DNA from: Streptomyces nigra
GTDB lineage: Bacteria > Actinomycetota > Actinomycetes > Streptomycetales > Streptomycetaceae
Direction of reading: 5' to 3'
Assembly: GCF_003074055.1 (NCBI RefSeq)
Contig: NZ_CP029043.1
Location: forward strand, 3,278,501 to 3,342,500
Length of the DNA stretch: 64,000 nucleotides
Below are positions 1-64,000 of this stretch, piece after piece (position 1 is the first letter of the stretch; each line of letters starts with the position of its first letter). Made by a program: the position numbers and the translations under genes. Under the pieces are notes generated by a model that worked only from the letters and a program-made list of their open reading frames with translations, was not told where the DNA came from and ran no database searches.

Positions 1-1
1 C

Positions 2-562
2 GTCGACGCCGACGTGCTCTTCGTCGACGACGGCGACGTGCTGACGTCGGCCGGGGTCGCCGCCGGGATCGACCTGTGTCTGCACATGGTCCGCCGCGAC
101 CACGGCACGGCCGTCGCCAACGACGTGGCCCGCCACATGGTCGTACCGCCGCACCGCGACGGCGGGCAGGCCCAGTACATCGAGCGTCCGGTCCCCGACC
201 CGCAGCAGTCGTCCACGACGGCGGCCCGCGCCTGGGCCCTCGCGCACCTCCACGAGCCGATCCAGCTGCGCGACATGGCCGACCAGGAGTCCATGTCGGT
301 GCGCACCTTCACCCGGCGCTTCCGGGAGGAGGCCGGCGTCAGCCCCGGCCAGTGGCTGACCCGGCAGCGGGTCGAACGCGCCCGGCATCTGCTGGAGTCC
401 ACCGATCTGTCGGTCGACCAGGTGGCCGCGCGCTCCGGCTTCGGCACCGCCCAGTCCATGCGGCAGCACCTACAGGCTGCGCTCGGGGTCACCCCCACCA
501 GCTATCGGCGCACCTTCCGCGCGGGCGGCGGGGCCTGCCTGGAGACCGCCGGGAGCCGGTGA
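2..562 (+). CDS. GlxA-family AraC-type transcriptional regulator (5' end outside window)
   Basis: The reading frame is open from base 2, so the N-terminus lies outside the window. The visible 186 residues begin in the tail of a DJ-1/PfpI-like domain (VDDGDVLTSAGVAAGIDLCL is the usual GlxA signature). An AraC double helix-turn-helix follows, with first recognition helix SVRTFTRRFREEAGVSP and second helix around SGFGTAQSMRQH. GlxA regulators are cytoplasmic DNA-binding proteins whose DJ-1 part is thought to sense a ligand; the ligand cannot be inferred. The 3' end overlaps the convergent MFS gene by 93 bp. Confidence 0.9.
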   Translation, partial: VDADVLFVDDGDVLTSAGVAAGIDLCLHMVRRDHGTAVANDVARHMVVPPHRDGGQAQYIERPVPDPQQSSTTAARAWALAHLHEPIQLRDMADQESMSVRTFTRRFREEAGVSPGQWLTRQRVERARHLLESTDLSVDQVAARSGFGTAQSMRQHLQAALGVTPTSYRRTFRAGGGACLETAGSR

Positions 563-1723
563 CCGCTCCCGCCGGGCCTCCCCCCACCAGCCCAGCGCGG
601 TCAGCAGCAGCGTCAGCCCGACCCCGGCCAGCATGGCCGTGGAGGGCGCCACCACCTGGAGCAGGGCGCCCGCCAGGGACCCCGTCGCCGCGTACCCGGC
701 GCCCGCCGCCGCGTACAGCACGGAGTATCCGGCGGCCAGCGCGCCGGGCGGCAACGCGTCCCGCAGCGACAGATTGCGGGTGATGAGCGCGCCGGACTGG
801 AGGACGCCCGCGAGGACGAGGGCGACCGCCATGCCGGGCCCGTCCGGTACCAGCGCGAGCAGCGCCACGAACACCGACATGCCGCACATCAGCACGACGC
901 TGCGTGAGCGCAACCGGCCCGGCCAGGACCGCAGTCCGTACACGAACGCCCCGGCGCCCGCCGCCACCGCCATGCCCGCCAGCAGCGGACCCGACCAGCC
1001 GACGCCTATCCCGCGCTGCTCCAGCAGGGCGGGCAGGGTGAGTTCGACCAGGCCGAGCAGGGTGATGCTGGCGGCGCCCGTGACGTACACCGGCCAGGCG
1101 CCCAGCAGGACGCGGGTCCCCACCCGGTTGGCCCGGCCGCCCTGGCCGTCCTTCGCCCAGCCCGCGGGCAGCAGCCGGTGCCCGGCCATGGACAGCGCCA
1201 TGAGGACGGCCGCGAGGAGCAGCGGCACCCGGGGGTCCACCGCGAGCGCCAGCCCGGCGACCGCGACCGGCGAGACGGCCCACACGCCCGACATCAGCAT
1301 CGACTCCGTGGACAGCGCCTGCGCCACGGCCCGTTCCGGCACCAGGAAGGTCAGCAGGGCGCGCTGCCCTCCGGCGGCCGCGGACGGGGCGGCCCCGGCC
1401 AGGAACGCGAACGCGCCGAGCACCAGGGCGTGCGACCCGGCGAGGACGCCGAGGCCCGTGAACCCGAGGGTGCCGCCCGCGAGTCCGGCGGTCAGCTGGC
1501 GCCGGCCGCGCGCCGGATCGAGGCGTGTCCCCAGGATCGGGGCGGCGACGATCTCGCCGAGCACATAGGCCGCCGCGAGCGTCGCGCCCAGGCTGTAGCC
1601 GCCGGGCCGCTCGCGGACCAGGAACACCAGCGCCAGCGGGGTCATGGCGACCGGCATCCGGGCGGCCACGGCGGTCCCGGCCCAGACCAGGACCTGCCTG
1701 GAGGCGACGTCTCGATAGGTCAT
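470..1723 (-). CDS. MFS transporter, probable exporter
   Basis: About 417 residues with roughly 12 hydrophobic segments and an early loop of MFS type (GTRLDPARGRRQ). This places it in the major facilitator superfamily as a proton-driven membrane transporter; the substrate is unknown. I chose the ATG at 1723 (MTYRDVASRQ) because TACCGT lies exactly 7 nt upstream and there is no SD, the leaderless pattern seen repeatedly here. An in-frame ATG at 1753 would add 10 residues. The hydrophilic C-terminal tail is coded across the end of the convergent AraC gene, so the last 30 residues may be poorly conserved. Confidence 0.85.
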   Translation of the reverse strand: MTYRDVASRQVLVWAGTAVAARMPVAMTPLALVFLVRERPGGYSLGATLAAAYVLGEIVAAPILGTRLDPARGRRQLTAGLAGGTLGFTGLGVLAGSHALVLGAFAFLAGAAPSAAAGGQRALLTFLVPERAVAQALSTESMLMSGVWAVSPVAVAGLALAVDPRVPLLLAAVLMALSMAGHRLLPAGWAKDGQGGRANRVGTRVLLGAWPVYVTGAASITLLGLVELTLPALLEQRGIGVGWSGPLLAGMAVAAGAGAFVYGLRSWPGRLRSRSVVLMCGMSVFVALLALVPDGPGMAVALVLAGVLQSGALITRNLSLRDALPPGALAAGYSVLYAAAGAGYAATGSLAGALLQVVAPSTAMLAGVGLTLLLTALGWWGEARRERSPAPGGLQAGPAARAEGAPIAGGGDPERSL

Positions 1724-1730
1724 GCAGTCG

Positions 1731-1736
1731 ACGGTA
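1731..1736 (-). promoter_or_regulatory. -10 hexamer of a leaderless MFS transcript
   Basis: On the minus strand the hexamer reads TACCGT and is separated from the ATG at 1723 by exactly 7 nt. No SD is present. Transcription would start at or next to the start codon. Confidence 0.5.
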
Positions 1737-1836
1737 TGTCCCGGCACCGACATCCCGGCAGCCGTTTTCCAGGCCTGTGGAAAACTCCGCCGGGCGCATC
1801 AGGACCGGCGCGAACCACCCGTCTCCCTACGGCACT

Positions 1837-2886
1837 TCAGAACGTCAGCACGGCCCGCGCGACCTTGCCCGCCTCCGCGTCGGCCGCCGCCCGCGCGAAC
1901 TCCTCCACCGGATGGGCCGCCGTCACCAGCTCGTCCAGCAGCAGCCGGCCCTCGCGGTACAGCTCGGCGTACAGCGCGATGTCCCGCTGGGGCCGCGACG
2001 AGCCGTACCGGCAGCCGAGGATGGACTTGTCCAGGTACATCGAGGAGACGAGGAAGGACGCCTCGGCGGTGGCCGGCGGCACCCCGAGGAGGACGGCCTG
2101 CCCATGGCGGCCGAGCAGGTCGACGGCGGCCCGGATCAGCTCGACGCGGCCCACGCACTCGAAGACGTGGTCGGCCCCGTCCGGCAGCAGCTCCCGCACC
2201 TCGTCCACCGAGGTCACGAAGTCCGTGGCACCGAACCGCCGGGCCGTCTCCTCCTTCCCCGGGTTCGCGTCGACGGCCACGATCCACAGCGCGCCCGCGA
2301 TCCGGGCTCCCTGCACGACGTTGAGCCCGACGCCTCCGGTACCGATCACGACGACCCGGTCGCCGCGGTCGACCCGGGCCCGGTTCAGCACCGCCCCGAC
2401 CCCGGTCAGGACCCCGCAGCCGATCAGCGCGGCGCTCGGCAGCGGGATGTCCTTCGGGACGGGCACCGCCTGGACGGCCTTCACCACGGTCCGTTCGGCG
2501 AAGGCCGAGTTGGCGGCGAACTGGAACACGGGCCGGCCGCCCCGCCGGAACGGCCGCGACGGCCGCCCCATGGCCCGCCGGCACATGGTGGGCCGTCCCC
2601 GGTCGCACTCGGCGCACGTCCCGCAGTTCGCGAGCGTGGACAGCGCCACATGGTCCCCTGGCACGACATGGGTGACCCCCACACCGACGGCCTCGACCAC
2701 GCCCGCGCCTTCGTGGCCGAGCACCACCGGAACGGGGAACGGTATGGTCCCGTCCACCACGGACAGATCGCTGTGGCACAGTCCGGCCGCCGCGACGGCG
2801 ACCAGCACCTCACCGGGCCCCGGGTCCCGGACCTCCAGGTCGTGGACGACCTCGGCCCGCTCTCCGTCGAACAGCACTCCGCGCAT
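1837..2886 (-). CDS. Zinc-dependent alcohol dehydrogenase (MDR superfamily)
   Basis: A 349-residue medium-chain dehydrogenase, the usual length. Catalytic zinc ligands are visible as C37 and H58-E59 (GHEG). The structural zinc site is complete as C88, C91, C94 and C102. The Rossmann nucleotide-binding motif is VIGTGGVGLN near residue 175. It should oxidise an alcohol or reduce an aldehyde with NAD(P), in the cytoplasm. The ATG overlaps the stop of the upstream acyl-CoA dehydrogenase by one base (TGATG), so the two are translationally coupled. Together with the SDR they form a three-gene operon, suggesting a side-chain alcohol or aldehyde intermediate of an acyl-CoA pathway. The exact substrate is unknown. 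Confidence 0.93.
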   Translation of the reverse strand: MRGVLFDGERAEVVHDLEVRDPGPGEVLVAVAAAGLCHSDLSVVDGTIPFPVPVVLGHEGAGVVEAVGVGVTHVVPGDHVALSTLANCGTCAECDRGRPTMCRRAMGRPSRPFRRGGRPVFQFAANSAFAERTVVKAVQAVPVPKDIPLPSAALIGCGVLTGVGAVLNRARVDRGDRVVVIGTGGVGLNVVQGARIAGALWIVAVDANPGKEETARRFGATDFVTSVDEVRELLPDGADHVFECVGRVELIRAAVDLLGRHGQAVLLGVPPATAEASFLVSSMYLDKSILGCRYGSSRPQRDIALYAELYREGRLLLDELVTAAHPVEEFARAAADAEAGKVARAVLTF

Positions 2887-4037
2887 CAGACGCCCCCCTT
2901 GGGCTCCCTGGGCAGACCGAGCACCCGCTCGGCGATGATGGTGCGCTGCACCTGGTCCGACCCCCCGTAGATGGTGTCGGCCCGTGAGAACAGGAACATC
3001 CGCTGCGTCTCGTCGAGCGCGTACGGCGCCGAGGGCGTCCAGTCCTCCGGTCCGGCACCGCCCGCCGCGCCCCGTATCCGCACGGCCAGTTCACCGAGCC
3101 GCTGATGCCAGCCGCCCCACAGCAGCTTGGCCACGCTGGGCGCCCCCGCGTCCCCGGTGCCGCCCAGAGTCCGCAGGGCGTGCCAGCGCATGACCCGCAG
3201 CTCCGCCCATTGCCGTACGAGCCGGTCGCGTACGACGGGGTCGGCCACCGCACCGCGGTCCACGGCCTCCCGCACGACCCGCGCCAGCTCGGCGGCGAAC
3301 CCGATCTGCTGGGCGAGCGTGGACACGCCCCGCTCGAAGCCGAGCAGGCTCATGGCGACCGTCCAGCCCGCGCCCTCACCGCCGACGAGATGCTCGGCGC
3401 GCGCGTGGGCGCCGTCGAAGAAGACCTCGTTGAAGTCGCTGGTCCCGGTGAGCTGCCGGATCGGCCGGACCTCGACCCGCCCCGGCTGGTCCATGGGCAC
3501 GAGCAGAAACCCGAGGCCGTGGTGGCGGCGGGAGTCGGGGTCGGTGCGGGCCAGCACGAAGCACCAGTCGGCCTCGTGCGCGAGGGACGTCCAGATCTTC
3601 TGCCCGGTGATGCGGTACGACCCGTCCGGGGCGCGTTCGGCGCGGGTGCGGACCCCGGCGAGGTCGGAGCCCGCCTCGGGCTCGCTGTACCCCTGGCACC
3701 ACAGCTCCTCGCCGGAGGCGATCGGCGTCAGGAACCGGGCCTTCTGCTCCGCGCTGCCGTGCGCGAGCAGCGTCGGGGCGAGCAGCTTCTCACCGATGTG
3801 CCCGGAGCGGGGCGGGGCGCCGGAGCGCGCGTACTCCTCGGCCCATACGACCTGCTGGGTCAGGGTGGCCGTGCGGTTGCCGTACCCGCCCTCGCCCCAG
3901 CCGAGCCCGATCCACCCGGCCTTGCCGAGGACCCGCTCCCAGGCCCGCCGTTCCCGTCCGCCCCCGGCGTGCCCGGCCAGCCACGACCGCGCCTCCGTCC
4001 GGAACGCCTCGTCCTCCTCGCCGAACGCGAAGTCCAC
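2886..4037 (-). CDS. Acyl-CoA dehydrogenase, FadE type
   Basis: 383 residues with N-terminal helical, central beta and C-terminal helical domains. The FAD/substrate motif WCQGYSEPEAGSDLA is near residue 135, and the C-terminus ends YGGSDQVQRTIIAERVLGLP. The usual short/medium-chain catalytic glutamate (YEGT) is replaced by glycine (YGGS). This is typical of actinobacterial FadE subunits that work as heteromers, as in steroid side-chain degradation. The start has the divergent SDR directly upstream, with 27 bp between genes. Likely role: alpha,beta-dehydrogenation of an acyl-CoA with FAD. Confidence 0.92.
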   Translation of the reverse strand: MDFAFGEEDEAFRTEARSWLAGHAGGGRERRAWERVLGKAGWIGLGWGEGGYGNRTATLTQQVVWAEEYARSGAPPRSGHIGEKLLAPTLLAHGSAEQKARFLTPIASGEELWCQGYSEPEAGSDLAGVRTRAERAPDGSYRITGQKIWTSLAHEADWCFVLARTDPDSRRHHGLGFLLVPMDQPGRVEVRPIRQLTGTSDFNEVFFDGAHARAEHLVGGEGAGWTVAMSLLGFERGVSTLAQQIGFAAELARVVREAVDRGAVADPVVRDRLVRQWAELRVMRWHALRTLGGTGDAGAPSVAKLLWGGWHQRLGELAVRIRGAAGGAGPEDWTPSAPYALDETQRMFLFSRADTIYGGSDQVQRTIIAERVLGLPREPKGGV

Positions 4038-4064
4038 GGTGCCTCCTCGTCTCGAACCAGGTGG

Positions 4065-4979
4065 TCAGCGGGCGTTGGGGCGGTCGCCGCGCCGTGCGGC
4101 CTCCTCGGCGGCCGCCACCCGCGCGAGCATCGGCATGGGGTCGACCCCCACGGTCCCCGGCAGCACCCGGGCGATCCGCTCGGGCGTCCATGGCCCCTCG
4201 GCGTGCACGGAGCGCAGTTCGGCGGGCTGCGCCCACACCGCGATCCGTGGACCGGCGACGGTGTACACCTGCCCGGTGACGCCTTGCTCGCGGGCCGCGT
4301 CGGACAGCAGGTAGACGACGAACGCCGCCACGTCCTCCGGTTCACCGAGGTCGGCCAGCTCCACGGGCACGCCCGCGGACATCCGGGTCCGGGCGACGGG
4401 CGCCACGGCGTTCGCGGTCACGCCGTACTTGTGCAGACCGAGCGCGGCGCTGCGCACGAGCGAGATGACACCGCCCTTGGCCGCGCTGTAGTTGGCCTGT
4501 GACACCGACCCCTGGTGGTTGGCGCTGGTGAAGCCGATCAGGGTGCCCGACCGCTGGGCGCGCATCACGGCCGACGCGGCGCGGAACACGGTGAACGTCC
4601 CCTTGAGATGGGTGGCGAGGACCGGGTCCCACTCGTCCTCGGTCATGTTGAACAGCATCCGCTCCCGCAGGATCCCGGCGACGCACACCGCCCCGTCGAG
4701 CCGTCCGAAGGCGGACAGGGCCGTGTCCACGACCCGCCGGCCGCCCGCCATCGTGGAGATGTCGTCAGCGACGGCGACGGCCTCGCCGCCGGCCGCCTCG
4801 ATCTCCTTGACGACGGCCTCGGCGACCTCGCCGGCCGGCGAGGCGCCGTCCACGGACACCCCGTGGTCGTTGACGACGACGCGGGCGCCCTCGGCGGCGG
4901 CGGCCAGCGCCACCGCGCGTCCGATGCCGCGCCCGGCCCCCGTCACGGCGACCACCTTGCCTGCCAAGAAGTTCCCCAT
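4065..4979 (-). CDS. Short-chain dehydrogenase/reductase, MFE-2-like
   Basis: 304 residues. The Rossmann motif TGAGRGIG is at residues 14-21, the NDHG acidic stretch follows beta-2, and the catalytic YSAAK is near residue 167. The extended C-terminal tail and the NDHG...DGAS region resemble the hydroxyacyl-CoA dehydrogenase domain of multifunctional enzyme 2 and actinobacterial steroid side-chain SDRs. Probable reaction: NAD-dependent oxidation of a 3-hydroxyacyl-CoA. It is first gene of the SDR, acyl-CoA dehydrogenase, alcohol dehydrogenase operon. An SD (GGAAGGGG) sits upstream, and the operators at 5003-5041 cover the promoter region shared with the divergent cyclase gene. Confidence 0.9.
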   Translation of the reverse strand: MGNFLAGKVVAVTGAGRGIGRAVALAAAAEGARVVVNDHGVSVDGASPAGEVAEAVVKEIEAAGGEAVAVADDISTMAGGRRVVDTALSAFGRLDGAVCVAGILRERMLFNMTEDEWDPVLATHLKGTFTVFRAASAVMRAQRSGTLIGFTSANHQGSVSQANYSAAKGGVISLVRSAALGLHKYGVTANAVAPVARTRMSAGVPVELADLGEPEDVAAFVVYLLSDAAREQGVTGQVYTVAGPRIAVWAQPAELRSVHAEGPWTPERIARVLPGTVGVDPMPMLARVAAAEEAARRGDRPNAR

Positions 4980-5002
4980 GCCGTGACCCCTTCCCGCCGT
5001 TT

Positions 5003-5041
5003 CTGACGGTCCGTTAGATTTCTGATTCTACGGCCCGTCAG
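5003..5041. promoter_or_regulatory. Two TetR-type operators between divergent catabolic genes
   Basis: Site 1 is 5003-5017, CTGACGG-T-CCGTTAG, one mismatch from a perfect palindrome. Site 2 is 5027-5041 with half-site CCGTCAG and a degenerate partner TCTACGG. The same word recurs as a perfect palindrome at 9515-9529. Position between the SDR and cyclase starts implies co-repression of both. The regulator itself was not found in this cluster. Confidence 0.65.
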
Positions 5042-5071
5042 TTGTGCGGGGACAAGACCCGGGGAGGACCC

Positions 5072-5998
5072 ATGTCGCTGCCGGACGCGTTCCACGAGAT
5101 CGCCCAGCGCGTCAACAACTGGGGCCGCTGGGGGGCGGAGGACGAGCTCGGCACGCTGAACCTGATCACCGACGACGTGGTCCGCGCGGCGGCGGCGTGC
5201 GTCCGCTCCGGCCGCCGCGTCCCGCTCGCGCTGCCGCTCGAACAGGACGGTGTGCAGACCGGGATGATCCCGGGCCGGGTCAATCCGCTGCACACCATGG
5301 TGCAGATCAACCAGGAGATCTTCGGCCCGGGGACCGTCGCGTGCAGTGACGACGCGGTGGTCATGGGCCTGCAGGCCGCCACCCACTGGGACGCGCTCGC
5401 CCATGTGTCGCACTCCGGCCGGCTCTACAACGGCCGTCCCGCCGACAGCGTCACGGCACATGGCGGCGCCCACCATGGCGGCATCGACAAGGCGCGGCAC
5501 ATCGTCTCGCGCGGGGTGCTCCTCGACGTGGCCCGGGCCCTCGGGGTGGCGCGGCTCGACGGCGGGCGCGCGGTCACCCCGGAGGACCTGGAGGCGGCCG
5601 AGGAACTGGCGGGCACCCGGGTGCGCGCCGGTGACATCGTGCTGGTCCGGACGGGACACATGCAGCTGTGCCTGGCGGGCGACCGGCACGGCTACGGGCA
5701 TCCCTCGCCCGGCCTGTCGATCCGCACCCCGGAGTGGTTCCACGCGCGCGATGTGGCGGCGGTCGCCAACGACACCCTCACCTTCGAGATCTTTCCGCCG
5801 GAGCACGCGGACCTGTGGCTGCCCGTGCACGCGCTCGACCTGGTGGAGATGGGGATGCCGCAGGGCCAGAACTGGAACCTCGAAAAGTTGTCCACAGCCT
5901 GTGGAGAAGAGAGCCGCTACACGTTTCTGCTGGCCGCGACACCCGAGCCCTTCGTGGGCGGCACCGGAAGCCCGGTGGCCCCGGTGGCGGTCCTGTGA
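5072..5998 (+). CDS. Cyclase family protein (metal-dependent, kynurenine-formamidase-like)
   Basis: 308 residues. The metal-binding signature THWDALAHVSH is near residue 115, the H-x-D-x(3)-H pattern of the Cyclase/KynB superfamily. Such enzymes are metal-dependent cytoplasmic hydrolases or cyclases acting on amides, lactones or isatin-like compounds. ATG 5072 is preceded by GGGGAGGACCC; an in-frame TTG at 5042 lacks an SD. It is divergent from the SDR operon with shared operators, so it probably hydrolyses a ring or ester intermediate of the same catabolic route. The substrate cannot be told from sequence. Confidence 0.88.
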   Translation: MSLPDAFHEIAQRVNNWGRWGAEDELGTLNLITDDVVRAAAACVRSGRRVPLALPLEQDGVQTGMIPGRVNPLHTMVQINQEIFGPGTVACSDDAVVMGLQAATHWDALAHVSHSGRLYNGRPADSVTAHGGAHHGGIDKARHIVSRGVLLDVARALGVARLDGGRAVTPEDLEAAEELAGTRVRAGDIVLVRTGHMQLCLAGDRHGYGHPSPGLSIRTPEWFHARDVAAVANDTLTFEIFPPEHADLWLPVHALDLVEMGMPQGQNWNLEKLSTACGEESRYTFLLAATPEPFVGGTGSPVAPVAVL

Positions 5999-6435
5999 CG
6001 TGCGCGGTGACGTTGCCTGAGCGACGACGCCCGACGCGCGCGTGAGCCAGGCTGGCGGCGCGGCCTCCCCATCCCCCGGCTCCACCCGGGCGGGGAGGCC
6101 CCGACCGCCCCGAGCACGGCGCGCGCCGCCATCCGGCTCCGGCGTACCTGCCCCTCCTGGCCCTGGAGAACCGACGCCGAAACACGACCCACACTCGGCA
6201 AGGGCCTCCGTCACCGAAGCCCTCGCCGTCCCCTCGCGGCGAATCGCTGACCACAAGCGTGATCAAACGGACACGACTCGTCAACACCCTGTTGGTGATT
6301 TGTTACTTACGTCCCATTTGTTGGCACCGCGCATAGGAGCATGACCGGGCGCATCGGGGGCCATGGATCGGGACAGGGACTCGCCTTCTGCATCCGTGCC
6401 CCGTATGCCAGGGCCGGGACCGCGGCGCGCGCCCG
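5999..6435. other. Intergenic region, 437 bp
   Basis: It contains the terminator-like hairpin at 6062-6100 behind the cyclase gene. A more AT-rich stretch around 6270-6325 looks promoter-like but shows no -35/-10 pair I would defend. No convincing coding frame was seen. Confidence 0.6.
6062..6100. terminator. Terminator-like hairpin
   Basis: GGCCTCCCC (6062-6070) pairs perfectly with GGGGAGGCC (6092-6100), and an inner CCCGG/CCGGG stem lies between them. No U-tract follows, as usual in Streptomyces. It lies between the cyclase stop and the end of the ATPase gene, so it could act in both directions. Confidence 0.6.
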
Positions 6436-6909
6436 TCACACCGCCTCGTACGCGAACCCCTCGTAGGCGGAGACGCCGCCGCAGGCGGTGACGGCGGCGC
6501 CGGGCTCACCGTCCCGGTCGAGTTCGCACCAGATCCGCTTGCCGGCACCCTCGGAGGCCCAGCCCCAGCGGTCCGCGAGGCCGTCGACGAGGGCGAGTCC
6601 GCGCCCGCCCGTCGCGTCGCCGTCGGCACAGCGGGGCACGGGGGCCCTGCCGCTGCGGTCGGCCACCTCGAGCCGTACGGTGGCGGACTCCTGGGGCGCC
6701 TCGGGCAGGGAGAGCCGCAGCACGGCCGGACAGCCGGTGTGCACCACGGCGTTGGTGACGAGTTCGGAGACGAGCAGGATCAGCGTCTCCGCGAGCGGCT
6801 CGTCGACCCCTATCCCCGAACCGGCGAGCCGTGAGCGCGCCCAGCGCCTGGCTCGCCCCACCTCAGCGGGATCGGGCCGGATCTCCAACTGCACTTGAAG
6901 CACCTGCAC
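6436..6909 (-). CDS. SpoIIAB/RsbW-like ATP-binding protein (anti-sigma-type kinase fold)
   Basis: 157 residues of GHKL ATPase fold. The N-box is ELVTNAVVHT near residue 50, followed by a VADRSGR G1-type region and the GGRGLALVDGLADRWG G2 segment near residue 100. In Streptomyces such stand-alone ATPases bind sigma factors or STAS antagonists, or serve as orphan regulators. Usual XRE/DUF397 neighbours are absent. GTG 6909 is taken as start; GTG 6903 is possible. A good minus-strand promoter lies about 55 nt upstream, with paired ATGGCCA repeats across its -35. Confidence 0.85.
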   Translation of the reverse strand: MQVLQVQLEIRPDPAEVGRARRWARSRLAGSGIGVDEPLAETLILLVSELVTNAVVHTGCPAVLRLSLPEAPQESATVRLEVADRSGRAPVPRCADGDATGGRGLALVDGLADRWGWASEGAGKRIWCELDRDGEPGAAVTACGGVSAYEGFAYEAV

Positions 6910-6964
6910 CGCTCACACCATCCGAACCGGCGGACACTTGAACCCGCGCCTCACGAGGGCCACG

Positions 6965-7001
6965 ATCCTAGCCATTTTTTTCATGGCCAGAACAATGGCC
7001 A
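6965..7001 (-). promoter_or_regulatory. Promoter and repeat operator of the ATPase gene
   Basis: On the minus strand, -35 TTGTTC (6990-6995) and -10 TAGGAT (6965-6970) are 19 bp apart. ATGGCCA occurs at 6983-6989 and again at 6995-7001; each contains the palindrome TGGCCA. The repeats straddle the -35 box, a typical place for a repressor. Confidence 0.5.
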
Positions 7002-7028
7002 AAGCCAGGGTCACGGAACGTGAATCCC

Positions 7029-7056
7029 TTGACTGACAGCATGGTTGACGTACAGT
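7029..7056 (+). promoter_or_regulatory. Plus-strand sigma-70-type promoter with no obvious gene
   Basis: TTGACT (7029-7034), a 16-bp spacer, then TACAGT (7051-7056). TGACTG at 7030 and CAGTCA at 7053 form an inverted repeat embracing the promoter. The next known plus-strand gene is 2.5 kb downstream, so the transcript is either short or antisense to the acyl-CoA dehydrogenase genes. Confidence 0.45.
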
Positions 7057-7123
7057 CACCCCAACAAGCGCTTCGGGCATATTCCAGCGCGAAGGATTAC
7101 CCCTGCTGCATACTGTGCGACGC

Positions 7124-7294
7124 TTGCCGTGGAGAGTCGAACAGGCGGGGGCGAACGGCCCGTACGCCGGGCGAGCAGCGGCGAGCACCGCCGGATACGA
7201 AGCCGCCTCGAAGGCGGCTCCGGCATGGCTCGTACTCGGAACCACTCGCATCCCACACAAGGTACCGGAGCGAACGCCCGACTCCGCCCCGTGA
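7124..7294 (+). CDS. Hypothetical 56-residue protein, TTG start, doubtful
   Basis: The frame encodes an alanine-rich 56-residue peptide containing GYEAASKAAPAWLVLGTT. TACTGT at 7111-7116 lies exactly 7 nt before the TTG, matching the leaderless pattern of other genes here. By my count about three quarters of its codons end in G or C, lower than the neighbours. I recognise no domain. It may equally be a non-coding leader. Its only support is the spacing and a plausible residue composition. Confidence 0.25.
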   Translation: MPWRVEQAGANGPYAGRAAASTAGYEAASKAAPAWLVLGTTRIPHKVPERTPDSAP

Positions 7295-7402
7295 CGAGTC
7301 ACACTCCGGACACAAGGCGATATCAACGCTCCGTGATTCCGGCATGCCACAATCCGCGACATCTTTGTGAGCGCTTTCCACGACCGCGCAGACCACGGCG
7401 TT

Positions 7403-8278
7403 TCAGGTCTCCCCTTTCAGTAATGCGGCCGCCAACAATTCCTCACTTTCCGTAGTGGGCCCCGCACGACGGGTGCGGACCCAGGCCCGCTTCAGATGCA
7501 GATGGACCTCGAACTCCCAGGTGAATCCCATGCCGCCGTGCACCTGGAGGCAGTCGCGGGCGTTCCGGGCGGCGGCCTCGTCGGCGAGCAGCCGGGCCGC
7601 GTGGACGTCCACCGGATCGCCGGTGACGGCCGCCGCGTGCACGGCGGCCCGCGCCGTCCGGGTCCGTACGAGCATGTCGGCGCAGAGGTGCTGCACCGCC
7701 TGGAAGGCTCCGACGGGCCGTCCGAACTGCTCACGGGTCCGGGCGTGTTGCACGGCCAGCTCGCACGTACGCTCCGCACCGCCCAGTTGTTCGGCCGCGG
7801 TGAGCAGGACGGCGACGGGGTCCACGGGGGCGGCTCCGGGCAGCCGGTGCAGCGGGGTGAGCGGATCGACCGAGCGCAGCGGTACGGCCCCTGCGGTGTC
7901 ACCCTGCACCACGTCCGCCGCCTCCGCCCACTCCAGCAGCCCGCCCAGGGCCGCGGCCACGACGGTGTCCCCCTCGGCGGCGCCCGGCACCCGCCCGGCC
8001 GCCAGATGCGTCGCCACGAGCGGGCCCGGCAGCAGCGCCCGGCCCGCCTCCTCGAAGACCGGTACCGCCTCGGGCAGTCCGAGCCCCACACCGCCCTCGC
8101 TCTCGGGCAGGCGCAACGCGAAGAAGCCTGCGGCACCCAGCTCCCGCCACAGCTCCCGGTCCAGCCGGCCGGGCCGCTCCACGGCGTCCCGCAGCGCCTC
8201 GGGCCCGAACCGGCGCGCCAGCAGCTCCCGCACACCGTCCCGCAACGCCTGCTGACCCTTGTCGAGTTGGAGTCGCAC
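7403..8278 (-). CDS. Acyl-CoA dehydrogenase, small FadE-type subunit
   Basis: 291 residues, well short of the 370-400 usual for the family; the central beta domain is reduced. The C-terminal part keeps TREQFGRPVGAFQAVQHLCAD and the QVHGGMGFTWEFEVHL segment. Short subunits like this pair with a larger FadE to form alpha2beta2 enzymes in actinobacterial steroid or isoprenoid catabolism (ChsE1/ChsE2 type). It starts only 3 bp after the stop of the larger subunit upstream, supporting a heteromeric complex. Confidence 0.88.
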   Translation of the reverse strand: MRLQLDKGQQALRDGVRELLARRFGPEALRDAVERPGRLDRELWRELGAAGFFALRLPESEGGVGLGLPEAVPVFEEAGRALLPGPLVATHLAAGRVPGAAEGDTVVAAALGGLLEWAEAADVVQGDTAGAVPLRSVDPLTPLHRLPGAAPVDPVAVLLTAAEQLGGAERTCELAVQHARTREQFGRPVGAFQAVQHLCADMLVRTRTARAAVHAAAVTGDPVDVHAARLLADEAAARNARDCLQVHGGMGFTWEFEVHLHLKRAWVRTRRAGPTTESEELLAAALLKGET

Positions 8279-8281
8279 CGT

Positions 8282-9415
8282 TCACCGCCCCTTCGGCAGT
8301 CCGAGGATCCGCTCGGCCACGATGTTCCGCTGGATCTGCGAGGTGCCGGCGGCGATGGTGTACGACAGCGAGGAGAGCCGGTCGAGCACCCACGGCCGGT
8401 CCAGGTCCAGCGCCTGCGCACCCAGTACGTCGGCGGCGGTGTCGTAGAGCCGCTGACGGGCGTGCGAGTAGGCCAGCTTGAGGACCGAGCCGGTGACGCC
8501 GGGCACCCCGCCGCCGTGTTCGGCCTCGCCCACGTTCCACTGCGTCAGCCGCCACAGCGCGCGGAACTCCGCGTGCAGCCCGCCCAGGGCGCGGCGCAGC
8601 GCGGGGTCGTCCCAGCGGCCGTTGCGCCGTGCCTCGGCGGCCAGCTCGCGCAGCACCCGGTGGCAGGCCACGACCTCGCCCACGAAGGCCGTGCCGCGTT
8701 CGAAGGACAGGGTCACCATGGTCACCCGCCAGCCGTCGTTCTCCGCGCCGACCCGGTGGGCGACGGGGACGCGCACGTCGTCCAGGAACACCTCGGCGAA
8801 CTCGGTCGAGCCGGCCAGGGTCCGCAGCGGCCGTATGGTGACGCCGGGCGCGTCCATGCGCATCGCCAGCCAGCTGATCCCGCGGTGGCGCGGGGCGCCG
8901 GGGTCGGTGCGCACCAGCAGCTCGCACCAGTCGGCCACTTCGGCGTGGGACGTCCAGATCTTGGAGCCGTTCACCACGTAGTGGTCGCCGTCCCGGTGCG
9001 CGCGGGTGCGCAGGGCCGCGAGGTCGCTGCCGGCGCCGGGTTCGCTGAAGCCCTGGCACCAGACCTCGTCGCCGCGCAGGATCGGGGGCAGCCAGCGCTC
9101 CCGCTGCTCGTCGGTGCCCTCGGCGGCGATGGTCGGCCCGGCGTGCAGCAGCCCGACGAAGGAGGCGCCCACATAGGGCGCTCCGGCCCGCTCGGTCTCC
9201 TCCAGGAAGATCAGCCGTACGGTCGGGGAGGCGCCCCAGTGGACGTCGCCGTACCCGGCGTCGTGGAGCCGGCGCTGCCAGCCGAGGTCGTAGGCGCGCC
9301 GGCCGGGCCAGTCGTCCGGGGACGGCGGAGGCGGCAGGGTGGGGAGCACCTCGGCCAGCCACGCGCGCAGCCGGGCGCGGAAGTCCTCCTCCTCCGGCGT
9401 GTGGGTGAGGTCCAT
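8282..9415 (-). CDS. Acyl-CoA dehydrogenase, large FadE-type subunit
   Basis: 377 residues with VWCQGFSEPGAGSDLAALR near residue 120 and the C-terminal AAGTSQIQRNIVAERILGLP. As in the 2886-4037 gene, the position of the classical catalytic glutamate is not glutamate (AAGT). GGAGG lies 5 nt before ATG 9415. It forms an operon with the small subunit. An imperfect copy of the CTGACGG operator (9425-9443) lies directly upstream of the SD, where a bound repressor would block transcription. It should desaturate an acyl-CoA with FAD. Confidence 0.9.
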   Translation of the reverse strand: MDLTHTPEEEDFRARLRAWLAEVLPTLPPPPSPDDWPGRRAYDLGWQRRLHDAGYGDVHWGASPTVRLIFLEETERAGAPYVGASFVGLLHAGPTIAAEGTDEQRERWLPPILRGDEVWCQGFSEPGAGSDLAALRTRAHRDGDHYVVNGSKIWTSHAEVADWCELLVRTDPGAPRHRGISWLAMRMDAPGVTIRPLRTLAGSTEFAEVFLDDVRVPVAHRVGAENDGWRVTMVTLSFERGTAFVGEVVACHRVLRELAAEARRNGRWDDPALRRALGGLHAEFRALWRLTQWNVGEAEHGGGVPGVTGSVLKLAYSHARQRLYDTAADVLGAQALDLDRPWVLDRLSSLSYTIAAGTSQIQRNIVAERILGLPKGR

Positions 9416-9424
9416 ACGGCCTCC

Positions 9425-9443
9425 ATCTGATGAGCCGTCAGAT
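9425..9443. promoter_or_regulatory. TetR-type operator upstream of the fadE pair
   Basis: Half-sites ATCTGATGA and CCGTCAGAT around a central G form an imperfect palindrome. The right half matches the operator found at 5003 and 9515. Confidence 0.5.
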
Positions 9444-9514
9444 ACTGCGCACGGGAAGGCTAGGCCCGCACCCCTGGACCGGCAAGGCGTCCGGCCCTAC
9501 GCTCTCCGCACGAT

Positions 9515-9529
9515 CTGACGGACCGTCAG
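9515..9529. promoter_or_regulatory. TetR-type operator, perfect palindrome
   Basis: CTGACGG-A-CCGTCAG is a perfect 7+1+7 palindrome in the gap between the divergent fadE and acyl-CoA synthetase genes, 36 bp before the synthetase ATG. With the copies at 5003-5041 and 9425 it defines a local regulon. Confidence 0.7.
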
Positions 9530-9564
9530 TCAACAGATGGTCCGCTCGACGACAGGGGGCCGTC

Positions 9565-11109
9565 ATGGACGACACCGCGCACACCCTGGCTTCCGCCCGG
9601 ACCCTGTGGGACCTGCTCGCCGCCCGCGCCCGCCTCACACCGCACCGCCCGGCCCTGCTCCAGGACGACCGCGCGCTGGACTTCGGCGCGCTGCGCGACC
9701 GCGCCGAGCGGGTGGCGGCGGGGCTGTACGGCCTGGGGGTGCGGCCCGGCACGGTCGTCGCCTGGCAGCTGCCCACCCGGATCGAGACGGTCGTGCTGTC
9801 CTTCGCGCTGGCCCGGCTCGGCGCCGTGCAGTCGCCGGTCATCCCCTTCTACCGGGACCGCGAGGTCGGCTTCGCGCTGCGCGAGTCCCGGGCGGAGTTC
9901 TTCGCGGTGCCGGGCGTCCGGCGGGGCTTCGACCACACCGCGATGGCCCGCCGCCTCGGCGCGAAGGGCGTCCTCACGGCGTACGACGTCCTGCCCGAGG
10001 GCGATCCGGCCGTCCTGCCGCCGCCGCCCGCCGAGGGCACCTCGGTGCGCTGGATCTACTGGACCTCGGGGACGACGTCGGACCCCAAGGGCGTGCTGCA
10101 CACCGACCGTTCGCTGATCGCGGGCGGCTCCTGCCTCGGGCACGCGCTGCGGCCCACGGCGTCCGACGTCGGCTCGATCGCCTTCCCCTACGCGCACATC
10201 GGCGGCCCCGACTATCTGGTGATGGTGCTGCTGTACGGGTTCCCGGCCGTGCTGTTCGAGCAGTTCGCGCTGCCGGAGGCGCTGGACGGCTACCGCCGGC
10301 ACGGGGTGACGATCGCCGGCGGCTCCACCGCGTTCTACTCGATGTTCCTGGCCGAGCAGCGCCGGCAGCCGCCCGGTACCCGGGTCGTCCCCAGCCTGCG
10401 GCTGCTCGCGGGCGGCGGGGCGCCGAAGCCGCCCGAGCTGTACCACGCGGTGGTCCGGGAGATGGGGGTGCGGCTCACCCACGGGTACGGCATGACCGAG
10501 GTGCCGATGATCACGATGGGCACGCCGGACGACACCCCGGAGAACCTGGCGACGACCGAGGGGCGGCCGCCCCGGGAGATGGAGGTGCGGATCGTCGACG
10601 GCGAGATACGGCTGCGCGGGGAGGCCGTGTGCCGGGGCTATCTCGACCCGGAGCAGACCGCGGCGGCCTTCGACGCCGAGGGCTTCCTGCGCACCGGCGA
10701 CCTCGGGCACCTCACCGGCAGCGGGCACCTGGTGCTCACCGGCCGTCTGAAGGACGTGATCATCCGCAAGGGCGAGAACATCTCGGCGAAGGAGATCGAG
10801 GATCTGCTGCACCGGCACCCGCATGTCGGGGACGTGGTCGTGATCGGGCTGCCGGACGCCGAGCGCGGGGAACGGGTCTGCGCGGTCGTCGAACAGCCGC
10901 CCGGCGCCCGGGAGCTGACCCTCGAGGCACTGACGTCGTATCTGCGCGGGGAAGGACTGTCCCCCCACAAGCTGCCGGAGCGGCTGGAGGTGGTGGACGC
11001 CCTGCCCCGCAACGAGACCCTGCGCAAGGTCCTCAAGTACCGGCTGCGGGAGCGGTTCTCGGACACATCCGGGTCAGGGCCGGACGCTCACTCCGGGACG
11101 GTGAAGTAG
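9565..11109 (+). CDS. Acyl-CoA synthetase (AMP-forming), cyclohexanecarboxylate-CoA-ligase-like
   Basis: 514 residues of the ANL superfamily. The P-loop-like motif YWTSGTTSDPKG is near residue 162, HGYGMTE near 310, TGDLGHL near 377 and the catalytic C-terminal lysine region PRNETLRKVLK near 490. It activates a carboxylic acid to acyl-AMP and then acyl-CoA in the cytoplasm, supplying substrate to the neighbouring dehydrogenases. ATG 9565 has AGGGGGC upstream. It is divergent from the fadE pair and shares their operator. The C-terminus overlaps the convergent EF-hand gene by 22 bp. Confidence 0.9.
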   Translation: MDDTAHTLASARTLWDLLAARARLTPHRPALLQDDRALDFGALRDRAERVAAGLYGLGVRPGTVVAWQLPTRIETVVLSFALARLGAVQSPVIPFYRDREVGFALRESRAEFFAVPGVRRGFDHTAMARRLGAKGVLTAYDVLPEGDPAVLPPPPAEGTSVRWIYWTSGTTSDPKGVLHTDRSLIAGGSCLGHALRPTASDVGSIAFPYAHIGGPDYLVMVLLYGFPAVLFEQFALPEALDGYRRHGVTIAGGSTAFYSMFLAEQRRQPPGTRVVPSLRLLAGGGAPKPPELYHAVVREMGVRLTHGYGMTEVPMITMGTPDDTPENLATTEGRPPREMEVRIVDGEIRLRGEAVCRGYLDPEQTAAAFDAEGFLRTGDLGHLTGSGHLVLTGRLKDVIIRKGENISAKEIEDLLHRHPHVGDVVVIGLPDAERGERVCAVVEQPPGARELTLEALTSYLRGEGLSPHKLPERLEVVDALPRNETLRKVLKYRLRERFSDTSGSGPDAHSGTVK

Positions 11110-11600
11110 CGGGCGAAGGCGGTGACGACGTCGTCCTCGGTGACCGTGCCGTCCCCGTCGGCGTCGAGGGCGGCGGCCGCCGTGCGGGCCGTGTCCGCGG
11201 GGACGCCGAGGCGGCCGAGCACGCGCGCGGTGTCGTCGACGGTGACCGTGCCGTCGTCGTCGGTGTCGGCCACGGCGAGGGCCGCGTGCAGGAAGGGCCG
11301 GGCGATGTCGGCGAACCGGTCGGGGTTGTCGCGCAGCCGCTTGACCGCGCCGGTGACGAACTCCTCACGGGTGATGCGCTGGTCGCCGTCGCGGTCGGCG
11401 ATCCCGGCCATGCCCTGCCAGAAGGCCTCGGCGCCGATGTAGAGGGCCTGGCCCTTGTCGGACCGCGCCGGGGTGCCGAACTCGGCGAGCAGCGCCTTGG
11501 CCGCCGCGCTGAAGTCCTCCCGGTCGATGTACCCGTTGCCGTCCTGGTCGAAGGTGGCGAACCGGGCCGCGATCCTGCGCTCGTACTCGCTGCTGACCAT
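11088..11600 (-). CDS. EF-hand calcium-binding protein (calerythrin-like)
   Basis: 170 residues with four EF-hand loops: DQDGNGYIDRED (18-29), DRDGDQRITREE (69-80), DTDDDGTVTVDD (112-123) and DADGDGTVTEDD (146-157). All carry acidic residues at loop positions 1, 3 and 12, so all four may bind Ca2+. The layout matches the calerythrin/Cab family of streptomycetes, which buffer or sense calcium in the cytoplasm. No signal peptide or membrane segment is seen. No partner enzyme is adjacent, so it is probably a stand-alone sensor or buffer. Confidence 0.93.
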   Translation of the reverse strand: MVSSEYERRIAARFATFDQDGNGYIDREDFSAAAKALLAEFGTPARSDKGQALYIGAEAFWQGMAGIADRDGDQRITREEFVTGAVKRLRDNPDRFADIARPFLHAALAVADTDDDGTVTVDDTARVLGRLGVPADTARTAAAALDADGDGTVTEDDVVTAFARYFTVPE

Positions 11601-11754
11601 GTCGTTTCGGGCCGCCTAACGTCACGTGGGGTGCTTGTCGCACGGAGCGTACGACGCCGCGGGCCGCCGGGGCGCCTCGAAGCGGCGGTTGTATCGGAAC
11701 CGGGGAATTTCCGGTACGAGGATGTGGCCGACCCGCCGGGAGGGCGGGGCGCGT

Positions 11755-12135
11755 TCAGGCCGACAGGGGACGGGCGTCGTCCGCGACCGCCGCCGCCACG
11801 TCGGGATAGACCTCGAACAGCCGACGCACGCCCAGCGCCCCGAGCACCCGGTTGACGTGCGAGCCGTCCACCGCGCCCTGGGCGGGGAGTATCAGCCGCA
11901 GACTGCCCTGGCAGGACCGGATGAGGCGGCGGGCCGCGATCAGCACACCGACCCCGGAGGAGTCGCAGAACAGCACGTCGGACAGGTCCAGCACGAGGCT
12001 GTGGCGCCCCTCGGCCACCACGTCGTGGACGTGCTGGCGCAGCACCGGCGAGGTCACCAGGTCCAGTTCGCCCGACACCTCGAGGACGGACCAGTCGCCC
12101 CGCTCGTCACCGGTCACTTTCAAGGTCACCACCAC
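11755..12135 (-). CDS. STAS-domain anti-sigma factor antagonist
   Basis: 126 residues forming one STAS domain. The phosphorylatable serine motif is DSSGVGVL near residue 59, preceded by LVLDLSDV. Unphosphorylated antagonists of this SpoIIAA/RsbV family sequester an anti-sigma kinase and free its sigma factor. The start is GTG 12135 behind GAGGGGC. It is divergent from the sigma factor gene at 12493, and a SpoIIAB-like ATPase lies 5 kb away; whether they are partners is unproven. Confidence 0.9.
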   Translation of the reverse strand: MVVTLKVTGDERGDWSVLEVSGELDLVTSPVLRQHVHDVVAEGRHSLVLDLSDVLFCDSSGVGVLIAARRLIRSCQGSLRLILPAQGAVDGSHVNRVLGALGVRRLFEVYPDVAAAVADDARPLSA

Positions 12136-12492
12136 GCCCCTCGGCCGTCGAAACGGAAGCCATTCCTACGCTTCCTTGCAGCGCGGCTGCCCCAGCGGCT
12201 GTTCCCTGAAACTCCCTGCAGAAAACGGTCACCGATCAGATAAGGCTTGTTTCCATCGCATTCGATCCTGTTCGATCGTGTCTGGTCGCACGAAGCGGGT
12301 AACCGACCGCGAGCGGAGCCCACTACCACGGATGCGAGGTGTGTCACCAGCCATGACGCTGCAAGGGGCGCACATTGCCACAAAGGGGCGTGTGCCGCCG
12401 GACGTGCCGACTACATTCGTGGAGACGGCGGACGCACGCTGGACAGGGACGGACCGGTGAGAGCCTGTTCACAGGCTCCGGAGGGGGGCCGT
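12136..12492. other. Intergenic region, 357 bp, divergent regulatory genes
   Basis: It separates the STAS gene from the sigma factor gene. A possible SigB-type promoter, GTGT (12278-12281), 15 bp, then GGGTAA (12297-12302), points toward the sigma factor but would leave a leader of about 190 nt. No coding frame with SD was seen. Confidence 0.45.
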
Positions 12493-13077
12493 ATGGCGAA
12501 GAAGGACGCACCGCCCCGCTGGGACCGCAAGATGCAGCAGCGGCTCGCACGCGGCGAGGCGGCCGCCCTCGGCGAGCTCTACGACAGGTTCGCCTCGCTC
12601 GTGCACGGACTCGCGCACACCGTGCTGGGCGACGAACGCGCCGCCGACCGCGTCACCCGCGAGGTCTTCGTCCACGTCTGGGAGCACCCCGACGCCTACG
12701 ACCCCCGGCAGGGTCCGCTGCGCTCCTGGGTCGCGGCCCTGGCCCACCGGCTGGCCGTGCAGAGGCTGCGCGCCACCGAGACCGCCGCGCTGGTGCGCGC
12801 CGGGCAGGGCTCCACCGAGGAGCTGGAGCGCAAGGTGCGCCACGCCTCGGTCGCCGCCCGCGCCGACTACATCGTCCAGTCCATGCCCGCCCCGCTGCGG
12901 GCCGCGCTGGAGCTGGCCTACTTCCAGCGGCGCGACTACCGGCAGACCGCCGCCGACCTCGGGGTCACCGAGGAGGAGGCCCGCCGCCGGCTGCGTCTTG
13001 GCCTGCAGCTGCTGTCCACGGCCCACGACGCCGGGGCCGGGCCCGGGGCACCACCGGAGTACGGGGGTGCCGCATGA
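12493..13077 (+). CDS. RNA polymerase sigma factor, sigma-70 family (ECF-like)
   Basis: 194 residues with region 2 (GELYDRFASLVHGLAHTVLG, then VFVHVWEHPDAYDP) and region 4 (LELAYFQRRDYRQTAADLGV, then EARRRLRLGLQ) but no regions 1 or 3, the ECF arrangement. ATG 12493 follows GAGGGGGGCC. The last codon overlaps the next gene (ATGA), so sigma factor and zinc anti-sigma protein are co-translated. The -10 region helix is divergent from typical ECFs, so the target promoter cannot be predicted. Confidence 0.9.
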   Translation: MAKKDAPPRWDRKMQQRLARGEAAALGELYDRFASLVHGLAHTVLGDERAADRVTREVFVHVWEHPDAYDPRQGPLRSWVAALAHRLAVQRLRATETAALVRAGQGSTEELERKVRHASVAARADYIVQSMPAPLRAALELAYFQRRDYRQTAADLGVTEEEARRRLRLGLQLLSTAHDAGAGPGAPPEYGGAA

Positions 13078-14450
13078 CCGGGGCCGAACCGTACGAGCCC
13101 GGCGACCACGACCGGCACGGCCTGCACGACCACGACCGGCACGATCGGCACAAGGAGGAGAACGGCCCCGCGGACAGCACCCGCGGAGCCGACGGCATGA
13201 ACAGCGGCGACGGCGACGACCAGCACCCCACCCCCGAGCCCGGCCCCGGACGGCCGCCCCGCATACCGGTCCCCCGGACCTCCGTCGAGGACACCGGGCG
13301 CCCGCTGCCCGACCTGCCGGACGCGCCCGTGCCGGTCCTGGAGCACCGGGTGCTGAAGTCGCTGCTCGGCGCCTGGGCGCTGGCCGCCTGCTCGCCGGAG
13401 GAGACGGCCGCCGTGGAGGAGCACCTCGGGGACTGCGGCGGCTGCGCCGACGAGGCGCTGCGGCTGCGGGAGGCCGTCGGCCTGCTGCACCCCGCCGAGA
13501 GCCTCGACCTCGACCCGTCGCTGCGCGCCCGGGTCCTGCAGGGCTGCCTGGAGCGGCGCCCGCCGCGCATCCCGGTGCCCGAGTGGGCCGCGCCCTACGA
13601 CGCCGAGACCGCCCGGCTGGACGCGCTGCTGCAGGACTTCGGGGACGCCGAGTGGCACGCGCCCGTACGGCTGCGGTGGTTCCGCAAGGACGAGCCGACG
13701 AGCCGCCGGACGACCGTCGCCGGGGTGATCGCGCATCTGCTGACCGTCGACGGGATGGTGGCGGTCGCGCTCGGCCTGCCCGATCCGCTGGGCGAGGTGT
13801 CCGCCCACCGCCCCACGCCGTCCGCGCGGACCGAGGCGTACTGGCGGGCCTCGCACTTCCCGCCGACCCGCGCCGTGCGGGCACCCTGGCGGGAGCAGAC
13901 CCACGACCTCGTCCGCACGGTCTCCTTCACGGGCGGCGGCACCGGCGCGCTGTCCGTCCCGTACGGCGACTTCGAGCTGCCGCTGCGGGACGCCATGCTG
14001 GACCGGGCGTTCGAGTGCTGGGTGCACGCCGAGGACATCGCCGAGGCGGTGGACTACCCGTACGAGCCGCCGTCCGGCAGCGATCTGCACCATATGGTCG
14101 ACCTGGCGGCGCGGATGCTGCCGAGCGTGCTGTCGGCCCGGCGCCAGGCCGGTCTGGCCGCCCCGCCGCCTCCGGGCCGTCGGCGGCTGGTGACTGCGGG
14201 CGAGCCCGGCCGGAGCCTGCGCCTGGAGATCGAGGGGTCGGGCGGCGGCGAGTGGCTGATCCCGCTCGACTCCCCGGCCGCGGTGGGCTCCGCAGAGCAC
14301 GAGGTGGCCCATGTCGCCCTGGACGGCGCCGAGTTCTGCCGGCTCGCGGCCGGCCATGTGCCGCCAGCGGAGGCGGCGGCCGGGCAGGTCGGCGACCGTG
14401 AGGCGATCAGGGACGTGCTGTTCGCGGCGGCGAGCCTGAGCCGGATGTAG
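13074..14450 (+). CDS. Zinc-finger anti-sigma factor fused to a maleylpyruvate isomerase/DinB-like domain
   Basis: 458 residues. Residues 11-26 are a His/Asp-rich stretch likely to bind metal. Residues 90-130 form a zf-HC2 domain with the zinc motif HLGDCGGC (H117, C121, C124), the hallmark of zinc anti-sigma factors. The remaining 300 residues resemble the mycothiol-dependent maleylpyruvate isomerase N-terminal (DinB-like) fold, including TVAGVIAHLLTVDGMVAVALG. No membrane segment is seen, so it is cytoplasmic. ATGA overlap with the sigma gene makes it the probable cognate anti-sigma factor. A thiol/redox signal is an attractive but unproven reading. Confidence 0.85.
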   Translation: MTGAEPYEPGDHDRHGLHDHDRHDRHKEENGPADSTRGADGMNSGDGDDQHPTPEPGPGRPPRIPVPRTSVEDTGRPLPDLPDAPVPVLEHRVLKSLLGAWALAACSPEETAAVEEHLGDCGGCADEALRLREAVGLLHPAESLDLDPSLRARVLQGCLERRPPRIPVPEWAAPYDAETARLDALLQDFGDAEWHAPVRLRWFRKDEPTSRRTTVAGVIAHLLTVDGMVAVALGLPDPLGEVSAHRPTPSARTEAYWRASHFPPTRAVRAPWREQTHDLVRTVSFTGGGTGALSVPYGDFELPLRDAMLDRAFECWVHAEDIAEAVDYPYEPPSGSDLHHMVDLAARMLPSVLSARRQAGLAAPPPPGRRRLVTAGEPGRSLRLEIEGSGGGEWLIPLDSPAAVGSAEHEVAHVALDGAEFCRLAAGHVPPAEAAAGQVGDREAIRDVLFAAASLSRM

Positions 14451-14471
14451 GGCGCGGGCTCCCCCGGGCCG

Positions 14472-15353
14472 TCAGGCGAAGACGACCGTACGGCGGCCGT
14501 TGAGGAGGATCCGGCGCTCGGCGTGCCACTTCACGGCCCGCGCCAGCGCCTGGCACTCCACGTCGCGCCCGATCGCGACGAGCTGGTCCGGCGTGACGTC
14601 GTGCCCGACCCGCTCGACCTCCTGCTCGATGATCGGGCCCTCGTCGAGGTCGGCGGTGACGTAGTGCGCGGTGGCCCCGATGAGCTTCACGCCGCGGGCG
14701 TGCGCCTGGTGGTAGGGCTTGGCGCCCTTGAAGCTCGGCAGGAAGGAGTGGTGGATGTTGATGATCCGCCCGCTCAGCTCCTTGCACAGGTCGTCCGAGA
14801 GGACCTGCATGTAGCGGGCCAGCACGACCAGCTCCACGTCCTCCTCGCGCACGACCTCCAGCAACCGCGCCTCGGCCTCGGCCTTGGTGTCCTTGGTCAC
14901 CGGGATGTGGTGGAAGGGGACGTTGTACGACCCCACCAGTTCGGCGAAGTCGGTGTGGTTGGACACCACGGCGGTGATCTCCACCGGCAGCGCGCCGATC
15001 GAGGCGCGGAAGAGCAGGTCGTTCAGGCAGTGCCCGAACCGGCTGACCATGAGCAGGACCCGCATCTTGTCCCCGGCCCGGTGGATCTGCCAGTCCATGT
15101 GGAAGGAGTCGCCGATCGCCGCGAAGCTCGCGCGCAGCTTCTCCACCGTGACGGGGGCGTCCGCCGAGAAGTGGACGCGCATGAAGAACAGTCCCGTGTC
15201 GTGGTCACCGAACTGCTGGCTGTCCTCGATGTTGCAGCCGGTCATGAAGAGATAGCTCGACACGGCGTGCACGATGCCCTTTTTGTCGGGGCACGACAGA
15301 GTGAGGACGTACTGGTCGGCGGGGACCGCGACTCCGGTGGACTGCTCGTTCAT
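14472..15353 (-). CDS. purU: Formyltetrahydrofolate deformylase PurU
   Basis: 293 residues. An N-terminal ACT domain (LTLSCPDKKGIVHAVSSYLF) is followed by a formyltransferase catalytic domain. The catalytic Asn-His-Asp set is visible in NIHHSFLPSFKGAKPYHQA and HYVTADLDEGPII. PurU hydrolyses 10-formyl-THF to formate and THF, feeding purine synthesis and balancing one-carbon pools. ATG 15353 has no SD, and GACCCT lies 7 nt upstream, suggesting a leaderless mRNA. Length is normal for the family. Confidence 0.95.
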   Translation of the reverse strand: MNEQSTGVAVPADQYVLTLSCPDKKGIVHAVSSYLFMTGCNIEDSQQFGDHDTGLFFMRVHFSADAPVTVEKLRASFAAIGDSFHMDWQIHRAGDKMRVLLMVSRFGHCLNDLLFRASIGALPVEITAVVSNHTDFAELVGSYNVPFHHIPVTKDTKAEAEARLLEVVREEDVELVVLARYMQVLSDDLCKELSGRIINIHHSFLPSFKGAKPYHQAHARGVKLIGATAHYVTADLDEGPIIEQEVERVGHDVTPDQLVAIGRDVECQALARAVKWHAERRILLNGRRTVVFA

Positions 15354-15400
15354 GCAGCACAGGGTCCCATACGACGGGTGCCGCGCGGGCGGTCGTCCCG

Positions 15401-15919
15401 CTACGCGGACCGGGTCATGATGCGCAGCACCTCGAGGGTGCGCGGCGGCGCGTCCGGGTCCTCGCCGTCGGCCGTCGCCAGCCGTACGTGCGCGTCCCGC
15501 GCCGCCCGCACCGCCTCCGGCCAGCCCGGGTGGTCGACGTACGCGGAGACCGGGGCGTCCGGGCCGACCTGATGCATGATCCGCAGCACGCGCAGCACGG
15601 CGGTGTCGACGAGGGCCGCCTCCTGGGAGTCCCGGAAGATCGTGCCGACGTACTTCTCGGCGGACCAGTTGTCCAGCCAGGTGTCCTCGACGAGGCGGTA
15701 CACGGCGTCGGTGACGTCGCCGTAGCCGTCCACGCCGGCCAGCCAGACGTCCCGCTGGAACACCGGATCGGAGAGCATGTGCAGCGCGGAGCGCACATTG
15801 CTGCGCCAGCGCCACCACGGCATGTCGTTGAGTGGCATGCCGCCCATGGTGGAGGAGCGACGGCCGCGACGGGAAGAGCTATCCGAACCTTGCACGGTCA
15901 TCGATCGTACGTTCCCCAT
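15401..15919 (-). CDS. Conserved actinobacterial protein (SCO4402-like family)
   Basis: 172 residues without a domain of known function. The core starts around MPWWRWRSNVRSALHMLSD and contains LVEDTWLDNWSAEKYVGTIF. Position beside purU and the sequence match what I recall of the SCO4402 family of streptomycetes. The first 27 residues are Ser/Arg-rich, and the true start is uncertain: ATG 15919, ATG 15901 (GAACGT 7 nt upstream) and ATG 15838 are all in frame. No signal peptide or transmembrane helix. Function unknown. Confidence 0.75.
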   Translation of the reverse strand: MGNVRSMTVQGSDSSSRRGRRSSTMGGMPLNDMPWWRWRSNVRSALHMLSDPVFQRDVWLAGVDGYGDVTDAVYRLVEDTWLDNWSAEKYVGTIFRDSQEAALVDTAVLRVLRIMHQVGPDAPVSAYVDHPGWPEAVRAARDAHVRLATADGEDPDAPPRTLEVLRIMTRSA

Positions 15920-15987
15920 CCCGGCGGCCTCACCGGCCCCCGTTCTTCACCCCACCGTGACCTATCCGTGACCGAGCGTCACGTTCC

Positions 15988-17487
15988 TCAGAGCTGCACC
16001 GGCTGGCGCTGGGTCAGGCCGTACTCGCGGGCGATCGCGTTCCACAGGTCGGCGGCCGTCTTCTTCTGCTGGCTCGCCGTCCCGCTGTCGCGGTTGCCGG
16101 CCTGGGTCTCGTCGGTGACCCGGGCCTGGCCCTTCTTGCACAGCTTCTTCTTGTTTCCGGCCACCTGGTCCGCCCAGGCCGCGTAGTGGTTGTCGGCGGA
16201 CGCCGACGCCTGCCACGCCCTGTTCAGGGCGGCCGTCAGCCGGGCGTGCTCCGGGAGCCGGTCCACCTTCAGCTTGGCGAGGTCGGCGACCAGGCGGTTG
16301 CGCTGCCCGGCGGCGTCCCTCAGGTCCTGCGCGGCCTGCTGGAGGTTCCCGCAGGACTTCACGGAGGCCACGGCCTTGATCACCGCGGTGCGGCTGTTGC
16401 CGCTGTCGGCGAGCAGCTTGTCCAGGGCGATCGCCTGCTCCTCCGCCGGGTCGGCGGACGGCGAGGCGGACTCCTCGTTCGCGGGGGCCGTCGCCGAGAC
16501 GGGCTGGTTCGCCTCGGTCTTGTCGTCGTCGCCCCCGCCGGCGAGCAGCGCGCCCGCGCCGATGCCGAGGGCGACGATCCCGACGCCCACGGCGGCGATC
16601 AGCGGGACGCGCGAGCGCCCGCGGCCGCCCCGGCCACCGTCGTCGTCGTGCGGTCCGGGCCGGCCGGGCGGCGGGTAACCGCCCTCATGCGAACCCTGCG
16701 GCTGCTGCTGATACGGGGGCAGATGCTGCGTGGCCGGGGCGTGCCCGGCGCTTTCGCTGCGGAAGAGGTTGTCGAAGTCCGAGTGGGGCTGACGCTCGCC
16801 GGGGCCGCCCGGCACGGGCGGCAGGAACTGGGTGGGGTCGGCGCCGGAGGCCGCGGGCATCGGACCGGCGCCCTGCCGGGCCCGGCCCAGCACCTGGGTG
16901 CTCTCCCCGTGCGTCTCGGGCGGCAGGGCGCCCGGGCCGACCGGCGGGATGACCTGGGTCGCGCCCTCGTCGGCCGGGACGGGCGGTATGAAGCGGGTGG
17001 CCTGCTCGTCCGGGTTCGCCGCGACCGGGGGTATGTACTGGGTGGCGCCCTCGTCGGCCGGGGGCATCGGGGCGCCGTAGCCGCCGCCCGCGGGCGGCAT
17101 GGGCGCGCTCCCGCCGGGACCGCCGTAGGCCCCCTGGCCCTGGCTCGGGTCCTGCACGTACTGCTGCTGTCCGTACGACTGCTGCTGCGGGGCCTGGTAC
17201 TGCTGCTGGTCCTGGCCGCCCCAGGACTGGTCCTGCGGCGCGCCCCACGGCTGGCCCTGCGCGGCGGGCGGGGCCTGATGATGCTGCTGCTCCGGTCCCC
17301 ACGGGGTGCCCCAGGACTGGCCGCCGGGCGGCGCCGAGGGCGGGGGCGCGGTCGGCGGGGTCGCCGGCCGGCCGACGGGGTCGCCCGTCATCCCCGGCAG
17401 CAGCGGCTCACCACCGTCGGAGGGCAGCACGATGCCTTCGCGCGCGGGCCGCGCCGAGGGCTCCTCGCCCTGTCCACTCTGCGTCAC
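15988..17487 (-). CDS. Pro/Gln-rich single-pass membrane protein with repeated TQ-x-(I/L)-PPV motifs
   Basis: 499 residues. Residues 1-290 are a disordered Pro/Gln/Gly-rich cytoplasmic tail. It carries repeats of A-T-Q-x-I/L-P-P-V at 148-155, 163-170, 176-183, 218-224 and 252-258, with a related STQVL at 196. One hydrophobic helix (about 294-317) follows a basic RGRSR stop-transfer stretch. The last 180 residues would be extracellular and contain helical Ala/Lys/Arg-rich sequence with two Cys. Repeated threonines before a hydrophobic residue suggest phosphorylation and FHA-type recognition, as in Ser/Thr kinase substrates; this is inference. Confidence 0.8.
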   Translation of the reverse strand: MTQSGQGEEPSARPAREGIVLPSDGGEPLLPGMTGDPVGRPATPPTAPPPSAPPGGQSWGTPWGPEQQHHQAPPAAQGQPWGAPQDQSWGGQDQQQYQAPQQQSYGQQQYVQDPSQGQGAYGGPGGSAPMPPAGGGYGAPMPPADEGATQYIPPVAANPDEQATRFIPPVPADEGATQVIPPVGPGALPPETHGESTQVLGRARQGAGPMPAASGADPTQFLPPVPGGPGERQPHSDFDNLFRSESAGHAPATQHLPPYQQQPQGSHEGGYPPPGRPGPHDDDGGRGGRGRSRVPLIAAVGVGIVALGIGAGALLAGGGDDDKTEANQPVSATAPANEESASPSADPAEEQAIALDKLLADSGNSRTAVIKAVASVKSCGNLQQAAQDLRDAAGQRNRLVADLAKLKVDRLPEHARLTAALNRAWQASASADNHYAAWADQVAGNKKKLCKKGQARVTDETQAGNRDSGTASQQKKTAADLWNAIAREYGLTQRQPVQL

Positions 17488-17699
17488 CGGGACTCCTACT
17501 AATGGGGGACCTTGTGAATCGTCGGCTCACGCTACCGGCTCCGCCGACGCCGGTGCCACGCAGCCCGGTGCGTGACCGGCGCCCCTGTGACCGCCGTTAC
17601 AGTCCCGGCCCCTCATCCGTCCGGCAAGTCCCCTTTCGCCACCCGCGCTTCGCGTCCCCCTTCCTTTCACCTCGCCTTCACGACCGGCCGCCCGTCCCG

Positions 17700-19085
17700 T
17701 CAGGCGGCCGCCTGAAGATCGATCCGCTCCCCGAAGTCCCTGACCACGGGCTCGTCCCGGTACGGCTCCAGCCGCTGCTGGAAGTCCTCCAGATACTCGG
17801 CGCCCCGGTTGGAGCGCAGGGTCTCCAGAAGCTCCACAGCCTTCAGGCCCGTGTGGCAGGCCTGTTCGATCTCCCGCTGCTGGACCTGAGCTGTGGCGAG
17901 AAGCACATAGCCGATCGCCCGGCGGCGTGCCTTCGTCTCCGGCAGCCCCGCCAGCGACTCCTGCGCCCGCCGCGCCGCCGCCTCCGCCTGCCCGAGGTCG
18001 CGGTGGCAGTGCGCCAACTCGTCGGCGAGATACGCCTCGTCGAAGTGCCCGATCCACGCCGGATCGTCGCCGGACGCCGGATCCGCCGCCTCCAGCGCGG
18101 CCACGGCCCGCCCGGACGACAGCTGGGCCGAGCGCGCGTCGCCCATCAGCGCGTGCCCGCGCGCCTCGGCCGCGTGGAACATCGCCTCGGCCCGCGGGGT
18201 CACGCGCCCCCGTGCGCCCTCCTGCGCCGCCCGCGCCAACTGGGCGATCTCCCGGGGGTTCCCGAGCTGGGCGGCGAGATGGCTCATCGAGGCGGCCAGC
18301 ACATACCCGCCGTATCCGCGGTCCCCGGCCGCCTGCGCGAGGCGCAGCGCCTGGATGTAGTAGCGCTGGGCGAGGCCCGGCTGACCGGTGTCCACGGCCA
18401 TGTAGCCGGCGAGCTCGGTCAACCGCGCGACGGCGGCGAACAGTTCACGTCCGACGGCCTCCCGGTACGACCCGGCGAGCAGCCCGGAGACGACGCTGTT
18501 GAGGTAGTGCACGACGACCGGGCGCACATGCCCGCTGCCGTACTGGTGGTCGAGGTCCACCAGGGCCTGGGTCATCGCGCGTACGGCCGCCACGTCGGAC
18601 GGGCCCACCCGCGGCCCGGCCGAGCGCGCGACCTGCGCGTCGGGCGCCGAGATCAGCCAGTCGCGGCTGGGCTCGACCAGGGCGGACGCGGCGACGGACG
18701 AGCCGGACAGGAAGTCCCGCCGGCCGACGTCGCTGCGCCACAGCTCACACACCTGCTCGATGGCCCCGAGCACGGTCGGCGAGAACTGCAGCCCCACGCC
18801 GGAGGCGAGGTTCTTGCCGTTGGCCATGCCGATCTCGTCGATGGTGACGGTGCGGCCCAGCTTGCGGCCGAGCGCCTCGGCGATGATGGCGGGCGCCCGG
18901 CCCCGCGGCTGCTGCCCGCGCAGCCAGCGGGCCACGGACGTCTTGTCGTAGCGCAGGTCGAGACCGTGCTCGGCGCCGCACATGTTGACCCGGCGGGCCA
19001 GCCCGGCGTTCGAGCACCCCGCTTCCTGGATGAGCGCCTGGAGCCGTTCGTTCGGCTGCCGCGCGACGAGAGGCCTTGCGGCCAT
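17700..19085 (-). CDS. NsdA-type TPR regulator with N-terminal HTH-like domain
   Basis: 461 residues. The N-terminal 100 residues (NERLQALIQEAGCSNAGLAR, then SVARWLRGQQPRG) look like a helix-turn-helix module. The rest is helical, with tetratricopeptide-like repeats (AQRYYIQALRLAQAAGDRGY, AEAAARRAQESL). The layout resembles NsdA-family developmental and antibiotic regulators of streptomycetes. GGGGGT precedes ATG 19085. It is a cytoplasmic protein, and the signal sensed is unknown. It is divergent from the prim-pol gene. Confidence 0.8.
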   Translation of the reverse strand: MAARPLVARQPNERLQALIQEAGCSNAGLARRVNMCGAEHGLDLRYDKTSVARWLRGQQPRGRAPAIIAEALGRKLGRTVTIDEIGMANGKNLASGVGLQFSPTVLGAIEQVCELWRSDVGRRDFLSGSSVAASALVEPSRDWLISAPDAQVARSAGPRVGPSDVAAVRAMTQALVDLDHQYGSGHVRPVVVHYLNSVVSGLLAGSYREAVGRELFAAVARLTELAGYMAVDTGQPGLAQRYYIQALRLAQAAGDRGYGGYVLAASMSHLAAQLGNPREIAQLARAAQEGARGRVTPRAEAMFHAAEARGHALMGDARSAQLSSGRAVAALEAADPASGDDPAWIGHFDEAYLADELAHCHRDLGQAEAAARRAQESLAGLPETKARRRAIGYVLLATAQVQQREIEQACHTGLKAVELLETLRSNRGAEYLEDFQQRLEPYRDEPVVRDFGERIDLQAAA

Positions 19086-19406
19086 TGGCGTACCCCCTGT
19101 GACTGCGGTGCCTGCCCGCGCACCGAGTTGACGTCCCTGTCACCGCCGGGGTCCCGCCCCGGGGCACTGGCTGCGCCCCCGGTGGTTCCCGGCCGTGAAG
19201 ATCAATGCCCCGTCCGCGTACCGAAAATGCGAGGCTTGTGAGGATTGCCGGGGTTACGGCCTGAGCCGGCCCCCCAGGGGGCTACCCCGCGCCGGACGGG
19301 GATCCTCGCGCGCGCCCCCACCTGTGCACCCATGCGCCCCGGCAGCGGGCGGGGTGCTCCTCCCCGGCGCGCGCGAGGGCCGTAACCCCCGGTGGGTGCG
19401 GGAGTT
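19086..19406. other. Intergenic region, about 320 bp
   Basis: The shared upstream region of the TPR regulator (minus) and the prim-pol protein (plus). I see a local GCCCCC-CA-GGGGGC palindrome at 19269-19282 but no promoter pair or coding frame I would defend. Confidence 0.5.
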
Positions 19407-20069
19407 GTGCTGAGCGTGGAAGAGACGATCCCGGCCACCGAAGCCGCACAGATTCCGAAGCAGCGCGGGGACTCGCTGCTGGAGACCGCCGTCCGTTACG
19501 CCGAGGAGCGTCACTGGGACGTGTTTCCGGGGACCTGGCTGGAGGCCGTCGACGGCGTGCCGTACTGCTCCTGCGGTGACGCGGCGTGCCCGGCGCCCGG
19601 CGCGCACCCCGCGCGCCCGGACTGGGCGACGCAGGCGACGGGCAGCGCCACGGTCGCCCGCCGGATGTGGCAGAAGCAGCCGACCGCGTCGATCCTGCTG
19701 CCGACGGGGCGGACCTTCGACGCGCTGTCCGTCCCGGAGACCGCCGGGTTCCTGGCGCTGGCCCGGATGGAGCGCATGGAGCTGACGCTGGGCCCGGTGA
19801 CGCTGACGCCGGACCGCCGGATGCACTTCTTCGTGCTGCCGGGTGCCGCCGTGAAGCTGCCGGACCTGGTGCGCCGGCTCGGCTGGTCGGTGGGCTCGCT
19901 GGATCTGGTCGCGCTCGGCGAGGGCGCCTGGGTCGCGGCGCCGCCCACCCGGTTCGGGTCCCGGGGCGCCGTGCAGTGGGCGTGCCGGCCCACCCCGGCG
20001 AACCGCTGGCTGCCCGACGCCGAGGAGCTGATCTCGCCGCTCGCGTACGCGTGCGGCCGCGACCGCTAG
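19407..20069 (+). CDS. Bifunctional DNA primase/polymerase N-terminal domain protein
   Basis: About 220 residues. The pattern LETAVRYAEERHWDVFPGTW, then CSCGDAACPAPGAHPARPDW, matches the prim-pol N-terminal domain found in phage, plasmid and many Streptomyces chromosomal proteins. There is no helicase partner, and the protein ends after the domain. Catalytic acidic residues of prim-pol are not clearly recognisable, so enzymatic activity is doubtful. Starts at 19392, 19407 and 19416 are possible; 19407 gives the sequence I consider most typical. The stop codon falls inside the left arm of the repeat at 20068. Confidence 0.75.
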   Translation: MLSVEETIPATEAAQIPKQRGDSLLETAVRYAEERHWDVFPGTWLEAVDGVPYCSCGDAACPAPGAHPARPDWATQATGSATVARRMWQKQPTASILLPTGRTFDALSVPETAGFLALARMERMELTLGPVTLTPDRRMHFFVLPGAAVKLPDLVRRLGWSVGSLDLVALGEGAWVAAPPTRFGSRGAVQWACRPTPANRWLPDAEELISPLAYACGRDR

Positions 20070-20218
20070 GGCCTCTCGTCTGGATCACGCCGGGCTCGCG
20101 GGGTCTGGGACCGCACCTCGCCGCGTTGTCGTCGGTTGCCATGGCGCCCTCCTCCGCCTTGCGATGCACGGCACCGCACCCCGCTCCCTGATCCGGCCTG
20201 ATCCAGACGAAAGACCCT
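20068..20218. repeat. MITE-like element with 26-bp imperfect terminal inverted repeats
   Basis: Left arm 20068-20093 and right arm 20193-20218 are inverted copies differing at 3 of 26 positions; both share TCGTCTGGATCA. The 99-bp interior has on the minus strand a good SD and ATG followed by about 25 codons that run through the left arm, like a relic transposase start. No target-site duplication is clear. It lies between the prim-pol stop and the ABC transporter promoter. Confidence 0.6.
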
Positions 20219-20243
20219 GGCCCCAGGGGCACCACCCGGCCCG

Positions 20244-20249
20244 TAGGGT
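20244..20249 (+). promoter_or_regulatory. -10 hexamer of the leaderless ABC transporter transcript
   Basis: TAGGGT ends 7 nt before ATG 20257, and there is no SD. Confidence 0.5.
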
Positions 20250-20256
20250 TTCGGGC

Positions 20257-21026
<770 letters not shown>

Positions 21027-21030
<4 letters not shown>

Positions 21031-22619
21031 GCACCGATGTGACCGGGGTCTTCGTCCGGCTGAAGCTGTCGCTGCTGCGCAACGGGCTGCGCCAGTCCGG
21101 GGGCCGGCGGGCCGCCTGGATCGCCTCGGCGGTCGTGGCCCTGCTCTTCGCCGCGCTCCAGCTCCTCGGCCTGATCCTGCTGCGGGGCACCGCGCACGCG
21201 GACGCCCTGGTCGTGCTGCTGGTCGCCGTGCTCGCGCTGGGCTGGGCGGTGATGCCGCTGTTCTTCCCCGGCGGCGACGAGACCCTCGACCCGACACGGC
21301 TGGTGATGCTGCCACTGCGGCCCCGGCCCCTGGTGCGGGCCCTGCTGGTGGCCTCCCTGGTGGGCATCGGGCCGCTGTTCACGCTGTGCCTGCTCACCGG
21401 GTCGATGATCGCGGTGGCGCGGGGCGCGGCGGCGTATGCCGTCGGTGTCGTCGCGGTGGTGCTGGCCCTGCTGGTGTGCGTGGCGCTGGCGCGCGCGGTC
21501 GCCGCCGCCAACATCCGGCTGCTGACCAGCCGCAAGGGCCGCGATCTGGCCGTGCTGAGCGGGCTGGTCGTCGCGATCGGGGCGCAGTTCGTCAACTTCG
21601 CGGCGCAGCGCCTCGGTTCGGCGGGGCTCGGGCGGCTCGACCCACTGGCGGACGTGCTGCGCTGGGTGCCGCCGGGATCCGCGATCGGTGCCGTGCGGTC
21701 CGTGAGCGAGGGTTCGTACGGGGCGGCCGCGCTGCAACTGGGGCTGGCCGCGCTCGCGTTGGCCGCACTGATCGTGGTGTGGGCGCGTCATCTGACCCGG
21801 CTGATGACGGCGCCGGACGGGTCGACGCTCCAGGCGGCCGGTGACAGCGCCGTCCGGGACAAGGGCGGGCGCGGCCCGGCGCGTCTGCTGCCCGCGGGCC
21901 GCACCGGCACCGTCATGGAGCGCAGCCTGCGCTATGTCTGGCGGGACCCGAAGACCAAGGCGGCCTGGGTGACGTCGCTGGCGATCGGCCTGATCGTGCC
22001 GGTGTTCAACGCCGTGCAGGGCAGCGGGTCGATCTACTTCGCCTGCTTCGCGGCCGGGATGCTCGGCATCCAGATGTACAACCAGTTCGGGCAGGACACG
22101 TCCGCGTTCTGGATGGTCGCGATGACGATCTCCTCGCCGCGGGACGCCTATGTGGAACTGCGCGGCCGGGCGCTGGCCCTGCTGCTGATCACCCTGCCGT
22201 ACGCCACGCTGGTCACGGTGGTGACGACGGCCCTGATCGGGGACTGGCACCGGCTGCCGGAGGTGCTGGGGCTGTCCTTCGCGCTGCTCGGCGCGATGCT
22301 GGCGACGGGCGCCTGGTCGTCGGCCCGCTTCCCGTACTCGATCCCGCAGGAGGGCCACAAGAATGTCGCCCCCGGTCAGGCGGGCCTGGCATGGATCTCC
22401 ATCTTCGGCGGCATGGTCGCGGCGGCCCTGCTGTGCGCCCCGGTGATCGCCGCGGTGATCTGGCTGCGGCTGAGCGAGGGCGGCGCGGACTGGACCTGGC
22501 TGCTGCTGCCCGCCGGGGCCGCCTACGGGGCGGCGATCACCCTGCTGGGCCTGCGGCTCGCGGCGCCCCGGACGGCGGCGCGGCTTCCGGAGATCCTGGC
22601 CGCGGTGAGCAAGGGCTGA
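21027..22619 (+). CDS. ABC-2-type transporter permease
   Basis: 530 residues with about 10-12 hydrophobic helices in two halves separated by a hydrophilic loop (about residues 265-310, containing MERSLRYVWRDPKTKAAW). It is the membrane partner of the ATPase immediately upstream, overlapping it by ATGA. The large size and absence of an extracellular binding-protein gene point to export. It converges with the alpha/beta hydrolase, 7 bp away. Confidence 0.9.
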
Positions 22620-22626
22620 GCCGCGC

Positions 22627-23493
22627 TCAGGCCCACACCGCGTCCAGGAACGGCTCGACGGCCGTGCGCCAGCCCTCCGGCTGGTCGTAGTGGACCAGAT
22701 GCCCGGCGTCGGCGACCTCCGCGTACTGCCCGCGGGGCAGGACGCGCACCATCTCCTGGGCTTCGGCCCGCCCCAGCTCGCCGTCGAGTCCGCGTACGAC
22801 CAGCGCCGGGCACCTGACCTGCGCCAACTCCTCCCAGTGCGCGTCGTGTACCCAGGTCTCGCGGGTGCGCAGCATCTGCTCGGGGTCGAAGACCGGGCGC
22901 CAGCCGTCCTCGCACTCGTGCATGACCTCGGCGTAGAACTCGCCGCGGGCCGGGTTGGGGCGCTCGACCCACGGGTCGTCCTCGCCGAACCACTTGCGGA
23001 CGTCGGCGAGCGTGGCGAAGGGGACGGGCCAGGCGCTGAACCACTGCGCCCACTCGCGCTGCGAGGCCGCGCCGAGCGCGGAGGCCCGCATGTCGCAGAT
23101 GACGACGCCGCTCACCAGGTCGGGGCGGCGGGCGGCGAGCTGCCAGGCGGTCAGCGCGCCCATGGCGTGGCCGATGAGGACGGCCCGGGTGAGGCCGAGC
23201 TGTTCGAGGGCGGCCTCGGCGTCGTCGACGTACGCCTCGCGCGTGAAGGCGGCCCCGGTGGGTTTGTCGCTGCGGCCGTGGCCCCGCTGGTCGAGGGCGA
23301 TCGCGCGGTGCCGCTCGGAGAGCCAGCGGGCGGTGGAGGCCCAGTGGGAGGCGCGGCCCATCAGGCCGTGCAGTAACAGGACGCCGGGGGTGTCCTCGTG
23401 GCCGGGTCGGGGGTCGGACTTGGGTGGGTCGCCGAACTCCCAGGCCGCGAGACGGACGCCGTCCGTCCCGGTCACGTCGATGCGCCGCGCCAT
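22627..23493 (-). CDS. Alpha/beta hydrolase-fold protein with alanine at the nucleophile
   Basis: 288 residues from ATG 23493 (AGGA 4 nt upstream; GTG 23505 is an alternative). The oxyanion/HG motif is LLHGLMGRASHW and the D-Q-R-G-H-G-R-S-D loop is intact. The late histidine is AGHLVHYDQPE. The nucleophile elbow reads IGHAMGA: A110 replaces the serine of G-x-S-x-G (codon GCC at 23164-23166). If this is not a sequence error, the protein cannot act as a serine hydrolase and may be a binding or pseudo-enzyme. Confidence 0.85.
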   Translation of the reverse strand: MARRIDVTGTDGVRLAAWEFGDPPKSDPRPGHEDTPGVLLLHGLMGRASHWASTARWLSERHRAIALDQRGHGRSDKPTGAAFTREAYVDDAEAALEQLGLTRAVLIGHAMGALTAWQLAARRPDLVSGVVICDMRASALGAASQREWAQWFSAWPVPFATLADVRKWFGEDDPWVERPNPARGEFYAEVMHECEDGWRPVFDPEQMLRTRETWVHDAHWEELAQVRCPALVVRGLDGELGRAEAQEMVRVLPRGQYAEVADAGHLVHYDQPEGWRTAVEPFLDAVWA

Positions 23494-24127
23494 TGGTCCT
23501 GGCACCCCCCTAGCTCCACGCGGACCGCTCGCCCCGGCCGGTCCTGTGCTCCGCGTCCGCCTGCTCCGTCTGCTGTGCCTGCCGTATCCGCCATCACTCG
23601 TCCGAGCACCGCGCCGGCGCCCCGCGTCCCCCGCGGCGACGGCTGCTCGGAGGCGATGTGTCTGTCGTGTGTGTCCGACGTGATCTTATGCGCACATCTC
23701 TGCAGCGCACGGTCCGCCCGACCTGTCACCGCAGACTATCGAACCTGTATTCGAAAATGCGGTTCTCACGGACAACACCCCACCTTCGGGTGACCCCTTG
23801 TCACGATTGATCGCGTTCGCCGGGGGGAGACCTTCATCGGGAGGCGGACCGCTCGGGGAAAACGGTCCGAGGGGATGACCCTGGGAGCTCGGGGCTCCGG
23901 GTCAGCAGGGGAGGACAGGCCCCGGCGCCACACGGCGCCGGGGCCCTCTCCACGGCGACGGCACATCTCCTCCCGCCCCTTCCCCGGCCGGACGCGCGGC
24001 GGCGCCGGGTCACGGCCGAGAGCTCTCAGGTCGGATGCCTCAGGCGACAGCCTCGCACGCGCGCGGGCCCCGCGCTGCGATTCGGAGCACTGGATCTTGC
24101 CGAACGGCGAGAACCGGGAGCGTGGGT
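23494..24127. other. Intergenic region, 634 bp
   Basis: It holds a strong hairpin (23918-23945) behind dmdR1 and a weaker CGGACCG/CGGTCCG pair near 23843-23868. The part near 23690-23800 is AT-richer and may contain the hydrolase promoter. Long open frames across it on both strands look like shadows with no SD or recognisable family. Confidence 0.55.
23918..23945. terminator. Perfect 12-bp terminator hairpin
   Basis: GGCCCCGGCGCC (23918-23929), loop ACAC, GGCGCCGGGGCC (23934-23945). It lies about 180 bp downstream of the dmdR1 stop and probably ends that transcript. No U-run follows. Confidence 0.7.
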
Positions 24128-24820
24128 CTAGCGCTTGGCCACGAAGACGTGGGAGGCGACGTCGGAGTCCAGCTCGGCCGCCTCGCCGCTGCTGCCGACC
24201 AGGACACCGCCCGCCGACTCGGTCACGCTGACCACCGAGCCGGGCTGCACGCCGGCCCGGCGCAGCGTGTACATCAGCTGCGCGTCGGTCTGGATCGGCT
24301 CGCCGATCCGGCGCACGACCACCGTCTTGCCGTCGGCCCCGGGGTCCAGGTCGGCCAGCGAGACCATGCCCTCGTCGAGGAAGGGGTCCGCGCCGTCCTT
24401 CTCGCCCAGCTCCTCCAGGCCCGGGATGGGGTTGCCGTACGGCGACTCGGTCGGGTGGCGCAGCAGCTCGAGGACGCGCCGCTCCACCGCCTCGCTCATC
24501 ACGTGCTCCCAGCGGCAGGCCTCGGCGTGCACCTGCTCCCACTCCAGACCGATCACGTCGACGAGCAGACACTCGGCCAGGCGGTGCTTGCGCATGACGC
24601 GGGTGGCCAGCCGACGCCCCTCGTCGGTGAGCTCCAGGTGGCGGTCGGTCGCGACGGACACCAGGCCGTCCCGCTCCATCCGCGCCACGGTCTGGCTCAC
24701 GGTCGGCCCGCTCTGGTCCAGCCGCTCGGCGATCCGGGCGCGCATGGGGACCACACCTTCCTCCTCCAGCTCGAGGATGGTGCGGAGATACATCTCCGTG
24801 GTGTCGATCAGTCCGGACAT
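24128..24820 (-). CDS. dmdR1: Iron-dependent repressor DmdR1 (DtxR/IdeR family)
   Basis: 230 residues. The N-terminal winged HTH (GPTVSQTVARMERDGLVSV) is followed by the dimerisation/metal domain and a C-terminal SH3-like domain. Both IdeR metal sites are complete at canonical numbering: H79, E83, H98 and M10, C102, E105, H106. With Fe2+ it represses siderophore and iron-uptake genes. GAGGGGC precedes ATG 24820. The gene matches S. coelicolor dmdR1, where an antiparallel gene (adm) has been reported on the opposite strand; long open frames occur here too on the plus strand. It is divergent from the SIS isomerase. Confidence 0.95.
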   Translation of the reverse strand: MSGLIDTTEMYLRTILELEEEGVVPMRARIAERLDQSGPTVSQTVARMERDGLVSVATDRHLELTDEGRRLATRVMRKHRLAECLLVDVIGLEWEQVHAEACRWEHVMSEAVERRVLELLRHPTESPYGNPIPGLEELGEKDGADPFLDEGMVSLADLDPGADGKTVVVRRIGEPIQTDAQLMYTLRRAGVQPGSVVSVTESAGGVLVGSSGEAAELDSDVASHVFVAKR

Positions 24821-24994
24821 ACGTGCCCCTCGATTAGCTCTGCGATGAGATCAGCCGGAAGCGAGACAGCTCCGCGGCGCGTGCGCTGGCCCTGACTCAA
24901 TTCTGCCGGATGGCACCGACAACCGTGCCGCGCCGCCCGAACCCGGTACGCGCCGGGCCCGCCGCGGACCGGGCCGCCCGCCCGGCACCCCGTA

Positions 24995-25024
24995 TTGACA
25001 CCGCAGTGGTCCAGACCGCACGGT
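24995..25024 (+). promoter_or_regulatory. Promoter of the SIS isomerase gene
   Basis: A perfect -35 TTGACA (24995-25000), an 18-bp spacer and CACGGT (25019-25024). The transcript would start around 25031, leaving a leader of about 40 nt before ATG 25074. Confidence 0.55.
25005..25020. promoter_or_regulatory. Putative DasR-responsive element (dre)
   Basis: AGTGGTCCAGACCGCA agrees with the DasR consensus ACTGGTCTAGACCACT at 12 of 16 positions, including the GGTC-x-AGACC core. It lies inside the promoter spacer, where binding would repress. DasR is the GntR-family N-acetylglucosamine regulator of Streptomyces. Confidence 0.6.
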
Positions 25025-25073
25025 GATCCGCGACACACCCCGACACCTCACCCGGCACCCCGGAGGGCCCCGC

Positions 25074-25829
25074 ATGAGCGACAGCACGCCGGCCGAGCAG
25101 TTCTTCGACGCCGCGATCGGCCTGCTCCAGCGGGCCCGCGCCGAGGAGGCGGACGCCGTAGAGGCGGCCGGCACCCTGCTCGCGGACACGGTCGCCGGCG
25201 GGGGGCGGCTCTTCGCGTTCGGCGCCGGGCACTCCTCCCTGGCCGCCCAGGACGTCGTCTACCGCGCGGGCGGCCTGGCGCTGATGAACCTGCTCGCGGT
25301 GCCGGGCGCCGTGGGCGTGGACGTCGTGCCCGCCACGCTGGGCTCCGCCCTGGAGCGCGTCGACGGGCTCGCGACCGCCGTCCTGGACAGCTCGCCGCTG
25401 CGCGCGGGCGACGCCCTCGTCGTCGTCTCGCTGTCCGGCCGCAACGCGCTCCCGGTGGAGATGGCCCGGCACGCCCGCTCCCTCGGGGTCAAGGTCATCG
25501 GCCTCACGTCGGTGGCGTACGCCGAACAGACGACGTCCCGGCACAGCTCCGGCACCTTCCTGAAGGACCACTGCGACGTCGTCATCGACTCGAAGATCGC
25601 GATCGGTGACGCGGAGCTCACCCTCGACACCATCCCGGCGCCCTTCGCCCCGGCGTCCACGGTCGTCACCTCGGCGCTGATGCAGGCCGTCATGGCGACC
25701 GCGGCGGCCTCGCTGGCGGCCCGGGGCGTCGAGGTCCCGCTGCTGCGCTCGGGCAACGTGGACGGCGGCCACGAGTGGAACCGCCGGATCTTCGAGGAGT
25801 ACGGCGACCGGATCTTCTACCGGCACTGA
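25074..25829 (+). CDS. nagS: SIS-domain phosphosugar-processing protein (UPF0309 family, NagS-like)
   Basis: 251 residues forming one SIS domain. The phosphosugar-binding loops are FGAGHSSLAAQDVVYRAGG and VVSLSGRNALPVEMARHARS. It matches the UPF0309 family (S. coelicolor SCO4393). From memory, that protein has been reported as NagS, which dehydrates N-acetylglucosamine 6-phosphate and underlies amino-sugar sensitivity; I give the symbol on that recollection and cannot verify it. GGAGGG precedes ATG 25074. A DasR-like operator in the promoter fits an amino-sugar role. Cytoplasmic. Confidence 0.85.
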   Translation: MSDSTPAEQFFDAAIGLLQRARAEEADAVEAAGTLLADTVAGGGRLFAFGAGHSSLAAQDVVYRAGGLALMNLLAVPGAVGVDVVPATLGSALERVDGLATAVLDSSPLRAGDALVVVSLSGRNALPVEMARHARSLGVKVIGLTSVAYAEQTTSRHSSGTFLKDHCDVVIDSKIAIGDAELTLDTIPAPFAPASTVVTSALMQAVMATAAASLAARGVEVPLLRSGNVDGGHEWNRRIFEEYGDRIFYRH

Positions 25830-25833
25830 CGGG

Positions 25834-27264
25834 TCACGGGGTGTCCGTCGCCTCCGCCAGGTCCAGCGCGGAGGCGATGCGCACCGCCACGTCCTCCGCG
25901 TACAGGGCGTCGCCGCGCTCGAACGCGGTCCGGCCGGCGCCGCGCAGGAACGTCACGACGCCGAGGGTGCGGCCCCGGCTGCGCAGCACCGCGCACAGGG
26001 CGTACACCGCGTCCGCGGGCCACTGCCGGCTCACGGCCCAGGCGCGCGCCCGCTCGGGCGGCACGTCACCGGCCGCCGCCCGGACCGAACCGGCGCGTGC
26101 CACGCACTGGAGCGCCGGGTGGCCCTCGCCGTAGCGCACGGGCAGGCCGGCCTCGCCGCCCAGCCGGGAGGGGCCCGGGGCGCCCGACGGCGTGACCGCG
26201 ACCCGGACGAGGCGAACCGGGTCCGCGGCCTCCGCGTCCCGTACGGCGCCTCCCGCGACCCGGTCGATCAGGGCGTGGTCGGCGAAGCCGGCGAGCGCGA
26301 AGTCCAGATGGACGGTGGCCGCCTCGGCCGGGTCCTCGCACTCGGCCGCGGCCCGCGCCGCGCGGTGCAGCTGGTTGGTGCGGAACCGCAGCAGCGCCGC
26401 CTCCTGCTCGGTCTGCTTGGCCGGGGTGACGTCCTGGAAGAACCAGCCGACGCCGAGCGGCACCGGCTCCTCCGCGAGCGGCGAGGCGAGCCGGACGAAC
26501 CCGCACCGCCAGCAGCGGCGCCGGTCGCCCTCCGGGGTCCGTACGCTCACCCAGATCTCGGCCGGGGCGGGCGGCGCGCCCTCCGCCAGCACATGGGTGA
26601 GGGCGCTCTCCAGCTCCTCCACGCCCTGGGCGAGCACATCGCCGAGCGGCCGGCCGAGCACGGAGGTCCGGCCGATGCCGAGCGCCCGGGCCGCGTGCGC
26701 GTTCACCACGGCGGGCCGCAGGTCGGCGTCGACGAGCACCACACCCCACGACGCGTCCTCGAAGAGCGCCTCGCTCAGCGCGATGGAGCGCTCCAGGTCG
26801 ATCTGTGTGTGCACCTCGCTGAAGGCGCAGTACACCCCGGCGGGCTCGCCGTCCGGGCCGCGCACGGCGGCCGACTGGGTGCGCACCAGGACCCGGCCGC
26901 CGTCCTTGGTCAGCAGCGCGAACTCGTGCACCTGGCGGCCGGGGGCCCGCATGGCGGACATCAGCCGCGCCTCGACCTCCTCGGCGTCCGCCGGCCGCAC
27001 CGCCCACCCCGCGAAGCCGTGCCGGCCGACGGCCTCGGCGGCGGTCCAGCCGAGGATGCGCTCCGCCTCGCGGTTCCAGTGCGTGAGGACGCCGTCCGCG
27101 TCGAAGGCGCACAGGGCGGCGTCCATCCCGTCCAGCAGGGCGGCCAGCAGATCGGACCCGCCCGCCGAACCCTCGGCACCGGCCGACGACTCGTCCGGAC
27201 CGTCCCGCTCGGGTTCGTCCGGTCCCAGCTCGTCGGTGGTCCCACTACGCCGGGAAGCACTCAC
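25834..27264 (-). CDS. PAS-PAS-GAF sensor protein without output domain
   Basis: 476 residues. After an acidic, Ser-rich N-terminus there are two PAS domains (about 45-150, with THWNREAERILGWTAAEAVG, and 165-285, with VVNAHAARALGIGRTSVLG). A GAF-like domain (about 300-470) follows. The protein stops there, without the PP2C phosphatase or histidine kinase usually found after this array in Streptomyces. It may work by protein-protein contact or be a truncated sensor. No membrane segment. GTG 27264 with GGGGGTCC upstream. Ligand unknown. Confidence 0.75.
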   Translation of the reverse strand: MSASRRSGTTDELGPDEPERDGPDESSAGAEGSAGGSDLLAALLDGMDAALCAFDADGVLTHWNREAERILGWTAAEAVGRHGFAGWAVRPADAEEVEARLMSAMRAPGRQVHEFALLTKDGGRVLVRTQSAAVRGPDGEPAGVYCAFSEVHTQIDLERSIALSEALFEDASWGVVLVDADLRPAVVNAHAARALGIGRTSVLGRPLGDVLAQGVEELESALTHVLAEGAPPAPAEIWVSVRTPEGDRRRCWRCGFVRLASPLAEEPVPLGVGWFFQDVTPAKQTEQEAALLRFRTNQLHRAARAAAECEDPAEAATVHLDFALAGFADHALIDRVAGGAVRDAEAADPVRLVRVAVTPSGAPGPSRLGGEAGLPVRYGEGHPALQCVARAGSVRAAAGDVPPERARAWAVSRQWPADAVYALCAVLRSRGRTLGVVTFLRGAGRTAFERGDALYAEDVAVRIASALDLAEATDTP

Positions 27265-27391
27265 CTGGACCCCCTGCCAAGCCGCGCACGTCGGTACGGC
27301 GCGCCGGTTCGCTCACTCACCCTCATCTAACTGGAACGTGACTCAGCACACACCAGGTTCCCGCAAGATTGAAGGAATCGTTGTACCGGTC

Positions 27392-27886
27392 TCATCCTGC
27401 CCCGTCGGGTCGCTCCAGCCGCAGGTCGACCCATACGTCGGCGGCTCCGTCCAGGACGTAGCGGTCGGTCTCGGCGAACCCGCGCGCGTACGCGAACCGC
27501 AGCCCGTCCTCGTTGACCGCCAGCACACAGGTCTCGACGGCCCGGGCGCCGAGCGCCCGCGCGTGGGCGAGCCCGTCCGCGTAGAGCGCCGTGCCGTATC
27601 CGTGGCCCCGGTGTCCGGGGAGCACGCGCGCGATGACCGTCGCGACGCCGTCCTCGCTCCGCGGCGGACGCACGGTCGAGCAGCCGACGAGGACGTCGCC
27701 GACGTACGCGTTGCACAGGCGGTTGCGCCCGGCGCGCTCGCGCACCTCGTCGAGACTCAGGGCGGCGGGCGGCACGATCACGTTGTGGACGTGCCTCCAC
27801 TCCTCCAGCGCCGTCTCGCCGTCCACCGGCACGATCCGCGGCTCCCCGCCGAGGATCGCCCTCCCTGCCCCGCCTCGCTCCGTCAT
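27392..27886 (-). CDS. GNAT family N-acetyltransferase
   Basis: 164 residues, one GNAT domain. The acetyl-CoA-binding motif A is VLPGHRGHGYGTALY near residue 89, and the LRFAYARGFAETDRYV motif B region follows. It transfers an acetyl group from acetyl-CoA to an unknown amine. ATG 27886 has TAGCGT exactly 7 nt upstream and no SD, indicating a leaderless transcript. Confidence 0.87.
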   Translation of the reverse strand: MTERGGAGRAILGGEPRIVPVDGETALEEWRHVHNVIVPPAALSLDEVRERAGRNRLCNAYVGDVLVGCSTVRPPRSEDGVATVIARVLPGHRGHGYGTALYADGLAHARALGARAVETCVLAVNEDGLRFAYARGFAETDRYVLDGAADVWVDLRLERPDGAG

Positions 27887-27893
27887 GGGCGGA

Positions 27894-27899
27894 ACGCTA
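27894..27899 (-). promoter_or_regulatory. -10 hexamer of the leaderless GNAT transcript
   Basis: TAGCGT on the minus strand, 7 nt before ATG 27886. Confidence 0.5.
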
Positions 27900-27948
27900 G
27901 GTGAGGGGCGGTCGCGGCGTCCAAGGAAAACGTGCGGGAAAAAAGGGG

Positions 27949-27977
27949 TTGAGCGACGCCGAAGCGGTTCCTAGGGT
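27949..27977 (+). promoter_or_regulatory. Promoter of a small plus-strand transcript
   Basis: TTGAGC (27949-27954), a 17-bp spacer and TAGGGT (27972-27977). Start of transcription is expected near 27985. It reads away from the GNAT gene and toward the end of pdxH. Confidence 0.55.
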
Positions 27978-28010
27978 GGGCTGTACTTCGGAAAGGAGGT
28001 GGTTCGGCAG

Positions 28011-28049
28011 ATGTATGCATACCGGACGGAAGAGGTGGCTGCGGGCTAG
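28011..28049 (+). CDS. Twelve-residue peptide ORF MYAYRTEEVAAG
   Basis: ATG to TAG, 12 sense codons, with an anti-SD-complementary AAAGGAGGT (27992-28000) 10 nt upstream, among the strongest SDs in the window. It lies within the candidate small transcript. It could be a leader peptide or a small protein; the downstream structured RNA makes a translation-sensing role conceivable. No following gene on the same strand is close enough to be an obvious target. Confidence 0.4.
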   Translation: MYAYRTEEVAAG

Positions 28050-28127
28050 CGGCCCGTCACCCACCACGTGCGGTGCCGGACCAGCGTGTGAGTGAGACAC
28101 GCAGCCGGCCAATTCCACGCAGTCACC

Positions 28128-28198
28128 CGACCCGCGAGCTCGCCGGTACGTCCGGCCGGCTCCCCCGCCACGGCGGAGGGACCAGAGCTCGCGGGTCG
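28128..28198. terminator. 14-bp inverted repeat, terminator-like
   Basis: CGACCCGCGAGCTC (28128-28141) and GAGCTCGCGGGTCG (28185-28198) are exact inverse complements. The 43-nt interior forms its own GC-rich hairpin. It separates the small plus-strand transcript from pdxH and could terminate both. Confidence 0.6.
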
Positions 28199-28226
28199 CT
28201 GCGTGTCCGGGGCCGCCCGCCGGCGC

Positions 28227-28916
28227 TCACGGACTGAGCCGCTCCACCCGCCAGCCGCCGTCCGGCTCCGCCACGTACCGCAGCCGGTCGTGCAGCCGGT
28301 TCTCCCGGCCCTGCCAGAACTCGACCGAGCTCGGCGCGATCCGGAAGCCGCCCCAGTGCGGCGGCACCGGCACCTGTTCCCCGCCCTCGGGATAGCGGGC
28401 GGCCAGCTCCGCGTACGACGCGTCGAACTCCGCGCGGGAGGCGATCACGGACGACTGGGCACTGGCCCAGGCACCGAGCTGGGAGCCGTGCGGCCGGGTC
28501 CGGAAGTAGGCGGCCGTCTCGTCGCGGCCGGTGCGCCGCGCGATGCCCTGCACGATGACCTGGCGGGCCATCGGATGCCAGGGGAACAGCAGCGAGACGT
28601 ACGGGTTCTCGGCGAGGTCGCGGGCCTTGCGCGAGTCGTAGTTGGTGTAGAAGACGAAGCCCCGCTCGTCGAACTGCTTCAGCAGCACGGTGCGCGAGCT
28701 GGGGCGGCCCTCGCCGTCGGCCGTGGACACGATCATGGCGTTCGGTTCGAAGAGGTGGGCCTGTGCGGCGGCCTGCCGGAACCAGCGCGCGAACTGTTCC
28801 ACCGGACTCGCGGCCAGATCGTGCTCGGCGAGGCCCTCGGCCCGGTAGTGCTTGCGCATCGCGGCCGGGTCGAGTTCGGGCGCCGCGGGATCGAGGGAGG
28901 CGTCTGGGTCGGTCAC
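28227..28916 (-). CDS. pdxH: Pyridoxamine 5'-phosphate oxidase PdxH
   Basis: 229 residues. The FMN-binding region is [20 protein letters not shown] and the C-terminal signature is [17 protein letters not shown]. It oxidises pyridoxamine or pyridoxine 5'-phosphate to PLP with O2 and FMN in the cytoplasm, completing the salvage route. GTG 28916 is chosen: CAAGAT lies 6 nt upstream, there is no SD, and the resulting length is normal. Serine synthesis (serC, 20 kb away) uses the PLP product but is not linked in an operon. Confidence 0.94.
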
Positions 28917-29288
28917 GCGGTCATCTTGCCGTATGAGGGACGCGCCCCCGGGGACGGTGCCCCGGACCGGCTTCCCGGCACCGACGGCGCCCGGACCCGC
29001 TCTCGCGGCACCCGCTCCCTGGCACTGAGTGCCGCGAGACCTCCCCAAGAGTGACACTCGGGGATATCGTTCGGATGTGGTCCGGGCCGGATGACCGCCC
29101 GGCGCACGGGGCATCACAGGGATACGCCCCGGACCGCGAGTCCGACGAGGCCCGCCGCACCCGGACGATCCGGGCGACGGGTCCGTGACCGTGGATCCGC
29201 CGGGGGCGCGATCCCCTTCTTCACCGGCCGCACGAGTGTCGTCCCACCCACAACACCATCCGTCGCATCCATCACGAGGAGCCGCCTG
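28917..29288. other. Intergenic region, 372 bp, pdxH/citrate synthase divergent promoters
   Basis: A TATCGT hexamer at 29065-29070 could be the -10 for the citrate synthase gene, giving a leader of about 210 nt. No convincing -35, operator or coding frame was seen. Confidence 0.45.
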
Positions 29289-30389
29289 ATGTCCGACTTC
29301 GTACCCGGGCTCGAAGGAGTCGTCGCGTTCGAGACGGAGATCGCCGAACCCGACAAGGAGGGCGGCGCGCTCAGATATCGCGGCGTCGACATCGAGGACC
29401 TGGTCGGTCACGTCTCGTTCGGCAACGTCTGGGGGCTGCTCGTCGACGGCGCCTTCCGTCCCGGGCTGCCGCCCGCCGAGCCGTTCCCGATCCCCGTGCA
29501 CTCCGGGGACATCCGTGTCGACGTCCAGTCCGCGCTCGCCATGCTGGCGCCCGTGTGGGGCCTGAAACCGCTCCTGGACATCGACGAGCAGCAGGCCCGC
29601 GACGACCTCGCCCGGGCCGCCGTCATGGCGCTGTCCTACGTCGCCCAGTCCGCGCGCGGCCAGGGCCTGCCCATGGTGCCGCAGCGCGAGATCGACAAGG
29701 CGCAGTCCGTCGTGGAGCGGTTCATGATCCGCTGGCGCGGCGAACCCGACCCCAAGCACGTGGCCGCCGTCGACGCCTACTGGACGTCCGCCGCCGAGCA
29801 CGGCATGAACGCCTCGACCTTCACCGCCCGTGTCATCGCCTCCACCGGCGCCGACGTGGCCGCGGCGCTCTCCGGTGCCGTGGGCGCCATGTCCGGTCCG
29901 CTGCACGGCGGGGCGCCCTCCCGGGTGCTGCACATGATCGAGGAGATCGAGCGCACCGGTGACGCCGACGCCTATGTGCGGCAGACCCTGGACCGGGGTG
30001 AGCGCCTGATGGGCTTCGGGCACCGTGTCTACCGTGCCGAGGACCCCCGCGCGCGGGTGCTGCGCCGTACCGCACGGGACCTGGGCGCGCCCCGCTTCGA
30101 GGTCGCCGAGGCTTTGGAGAAGGCGGCCCTGGCGGAGCTGCACAGCCGCCGTCCGGACCGGGTGCTGGCGACCAACGTCGAGTTCTGGGCGGCCATCGTG
30201 CTGGACTTCGCCGAGGTCCCGGCGCACATGTTCACGTCCATGTTCTCCTGCGCCCGTACGGCGGGCTGGTCCGCGCACATCCTGGAGCAGAAGCGCACCG
30301 GCCGTCTCGTCCGCCCCTCCGCGCGCTATGTGGGCCCGGGCCCGCGCGACCCGCGCCAGGTCGAGGGCTATGCCGACATCGCGCACTGA
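29289..30389 (+). CDS. Citrate synthase (short actinobacterial paralog)
   Basis: 366 residues, shorter than the 430-residue housekeeping enzyme. Catalytic histidines lie in GPLHGGAPS and [14 protein letters not shown]; the late arginine region is DPRQVEGY. It condenses acetyl-CoA and oxaloacetate to citrate; a methylcitrate activity cannot be excluded for this subfamily. ATG 29289 follows GAGGAG. It is divergent from pdxH and followed by a strong hairpin. The S. coelicolor equivalent is probably SCO4388, a second citrate synthase-like gene. Confidence 0.92.
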
Positions 30390-30400
30390 CCGCCCCGGGA

Positions 30401-30432
30401 GCCGGCGGGGGGACGGCACCGCCCCCGCCGGC
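30401..30432 (+). terminator. 11-bp terminator hairpin behind citrate synthase
   Basis: GCCGGCGGGGG (30401-30411) and CCCCCGCCGGC (30422-30432) pair perfectly around a 10-nt loop, 11 nt after the stop codon. Confidence 0.7.
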
Positions 30433-30580
30433 CCCGTCGCGCGGACGGCGCGCGCGGCGCCGGTGATCCACTGCGCCAGTATGCTGGGGCGGCTGCGGCA
30501 CCCCCAGTCATCCCCCTTGCCTTCGGGGTGAGTTGTGGCCGCGGCGACCCACACGTCCCCCGGCATGAGGATGGGAACAG

Positions 30581-31825
30581 GTGCTGATAGCGGGCCGCTA
30601 CCGGCTGATCGAGTCGATCGGGCGCGGTGGCATGGGGGAGGTCTGGCGGGCCTACGACCAGACGCTGGACCGGCAGGTGGCCGTCAAGCTGCTGCTGCCC
30701 CAGGACTCCGACCCGACCGCCGCCTCCCGGTTCCGCCTGGAGGCCCGGACCGCGTCGCGGATCGACCATCCGAACGTCGTGGGCGTCCGCGACTTCGGCG
30801 AGCACGACAACCAGCTCTACCTGGTGATGGAGCTGGTCGAGGGCGACAGCCTGGCCCGGGTGCTCACCCAGTCCGGCGCCCAGCCCGCCGACCGCGTGGC
30901 CCGGATGGCCGCGCAGGCCGCCGCCGGGCTCGCCGCGGCGCACCGGCAGGGCGTCGTCCACCGGGACATCAAGCCCGGGAATCTGCTGCTGGACGCCGAC
31001 GGCACCCTCAAGATCGGCGACTTCGGCATCGCCCGCTTCCTCGACGACCCGGGCGCGGCGCTCACCGCCACCGGTCAGATCGTCGGCACCAGCCTCTACC
31101 TCGCCCCGGAGCGGGCGCTGGGCAAGCCAGCGGGGCCCGCCTCGGACGTCTACGCGCTGGGCTGTGTGCTCTACCAGATGCTCACCGGGCGCCCGCCGTT
31201 CAACGCCGACACGGCCGTCGCCATCCTGCACCAGCACCTGGACGCCGCGCCGGTCCCGCCGCGCGAGCTGGGCGTCTCCGGGCTCCCGCCCGCCTTCGAG
31301 AACTATCTGCTGGGCCTGCTCGCCAAGGACCCCGAGCACCGGCCGGGCGCCCAGCAGGCCGCCGACTGGTTCGCCGCGGGCGCCTGGCAGGGCCGCCCCG
31401 AACCGCTGCCGGAACCGGCCGCGCCGTCCGCCCGCCGCCCCGCGCCCGCGGCGCCCGCCCCGGCGGCCCGGCACGGGGGCACGAGCGGCCCGACGACGTA
31501 CATGCTGCCCTCGGCTCAGGCGGCCCCCGAGCCGCGTCCCCGGACCAACCGGGCCGCCGCCCGCCCGCGCTCGCGCTCCGGGTCGGGGTCCCGGGGCCGT
31601 TCCGCGCCCCCGTCCGCGTTCGGCCCCCGGCGGATCGCCGCGACGGCCGCGGGCGCGCTGCTGTTCGTGGCCGCGATGCTGCTCGGCATGATGTGGTTCG
31701 CGCCGGACGACACCGGCGGCTCCGGGACGACGTCGGAGGCGCCGCCGACCACGGGCGCCTCGGACCCGGCGGGCGTCCCCAGCCCGGCCGCCGCCCAGGA
31801 CGACGACGAGGACGGGGACGACTGA
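30581..31825 (+). CDS. Hanks-type Ser/Thr protein kinase, single-pass membrane
   Basis: 414 residues. The kinase domain spans about 7-265: P-loop [12 protein letters not shown] lysine K36, catalytic loop [13 protein letters not shown] and the activation-segment APERA. A Pro/Ala-rich disordered linker follows, then one membrane helix (about 350-372, [20 protein letters not shown]) and a short acidic external tail without PASTA domains. It phosphorylates cytoplasmic proteins; target and signal are unknown. GTG 30581 with GAGGATGGGA upstream. Its end is 13 bp from the convergent TetR gene. Confidence 0.92.
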
Positions 31826-31838
31826 GGCGCGGCGCCGC

Positions 31839-32450
31839 TCAGCCCAGGGCCTCGTCCAGCAGCCGGGCCCACTGCGCCACCACCCGGGCCCGCCGTCCGG
31901 TGTCGTCGGTGAGCAGATTGGCCAGGCCCAGGCCGCGGGCCATGTCGAGCAGGCCCTGCACGGTCTCCCGGACGCCGGGCCGCGACTCGTCGGCGTCCAG
32001 CAGGTCCACCGCGATGCGATGGGTCTCCCGGCCGACGCGGGCCTCCAGCTCGGTCACCCGGGGCCGCAGCTGGTCCTCGTCGGACGCGGCCACCCACAGA
32101 TGCAGAGCGGCGCGGAACAGCGGACCGGTGTAGAGGTCGACCAGGGCGGCCACCACCGCGTGACGGTCGGCGCCGCCCTCGGGGAAGAGGGCGCGCAGGG
32201 CGAGGGAGCGCTCCTCGGCGACGTACTCGACGGCCGCCGTGAACAGGTCCTCGCGGGTCGGGAAGTGGTGCTGGGCGGCGCCCCGGGAGACGCCGGCCCG
32301 TTCGGCCACGACGGAGACCGTGGAGCCCGCCCAGCCGTGTTCGGCGAGGCAGGCCACGGCGGCCTCCAGCAGCCGCTGCCGGGTGACGCGGCTGCGGTCC
32401 TGCTTGGGCACGCGGTCCACCCGGTCGCCGGCCGTGCTCACACCACCCAT
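31839..32450 (-). CDS. TetR-family regulator, last gene of the atu-like operon
   Basis: 203 residues. The N-terminal HTH (TRQRLLEAAVACLAEHGWAG ... GVSRGAAQHHFPTREDLF) is typical TetR, followed by a helical ligand-binding domain. The start overlaps the hydratase stop: ATG 32450, or GTG 32441 giving a GTGA overlap. It is the only regulator in the operon, so it most plausibly binds the GCAAGC-GT-GCTTGC palindrome in front of the first gene and is released by an acyl-CoA. Autoregulation would follow from its position. Confidence 0.9.
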   Translation of the reverse strand: MGGVSTAGDRVDRVPKQDRSRVTRQRLLEAAVACLAEHGWAGSTVSVVAERAGVSRGAAQHHFPTREDLFTAAVEYVAEERSLALRALFPEGGADRHAVVAALVDLYTGPLFRAALHLWVAASDEDQLRPRVTELEARVGRETHRIAVDLLDADESRPGVRETVQGLLDMARGLGLANLLTDDTGRRARVVAQWARLLDEALG

Positions 32451-33172
32451 TCCGGATCCCGTCTTTCGAGGAAGGCCGTCATCCCCTCACGGGCGTCGGA
32501 GGAGGCGAACAGCCGGGCCGAGAGCGCGGTCAGTCCGGCCGCTTCCCGGTCGAAGGTTTCCAGCACCTTAGCCGCGAGCAGCGCTTTCGTCTCGGCGAGG
32601 GCCTGGGGGGCGGCCCTGCGCAGGCCGTCCAGGACGGGTTCCAGTACGGCGTCCACGTCGTCGCCCTCGTCCGTGAGCAGGCCGATCCGGGCCGCCTCGG
32701 GGGCGGTGAACCGCTCCCCGGTGAGGTAGTAGCGGGCCACGGCGCGGGGGTCCGCGCGGGGCAGCACCGGCAGCGAGATCACCGCCGGGGCCACCCCGAT
32801 GCGAACCTCCGTGAACGCGAAGGTGGCGGTGCGGGCGGCGGCCGCGATGTCGCAGGCCGCGAGGAGCCCGAGGCCGCCCGCGCGGACATGGCCGGTGACG
32901 CGGGCGACGACGGGTTTCGGCAGGGCGACGATCGCCCGCAGCAGCGCCACCAGCGCGTCCGGGTCCGGCGGGTCCCGCAGGTCGGCGCCCGCGCAGAAGG
33001 TGTTCCCGGTGTGGGTGAGCACGACCGCGCGCACGTCGGGGTCCTTGCCGCACTCCTCCAGCGCGTCCGCCAGCCCGCCCACGAGGGCCGCCGACAGCGC
33101 GTTGCGGGTGTCCGGGGAGTCGAGGCTCAGGGTGTGCACACCGCGCGCGTGGGCGCGGCCGACCATCGTCAT
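32438..33172 (-). CDS. Enoyl-CoA hydratase/isomerase (crotonase family, AtuE/LiuC-like)
   Basis: 244 residues. The crotonase oxyanion segments are NTFCAGADLRD and VRAGGLGLLAACDIA. It hydrates an alpha,beta-unsaturated acyl-CoA; in atu or liu pathways this is the glutaconyl-CoA-type product of the biotin carboxylase. ATG 33172 overlaps the ligase stop (ATGA), with GAAGGAGAG upstream. Its position fits isohexenylglutaconyl- or methylglutaconyl-CoA hydration; the substrate is inferred from context only. Confidence 0.88.
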   Translation of the reverse strand: MTMVGRAHARGVHTLSLDSPDTRNALSAALVGGLADALEECGKDPDVRAVVLTHTGNTFCAGADLRDPPDPDALVALLRAIVALPKPVVARVTGHVRAGGLGLLAACDIAAAARTATFAFTEVRIGVAPAVISLPVLPRADPRAVARYYLTGERFTAPEAARIGLLTDEGDDVDAVLEPVLDGLRRAAPQALAETKALLAAKVLETFDREAAGLTALSARLFASSDAREGMTAFLERRDPEWVV

Positions 33173-34746
33173 GCGCTCTCCTTCGGCGTCCGCAGCTCGC
33201 GGCGCAGGATCTTGCCGGCGGCGGCCCGCGGGACGCCGTCGATGAAGGTGACCCGGCGGACCCGCTTGTAGGGGGCGACGCGTTCGGCGACGTACATCAT
33301 GACGTCGCCCTCGGTCAGCTCCGGCGCGGACGGCTGGCGGACCACGAAGGCGTGCGGGACCTCGTTGCCCTCGTCGTTGTAGTGGCCGATCACGGCCGCG
33401 TCGGCGATTCCGGGGTGGGTGAGCAGCAGCGCCTCCAGTTCGGCGGGTGCCACCTGGAAGCCCTTGTACTTGATGAGCTCCTTGACCCGGTCGACCACGA
33501 ACAGCCAGCCGTCGGAATCGACATGGCCGACGTCGCCGGTGTGCAGCCAGCCGTCGGCGTCGATCATCGCGGCGGTGGCGTCGGGCCGGCCCAGATAGCC
33601 CTTCATGACCTGGGGCCCGCGGATCAGGATCTCGCCGGACTCGCCGACGCCGAGGTCCTTGTCCGGGTCGTCGAGGGAGACGATGCGCATCTCGGTGCCG
33701 GCGATGAGCTTGCCGACGGTCCCGGGCGGCGCGTCGGCCATGGCGCCCAGCGGGACGACATGGGTGCCGGGCGACAGCTCGGTCATGCCGTACGCCTGGC
33801 CGACCGGCGGCAGGCCGAGCCGCTGGGAGCAGGCCGCGGCGAGCCCCGCGTCCAGGGGCGCGGCGGCGCTGACGATGTGCTCCAGCGACGACAGGTCGTA
33901 CTCGGCGACCAGGGGGTGCTTGGCGAGGGCCAGCACGATGGGCGGGGCCACGTAGAGGCCGGTGATGCGGTGGTTCTGGATGGCGGCGAGGAACGTCTCC
34001 AGGTCGAAGCGGGGCAGCACGACGACCGTGGCGCCGACCCGCAGGGGCGCGTTCATCAGCGCGGTGAGGCCGTAGATGTGGAAGAAGGGCAGCACGGCGA
34101 GGATGCGGTCGCCGGGCCCGGCCGGGATCGCCGGTTCCAGCTGGGCGAGGTTGGTGGCGATCTGCCGGTGGGTGAGCATCACGCCCTTGGGGATGCCGGT
34201 GGTGCCGGAGGAGTACGGCAGGGCCGCGACGTCCTCCGCCGGGTCGACGGCGACCTGCGGCTCGGGGGCGGTGGAACCCAGCATGTCGATCAGCGACCGG
34301 TGTCCGGGCGCGCTGTCGCACACGAAGATCTCCTGCACCCCGCCCGCGAGTTCGGCGGCCCGGCGCGCCGACTCCAGCAGCGGGGACACGGTGACGATCC
34401 ACCGGGCCGCGCTGTCCTCGAGCTGCTTGGCGAACTCCTCGGGGGTGGCGAGCGGGTGCACCGTGGTGACGGAGGCACCCGCGCGGGTGGCCGCGTAGAA
34501 CGCCGTGGGGAAGGCGACCGTGTTCGGGCTGTGCAGGGCGAGCACGTCGCCCTTGCGCACGCCCGCCTCGGCCAGTCCGGCGGCGACCCGCCGGTGGAAG
34601 CGGTCGAGCTGTTCGTAGCTGAGGGTGGTGCCGTCGGTGCCGTCGATCAGCGCGGGGGCGTCCCCGAACTCGGCGGCCCGGCCCAGCACCGCCTCGTGGA
34701 TGGGGAGTTCTACGGCCGGGACGTCTGCGTACTCGCTGCGGAACAC
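33169..34746 (-). CDS. Cinnamate/4-coumarate:CoA ligase homolog (ScCCL type)
   Basis: 525 residues, 4CL-like ANL enzyme. AMP motif LPYSSGTTGIPKGVMLTH, then GQAYGMTELSPGTH, GWLHTGDVGHVD and the hinge/lysine region VDRVKELIKYKGFQVAP. The sequence closely resembles S. coelicolor SCO4383 as I remember it, shown in vitro to ligate CoA to cinnamate and 4-coumarate. GTG 34746 (VFRSEYADVP) is the true start: GAGGAGG lies 6 nt upstream and the N-terminus matches the family; ATG 34764 is not needed. Its place in the operon suggests it supplies the pathway's first acyl-CoA. Confidence 0.92.
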   Translation of the reverse strand: MFRSEYADVPAVELPIHEAVLGRAAEFGDAPALIDGTDGTTLSYEQLDRFHRRVAAGLAEAGVRKGDVLALHSPNTVAFPTAFYAATRAGASVTTVHPLATPEEFAKQLEDSAARWIVTVSPLLESARRAAELAGGVQEIFVCDSAPGHRSLIDMLGSTAPEPQVAVDPAEDVAALPYSSGTTGIPKGVMLTHRQIATNLAQLEPAIPAGPGDRILAVLPFFHIYGLTALMNAPLRVGATVVVLPRFDLETFLAAIQNHRITGLYVAPPIVLALAKHPLVAEYDLSSLEHIVSAAAPLDAGLAAACSQRLGLPPVGQAYGMTELSPGTHVVPLGAMADAPPGTVGKLIAGTEMRIVSLDDPDKDLGVGESGEILIRGPQVMKGYLGRPDATAAMIDADGWLHTGDVGHVDSDGWLFVVDRVKELIKYKGFQVAPAELEALLLTHPGIADAAVIGHYNDEGNEVPHAFVVRQPSAPELTEGDVMMYVAERVAPYKRVRRVTFIDGVPRAAAGKILRRELRTPKESA

Positions 34747-34783
34747 GGTTCCTCCTCGCGACACGGTGCCGGTCGGCTGCCGG

Positions 34784-35920
34784 TCAGTACGACTTGGGCA
34801 GACCCAGGGTCTGGTGGGAGACGTAGTTGAGAATCATCTCCCGGCTCACCGGGGCAATACGAGACACGCGCGCCGCGGTTATCAACGAGGCGAGGCCGAA
34901 TTCCCGTGTGAGGCCGTTGCCGCCGAGGGTGTGCACGGACTGGTCGACGGCCTTCACGCAGGCCTCCCCCGCCGCGTACTTGGCCATGTTGGCCGCTTCA
35001 CCGGCGCCGACGTCGTCCCCGGCGTCGTACAGGTACGCCGCCTTCTGCATCATCAGGCGGGCCATCTCGAGGTCGATGTGCGCCTGCGCGAGGGGGTGGG
35101 CGATGGCCTGGTGGGCTCCGATGGGCGTCTTCCACACCGTACGGTCGCGGGCGTACTCGATGGCGCGGGCCAGCGCGAAACGGCCCATGCCGATACCGAA
35201 GGCGGCCGTCATGATGCGTTCGGGGTTGAGCCCGGCGAACAGCTGGAGCAGACCCGCGTCCTCGTCGCCGACAAGCGCGTCGGCCGGCAGCCGGACGTCG
35301 TCCAGGGTCAGCTCGAACTGCTTCTCCACCGCGCTGAGTTCCATGTCGATCTGGCGGCGCCCATAGCCCTCGGTGTCGCGCGGGACGATGAACAGGCACG
35401 GCTTGAGCTTGCCGGTGCGGGCGTCCTCGGTGCGGCCGACGATGAGGGTCGCGTCCGTGATGTCGACGCCGGAGACGAACACCTTGCGCCCGTTGAGGAT
35501 CCAGTCGCCGGAGTCGGGGTCGCGGCGGGCGGTGGTGGTGATCCGGTGGCTGTTGGATCCGGCGTCCGGCTCGGTGATGCCGAACGCCATGGTCAGGGAG
35601 CCGTCGGCGAGGCCGGGCAGCCAGTGCCGCTTCTGCTCCTCGGTGCCGAAGCGGGCGATGACCGTGCCGCAGATCGCCGGGGAGACGACCATCAGCAGCA
35701 GCGGGCAGCCCGCGGCGCCCAGCTCCTCGAGCACGATGGACAGTTCGGATATGCCGCCGCCCCCGCCGCCGTACTCCTCGGGCAGGTTGACGCCGAGGTA
35801 GCCGAGCTTGGCCGCCTCCGCCCACAGGGTCTCCCGGTCGTATCCGCGGCCGTGGCGTTTGCCCAGGGCGGCCACGGCGGCCCGCAGGGCCTTGTGTTCC
35901 TCGGTCTCGATCATGGCCAT
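34784..35920 (-). CDS. Acyl-CoA dehydrogenase (FadE12/citronellyl-CoA type)
   Basis: 378 residues. It has FGITEPDAGSNSHRITT near residue 115 and AEACVKAVDQSVHTLGGNGL near 315. The C-terminus reads RIAPVSREMILNYVSHQTLG, so the usual YEGT catalytic motif of short/medium-chain enzymes is absent. A glutamate in the helix GLNPERIM may serve instead, as in isovaleryl-type enzymes. It should make the alpha,beta-enoyl-CoA that the biotin-dependent carboxylase uses. It lies 50 bp after the biotin carboxylase gene and 37 bp before the ligase. Confidence 0.9.
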   Translation of the reverse strand: MAMIETEEHKALRAAVAALGKRHGRGYDRETLWAEAAKLGYLGVNLPEEYGGGGGGISELSIVLEELGAAGCPLLLMVVSPAICGTVIARFGTEEQKRHWLPGLADGSLTMAFGITEPDAGSNSHRITTTARRDPDSGDWILNGRKVFVSGVDITDATLIVGRTEDARTGKLKPCLFIVPRDTEGYGRRQIDMELSAVEKQFELTLDDVRLPADALVGDEDAGLLQLFAGLNPERIMTAAFGIGMGRFALARAIEYARDRTVWKTPIGAHQAIAHPLAQAHIDLEMARLMMQKAAYLYDAGDDVGAGEAANMAKYAAGEACVKAVDQSVHTLGGNGLTREFGLASLITAARVSRIAPVSREMILNYVSHQTLGLPKSY

Positions 35921-35970
35921 GTGACTCCTTCGTCGTGGCTGACCGTGCAGTTCGGGGCGGTTCGGGGCCG

Positions 35971-37815
35971 TCAGCCGGACGGCTGGACGACCGCCAGGAG
36001 GGCGCCGACGGACACCTGCTGTCCGGGGGCGGCGTGCAGGGCGGTGAGCGTGCCCGCGGCCGGTGCGGTGATCCTGTGCTCCATCTTCATCGCCTCCAGC
36101 CAGAGCAGCGGCTGACCGGCCTCGACGGCCGACCCCTCCGCCAGGCCGTCGGCGACCCGGACGACCGTCCCCGGCATCGGGGCCACCAGGGACCCCGGGG
36201 CGAGCTGTGCCGTGGGGTCGGGGAAGCGGGGCAGCGCGGTGAGACGCGTGCCGTTCACATGCACCTCGTCGCCGTACCGCGCGACCTCGAAGGTCCGCCG
36301 TACGCCGTCGGCCTCGAGGACGACCCGGTGCGCGTCGGCGTGCAGGACGCGCACCCCGTCGGCCTCGAGGCCGGTGCGGGTGTGCCGGTAGCGCACCTCG
36401 TGCTCCTCCTCACCGACGGCGTACCGCTTGACCTGAGACTGGGAGGGGACGTTGCGGAAGCCGCCGAACCGGGAGCGGCCACGGGCGTCGGCGAGCGCGG
36501 CGGCCAGCGGGGCGTACGGGTCCGGGGCCGGGGCGGTCAGCTCGGCGAGGTGACGGTCGTAGAAGCCGGTGTCCATACGGGCGCCCGTGAACTCCTCGTG
36601 GCGCAGGGAGCGTACGAGGAGGTCCCGGTTGGTGACCGGGCCGTGGACCGTGGCACGCTCCAGGGCGCCGGCGAGCCTGCGGACGGCCTCCGCGCGGGTG
36701 GGCGCGTGGGCGATCACCTTGGCGAGCATCGGGTCGTAGTGGACGCCGATCCCGTCGCCGTCGGTGAACCCGGTGTCCAGGCGGACACCGCCGGGGACGG
36801 CGAGCCGGTGCAGGGTGCCGGTCTGCGGGGCCCAGTCGCGGGCCGGGTCCTCGGCGTACAGGCGGGCCTCGACGGCGTGCCCGCGCGCGGGCGGCGGCTC
36901 GGGGTCCAGGGCGTGGCCCTCGGCGATCCGCAGCTGCTCCGCGACCAGGTCGACGCCGAACACCTCCTCGGTCACCGGATGTTCGACCTGGAGCCGGGTG
37001 TTCATCTCCAGGAAGTGCGCGGTGTCGCCGTCGACCAGGAACTCGACCGTGCCGGCGCCCACATAGTCCACGGCGCGGGCGGCCCGGACCGCGAGGGCGT
37101 GCAGCTCGGCGGTGAGCGCGTCGGAGAGCCCGGGGGCCGGGGACTCCTCGATCACCTTCTGGTGCCGCCGCTGCAGCGAGCAGTCCCGGGTGCCGAGCGC
37201 CCACACCGTGCCGTGGGTGTCGGCGAGGATCTGCACCTCGACATGGCGGCCGCGCTCGACGTACGGCTCGACGAACACCTCGCCGTCGCCGAAGGCGCTC
37301 GCGGCCTCCGCGCGGGCGCTCGCGAGCGCCGCGTCGAGCTCGTCGAGGCGACGCACGATCCGCATCCCGCGCCCGCCGCCGCCCGCGGCGGCCTTCACCA
37401 GGACGGGCAGGTCGGCCTCGGTGACCTCGCCGAGCGGGGCGAGGCCCATGAGTTCCTTGGCCCGGGTCTTGGACGCCATCGCCTCGATGGCCTCCGGCGC
37501 CGGCCCGATCCAGACGAGGCCCGCGTCGAGGACGGCCCGTGCGAAGCCGGCGTTCTCGGAGAGGAAGCCGTAGCCGGGGTGCACGGCGTCCGCGCCGGCG
37601 TCGAGCGCCGCCTTCACGATCAGGGCGCCGTCCAGATACGTCTCGGAGGGCGCCGCGCCGGGCAGCCGTACGGCCGTGTCGGCCACGCGCGTGTGCAGGG
37701 CGTTCGCGTCGGCGTCCGAGTACACGGCGACCGTGCGCACGCCCAGGTCGCGGCAGGTGCGGAAGACCCGGCAGGCGATCTCGCCCCGGTTGGCGACGAG
37801 GACAGAAGTGATCAC
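35971..37815 (-). CDS. Biotin carboxylase/biotin carboxyl carrier subunit of an acyl-CoA carboxylase
   Basis: 614 residues. Biotin carboxylase domain (1-440) with KAAAGGGGRGMRIV ATP loop and EMNTRLQVEHPVTE; then a linker and a BCCP domain with the biotin lysine K577 in LEAMKMEHR. It carboxylates its own biotin with ATP and bicarbonate. After the conserved SKTRAKELM helix the usual A-G-V-P-like strand is missing (LMGLAPLGEV around residue 123), a gap of about six residues. GTG 37815 follows GAGGGA. The carboxyltransferase ends 8 bp upstream. Best context match: geranyl- or methylcrotonyl-CoA carboxylase. Confidence 0.92.
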   Translation of the reverse strand: MITSVLVANRGEIACRVFRTCRDLGVRTVAVYSDADANALHTRVADTAVRLPGAAPSETYLDGALIVKAALDAGADAVHPGYGFLSENAGFARAVLDAGLVWIGPAPEAIEAMASKTRAKELMGLAPLGEVTEADLPVLVKAAAGGGGRGMRIVRRLDELDAALASARAEAASAFGDGEVFVEPYVERGRHVEVQILADTHGTVWALGTRDCSLQRRHQKVIEESPAPGLSDALTAELHALAVRAARAVDYVGAGTVEFLVDGDTAHFLEMNTRLQVEHPVTEEVFGVDLVAEQLRIAEGHALDPEPPPARGHAVEARLYAEDPARDWAPQTGTLHRLAVPGGVRLDTGFTDGDGIGVHYDPMLAKVIAHAPTRAEAVRRLAGALERATVHGPVTNRDLLVRSLRHEEFTGARMDTGFYDRHLAELTAPAPDPYAPLAAALADARGRSRFGGFRNVPSQSQVKRYAVGEEEHEVRYRHTRTGLEADGVRVLHADAHRVVLEADGVRRTFEVARYGDEVHVNGTRLTALPRFPDPTAQLAPGSLVAPMPGTVVRVADGLAEGSAVEAGQPLLWLEAMKMEHRITAPAAGTLTALHAAPGQQVSVGALLAVVQPSG

Positions 37816-37823
37816 TGGTTCCC

Positions 37824-39422
37824 TCACATCCGGAAGACGCCGAAGCCGCCGCGCGCGCCCTCGTAGGGCGCGGTGTGCACGGCGGACAGGCACAGGCCGA
37901 GGACGGTGCGGGTGTCGCGGGGGTCGATGACGCCGTCGTCGTAGAGCCGCCCGGACAGGAACATCGGCAGCGACTCGGACTCGATCTGCTGCTCCACCAT
38001 GGCGCGCAGCGCGGCGTCCGCCTCGTCGTCGTACGGCTGTCCCTTCGCCGCGGCGGACTGCCGGGCGACGATGGAGAGCACCCCGGCGAGCTGCTGGGGG
38101 CCCATGACCGCCGACTTGGCGCTCGGCCAGGCGAACAGGAAGCGCGGGTCGTAGGCCCGGCCGCACATGCCGTAGTGCCCGGCGCCGTAGGAGGCGCCCA
38201 TGAGGACGGACAGATGCGGGACACGGGAGTTGGAGACCGCGTTGATCATCATGGCGCCGTGCTTGATGATGCCGCCCTGCTCGTACTCCCTGCCGACCAT
38301 GTAGCCGGTGGTGTTGTGCAGGAACAGCAGCGGGATGTCGCGCTGGTTGGCCAGCTGGATGAACTGCGCGGCCTTCTGCGACTCCTCGCTGAACAGCACG
38401 CCCTGGGCGTTGGCGAGGATGCCGACCGGGTAGCCGTGCAGGCTCGCCCAGCCGGTCACCAGGCTGGTCCCGTACAACGGCTTGAACTCGTCGAGGTCGG
38501 AGCCGTCCACGATCCGGGCGACGACCTCGCGCGGGTCGAAGGGAGTCTTCAGATCGCCGGGGACGATCCCGAGGAGTTCCTCCGGGTCGTGCTTGGGCGG
38601 CTCGGCCGGGCCCGGATCGGGGTACGCCTTGCGGTGGTTGAGCCGGGCGACCACGCGCCGGGCCTGCCGCAGCGCGTCTGCTTCGTCGACGGCGAAGTAG
38701 TCGGCGAGGCCCGAGACGCGCGCGTGCATCTCGGCGCCGCCCAGCGACTCGTCGTCGCTCTCCTCGCCGGTCGCCATCTTCACCAGGGGCGGGCCGCCGA
38801 GGAACACCTTGGCGCGCTCCTTGACCATGATCACGTGATCGGACATGCCGGGCACATAGGCGCCGCCCGCCGTCGAGTTGCCGAAGACGACGGCGACGGT
38901 CGGGATGCCGGCCGCCGACAGCCGGGTCAGGTCCCGGAAGATGGCGCCGCCGGGGATGAAGATCTCCTTCTGGGAGGGCAGGTCGGCGCCGCCGGACTCG
39001 ACAAGGTTGATCACGGGGAGCCGGTTGGCGAGCGCGATGTCGTTGGCGCGCAGCGCCTTCTTCAGCGACCACGGGTTGCTCGCGCCGCCGCGCACGGTCG
39101 GGTCGTTGGCGGTGATCAGGCACTCGACGCCCTCGACCACGCCGATCCCGGTGACGAGGGAGGCGCCGACCGTGTAGTCGCTGCCCCAGGCGGCCAGCGG
39201 GGACAGCTCCAGGAAGGGGGAGTCCGGGTCGAGGAGCAGCTCGATGCGTTCGCGGGCGAGCAGCTTGCCGCGCTTGCGGTGCCGCTGGACGTATTTCTCG
39301 CCGCCGCCCGCGAGGGCCTTGGCGTGCTCGGCGTCCAGCTCGGCCAGCTTGGCGAGCATGGCCTCCCGGTTGTCCCGGTGGTCGGGGCTCGTGGGGTCCA
39401 GGGTGGTGGGCAGGACGGTCAC
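37824..39422 (-). CDS. Acyl-CoA carboxylase carboxyltransferase subunit (AtuC/MccB-like)
   Basis: 532 residues, the two crotonase-like halves of a carboxyltransferase. The acyl-CoA and biotin sites are flanked by VESGGADLPSQKEIFIPGG and by the GGAYVPGMSDHVIMV and MGASYGAGHYGMCGRAYDP glycine-rich loops. It moves CO2 from biotin to the gamma carbon of an enoyl-CoA. GTG 39422 overlaps the AtuA stop (GTGA) and has GGAGAG upstream, so it is coupled. With the 35971 gene it forms a complete carboxylase; length and motifs look intact. Confidence 0.93.
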   Translation of the reverse strand: MTVLPTTLDPTSPDHRDNREAMLAKLAELDAEHAKALAGGGEKYVQRHRKRGKLLARERIELLLDPDSPFLELSPLAAWGSDYTVGASLVTGIGVVEGVECLITANDPTVRGGASNPWSLKKALRANDIALANRLPVINLVESGGADLPSQKEIFIPGGAIFRDLTRLSAAGIPTVAVVFGNSTAGGAYVPGMSDHVIMVKERAKVFLGGPPLVKMATGEESDDESLGGAEMHARVSGLADYFAVDEADALRQARRVVARLNHRKAYPDPGPAEPPKHDPEELLGIVPGDLKTPFDPREVVARIVDGSDLDEFKPLYGTSLVTGWASLHGYPVGILANAQGVLFSEESQKAAQFIQLANQRDIPLLFLHNTTGYMVGREYEQGGIIKHGAMMINAVSNSRVPHLSVLMGASYGAGHYGMCGRAYDPRFLFAWPSAKSAVMGPQQLAGVLSIVARQSAAAKGQPYDDEADAALRAMVEQQIESESLPMFLSGRLYDDGVIDPRDTRTVLGLCLSAVHTAPYEGARGGFGVFRM

Positions 39423-41107
39423 AGCAGACTCTCCGGGATGTCGAGGTGGCGGCTGCGCAGCCATTCGCCGAGGGCCTTGGCCTGCGGGTCGAAGCGGTGC
39501 TGGGCGGCGACGCCCTCGCCGAGGATGCCCTCGACGACGAAGTTCAGGGCGCGCAGCCGTGGCAGGACGTGCCGGGTCACCCTCAGCTCACGGCTCTCCG
39601 GGATCAGTTCGCGGAACCGGTCCACGGTGAGTTCGTGTGCGAGCCAGCGCCAGGCGTCGTCGGTGCGGGCCCAGACGCCGACGTTGGCGTCCCCGCCCTT
39701 GTCCCCGCTGCGGGCGCCCGCGACCAGGCCGAGCGGGGCGCGCCGGGTGGGCCCGGCGGGCAGGGGCTCGGGCACCGGCGGCTCCGGGACGGTGTCGAGC
39801 ACGGCCGTCTCCTGGGGCGGCGCCACGGTGATCCGGCGTCCGTCATGGAGGACGGCCACATGGCCGACGGCACCATGGGGGACGTACACACCCTCGAACA
39901 CCCCATAGGGCGTGCCCTTTCCGGGTGGTGCGAGCACATGGAAGCCGGGGTAGCTGGCGAGGGCCAGCTCGATCGCGGCCCCGCTGAGCGCCCGTCCGAC
40001 GTTCTCCTGGGACGGGTCCCGCACGACCAGCCGGAGCAGGGCGCTCGCCGTCTCCTGGGTCGGCGCGTCGGGCCGGTCGGTGCGGACCAGGTCCCAGCGC
40101 ACCTCGGCGGGCCGGGACTTGGCGAGCGCGTCCTCCATCTGCCGCCGTACGAGCGCCGCCTTGGCCTCGACGTCCAGCCCGGTGAGCACGAAGACGACCT
40201 CGTTGCGGAAGCCGCCGAGACGGTTGACGCCGACCTTGAGCCCGGGGGGCGGGGCCTCGCCGCGCACCTGGTCGATCCGGACCCGGTCGGGCCCGTCCTG
40301 GGTGAGCCGTACGGTGTCCAGCCTGGCGGTGACGTCGGGTCCGGGGTAGCGGGCGCCGGCCGTCTCGTACAGCAGCTGGGCGGTGACCGTGCCGACGTCG
40401 ACGAGGCCGCCGGTGCCGGGGTGCTTGGTGACGACGCAGTGGCCGTCCTCGTGCAGCTCGGCGAGCGGGAAGCCGGGGCGGGTCGCGGCGGCCGTGTCGA
40501 AGAACGCGTAGTTGCCGCCGGTGGCCTGCGCCCCGCACTCCAGCACATGTCCGGCGACCACGGCGCCGGCGAGCCGGTCGTGATCGCCGGGCCCCCAGCC
40601 GAAGTGGGCGGCGGCGGGCCCGGTCACCAGGGCCGCGTCGGTCACCCGCCCGGTGACCACGACGTCCGCGCCCTCCCGCAGGCAGGCGGCGATCCCGAAG
40701 CCGCCGAGGTAGGCATGGGCGGCGAGGCTGCCGGGGTGGCGGTCCGCCACATCGTCGCCCTCCACATGGGCGACGCGCACCGGGACACCGAGCCGCTCCG
40801 CGAGGGCCCGTACGGCGTCGGCGAGCCCGGCCGGGTTGAGCCCGCCCGCGTTGGCGACGATCCTCACGCCCCGCTCGTGGGCGAGCCCGAGGCACTCCTC
40901 CAGCTGCCGCAGGAAGGTGCGGGCGTATCCGGCGCCGGGGTCCTTCAGCCGGTCGCGGCCGAGGATGAGCATGGTCAGCTCGGCGAGGTAGTCACCGGTG
41001 AGGACGTCCAGGTCTCCGCCGGTCAGCATCTCGCGCATGGCCTCGAAGCGGTCACCGTAGAAGCCGGAGGCGTTGCCGATCCGCAGCGGCCGCGCGGCCG
41101 CCGTCAC
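39419..41107 (-). CDS. Acyclic terpene utilisation AtuA family protein
   Basis: 562 residues of the AtuA (DUF1446) family. Conserved stretches include [12 protein letters not shown] at the N-terminus, [10 protein letters not shown] near 40, and the C-terminal [18 protein letters not shown]. AtuA is essential for citronellol/geraniol use in Pseudomonas, but its reaction is unknown. GTG 41107 overlaps the upstream stop (GTGA), with GGGGGAGGG before it. Its presence beside a carboxylase is the main reason to read the operon as acyclic-terpene or related branched-acid catabolism. The C-terminal extension (about 450-562) resembles a fused AtuA-associated domain. Confidence 0.9.
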
Positions 41108-41901
41108 CGGGCGCCCTCCCCCTTCGGGCCGCGCCCCGCGCCGGGCGGACCCGCGAAGACCTGGGCGATGTCGAACCAGCGGTCGGCGTCGGCACCTTCG
41201 GCCCGCAGGTCCAGGTCGGAGCGGTGGGCGCGCTGGGTGACCAGCCGGCAGAAGTCGACGGCGCTCCCGGTGACCCGCTGGTCGGCGTCCTCGGGACCGT
41301 AGGTCCACAGCTCGCCGGACGGGGCGGTCAGTTCGATCCGGAACGGCTCGAACGGCACCGGCAGCCCATGGATGGTGAAGGCGAAGTCACGGGTGCGCAC
41401 CCCGATCCACACCACATGCCGCAGCCGGTCGGTGGGTGGCCGCACCACACCGAGGGCGTCGGCGATGTCCAGTCCATGAGCCCAGGTCTCCATGAGCCGG
41501 GCCGTGGCCATGGAGGCCGCCGACATGGGCGGGCCGTACCAGGGGAGCTTGCCTCCCCGGGGTGCCGCGCGCAGCGCCTTGTCCAGGGCCACCCTGCCGT
41601 CACGCCAGCGCGCCAGCAGCTCGTCGGGCGGCAGCGCGGCCCCCTCCTCGGCCCCGTCGTCGACGAAGGAGCCCGGCGCCACCAGCGCTTTCTCCACCAG
41701 GGTGTGGAAGGCGTCCATGTCGGTCGCGGCCAGCAGCGCCGAGTGGTCCGTCCAGGCGAGATGCGCGATCTGGTGGGCGACGGTCCAGCCGGGCGCGGGG
41801 GTGGCGAGCGCCCACTGCGCGGGGCTCAGACCGGCCACCAGCCGGTCGAGTTCCTCGCTCTCCTCGCGCAGGTCGTCGAACACGGGCGTCGGATCGGACA
41901 C
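41104..41901 (-). CDS. TIGR03084-type maleylpyruvate-isomerase/DinB-fold protein
   Basis: 265 residues. The N-terminal DinB-like helical fold ([20 protein letters not shown], then [19 protein letters not shown]) carries histidines that would bind a metal. The family is linked to mycothiol-dependent isomerisation, but this branch is uncharacterised. GTG 41901 with GAGGGGAG 6 nt upstream is chosen; longer frames would run into the divergent gene. First gene of the eight-gene operon, 69 bp downstream of the operator, and coupled to atuA by GTGA. Possibly a thiol-dependent isomerase or hydrolase of the pathway. Confidence 0.85.
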
Positions 41902-41969
41902 GGGACGCTCCCCTCGGGGCACGGCGGTGTGCGGCGTGCTGAGGAGCATGGCAGCGCCGGATAAAACAA

Positions 41970-41983
41970 GCAAGCGTGCTTGC
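41970..41983. promoter_or_regulatory. Operator of the atu-like operon, perfect palindrome
   Basis: GCAAGC-GT-GCTTGC: 6-bp arms around a 2-bp centre, embedded in an AT-rich patch between the operon and the divergent membrane protein gene (start 42100). Symmetry and size fit a TetR site; the operon's own TetR is the likely ligand. Confidence 0.65.
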
Positions 41984-42099
41984 ATAATTGCGATCGTTCG
42001 GTGGACGACCTGGGGTGAAGTCCGCGAGGACGCCATGTGCTCAATACACTCGCCGATCGCGCCCATCACGGCGCCAACGCACATATCGGGGGACGAACG

Positions 42100-43023
42100 A
42101 TGAGCAACTGGAACCCGGGCGGACAGCCGCCCCAGGGGCCCCAGCCCCACCCGCCGCAGCCACAGCCGCAGCCGCCGTATCCGCCGCAGCCCCATGTGCC
42201 GCCGCAGCCCCAGCCGCCCCACCCGGGGCCGGTGCCGCCGGGGCCGCCGGGGCCACCACAGGGCGGGCCGATCAGCCGGCTGCGGCGGTACATCGGCCCC
42301 CTCCACACCGCGCGCAGGGTCTTCACCCCGTCACGGCCGGGCATCGTCTCGGATCCGCAGGTGGCCCGGATGCGGAAGATCAGGACCTGGGTCGGTGTGG
42401 GCGCGTTCCTGTGGATGTCCTACAGCTACAAGCTCTCCACCAAGATCACCGACGCGGCGGACGAGCAGGTCGACAAGTCGTGGACCAGTGCCCTCGTGCT
42501 GGCGGCGACCCTCCCGGTCGTCGTCGGCGTCCTGTACTACCTGGCCGCTCCGGCGGCGCGACGGGACCTGCTGCGCCGGGCCGGGCGGTGCTTCGGCGCG
42601 ATCGTGGCGATGATGGCGGCGGCCTCCGTGTTCCCGATCATCGTGCTCTCGGGATTCTTCGAGGGCGAGGAACCTCTCGTCGAGGGGCACTTCACCGCGA
42701 CGAAGGGCCTCATGCTCGCGGTCCTCCTCCTCGTGCTCTTCTGGGTGCTGCCGTTCGTCGTCCTCGGCGTGGGGCTCGCCGTCCAGCACGTGTTCCGCAC
42801 CGCGGACATCCACGAGACGGTGCCGCCGCTGCTGATCATGGCCTTGGCGTGGGAGATGGCGCTGATCGACGTGTTCACCGGCGCCCACGAGGGCGTGCCG
42901 ACGCTGATCCGGTTCGTGTTCATCCTGGGCTCCCCGCTCTCCATCACGGCGGTGGGCCTGTGGGAGCTGCAGCGGCTGCGCGTGCACTACGGGCTGGGGC
43001 TGCGGGGTCTGCTGATGCGCTAG
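42100..43023 (+). CDS. Proline-rich multi-pass membrane protein, unknown function
   Basis: 307 residues. Residues 1-75 are a Pro/Gln-rich cytoplasmic tail. Then about six hydrophobic helices follow, e.g. around [36 protein letters not shown] and [20 protein letters not shown]. No transporter or enzyme signature is recognised. ATG 42100 follows GGGGGA. It is divergent from the atu-like operon, sharing the 198-bp control region, so it may respond to the same operator. It ends directly at the repeat starting at 43023. Confidence 0.8.
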
Positions 43024-43074
43024 GCCGTGTCCGCAAAGTCCCGCCTGCCGTTCGACGCCCGGCACGCCCTCTCG
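43023..43074. repeat. Dispersed 52-bp intergenic repeat, copy A
   Basis: Starts at the last base of the preceding stop codon. The first 28 bases (43023-43050) are identical to 58413-58440, and 12 further bases (43057-43068) also match; overall about 48 of 52. It lies between convergent genes. Confidence 0.7.
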
Positions 43075-43088
43075 GCCTTTCGTGTGGA

Positions 43089-44057
43089 TCAGGCGGCGTC
43101 CCTCACCCGGGGCGCGGCCTTCCGCCCCCGGCGCCGTCCGCGCCCCACCTGCGTCCGCACCGCCCCCATGCTCGCCGCGATGACGAGGGCGATGGCGAGC
43201 GCCTGGACGGTGGACAGGGCCTGGTCGAGGATGAGGAACCCGGCGGTCGCGGCGATCGCCGGTTCCAGGCTCATCAGGATCGCGAAGGTCCCCGCGGGCA
43301 GGCGGCGCAGGGCGAGGAGTTCGAGCGTGTAGGGCAGGACCGAGGAGAGCAGCGCCACGGCCGCGCCCAGCCCGAGGGTCACCGGGTCGGCCAGTTTGGC
43401 GCCCGCCTCGGCCAGGCCCAGCGGCAGGAACAGCACGGCACCCACCGCCATGGCCAGCGCCAGCCCGTCGGCCTGCGGGAAGCGCCGGCCCGTACGGGCG
43501 CTGAAGACTATGTAGGCCGCCCACATGGCGCCGGCGCCCAGGGCGAAGACCACACCGAGCGGGTCGAGGCTGCCGAACCCCCCGCCGCCGAGCAGAAAGA
43601 CCCCGGCGAGGGCCAGTCCGGCCCATACGAGGTTGAGGGCGCGGCGTGAGCTGAGGACGGACAGGGCGAGCGGGCCGAGCACCTCCAGGGTGACGGCCGG
43701 GCCCAGCGGGATACGGGCGACGGACTGGTAGAAGAGGCCGTTCATCGCGGCCATGGTGATGCCGAAGACGACGACCGTGCCCCAGTCGGTCCGGGAGTGG
43801 CCGCGCAGCCGGGGCCGGCAGACCACCAGCAGGACGACCGCCGCGACGAGCAGCCGCAGCGCCACCACGCCGAGTGCTCCGGCGCGCGGCATCAGGCTCA
43901 CCGCGAGGGCGCCGCCGAACTGGACCGAGATACCGCCGGCGAGCACCAGGCCCACCGGGCCGAGGGAGCCGAAGCGGCCAGGGGGGCCGGCGGCGGGCTC
44001 GGCGGGGGCCGGGGTGCCGGTCCGCGCGGGCGCGGCGGCGGCTTCGGGGATGCTCAC
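43089..44057 (-). CDS. EamA/DMT-family transporter (RhtA-like)
   Basis: 322 residues with ten predicted hydrophobic helices in two EamA repeats. The pattern LALSVLSSRRALNLVWAGLALAG and the late LMSLEPAIAATAGFLILDQ are typical of RhtA/YedA drug/metabolite exporters. Substrates of this family include amino acids such as threonine. GTG 44057 start. Membrane protein, no operon partner. Confidence 0.87.
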   Translation of the reverse strand: MSIPEAAAAPARTGTPAPAEPAAGPPGRFGSLGPVGLVLAGGISVQFGGALAVSLMPRAGALGVVALRLLVAAVVLLVVCRPRLRGHSRTDWGTVVVFGITMAAMNGLFYQSVARIPLGPAVTLEVLGPLALSVLSSRRALNLVWAGLALAGVFLLGGGGFGSLDPLGVVFALGAGAMWAAYIVFSARTGRRFPQADGLALAMAVGAVLFLPLGLAEAGAKLADPVTLGLGAAVALLSSVLPYTLELLALRRLPAGTFAILMSLEPAIAATAGFLILDQALSTVQALAIALVIAASMGAVRTQVGRGRRRGRKAAPRVRDAA

Positions 44058-44246
44058 GGGCGTTCCAGGGCTAGGCTGCGAGTTCGTTCAGTGTGCTGTA
44101 CTGCCGAGTCCAGGGTAATGGACTCGGTCAGGCGTGTGAACCCGTTATGCCACTGTCCCAGAGTGTGGACCGCAAGGCTCGCCCGGAAGCCGGCCCCACG
44201 CCTGCCGAGGCCGCCCGGCGCCTGCCCGTCGGGAGGTGCCCCGCGC

Positions 44247-45371
44247 CTACCGCCGAGCCATGTACAGATGCAGCGCCCGATGCAGCAGCCGGTTCACCGG
44301 CAGGTCCCACTCGCCCAGGTACTCGACGGCCTCACCCCCCGCGCCCACCTTGAACCGCAGCAGACCCAGCAGATGGTCGGACTCCTCCAGGGTGTCCGTG
44401 ATGCCGCGGAAGTCGTAGACGGCGGCGCCCGCCGCGTGCGCGTCGGCGATCATCCGCCACTGCATGGCGGTGCTCGGCTGGACCTCGCGCCGGCGGCTGG
44501 TGGAGGCGCCGTAGGAGTACCAGACGTGCTCGCCGACGGTGAGCATCGTGGCGGCGGCGAGGACCTCACCGTCGTGATGGGCGAGGTAGAGCCGCATCCG
44601 GTCGGGGTGCTCGGCGGTGAGCGCGGTCCACATGCGCTGGAAGTAGGGCAGGGGGCGCGGCACGAACCGGTCGCGCTCGGCGGTCTCCCGGTACAGCTCG
44701 TGGAAGACGGGCAGGTCCTCGGGGCCGCCCCGCACGATCTTGACGCCCGCCTTCTCGGCCTTCTTGATGTTGCGCCGCCACTGCTGGTTGAGCCCCCGGT
44801 GGACGTCGTCCAGCGACCGCCCGGCCAGCGGCACCTGGCACACGTACCGGGGCTGCCCGGCCGCGAAGCCCTCCTCGCCGCCCGGCTCGGACCGCCGCCA
44901 TCCGGCGTCCCGCAGCCGCTCCTCGATCTCGGCGGCGCGCGGGTCGTGGAACGTGGGCTCCACGTCCCTCAGCCGGTGCGCGGCCGGGTCGGCGATGGCC
45001 GCCTTCACCGCGTCGGGGCTCCACCGCCGGGCGACGACGGGCGGCCCCATCCGCACCGAGAAGGCGCCCTTGCGCCTCAGATGCGCCACCAGCGGCGCCA
45101 GCCACCGCTCGGCCAGGTCGGGCGCGTGCCAGTCGATGAGCGGGCCCTCCGGCAGATACGCCAGGTACTTCCTCAGGCGGGGCAGCGGGCGGTAGAGCAC
45201 GAGGCCCGCGCCGAGCAGCCGTCCCTCCTCGTCGAACCAGCCCAGGCTCTCCGCCGTCCAGTCCGGCTTCACCTCGCCCCAGGAGGGGACCTGGGTGTGG
45301 CTGGCCGAGCGGCGGGCCGCGACGAACGCCAGGTGCTCGTCGCGGGTGAGGGGCCGGAGGAGGAGGGGCAT
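44247..45371 (-). CDS. FemABX-type peptidoglycan aminoacyltransferase
   Basis: 374 residues made of two GNAT-like halves. Signature stretches are LNQQWRRNIKKAEKAGVKIVRG (coiled insertion start), LYRETAERDRFVPRPLPYFQ and PSTAMQWRMIADAHAAG. Fem proteins add amino acids from aminoacyl-tRNA to the lipid II side chain in the cytoplasm; streptomycetes use glycine. It is a second copy rather than the known vancomycin-linked femX locus, so the substrate is uncertain. ATG 45371 with AGGAG 6 nt upstream; longer in-frame starts lack an SD. Confidence 0.88.
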   Translation of the reverse strand: MPLLLRPLTRDEHLAFVAARRSASHTQVPSWGEVKPDWTAESLGWFDEEGRLLGAGLVLYRPLPRLRKYLAYLPEGPLIDWHAPDLAERWLAPLVAHLRRKGAFSVRMGPPVVARRWSPDAVKAAIADPAAHRLRDVEPTFHDPRAAEIEERLRDAGWRRSEPGGEEGFAAGQPRYVCQVPLAGRSLDDVHRGLNQQWRRNIKKAEKAGVKIVRGGPEDLPVFHELYRETAERDRFVPRPLPYFQRMWTALTAEHPDRMRLYLAHHDGEVLAAATMLTVGEHVWYSYGASTSRRREVQPSTAMQWRMIADAHAAGAAVYDFRGITDTLEESDHLLGLLRFKVGAGGEAVEYLGEWDLPVNRLLHRALHLYMARR

Positions 45372-45513
45372 GGGGGGCTCCTGTCGAGGACCGGACGGGA
45401 CGGCCGGGAGGGGTGCCTGCCGTACCGGAGGGCGGCGTTCCACCGTCCGTCAGCCTAGGGGCGCCCGGCGCCCCGCTCATCTCCAGCGCGTCCGTCCGCT
45501 CCCGGACGGCCCA

Positions 45514-49580
<4,067 letters not shown>

Positions 49581-49600
49581 CCTTCCCGCGTACGTGACGA

Positions 49601-49635
49601 AGGGGGCGCCCGGCGAGTGTCGCCGGGCGCCCCCT
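49601..49635. terminator. 16-bp perfect bidirectional terminator
   Basis: AGGGGGCGCCCGGCGA (49601-49616), loop GTG, TCGCCGGGCGCCCCCT (49620-49635). It lies between the convergent serC and aminopeptidase genes, 20 bp after the serC stop and 17 bp from the other, and can serve both. Confidence 0.85.
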
Positions 49636-49652
49636 GTCGTTGTGTCGGTCGA

Positions 49653-51233
49653 TCAGCGGGCGGAGCCCAGGATCGCGCTCAGGGTGCCGGCGCCGGCCGC
49701 CTTCCGCGCCGCGGGCTGCGGCGTCGGGTCGGGGAGCTTGTCGCACACCGCGTCGACCGTGCCCTTGCCGTGCGGGACCTTGCCGTTGGTGAGGTACGCC
49801 GCGAGGTGCTTGTCGAGGCAGGCGTTGCCGCTCAGCGTGATGCCGTGGTTGCCGCCGCCCTGCTCCACCACCAGGCTGGAGTTCTTCAGCAGCCGGTGCA
49901 TGGTGACACCGCCCTGGTAGGGCGTGGCCGCGTCGTCCGTCGCCTGGAACAGCAGCACCGGCGGGAGCTTGCTGTTGGAGACGTTCACCGGCTTCAGCGT
50001 CTTGGTCGGCCAGAACGCGCACGGCGCGTTGTACCAGGCGTTGTTCCAGGCCATGAACGGCGCCTTCTCGTGCACCGCCCAGTTGTCCTTGCGCCACTGC
50101 TTCCAGTCGCGCGGCCAGGAGGCGTCACGGCACTGCACGGCCGCGTAGACGCTGTAGCCGTTGTCACCGGAGGCGTCGATCGCCGCGATGTTGTCGTACG
50201 CCGTCACCAGCGCCGCCGTGTCGTGGTCGTTGACGTACGCCGCGAACGTCCTGGCCAGCGTCGGCCAGTACCCGTTGTAGTAGCCGCCCGGTATGAAGAT
50301 GTCCTCCAGCTCGGAGGCGCCCACCTTGCCGCCGGCCGGCTTCTTGGCCAGGGCCGCCCGCATGGCGTACCACTTGGCCTCGATCTTCTTCGGGTTCGTG
50401 CCGAGCTTGTACGTGGCGTCGTACTTGGCGATCCACGCCATCAGGGCCTTGTGGCGCTTGTCGAAGGCGTAGTCCTGCTGGATGTTGTCCTCGTACCAGA
50501 CACCGGTCGGGTCGACGATCGAGTCCAGCACCAGGCGCCGCACCCGCTCGGGGTACAGCTTGGCGTAGACGGCGCCGAGGTAGGTGCCGTACGAGTAGCC
50601 GAAGTAGTTGATCTTCGACGCGCCGAGGGCCCGGCGGATCGAGTCCATGTCCTTCACGGCGCTGACCGTGTCGATGTACGGCAGGACATCCGCGTACTTG
50701 GTGCCGCAGGCCTTGGCGAACGCCTTGGCCCGGTCGACGTTGGCCTTCTCCAGCGCCCGGGTGCTCGGCACGGAGTTGGGGCGCACCGGGTCGAAGTGGC
50801 CCGGCTTGCAGTCGAGGGCGGGCTCGCTCTCGCCCACGCCGCGCGGGTCGAAGCCGATGACGTCGTACTGGGCGGCGACCTCCTTCGGGAGGGAGGACGC
50901 GACGAACTCGGCCAGCGACAGGCCGCTGCCACCGGGACCGCCGGGGTTGACCAGCAGCGGGCCCTGGGACTTGGACGCGGTGTGCGGCACACGGGAGACG
51001 GCCAGCGTGATCTGGCGTCCGCGCGGCTTCGCGTAGTCGAGCGGCACCTTGACCGTCCCGCACTGGAGCGTGGGGGTGTCGTCCGTCCCGCACTTCTTCC
51101 AGGCGACCTTGGCGACGGCGGTCGACAGGGCCGTGCTCGCGGAGTGTGGCGAGCTGGCGTTGGCGGGAACGGCGGTGAGTGTCCCGGCCAGGACGACCGT
51201 GGCGCCGCACAGTACGGCTGCGCTTCTTCTCAT
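49653..51233 (-). CDS. Secreted tripeptidyl aminopeptidase (S33 family, alpha/beta hydrolase)
   Basis: 526 residues from ATG 51233. The signal peptide MRRSAAVLCGATVVLAG is followed by an AxA cleavage site near residue 33; there is no lipobox cysteine at the right place, so it is secreted rather than lipid-anchored. Catalytic Ser is in GYSYGTYLG, Asp in QATDDAATP and His in GGGNHGI. The GGPGGSG oxyanion loop and the C-terminal TAP-like domain are intact. It cleaves tripeptides from free N-termini, like the Streptomyces Tap/Slp enzymes. A long leader (about 100 nt or more) probably precedes it. Confidence 0.92.
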   Translation of the reverse strand: MRRSAAVLCGATVVLAGTLTAVPANASSPHSASTALSTAVAKVAWKKCGTDDTPTLQCGTVKVPLDYAKPRGRQITLAVSRVPHTASKSQGPLLVNPGGPGGSGLSLAEFVASSLPKEVAAQYDVIGFDPRGVGESEPALDCKPGHFDPVRPNSVPSTRALEKANVDRAKAFAKACGTKYADVLPYIDTVSAVKDMDSIRRALGASKINYFGYSYGTYLGAVYAKLYPERVRRLVLDSIVDPTGVWYEDNIQQDYAFDKRHKALMAWIAKYDATYKLGTNPKKIEAKWYAMRAALAKKPAGGKVGASELEDIFIPGGYYNGYWPTLARTFAAYVNDHDTAALVTAYDNIAAIDASGDNGYSVYAAVQCRDASWPRDWKQWRKDNWAVHEKAPFMAWNNAWYNAPCAFWPTKTLKPVNVSNSKLPPVLLFQATDDAATPYQGGVTMHRLLKNSSLVVEQGGGNHGITLSGNACLDKHLAAYLTNGKVPHGKGTVDAVCDKLPDPTPQPAARKAAGAGTLSAILGSAR

Positions 51234-51411
51234 GGAGTTCTCTCGCAACGGTGTCGGGGTCAGACCCACGAGTGACGCGGGCCGTGCCGCATCGTCGCCG
51301 AAGTGCGCACCGCTCATATGCGAATTCGAGCAAGACTTGACCAAATCGAGGCACAGCCCGCTCTCAGAAACCCCACGGAAAACGGGAGTTACGGCAATTC
51401 CGGACACCCGG

Positions 51412-51457
51412 CCGGCCCGGCTCCCCCCGCGTCAGGCGAAGGGCGGAGCCGGGCCGG
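51412..51457 (-). terminator. 13-bp hairpin behind the DrrAB-type operon
   Basis: CCGGCCCGGCTCC (51412-51424) pairs perfectly with GGAGCCGGGCCGG (51445-51457). It is 7 bp beyond the permease stop and marks the operon end. Confidence 0.75.
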
Positions 51458-51464
51458 GCACGAC

Positions 51465-52286
51465 CTACCGGCTCAGCTTCTGGAACCGCCGCACCGCCAG
51501 CGGCAGGAAGATCGCCGTCAGGATCACCGGCCACACCCCGGCCATCAGCAACGCGTGCTGCTCCACCCAGGAGTCGCCGCCGCCCACCGGCGTGCCGAAC
51601 AGTTCGCGGGTCGCAGCGGCCGTGGAGGAGATCGGATTCCAGGCGGCCACCCAGCCCAGCCAGTCGGGCATGAGCTGCGGGGCGACGAAGATGCTGGAGA
51701 TCATCGTCAGCGGGAAGGCCACCGCGAACAGACCGCCCGCCGCCTCCGGGTTGGGAACCAGCAGACCAAGCCAGACGCCGAGCCAGATCAGTGCGAACCG
51801 CAGCCACAGCAGCAGCCCGAACGCGGCGAGGAAGCCCCAGCCGCCGTCCGGACGCCAGCCCATGGCCAGCGCGGTGAGCATCAGGATGGCCAACTCGGCG
51901 CAGGCGACGATCAGATCGGTCACCCCGCGTCCGGCCACCACCGCGGAGGACGCCATCGGCATGGAGCGGAAGCGGTCGATGACGCCCTTGGTGGAGTCGT
52001 ACACCACGACGGTCGCGGTGTTGATGAAGCCGAAGGCCATGGTCATCACGAACATGCCCGGCATCAGGAAGTCCTGGTAGTCGCCGCCCCCTGGCACCTT
52101 CATCGCGCTGCCGAAGACATAGCCGTACAGAAGGACGGAAAGGATCGGGAAGCCCAACTGCCAGGCGATGTTGACCGGCTGGCGGTGGTAGTGGGTCAGG
52201 CCCCGGCGGACGATGTTCCAGCAGTCCGCGAGCGCCCAGTACACCCGGCCGCGGCCGGCCGGTCCGGTCAGGTCGAGCGCGCTCAT
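51465..52286 (-). CDS. ABC-2 transporter permease, DrrB-type
   Basis: 273 residues with six membrane helices, including [15 protein letters not shown] and the conserved [20 protein letters not shown] motif of the DrrB/NodJ family. It exports hydrophobic drugs or metabolites with the ATPase encoded just upstream. ATG 52286 overlaps that gene's stop (ATGA), with AAGGAGGCGG in front. Substrate unknown; the divergent TetR regulator suggests an inducible efflux pump. Confidence 0.92.
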
Positions 52287-53248
52287 GCCGCCGCCTCCTT
52301 CTCCGTGCGATGTCCGGTCAGGCGCAGGAACACGTCGTCGAGGCTGGGCCGGCGCAGACCGATGTCCTCGACCCGTACGCCCTCGTCCTGCAGCGTGCGG
52401 GCGACGTCCGTGAGGGCGGCCACCCGGTCGGTCACGGCGGCGTGCACCCGCAACTCGGTCTCGTCCGCCTCGGGTTCGCCGTCGGCGACCCGGGCGATGA
52501 CCTTTGCCACGCGCGGGATCTCGGAGCGTTCGGCGACCACCACCTCGATCCGGTCGCCGCCGACCCGGTTCTTCAGGGCGTCCGGGGTGTCGTCGGCGAT
52601 GGCCCGGCCCTGGTCGATGACGGTGATCCGGGAGGCCAGCCGGTCGGCCTCCTCCAGATACTGCGTGGTCAGCAGCACGGTCGTGCCGTCCGCGACCAAC
52701 GCCCGTACCGAGTCCCACACTTCCCCGCGGCTGCGCGGGTCGAGCCCCGTCGTCGGCTCGTCCAGGAACAGCACGGCCGGGGCGAGGATCATCGACGCGG
52801 CCAGGTCCAGCCGGCGCCGCATGCCGCCGCTGTAGTCGCCGACGCCCTTGTCGGCGGCGTCGGTGAGGTCGAACTGCTCCAGCAACTCGGCGGCCCGCAG
52901 CCGGGCCCGCCGGCCGCCCAGGTGGAACAGCCGCCCGAACATCTCCAGGTTCTGCCGCCCGGTGAGCACCTCGTCCACCGCCGCGTACTGCCCGGTCAGC
53001 CCGATCCGCGCCCGCACCTCGCGCGGCCGGCGGGCCACGTCGAGCCCGGCCACGGCCGCCCGTCCGCGGTCCGCCCTGATCAGCGTCGACAGGACGCGGA
53101 CGGCGGTGGTCTTGCCCGCGCCGTTCGGGCCCAGCAGTCCATGCACGGTGCCCGCGCGGACGGCGAGATCGAAACCGTCCAGGGCGCGCTTCTCGCCGTA
53201 CCGCTTCTCCAGGCCCTCCGCCCGTACGGCGTGACCGTCGTCGTTCAT
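52283..53248 (-). CDS. ABC transporter ATP-binding protein, DrrA-type
   Basis: 321 residues. Walker [15 protein letters not shown] near residue 38, signature [16 protein letters not shown], Walker [19 protein letters not shown], then the C-terminal DUF4162-like tail typical of daunorubicin-resistance ATPases. Partner of the permease at 51465. GGAAGGGGGACCCC lies before ATG 53248. The 53270-53305 operator lies directly upstream, so its expression should be controlled by the divergent TetR. Confidence 0.93.
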
Positions 53249-53269
53249 GGGGTCCCCCTTCCATTAACC

Positions 53270-53305
53270 GGGTACACCGTACCCGATGGCGCGTACGGTG
53301 TACCC
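53270..53305. promoter_or_regulatory. Two half-operators of the divergent TetR, 13-bp inverted repeat
   Basis: GGGTACACCGTAC (53270-53282) and GTACGGTGTACCC (53293-53305) are exact inverse complements separated by 10 bp. Each arm is itself palindromic around GGTAC/GTACC, so two TetR dimers could bind. It spans the region between the ABC operon and the tetR -10. Confidence 0.8.
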
Positions 53306-53323
53306 AGTTTTCGGACGCGGATC

Positions 53324-53329
53324 TAGACT
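53324..53329 (+). promoter_or_regulatory. -10 hexamer of the leaderless tetR transcript
   Basis: TAGACT, 6 nt before ATG 53336, no SD. The -35 would lie in the right half of the operator, giving autorepression. Confidence 0.55.
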
Positions 53330-53335
53330 GCCCGT

Positions 53336-54148
53336 ATGAGCAGCGGTGGCGGCGGTACGGAGACCAGTGGCAGCGGCGACATCGCGCGCACCCTCGACCT
53401 GCTCTGGGGCACGGGGCAGATGCCCAGCCGGGGGCCGAAGCCGGGCCTCACCCTCGACCGCATCGTGGAGACCGCCGTCGAGGTCGCCGACCGCGACGGG
53501 ATCGGCGCGCTGTCGATGCGCCGGATCGCGGCGGAGCTCGGCACCGGCGCCATGTCCCTGTACCGCTACGTCCCCGGCAAGGCGGAGCTGCTCGACCTGA
53601 TGCTGGACCGGGTGCAGCGCGTCTCGGCGGACGCGGCGGAGCTCGGCGACGGCGGCTGGCGCTCGGCCCTGGAGGCCCTCGGCCGGGCGACCCTCGCCCT
53701 GTACCGGCGGCACCCCTGGCTGCTGGAGGTCAACCAGTCCCGGCCGATCCTCGGCCCGAACGCCCTGGACGGCCTGGAGAAGATGCTCGGCCGGATCAAG
53801 CCGATGGGCCTGACCGACCCGGAACTGCTGTCGGCGATCATCATGATCGACGGATACGTCGTCGGAGCCGCGCGGACCCAGCTGTACCAGGAGGAGGCGG
53901 AGCGCAGCTCGGGGCTGACGGACGCCCAGTTCTGGGAGGCCCAGCGGCCGGCGCTGGAGAAGGCCATGCTCAGCGGGCGCTACCCCGTCCTGGCCGGCCT
54001 CTCCGAGGACACCTTCGGCCCCGACTTCGACCACTTCGAGTTCGGCCTGCAGCGCATCCTGGACGGCCTGGAGGTGTTCGTCGCCCGTCGCACGGCGGGC
54101 GACGAGGACCGGGCAGGCACAGGGCGCACGGCGGGCGACGCGGACTGA
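53336..54148 (+). CDS. TetR-family regulator of the adjacent ABC exporter
   Basis: 270 residues. An HTH of the form [22 protein letters not shown] follows a [20 protein letters not shown] helix, and the long C-terminal ligand domain is that of TetR regulators of drug pumps. It is divergent from the DrrAB-type operon. The perfect inverted repeat between them is its likely operator. The ligand is unknown. Its tail overlaps nothing; the next gene (minus) ends 7 bp away. Confidence 0.92.
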
Positions 54149-54155
54149 GCGGCGC

Positions 54156-55121
54156 TCACGCCCGCCGGAACAGCCTCCGCAGGACGAAGAACACGACCAG
54201 GACGGCCAGCACCGCCACGGCACCGACCTTCAAGGTTCCGTCCGTGCCGTCGTCCCCGTCCGGGGAGGCCGAACTCCCGCCCGACGACGACGAGTCGGAG
54301 CCGGTGTCCCCCGGCGCGTCCTTCGCCACCACCGAGCTGTTCACGCCCTCGCTGCCCAGCATGATCTTGCTTCCGTCGGGCGAGTACGTCACGGACTCCC
54401 CCTGCCCGAGCGGCACGCTGACCCGCTCCAGCCGCTTGAGCTTCCCGCCGTTCCAGTCGTAGGCGAGACCCCCGAAGTAGCCGCGGACCACGAGAGTCCG
54501 CCCGTCCGGGGAGAAGGCCGCGTCGGTGGCCCACAGGTCGACCGGCGTGGTCGGCTCGAAGACGTTCGCGCCGGACGGGGAGAGCTTCTCCGGGCCCTCG
54601 TACAGATGCCCGCCGTCCTCCTGCTTGTCGATGATGTAGACGCGCCCGGTCTTCGGGTGGACCACCATCGACTCGGCGTCCCGGGTGCCGTCGGAGTACT
54701 TCACGACGTACTGCGTGGCCCGGACCGACTGGTCCTTCAGGACCTTCGGCTCGGGCAGCCGGTAGATCCACACATAGGGCCACTCCACACCGTCGTTGTC
54801 CCCGATGTCACCGACGTACAGCTGGTTGTCGGGGCCCATGGAGATCGCCTCCACGTCGCGTGGCGTCCCCACCCCGGTCAGGGTGATCCGCGCGACCGTC
54901 TTGCCGGTGGCGCTGTCGACGGCGTACAGGTAGGCGCCCGTGTCCTGGTCGTTGTGCGTCCAGTAGACGCCCTTGTGCTGGCGGGAGGCGGCCAGGCCGC
55001 TGGACTCGGTGATCCGCGGGTCCTCGATCGTGAAGTCCTCGTTCCCGTCGGCGGCGGACGCGGGCAGCGTGAGCGCACCGGTGAGCAGGACCCCGGCGAG
55101 TATGGCGAGCGGTCGGCGCAT
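54156..55121 (-). CDS. Secreted, membrane-anchored beta-propeller-like protein
   Basis: 321 residues. A signal peptide (RRPLAILAGVLLTGALTLPASAA) and several propeller-like strands (SGLAASRQHKGVYWTHNDQD, LYVGDIGDNDG, VYIIDKQED) are visible. A Ser/Gly/Asp-rich linker and a C-terminal helix (VGAVAVLAVLVVFFVL) ending in RRLFRRA follow. Such a protein would face outward, anchored at its C-terminus; no LPxTG sorting motif is present. Some relatives are called esterase-like or WD40. Function unknown. ATG 55121 is chosen to begin the signal peptide. Confidence 0.8.
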   Translation of the reverse strand: MRRPLAILAGVLLTGALTLPASAADGNEDFTIEDPRITESSGLAASRQHKGVYWTHNDQDTGAYLYAVDSATGKTVARITLTGVGTPRDVEAISMGPDNQLYVGDIGDNDGVEWPYVWIYRLPEPKVLKDQSVRATQYVVKYSDGTRDAESMVVHPKTGRVYIIDKQEDGGHLYEGPEKLSPSGANVFEPTTPVDLWATDAAFSPDGRTLVVRGYFGGLAYDWNGGKLKRLERVSVPLGQGESVTYSPDGSKIMLGSEGVNSSVVAKDAPGDTGSDSSSSGGSSASPDGDDGTDGTLKVGAVAVLAVLVVFFVLRRLFRRA

Positions 55122-55263
55122 GCCCCAAGCCTGCCATCCGGCCCGGGCGTTCGGAGCGGGGCCCTCGCCGGACATCGCGCCTCGCCGGGGGCGCACGCCG
55201 CGTGGCGGGCTTCACACCCCCACCGGCTCCTCGCACCCGCGGGAGATCGTCCATCATGAGCGG

Positions 55264-55941
55264 ATGCTCAGGTTCATGCCCGTCGGCGACTCCATGACCA
55301 TCGGCAGCGCCGGCGAACACACATGGCGCTACCGCATGTGGCAGCACCTGCGGGACACCCACGGCGGCCCCTTCGCCCTCGTCGGCCCGCGCGAGACGCT
55401 GTACGACAAGGCCACCGAGTCCCCGAGCTCGTACGGGTACGCCGACCCCGAGTTCCCGCGCGCCCATCTGGCCGGCTGGGGCGAGGGCTGGCAGCACATG
55501 GTCCCGCTGATCGCCGACGCGGTCCGCGCGCACCGGGCCGACGTCCTGCTGGTCTCGCTGGGCCTGATCGACCTGGGCTTCTACACGAACGCCGAGCAGA
55601 CCGCGGAGAACGTCCGCGCCTTCGTCGCCGAGGCACGCACGGGCAACCCGCGCGTGCGCCTCGTCGTGCTGCCGGTCATCCCGAACGTCCGGGCCGTGGA
55701 CGACCCGCCCTTCGCCGCGCAGGTCACCCGCTTCAACGAACTCCTGGCAAAGACGGTCGCCGACCTGGACCAGCCCCGCTCCCCGCTGCTGCTGGCGTCC
55801 CCGCCGCCGTCGTACGCCATCGACCTGGACACGTACGACGGCACCCACCCGAACGCGAGCGGCGAGCACAAGATCGCCGGGGCCTTCGCGGACGCGATGC
55901 ACCAGGCCTGGGACCTGGGCGCGCCGTACGGCCCGCTCTGA
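55264..55941 (+). CDS. SGNH-fold hydrolase
   Basis: 225 residues. Block I is FMPVGDSMTIGSAG and block V is the DGTHPNASGEHK histidine. Block III, usually G-x-N-D, reads GLID: I102 replaces the oxyanion Asn. The fold is that of GDSL esterases/lipases, but reduced or altered activity is possible. No signal peptide is seen, so it is cytoplasmic. ATG 55264 has no SD; CATCAT 6 nt upstream may indicate a leaderless mRNA. Convergent with nothing; Uma2 follows. Confidence 0.82.
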   Translation: MLRFMPVGDSMTIGSAGEHTWRYRMWQHLRDTHGGPFALVGPRETLYDKATESPSSYGYADPEFPRAHLAGWGEGWQHMVPLIADAVRAHRADVLLVSLGLIDLGFYTNAEQTAENVRAFVAEARTGNPRVRLVVLPVIPNVRAVDDPPFAAQVTRFNELLAKTVADLDQPRSPLLLASPPPSYAIDLDTYDGTHPNASGEHKIAGAFADAMHQAWDLGAPYGPL

Positions 55942-56041
55942 CCCCCCCGTGTGAGCTTCGTCTCCGTGCCGCCGTCACCGTGCGTATCGTTGTACAGCGC
56001 GGCTGCACCTGACCGTGGAGCAGCCGGGGAGGAGCGCCACG

Positions 56042-56635
56042 ATGACCGTCCTCGAAGACAGGATCGCGATGGCCGACGCCGACGCCAGCACCCCGAGCCT
56101 GGACGAATGGTTCGAGCTGCTCGAGCGTATGCCCGTCCCCGAGGGTTACCGGGTCGAGATCGTCGGGGGCAACGTCTACATGACACCGCAGCGGAGCACG
56201 CACTGGGGCATCATCCGCCGAATCGTGCGGGCCCTCGAGGACAGGTTCGGCATGGACGCCGCCGTGTTCTCAGACGTCCGCATCGATTTTCCGGGCCACG
56301 ACAACGGCTTCTGCCCTGACGTCGCCCTGCTCAAGGATGCGGCCGAGGAGGACGACAGGGGCCACTGGCGATACCAGGACGTCGAGTTCGTCGCCGAGGT
56401 CATCTCCCAGGGCACGGCCGCCAACGACTACGGCCCCAAGCGCCTCGCCTACGCCGAGGCCGAGGTCCCCGTCTACTTGATCGCCGATCCGTACCAGGGG
56501 CGCTGTCACGTCCACACCGACCCCAAGGACGGCGACTACACGACCTGCACCCGGGTCGACTTCGGCACCGACGTCGACCTGACCGGCACGGTCGTCGACC
56601 TCGTCCTGAAGACGGACGACTTCCCCCGCGACTGA
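56042..56635 (+). CDS. Uma2 family (DUF820) putative restriction-like endonuclease
   Basis: 197 residues. The PD-(D/E)xK-like core is visible as CPDVALL ... VEFVAEVIS ... K, with a preceding EIVGGNVYMTP. The fold is that of Uma2/DUF820 proteins abundant in cyanobacteria and actinomycetes; true nuclease activity is often unproven. ATG 56042 follows GGGGAGGAG. Multiple Uma2 copies usually occur per Streptomyces genome, so this may be one of a family. It lies near no toxin or modification gene, so no system can be assigned. Confidence 0.85.
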   Translation: MTVLEDRIAMADADASTPSLDEWFELLERMPVPEGYRVEIVGGNVYMTPQRSTHWGIIRRIVRALEDRFGMDAAVFSDVRIDFPGHDNGFCPDVALLKDAAEEDDRGHWRYQDVEFVAEVISQGTAANDYGPKRLAYAEAEVPVYLIADPYQGRCHVHTDPKDGDYTTCTRVDFGTDVDLTGTVVDLVLKTDDFPRD

Positions 56636-56675
56636 CGGGGTCGCGCGCCCTTGCCTGGAGCGCACTCGAAGTGGT

Positions 56676-56681
56676 TAGCGT
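56676..56681 (+). promoter_or_regulatory. -10 hexamer of the leaderless aldo/keto reductase transcript
   Basis: TAGCGT, 7 nt before ATG 56689; the sequence between has no SD. Confidence 0.55.
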
Positions 56682-56688
56682 GCACTCC

Positions 56689-57681
56689 ATGGAGTACACG
56701 CAGCTCGGACGCACGGGACTCAAGGTCAGCCGACTCGTCCTCGGCACGATGAACTTCGGACCGCAGACCGACGAGGCCGACAGCCACGCGATCATGGACG
56801 CGGCGCTGGACGCCGGCATCAATTTCTTCGACACCGCGAACGTCTATGGGTGGGGCGAGAACAAGGGCCGTACCGAGGAGATCATCGGCAACTGGTTCGC
56901 CAAGAGCGGTGACCGGCGCGACAAGGTCGTCCTCGCCACCAAGGTGTACGGCAACATGGGCGCCGACGGCCAGGCGTGGCCCAACCACGACAAGCTCTCC
57001 GCGCTGAACATCCGGCGCGCGGTCGACGCCAGCCTCAAGCGGCTGCAGACGGACCACATCGATCTCTACCAGTTCCACCACATCGACCGGAACACCCCGT
57101 TCGACGAGATCTGGCAGGCCATCGACGTGCTGGTGCAGCAGGGCAAGGTCCTGTACGCCGGGTCCTCCAACTTCCCCGGCTACAAGATCGCCCAGGCCAA
57201 CGAGACCGCCGCCCGGCGGGGCGGCACCATCGGGCTGGTCAGCGAGCAGTGCCTCTACAACCTCTTCGAGCGCCGCGCCGAGATGGAGGTCATCCCGGCC
57301 GCGCAGGAGTACGGCCTCGGGGTCATCCCCTGGTCGCCGCTGCACGGCGGTCTGCTGGGCGGGGTGCTCAAGAAGGAGGCCGAGGGCCGTCGCCGTACCT
57401 CCGGGCGGGCCGCGGAGACCCTCGCCGACCCGGCGGCACACGCCCGCATCAAGGCCTACGAGGACCTGCTCGACAAGCACGGTCTGGAGCCCGGCGAGGC
57501 CGCCCTGGCCTGGCTGCTGACCCGGCCCGGCGTCACGGGACCGATCGTCGGCCCGCGCACGGCCGGTCAGCTGGAGTCGGCGCTGCGGGCCGTGGAGCTG
57601 GAGCTGAGTGAGGAGCTGCTGGCCGGGCTGGACGAGGTGTTCCCGGGTCCGGGGCCGTCGCCGGAGGCGTTCGCCTGGTAG
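56689..57681 (+). CDS. Aldo/keto reductase, NADP-dependent
   Basis: 330 residues, a TIM-barrel AKR. The catalytic Tyr is in DTANVYGWGENKG near residue 48, Lys in VVLATKVYG and His in YQFHHID. The C-terminal NADP-binding segment is GPIVGPRTAGQLE. It reduces an aldehyde or ketone; the substrate is unknown. MEYTQLGRTG at ATG 56689 is the usual N-terminus and fits the leaderless promoter; the GTG at 56671 lies inside the -10 region. Confidence 0.93.
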   Translation: MEYTQLGRTGLKVSRLVLGTMNFGPQTDEADSHAIMDAALDAGINFFDTANVYGWGENKGRTEEIIGNWFAKSGDRRDKVVLATKVYGNMGADGQAWPNHDKLSALNIRRAVDASLKRLQTDHIDLYQFHHIDRNTPFDEIWQAIDVLVQQGKVLYAGSSNFPGYKIAQANETAARRGGTIGLVSEQCLYNLFERRAEMEVIPAAQEYGLGVIPWSPLHGGLLGGVLKKEAEGRRRTSGRAAETLADPAAHARIKAYEDLLDKHGLEPGEAALAWLLTRPGVTGPIVGPRTAGQLESALRAVELELSEELLAGLDEVFPGPGPSPEAFAW

Positions 57682-57703
57682 AGGCCGGACAGGCGGCGCG
57701 AGG

Positions 57704-57793
57704 TCACCGTCCGAGCGCCGCCGCCACGGCCACGAGGACGAACATCAGCACGAGCGCACCGGCCATGATCCGGTTACGGGTTTTCGGGTCCAC
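57704..57793 (-). CDS. 29-residue single-pass membrane peptide
   Basis: A short frame VDPKTRNRIMAGALVLMFVL followed by VAVAAALGR: a positively charged N-terminus, one hydrophobic helix (about residues 9-26) and a short tail. It lies between the aldo/keto reductase stop and thpR. GTG 57793 has TAACCT exactly 7 nt upstream, the leaderless pattern. Its amphipathic composition and my recollection of similar small Streptomyces proteins support it as real. It ends 22 bp from the convergent aldo/keto reductase. Function unknown; it may associate with a larger membrane protein. Confidence 0.55.
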   Translation of the reverse strand: MDPKTRNRIMAGALVLMFVLVAVAAALGR

Positions 57794-57800
57794 GCCATCG

Positions 57801-57806
57801 AGGTTA
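57801..57806 (-). promoter_or_regulatory. -10 hexamer in front of the 29-residue peptide
   Basis: TAACCT on the minus strand, 7 nt before GTG 57793, located in the last codon and stop of thpR on the same strand. Confidence 0.45.
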
Positions 57807-58376
57807 ACCGGCGGCCCCGAACGGCCGCCGGGCGACCACCTCGTAGCGGGGCTGCTCGCCCGGTACGCCGGAGGTGGGCAGATGGCTGCGGACGACCGCC
57901 AGCTCGGCCACGGTCCAGGTGCGGCTGGTGAAGTCCGCGAGGGCCGTCACATACGGCCGGGTGTCCACGGCGGTCCGGCTGCGGGCCAGCGTCAGATGGG
58001 CCTTGTACCGGCGGTGCTCCCCCATCGGCACGCCCGCCTTCGTGGCCGCCGCCTCGCAGCGCCCCGCGAGCACGCGCAGGGCGGGCACGTCACCGCCGGC
58101 GCCCGTCCACAGGGCCCGCCCGTGCCCGAACTGGCCCCCTCCGTGCAGCGCCAGCGGGAAGGGCGCCGTCCGCCGGGCGGCCCGCTCCAGCCGGGCGGAC
58201 AGGGCGGGCAGGAGGTCGTCGTCGACCTCGCCGAAGAAGGCGACGGTGAAGTGCCAGCCGGGCCGCGCGGTCCAGCGCAGCAGGTCGGCGCCGGGCAGGC
58301 TCCGCAGGGCCGCGACCTCGGTGTGCAGTTCCCGCGCCACGTCGTCCGGCGGCAGCACGGCGGCGAAGAGTCTCAT
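57804..58376 (-). CDS. thpR: RNA 2',3'-cyclic phosphodiesterase (2H family, ThpR)
   Basis: 190 residues with the two HxTx motifs of the 2H phosphoesterase family, HFTVAFFG near residue 44 and HLTLARSR near 126. The enzyme opens 2',3'-cyclic phosphates (formerly called 2'-5' RNA ligase). ATG 58376 is the sole good start; a weak GAGACT lies a few nt upstream. It is between the MFS gene and the tiny peptide gene, whose promoter is at its 3' end. Cytoplasmic. Confidence 0.9.
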   Translation of the reverse strand: MRLFAAVLPPDDVARELHTEVAALRSLPGADLLRWTARPGWHFTVAFFGEVDDDLLPALSARLERAARRTAPFPLALHGGGQFGHGRALWTGAGGDVPALRVLAGRCEAAATKAGVPMGEHRRYKAHLTLARSRTAVDTRPYVTALADFTSRTWTVAELAVVRSHLPTSGVPGEQPRYEVVARRPFGAAG

Positions 58377-58412
58377 GGTGCAAGTCTCGCCGCCGTGCCC
58401 GTGTCCGTCCTG

Positions 58413-58473
58413 GGCCGTGTCCGCAAAGTCCCGCCTGCCGCCCGGCGCCCGGCACGCCTCTCGCCGGACACGA
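58413..58473. repeat. Dispersed repeat, copy B, with terminal inverted repeat
   Basis: 58413-58440 is identical to 43023-43050. Copy B is bounded by CGTGTCCG (58416-58423) and CGGACACG (58465-58472), so it looks like a small MITE-type unit of about 60 bp; copy A lacks the right end. It fills the gap between the MFS stop and the thpR start region. Confidence 0.65.
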
Positions 58474-58474
58474 C

Positions 58475-59827
58475 CTATGCGGCGGTCGCCAGCTGCTCGC
58501 GCTCGCGCGGTACGAACCGCACCTTCGGGTGCCCGTGGCACCAGCCGACCGAGAGGCGCAGCCCGCCCATACGGGCCAGCACCAGGCCGACGGCGACGGC
58601 CGCGGCGGCGGTCACGGCGCCGCCCGAGGCGAGGCCCGCCCGGACGCCGTACGCGTCCGTGACCCAGCCGGCGATCGGGGCGCCGAGGGGGGCGCCGCCC
58701 ATGAAGACCATCATGTAGAGGGCCATCACCCGGCCGCGCATGCTCGGGTCGGTGCCCATCTGGATGCTGCTGTTGGCGGTGACGTTGACCGTCATGCCGA
58801 ACATGCCGATGGGGACCATGAGCAGGGCGAACAGCCACAGGGAGGGCGCGACGGCCGCCACGATCTCCATGGCGCCGAAGGCGACGGCCCCGGCGATCAG
58901 CACCCGCATCCGGGCCGTGCCGCGCCGGGCGGCGAGCAGCGCTCCGGCGAGGGAGCCGACGGCCATCAGGGTGTTGAAGAGGCTGTAGGAGCCGGCGCCG
59001 GCGCGGAAGACGTCGTCGGCGAAGGCGGACAGGAAGACGGGGAAGTTGAAGCCGAAGGTGCTGACGAACCCGGCGAGGACGATGGTCCAGATCAGGTCCG
59101 GGCGCCCGGCGACATAGTGCAGTCCCTCGCGCAGCTGTCCCTTGCCGCGCGGCGCCCGCTCGACGACGTGCAGCTCGCGGGCCCGCATCAGCAGCAGGCC
59201 CGCGATGGGTGCGACGAAGGACAGGCCGTTGGCGAGGAAGGCCCAGCCGGTGCCGACCCCGGTGATCATCAGACCGGCCACGGCGGGTCCGACGAGCCGG
59301 GCGGACTGGAAGTTCGCGGAGTTGAGGCTGACGGCGTTCTGCAGCTGGCCGGGGCCGACCATCTCGGAGACGAACGACTGCCGGGCCGGGTTGTCGAGGA
59401 CGGTCGCGAAGCCGACGGCGAGGGCGGCCAGGTAGACGTGCCAGACCTGGACGTGTCCGGTGAGGGTGAGGGCGGCGAGCGCGACGCCGGTGAGACCCAT
59501 CGCGGACTGTGTGGCGATGAGGGTGGGGCGCTTGGGCAGCCGGTCGACGAGGACGCCGCCGTACAGGCCGAAGAGCAGCATGGGCAGGAACTGCAGCGCG
59601 GTGGTGATGCCGACGGCGGTCGCGGAGCCGGTGAGGCTGAGCACCAGCCAGTCCTGGGCGATGCGCTGCATCCAGGTTCCGGTGTTGGAGACGACCTGGC
59701 CGAGGAAGAACAGCCGGTAGTTCCGGATCCGCAGCGAGCTGAACATCGAGTTGCGGCGCTCGGGAACGGGCGGGGAGTCGTGGGTGGTCGGTGCGGGGGC
59801 GGAGTCTGCTCCGGGTCCCGAACTCAA
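58475..59827 (-). CDS. MFS transporter (EntS/MFS_3 type)
   Basis: 450 residues with twelve hydrophobic helices and RIAQDWLVLSLTGSATAVG near residue 54, a signature of the MFS_3/EntS exporters. The hydrophilic N-terminus has 27 residues. It probably exports a drug or siderophore-like compound. TTG 59827 has AAGGAGG 9 nt upstream and gives the full N-terminus; ATG 59746 would be shorter. It follows the MarR gene by 25 bp, so the two form an operon and MarR probably controls it. Confidence 0.88.
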   Translation of the reverse strand: MSSGPGADSAPAPTTHDSPPVPERRNSMFSSLRIRNYRLFFLGQVVSNTGTWMQRIAQDWLVLSLTGSATAVGITTALQFLPMLLFGLYGGVLVDRLPKRPTLIATQSAMGLTGVALAALTLTGHVQVWHVYLAALAVGFATVLDNPARQSFVSEMVGPGQLQNAVSLNSANFQSARLVGPAVAGLMITGVGTGWAFLANGLSFVAPIAGLLLMRARELHVVERAPRGKGQLREGLHYVAGRPDLIWTIVLAGFVSTFGFNFPVFLSAFADDVFRAGAGSYSLFNTLMAVGSLAGALLAARRGTARMRVLIAGAVAFGAMEIVAAVAPSLWLFALLMVPIGMFGMTVNVTANSSIQMGTDPSMRGRVMALYMMVFMGGAPLGAPIAGWVTDAYGVRAGLASGGAVTAAAAVAVGLVLARMGGLRLSVGWCHGHPKVRFVPREREQLATAA

Positions 59828-59852
59828 AAGTGGTCGCCTCCTTGGTGACTGC

Positions 59853-60290
59853 CTACAGGTGTGCGAGCTTCTCCAGGACGGGGGCGGCGGCGCGCAGGGT
59901 CGCCCACTCGTCCTCGTCGAGCCCCTCGACGAGGGTGGCCAGGAAGGCGTTCCGCTTGGTGCGGCTCTCGGCGAGCATGGTCTCGGCCTGCTCGGTCTTC
60001 GTGACGACCTTCTGGCGCCGGTCCTCCGGGTGGGGCTCCAGCCGGACGAGGCCCTTGGCTTCCAGCAGGGCGACGATGCGCGTCATCGACGGCGGCTGGA
60101 CGTGCTCCTTGCGGGCCAGCTCACCGGGGGTGGCGCTGCCGCAGAGGGAGAGGGTGCCGAGCACCGACATCTCGGTGGGGCTCAGCGACTCGTCGACCCG
60201 CTGGTGCTTGAGGCGGCGGGAGAGGCGCATGACCGCGGAGCGCAGGGAGTTCACGGCGGCAGCGTCGTCGCCATGGGTGAGGTCCGACAT
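59853..60290 (-). CDS. MarR-family regulator of the adjacent MFS pump
   Basis: 145 residues. The winged HTH (SPTEMSVLGTLSLCGSATPG, then VQPPSMTRIVALLEAKGLVRL) is typical MarR. ATG 60290 (MSDLTHGDD) is chosen over ATG 60296 because TACGCT lies exactly 7 nt upstream and there is no SD. The operator-like GTAACTCATTAC at 60301-60312 overlaps the -10, implying autorepression. It should sense a drug or phenolic compound exported by the MFS pump downstream. Confidence 0.92.
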   Translation of the reverse strand: MSDLTHGDDAAAVNSLRSAVMRLSRRLKHQRVDESLSPTEMSVLGTLSLCGSATPGELARKEHVQPPSMTRIVALLEAKGLVRLEPHPEDRRQKVVTKTEQAETMLAESRTKRNAFLATLVEGLDEDEWATLRAAAPVLEKLAHL

Positions 60291-60297
60291 GTTCATT

Positions 60298-60312
60298 AGC
60301 GTAACTCATTAC
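60298..60312 (-). promoter_or_regulatory. MarR -10 box and palindromic operator
   Basis: -10 TACGCT (60298-60303, minus strand) 7 nt from ATG 60290, overlapped by the palindrome GTAA-CTCA-TTAC (60301-60312). The two share three bases, so binding would block transcription. Confidence 0.55.
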
Positions 60313-60444
60313 TCTGGCTAAATACCACTGGGGACGCGTGGGCCTCCCGTGACTCCCGCCACGTCACGCGTTCGTCACTCATATGGGTGATCCAGCGGCG
60401 GAACGTGACACACCGCACCGGAAGGTGCCGCGACCCTCGTGTGC

Positions 60445-60627
60445 ATGGGGACCAGCGTGCTCAGCCTGCGGATAGACCACGAGCTGCTCGACCGGCTGCG
60501 CCGGCATGCCGCCAAAAGAGGAATGAGCGTCCAGGACTATGTGGTCCGGACGCTCATCCGTGATGACTTCGACGAACGGTTCCAGTCCGCCGTCGAGGAG
60601 ACAGAGAAGTTCTACGGCGTCACGTGA
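60445..60627 (+). CDS. Ribbon-helix-helix (CopG-like) DNA-binding protein
   Basis: 60 residues: a beta strand SVLSLRID, then two helices (LLDRLRRHAAKRGMSVQDYV) as in CopG/Arc. Such proteins are usually antitoxins or small regulators. No toxin gene is adjacent; the next gene (minus) is a permease overlapping by 8 bp. ATG 60445 has GACCCT 7 nt upstream and no SD. Starts at GTG 60439 or GTG 60457 are less likely. Confidence 0.8.
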   Translation: MGTSVLSLRIDHELLDRLRRHAAKRGMSVQDYVVRTLIRDDFDERFQSAVEETEKFYGVT

Positions 60628-62071
60628 GACCCAGGGCCGGCATCAGGTAGTAGAAGCCGAACACCGCCGCCACCACGTACATCGCGGCCGGGACCTCCCG
60701 GCCGCGGCCGGCGGCCAGCCGCAGCACCGCGAAGGTGATGAAGCCCATGCCGATGCCGTTGGTGATCGAGTAGGTGAACGGCATCATCACCATCGTCACG
60801 AAGGCCGGGATCGCGATCGTGTAGTCGGCCCAGTCGATCTCCTTGACGGAGTTCGCGAGGATCAGGAAGCCGACCGCGAGCAGGGCCGGGGTGGCCGCCT
60901 GGGACGGCACCATCGTGGCGACCGGCGTCAGGAACAGCGCCACCGCGAACAGACCGCCGGTGACGACGTTGGCGAGGCCCGTGCGGGCGCCCTCGCCGAC
61001 GCCGGCCGTGGACTCCACGAAGGCCGTCGTGGCCGAGGAGGAGCTGGCGCCGCCCGCGGCGACGGCGAGACCGTCGACGAACAGCACCTTGTTGATGCCC
61101 GGCATCTGGCCGCGGCCGTCGGTCAGCTTCGCCTCGTCGCTGACGCCCATGATCGTGCCCATGGCGTCGAAGAAGCAGGAGAGCAGGACGGTGAAGACGA
61201 ACAGGACGCCCGTCAGCACGCCGACCTTGCCGAAGCCGCCGAACAGGCTGACCTCGCCGATCAGCCCGAAGTCGGGGCTGGCGACCGGGTTGCCGGGCCA
61301 CTTCGGGGTGGTCAGGCCCCAGGACGGCACGGTCGCGACGGCCTCGATGACGACGGCGACCACGGTCATCGCGACGATCGAGATGAGGATCGCGCCGGGG
61401 ACCTTGCGGACGATCAGCGCGAGGGTGAGCAGCGAGCCGAGCACGAAGACCAGCACCGGCCAGCCGACCAGGTGACCGCCGGTGCCGAGCTGGAGCGGCA
61501 CCGTGGTCTGGGCGACGTCCGGGATACGGCTGACGAAGCCGGAGTCGACGAGGCCGATCAGCATGATGAACAGGCCGATACCGATGGCGATGGCCTTGCG
61601 CAGGCCGAACGGCACGGCGTTCATGACGCGCTCGCGCAGACCGGTGGCGACGAGCAGCATGACCACGAATCCGGCCAGGACCACCATGCCCATCGCGTCG
61701 GGCCAGGACATGCGCGGGGCGAGCTGGAGGGCGACGACGGAGTTCACGCCGAGGCCGGCGGCGAGCGCGATCGGCACATTGCCGATGACGCCCATCAGCA
61801 GGGTGCTGAAGGCGGCCGTGACGGCGGTGGCGGTGACCAGCTGGGCGTTGTCCAGCTGATGCCCGTACATGTCCTTCGCGCTGCCCAGGATGATCGGGTT
61901 CAGCACGATGATGTACGCCATCGCGAAGAAGGTGGCGAGACCGCCGCGGATCTCGCGCGGCACGGTGCTGCCGCGTTCGGAGATCTTGAAGAAGCGGTCG
62001 AGTGCGCCGTAGGTGGGCCCGGCTCCCGGCTGTTCAGGGGTGGGGGCCTTGGCAGGAGCCGAGGTGGACAT
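60620..62071 (-). CDS. NCS2-family purine permease (AzgA/PbuG type)
   Basis: 483 residues with 12-14 membrane helices. Family signatures are GNVPIALAAGLGVNSVV and GMVVLAGFVVMLLVATGLRE near the N-terminus and SSSSATTAFVESTAGVGEGA in the middle. It imports guanine, hypoxanthine or adenine with protons. It does not carry a typical xanthine/uracil motif. A TTGAGT-TAGGAA promoter lies just upstream; the predicted leader is very short. Convergent with the ribbon-helix-helix gene. Confidence 0.93.
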   Translation of the reverse strand: MSTSAPAKAPTPEQPGAGPTYGALDRFFKISERGSTVPREIRGGLATFFAMAYIIVLNPIILGSAKDMYGHQLDNAQLVTATAVTAAFSTLLMGVIGNVPIALAAGLGVNSVVALQLAPRMSWPDAMGMVVLAGFVVMLLVATGLRERVMNAVPFGLRKAIAIGIGLFIMLIGLVDSGFVSRIPDVAQTTVPLQLGTGGHLVGWPVLVFVLGSLLTLALIVRKVPGAILISIVAMTVVAVVIEAVATVPSWGLTTPKWPGNPVASPDFGLIGEVSLFGGFGKVGVLTGVLFVFTVLLSCFFDAMGTIMGVSDEAKLTDGRGQMPGINKVLFVDGLAVAAGGASSSSATTAFVESTAGVGEGARTGLANVVTGGLFAVALFLTPVATMVPSQAATPALLAVGFLILANSVKEIDWADYTIAIPAFVTMVMMPFTYSITNGIGMGFITFAVLRLAAGRGREVPAAMYVVAAVFGFYYLMPALGLT

Positions 62072-62082
62072 GCTTTTGGTGT

Positions 62083-62111
62083 TTCCTACGAAGAGAAGTG
62101 GTCAGACTCAA
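62083..62111 (-). promoter_or_regulatory. Promoter of the purine permease gene
   Basis: On the minus strand, -35 TTGAGT (62106-62111), a 17-bp spacer and -10 TAGGAA (62083-62088). The ATG at 62071 lies about 11 nt after the -10, so the leader is only a few nt long. Confidence 0.5.
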
Positions 62112-62176
62112 ACCGTTTCAGTATGAACATATAAAGCCCGGAAGAGCCATCTCCGCGCGTAGACCTGATCGCCTCG

Positions 62177-62182
62177 TAAGCT
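62177..62182 (+). promoter_or_regulatory. -10 hexamer of the leaderless DUF2530 transcript
   Basis: TAAGCT, 7 nt before ATG 62190; no SD is present. Confidence 0.5.
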
Positions 62183-62189
62183 GTGTCGC

Positions 62190-62489
62190 ATGGCGAAGTG
62201 GACCCCCAAGCACGAGGCGCCGGAGCCCCTGGAGGGCCCCGTGGTCGCGACCATCACCGGCGGCACCATCATCTGGTTCGTCCTCTTCGTCGTGCAGCTG
62301 CCGTTCTACGGCTGGTTCGACGACCACGGGCGCACCTGGTGGGTGTGGACCTGCCTGGCCGGCGGCGGCCTCGGCCTCATCGGCATCTGGTACGTCCGCC
62401 GGCGCGAGACGGCCATCAAGCGGGTGGCGGCGGAGCGGGAGAGCGCCGGCGCGCGCGCCGGGCGGCCGACGGCGCCCTCCGCCGAATAG
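62190..62489 (+). CDS. DUF2530 membrane protein
   Basis: 99 residues with two membrane helices (ITGGTIIWFVLFVVQLPFY and WVWTCLAGGGLGLIGIWYV) joined by a short DDHGRTW loop, then a basic/acidic tail. Matches the actinobacterial DUF2530 family; function unknown. ATG 62190 is supported by the leaderless TAAGCT spacing. It is divergent from the permease by about 120 bp. Confidence 0.85.
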   Translation: MAKWTPKHEAPEPLEGPVVATITGGTIIWFVLFVVQLPFYGWFDDHGRTWWVWTCLAGGGLGLIGIWYVRRRETAIKRVAAERESAGARAGRPTAPSAE

Positions 62490-62573
62490 CGGCCGTACGA
62501 CCCCGGTACGAGACGGCTCCTCCCGCGGTCGGAACTTACGCGCACTCGGCGGGTGAACTCCCCGCTCCGCACG

Positions 62574-62579
62574 TACCGT
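62574..62579 (+). promoter_or_regulatory. -10 hexamer of the leaderless P-type ATPase transcript
   Basis: TACCGT, 7 nt before ATG 62587; no SD is present. Confidence 0.5.
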
Positions 62580-62586
62580 CGAATGC

Positions 62587-64000
62587 ATGACGCATGCCGA
62601 CGCGGGCACCGATGTGGACCACCCCGTGCACGCCGCCTCCGTCACCGTCGCGGCGGGCGGGCTCACCGCGGCCGAGGTCGCCGAACGGGTCGCCCGGGGA
62701 GCCGTCAACGACGTGCCGGTGCGCAGCAGCCGGTCCATGGCGGAGATCGTCCGCGCCAACGTCTTCACCCGGTTCAACGCGATCATCGGCGTGCTCTGGC
62801 TGATCATGCTGTTCGTCGCGCCGATCCAGGACAGCCTGTTCGGCTTCGTCATCCTCGCCAACACGGGCATCGGGATCGTCCAGGAGTGGCGGGCCAAGAA
62901 GACCCTGGACTCGCTCGCGGTGATCGGGGAGGCGCGGCCCACGGTCCGCCGGGACGGGGTCGCCGCCGAGATCGGCACCTCCGAGATCGTCCTCGACGAC
63001 CTCGTGGAGATCGGGCCCGGGGACAAGGCCGTGGTGGACGGGGTGTGCGTCGAGGCCGACGGCCTGGAGATCGACGAGTCGCTGCTCACCGGCGAGGCCG
63101 ACCCGGTGGTCAAACGGCCCGGCGACGCGGTCCTGTCCGGCAGCTTCGTCGTCGCCGGGGGCGGCGCCTTCCAGGCCACCAAGGTCGGACGCGAGGCGTA
63201 CGCGGCGCAGCTCGCCGAGGAGGCGTCCCGGTTCACGCTCGTCCACTCCGAGCTGCGGTCGGGCATCTCGACCATCCTCAAGTACGTGACCTGGATGATG
63301 GTCCCGGCCGCGATCGGTCTGATCATCACGCAGCTGTTCGTCAAGGAGAACGACCTCGACGACTCGATCGCCCGGACCGTCGGCGGCATCGTGCCGATGG
63401 TCCCGGAGGGGCTGGTGCTGCTCACCTCGGTCGCCTTCGCCATCGGTGTCATCCGGCTCGGCCGCAAGCAGTGCCTGGTGCAGGAGCTGCCCGCCATCGA
63501 GGGCCTGGCCCGCGTCGACACCGTCTGCCTCGACAAGACCGGCACCCTCACCGAGGGCGGCATGGACGTCACCGCGCTGCGCACCCTGGACGGCTTCGAC
63601 GAGTCCTACGTCCGTACGGTCCTCGGCGCCCTCGGCGAGTCCGACCCCCGCCCCAACGCCTCCCTGAAGGCCGTCATCGCCGCCTACCCCGCCGCCGAGG
63701 ACTGGCGCCGCACCGCCGCGCTGCCGTTCTCCTCCGCCCGCAAGTACAGCGGCGCCACCTTCAGCGAGGGCGACGGCCAGTCCGGCACCTGGCTGCTGGG
63801 CGCGCCCGACGTCCTGCTCTCCGACGACCATCCCGCGCTGACCGAGACCGACCGGCTGAACGAGCAGGGCCTGCGGGTGCTGCTGCTCGCCCGGGCCGCC
63901 CGCGAGCTCGACGACCCCGAGGTCGCCCTGGACGCGAAGCCGGCCGCCCTCGTCGTCCTTGAGCAGCGGCTGCGGCCCGACGCCGCCGACACCCTGCGCT
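62587..64000 (+). CDS. P-type cation-transporting ATPase (CtpE-like), 3' end outside window
   Basis: 471 visible codons of a longer gene. The actuator-domain TGE motif is LLTGEADPVV near residue 160, the PEGL membrane motif is GGIVPMVPEGLVLLTSVAFA near 265, and the phosphorylation motif is CLDKTGTLTEG near 312. No N-terminal heavy-metal (HMA) domain is present, and the CPx motif is absent, so a heavy-metal pump is unlikely. The pattern resembles mycobacterial CtpE, a Ca2+-linked P-type ATPase. The ATP-binding domain is cut by the window end. ATG 62587 has TACCGT 7 nt upstream; ATG 62583 is in another frame. Confidence 0.92.
   Translation, partial: MTHADAGTDVDHPVHAASVTVAAGGLTAAEVAERVARGAVNDVPVRSSRSMAEIVRANVFTRFNAIIGVLWLIMLFVAPIQDSLFGFVILANTGIGIVQEWRAKKTLDSLAVIGEARPTVRRDGVAAEIGTSEIVLDDLVEIGPGDKAVVDGVCVEADGLEIDESLLTGEADPVVKRPGDAVLSGSFVVAGGGAFQATKVGREAYAAQLAEEASRFTLVHSELRSGISTILKYVTWMMVPAAIGLIITQLFVKENDLDDSIARTVGGIVPMVPEGLVLLTSVAFAIGVIRLGRKQCLVQELPAIEGLARVDTVCLDKTGTLTEGGMDVTALRTLDGFDESYVRTVLGALGESDPRPNASLKAVIAAYPAAEDWRRTAALPFSSARKYSGATFSEGDGQSGTWLLGAPDVLLSDDHPALTETDRLNEQGLRVLLLARAARELDDPEVALDAKPAALVVLEQRLRPDAADTLR

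Follow-up and report, generated by a model that had tools for sequence, protein, structure and literature searches.

Genomic context and identity of the RNA

We analyzed a stretch of 64,000 nt from Streptomyces nigra (hereafter the window; GCF_003074055.1, contig NZ_CP029043.1, positions 3,278,501–3,342,500 of the forward strand). A small RNA on the + strand, with the features collected in Table 1, lies between a GNAT gene (27392–27886) and pdxH (28227–28919), both Pfam-confirmed and both on the − strand, so that pdxH is convergent with the RNA and the GNAT gene lies upstream of it on the opposite strand. The nearest Pfam-identified gene on the + strand encodes citrate synthase (ORF from 29091), at least about 0.9 kb downstream. 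This arrangement agrees with the original prediction, made from the sequence alone, which had placed the transcript between the GNAT gene and pdxH and had seen no gene downstream; none does adjoin it downstream on the + strand. The GNAT gene is itself adjoined by a gene for a PAS-domain protein (25834–27264, −).

Table 1 Features of the RNA locus (window coordinates).
Feature	Position	Strand	Basis or remark
Promoter: TTGAGC (27949–27954), 17-nt spacer, TAGGGT (27972–27977)	27949–27977	+	Sequence; TANNNT comparison
Whole RNA (RF02471, Ms_IGR-5)	27985–28204	+	cmscan; start probably about 27984/27985
P0, 5′ strand, CTTC	27986–27989	+	Covariation
Extended Shine-Dalgarno	27990–28008	+	Pairs with the 16S 3′ tail over 19 contiguous positions, G-U included
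Mini-ORF MYAYRTEEVAAG, 12 codons	28011–28049	+	ATG 28011–28013; stop TAG 28047–28049
PK, 5′ strand, GGACG (ORF codons 5–6)	28024–28028	+	5′ extension possible to 28022
P0, 3′ strand, GAAG (ORF codons 7–8)	28029–28032	+	96.2% of cells paired; double changes in 3/4 pairs
P1, 5′ strand, GGTGGCTGC (ORF codons 8–11)	28034–28042	+	97.8% of cells paired; double changes in 4/9 pairs
P2, 5′ strand (contains the stop codon)	28044–28050	+	Comparison
Variable hairpin GCGTGT/ACACGC	28084–28102	+	Sequence; region poorly conserved in alignment
P2, 3′ strand	28104–28110	+	Comparison
P1, 3′ strand, GCAGTCACC	28119–28127	+	Same A1 helix as the P1 5′ strand
P3, 5′ strand	28128–28141	+	Perfect 14-bp stem, inverted repeat I1; innermost 28140 and 28141 poorly kept
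P3a hairpin (28142–28146/28156–28160)	28142–28160	+	90.1% of cells paired; double changes in 5/5 pairs
PK, 3′ strand, CGTCC	28149–28153	+	In the P3a loop
P3, 3′ strand	28185–28198	+	Pairs with 28128–28141

A cmscan search matched the locus to Rfam family RF02471 (Ms_IGR-5) at 95.5 bits (E 5.8e-21), well past the gathering cut-off of 45 bits and covering the model end to end (1–184 of 184); the source genome (7.64 Mb) held this single match. The folding energy of the RNA was low for its composition (z −4.95), with none of 200 shuffles equally low. These results are best explained by a member of RF02471 that is transcribed on its own, from its own promoter, as an RNA of about 220 nt. The original prediction had described an unannotated transcript spanning 27949–28200. 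The start of that span does hold the promoter, while the RNA itself runs from about 27985 to 28204, and it is not unknown, since the family is already in Rfam and homologues have been reported as transcribed. A PYLIS_2 candidate at 32408–32512 (−) scored 21.8 bits, below its 36-bit cut-off, and was rejected.

According to published work, the Ms_IGR-5 homologue is transcribed in S. lividans as judged by RNA-seq, forms an sRNA transcription unit in S. avermitilis, and overlaps a detected transcript in M. smegmatis. PMC4974804 further reports ribosome protection of the RNA in M. abscessus and in M. smegmatis; its authors caution, for non-coding RNAs generally, that footprints may stem from ribonucleoproteins or other causes. 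We guess that scr4389, one of the S. coelicolor sRNAs named in PMC8388888, is the Ms_IGR-5 homologue. Other sources drawn on were PMC8079986, PMC8780764, PMC10454040, PMC5521070, PMC10654065 and PMC4633059. We found no description of the mini-ORF, the 16S complementarity or the fold of Ms_IGR-5 in the accessible text of the literature searched, to which most subscription journals did not belong. The RNA family is already known, and its anatomy and wider range are new; the anatomy described below is well supported, and the function is what we infer from it.

Distribution of the RNA

In a class-wide draw, the RF02471 model matched 192 of 296 genomes, 28 of them from the window's genus, and 104 genomes had no match; none of the 20 listed among those 104 belonged to that genus. 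The same model matched 40 of 198 genomes in a phylum draw at E 0.001, and none of 14 control genomes, Corynebacterium glutamicum among them. We also searched with R1, a model trained on actinomycete sequences only (the control figure of 0/14 belongs to the Rfam model). R1 matched 74 of the 198 phylum genomes, one match each and 34 of them beyond the reach of the Rfam model, leaving 124 without a match at E 0.001. Furthermore, R1 matched 14 of 99 genomes of a second phylum, that of G479, which is included in the count. The RNA is present in many, not all, Actinomycetota, and is not universal.

The name Actinomycetota for the first group follows record labels and kinship to the source genome. 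The second phylum is probably Acidobacteriota, judging from the labels of L166 and of G479 (Acidobacteria) and from a 16S stretch, GATCCTGGCTCAGAATC, which was found in G574 and was absent from G572 (two 16S genes were found in this phylum); the stretch in G574 presumably represents the ACIDO31F primer site. Two loci with other phylum labels, L138 and L160, resemble Actinomycetota loci, and we take their labels to be wrong. G269 was the only listed genome with two RF02471 matches, and its 5% contamination makes the second copy uncertain. One pattern scan for loci returned at least 119 stretches, with 80 loci among the matches listed. Phage-borne copies were also considered: 15 stretches on viral contigs matched the pattern, but no stop codon lies eight codons or fewer from GAG in any of them, and they were rejected as chance matches.

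Promoter, termination and neighboring genes

The TTGAGC and TAGGGT boxes agree with the consensus at 7 of 12 letters. A TANNNT motif was located 22 or 23 nt upstream of GGAGG in 152 of 192 loci, and TTG was found 14–26 nt further upstream in 88 of the 164 loci possessing TANNNT, which makes the −35 box weaker than the −10 box. Because the TANNNT spacing recurs in so many loci, the −10 box is supported and an RNA start at about 27984/27985 appears probable. A generic scan for promoters and terminators reported neither at this locus. The promoter letters first proposed are present as described, and the −10 box is backed by comparison; the 7-of-12 match and the empty generic scan speak against the promoter.

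No T-run follows the 14-bp stem on its 3′ side in the window. Downstream hairpins resembling terminators with a T-run were detected in 34 of 94 deep-lineage loci, compared with 7 after shuffling, and in 3 of 89 actinomycete loci, compared with 3 after shuffling; since the actinomycete count equals its shuffled count, termination at this position in Streptomyces is something we only infer. In four loci of the second phylum (L267, L271, L272 and L276), a P3-like stem followed by a T-run resembles an ordinary intrinsic terminator. The genes around the RNA vary, the largest cluster of flanking ORFs (flanks of 1.5–2 kb) covering at most 37 of 114 loci.

Complementarity of the leader to the 16S 3′ tail

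The Shine-Dalgarno core AAAGGAGGT (27992–28000), already read correctly from the sequence, sits within the 19-pair complementarity to the 16S 3′ tail given in Table 1. The duplex of leader and tail was calculated at −33.5 kcal/mol and ranked first among 42,650 windows (27-nt windows placed every 3 nt along each strand of the 64 kb; mean −11.9, s.d. 3.2). The stretch RAAGGAGGTGNTYC occurs seven times in the source genome: five times antisense to 16S genes, once in the Ms_IGR-5 RNA, and once at 7524550, a site with no 16S end nearby.

Extended, start-proximal Shine-Dalgarno sequences are carried by ordinary S. aureus mRNAs, as described in PMC13009471. The likeness to Ms_IGR-5 lies in pairing that continues past GGAGG toward the start codon and, in some cases, in non-canonical starts; the difference is that those are ordinary mRNAs, whereas Ms_IGR-5 joins 19 pairs with the 16S tail to an ORF of 10–19 codons. 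Since ordinary S. aureus mRNAs have such sequences, the extended pairing is physically usable and is no proof of titration or any other special role.

Conservation of the mini-ORF

The 12-codon ORF is present as the original prediction had read it. In all 191 loci counted (L064, which uses another register, was left out), a start-like codon that shares its frame with the stop lies 6–11 nt past GGAGGTG. The window for this count was chosen after the sequences had been looked at, and this and the other locus counts are not independent, as near-identical or identical genomes may be included. Canonical starts (ATG, GTG or TTG) numbered 123 in frame, compared with 6 and 1 in the other two frames, or 8 and 8 when the window was widened by one base on each side (5–12). 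The remaining 68 of the 191 loci start at CTG, ATC, ACG, ATT or ATA. Near-cognate codons were counted 82 times in frame and 22 times in each of the other frames, and because such codons arise by chance in other frames, the canonical starts bear most of the weight.

The stop codon falls exactly five codons past GAG in 188 of 192 oriented loci, as TAG (151), TGA (23) or TAA (14). The exceptions are L113 and L202, where it lies one codon further; L166, where GAGGTG occurs twice and the anchor fell on the first; and L064, with its different reading frame. Four loci unmatched by the search patterns (L059, L065, L133 and L198) all have an in-frame start and stop. The ORF is about 10–19 codons long (12–16 and 19 among the 191 loci) and varies by whole codons, and its codons 1–4 have 39% GC, in keeping with an open initiation site.

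More distant loci gave the same picture. All 34 R1-only matches have an in-frame start-like codon and a stop: 29 in the usual register, with 28 canonical starts and one near-cognate start, and five in another register with start and stop both shifted, these being read after the first pattern had failed. All 14 second-phylum matches have a Shine-Dalgarno sequence, an in-frame ATG or GTG, and a stop five codons past GAG. The other-register loci (L064, L292, L297, L299, L318 and L322) come from two families; the first five retain the letters GAGGTG and read them as GGA GGT, and L322 has no GAGGTG. Because these loci hold a common frame for start and stop, the frame is seemingly kept independently of the GAGGTG motif. 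As far as comparison of sequences can tell, the mini-ORF is conserved as an ORF, its start and stop sharing a frame in both of the groups, each ranked as a phylum.

The encoded peptide behaves differently from the frame. Changes in codons 2–4, counted over 1,007 close pairs that are not independent, fell at codon positions 1, 2 and 3 in 758, 829 and 779 cases, with no third-position excess. Near the C-terminal end, E and V are kept in 189 and T in 176 of the 191 loci; GG replaces EV in the six other-register loci. These comparisons suggest that the peptide drifts, with no sign of selection on it.

Fold of the RNA

We derived the structure from 89 actinomycete sequences, leaving out L045 (extraction length 0) and L096 (which has an N), and evaluated it on alignment A1, the 77 of these with less than 80% identity. 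The structure was paired in 94.5% of the cells of A1, compared with 84.9% after shuffling and 36–41% when slid; double changes occurred in 27 of 37 pairs, and covariation was 0.318 compared with 0.154 for shuffles. In P3, 13 of 14 pairs showed double changes. A structure-free ranking of covariation on a sequence-only alignment (89 sequences, 77 with less than 85% identity; repeated with a longer tail) placed pairs of P3, P0, PK and P1, including a tenth P1 pair, in all of the top ten ranks. The minimum-energy fold of the single sequence missed both P0 and P1, a result against these two helices, which rest on comparison.

Since the structure was derived from nearly the same sequences as A1, 99 deep-lineage loci offer the better check. 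Here, the top three covariation ranks were P0, P1 and P0, and ranks 4, 5 and 7 were non-structural pairs. The three varying positions of P0 were paired in 98, 97 and 98 of the 99 loci, compared with 72, 65 and 88 after shuffling. The window carries a rare P0, CTTC:GAAG (2 of 77 rows, the other being L012), with both strands changed relative to the usual CACG:CGTG.

PK is the least certain helix. Its strands form inverted repeat I20 in the window, and 94.8% of its cells were paired with double changes in two of five pairs, the outer pair being formed in 57 of the 77 sequences. In the deep set, the outer pair formed in 81 of 99 loci compared with 66 after shuffling, and the next in 98 compared with 93; four of the six pairs tested were no better than shuffles, and the GGAC of PK is present in 2 of the 14 second-phylum loci. 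P2 was paired in 78.4% of cells, with covariation of 0.180 compared with 0.092 for shuffles. The comparative data thus support P0, P1 and P3, and PK and P2 less surely. P0 and PK together would enclose positions 27990–28013 on the 77 sequences, PK with little covariation, which points, less surely, to a loop closed by these two helices and holding the extended Shine-Dalgarno sequence and the start codon.

Rfam describes the same RNA, and P0, P1 and PK are absent from its structure. The 5′ helix that it draws between the Shine-Dalgarno sequence and GCUGCC, at the end of the ORF, was rejected as the main fold: it is pairable in 91.1% of cells, shows no double changes among the 77 sequences, and equals its shuffles. 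The hairpin at 28084–28102 and the perfect 14-bp stem reported at first are both present as described. The proposal of a separate small transcript is partly supported: ORF and stem are both kept in the homologues, whereas their lack of conservation would have told against it. That first reading had overlooked the complementarity to the 16S tail, P0, the pseudoknot, and the P1 helix that joins the ORF to downstream sequence. In deep-lineage loci such as L029 and L173, GCTGGA, located in the P2 region, appears by eye to be complementary to a TCCAGC that follows P3, a possible second long-range pairing.

Proposed function and alternatives

We favor, at about an even chance, the reading that the RNA works by being translated, as a trans-acting sensor of ribosome occupancy or a titrator of translation initiation. 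With a peptide that can vary freely, it should be translation itself that counts, which leads to an occupancy-dependent switch or a 30S titrator. A 30S subunit would dock on the leader through the 16S 3′ tail, and initiation would take place inside the putative P0/PK loop. In the proposed pairing scheme, the 5′ end pairs with codons 7–8 (P0), codons 8–11 pair with GCAGUCACC (P1), and codons 5–6, less surely, with the terminal hairpin's loop (PK), so that the ribosome would have to melt PK, P0 and P1 before reaching the stop in P2. The act of translation, not the peptide, would set the state of the RNA, folded when idle and opened when occupied, and occupancy may bare or hide the 3′ half (GCAGUCACC and the GUCC loop), altering the stability or the partners of the RNA.

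The 3′ half could also be the active part in its own right, if GCAGUCACC or the GUCC loop paired with target mRNAs as in a dual-function sRNA, translation either gating the seed or being incidental. A standalone transcript without a fixed neighbor would suit such a regulator, as would the near-invariance of GUCC and of most of CACC while adjacent pairs covary; yet the inner stretch of this candidate seed varies in step with its P1 partner, which argues for structure rather than for one conserved target, and we consider this explanation somewhat unlikely. Another possibility, which seems to us unlikely, is that the RNA merely sequesters small subunits as a decoy, for example during slow growth, with no conformational regulation. 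The 19 leader pairs with the 16S tail would serve that end, and the putatively enclosed Shine-Dalgarno sequence and start recall the E. coli rpsO pseudoknot and the entrapment described for uS4 and uS15 (PMC10931766); nevertheless, a pure trap has no need of a conserved stop, yet start and stop share a frame.

The remaining explanations are much less probable. A purely structural non-coding RNA, its ORF a by-product of conserved nucleotides, would account for the base pairing of much of the ORF and for the chance frequency of near-cognate starts (22 and 22 compared with 82), but it fits poorly with canonical starts concentrated in one frame, with length shifts in whole codons, with the switching of stop identity among TAG, TGA and TAA, and with the joint shift of start and stop in six loci, and we regard it as very improbable. 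Slighter still is the chance that the locus is a gene for a functional short peptide, a claim that the original prediction had entertained: the ORF is strictly conserved and E, V and T recur near its end, but these residues are encoded by the very codons that form PK, P0 and P1, and the lack of a third-position excess in the drifting codons 2–4 (pairs not independent), together with six loci that read another frame and have GG for EV, makes a peptide gene unlikely. Hardly any probability attaches, either, to a cis-acting leader or attenuator of a neighboring gene. A mini-ORF that is translated and precedes a terminator-like stem does recall leader-peptide attenuators, but the flanking genes lie on the other strand, the next Pfam gene on the + strand is at least about 0.9 kb downstream, the flanking-ORF clusters cover no more than 37 of 114 loci, and hairpins with a T-run are no more frequent in actinomycete loci than in shuffles, the excess being seen in the deep set.

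The favored reading, in which translation itself is the output, can be set beside known systems. In leader-peptide attenuators, ribosomes translating a short ORF compete with helix formation; Ms_IGR-5 differs in having no nearby downstream gene on the same strand in the window that could be regulated, nor a flanking cluster of more than 37 of the 114 loci. SgrS/SgrT and RNAIII are dual-function sRNAs with a short ORF whose encoded product is functional. Ms_IGR-5 shares the short ORF within an sRNA, and its peptide is not conserved, as judged by the conservation test (758/829/779) alone; that the ORF is translated is suggested by the conserved frame, which is evolutionary evidence, and by the published mycobacterial footprints (PMC4974804). 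The E. coli leaders of rpsO (uS15) and the alpha operon (uS4) have a pseudoknot that surrounds or includes the ribosome binding site and lets the 30S subunit enter (PMC10931766). The putative knot around the Shine-Dalgarno sequence and start of Ms_IGR-5 would follow a similar principle, but in E. coli the pseudoknots belong to ribosomal-protein gene leaders that have a protein ligand, and no ribosomal-protein gene follows Ms_IGR-5 in cis (pdxH is convergent and the GNAT gene lies on the other strand). The score places the RNA in RF02471; we make no claim that it belongs with the entrapment leaders or the dual-function sRNAs.

A bolder version, which we hold tentatively and regard as possible but less likely than not, is that this is an ancient RNA of two bacterial phyla whose product is the translation event. 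It would recruit the 30S subunit by almost all of the 16S 3′ tail, have a short ORF of nearly free sequence read across a knotted core, and use its occupancy as a cell-wide readout or limiter of initiation. Such an RNA would be a ribosome-occupancy switch that stands alone and acts in trans, a type of regulator without description in the literature searched. Were occupancy the output, a major antibiotic-producing phylum would own an RNA that gauges translation initiation, and an RNA annotated as non-coding would act through its translation. Apart from function, an orphan sRNA of Streptomyces and mycobacteria has a wider range than the Rfam model suggests and a strict frame with no detectable constraint on its peptide, and the covarying helices identify the base pairs at which mutations would tell structure, frame and peptide apart.
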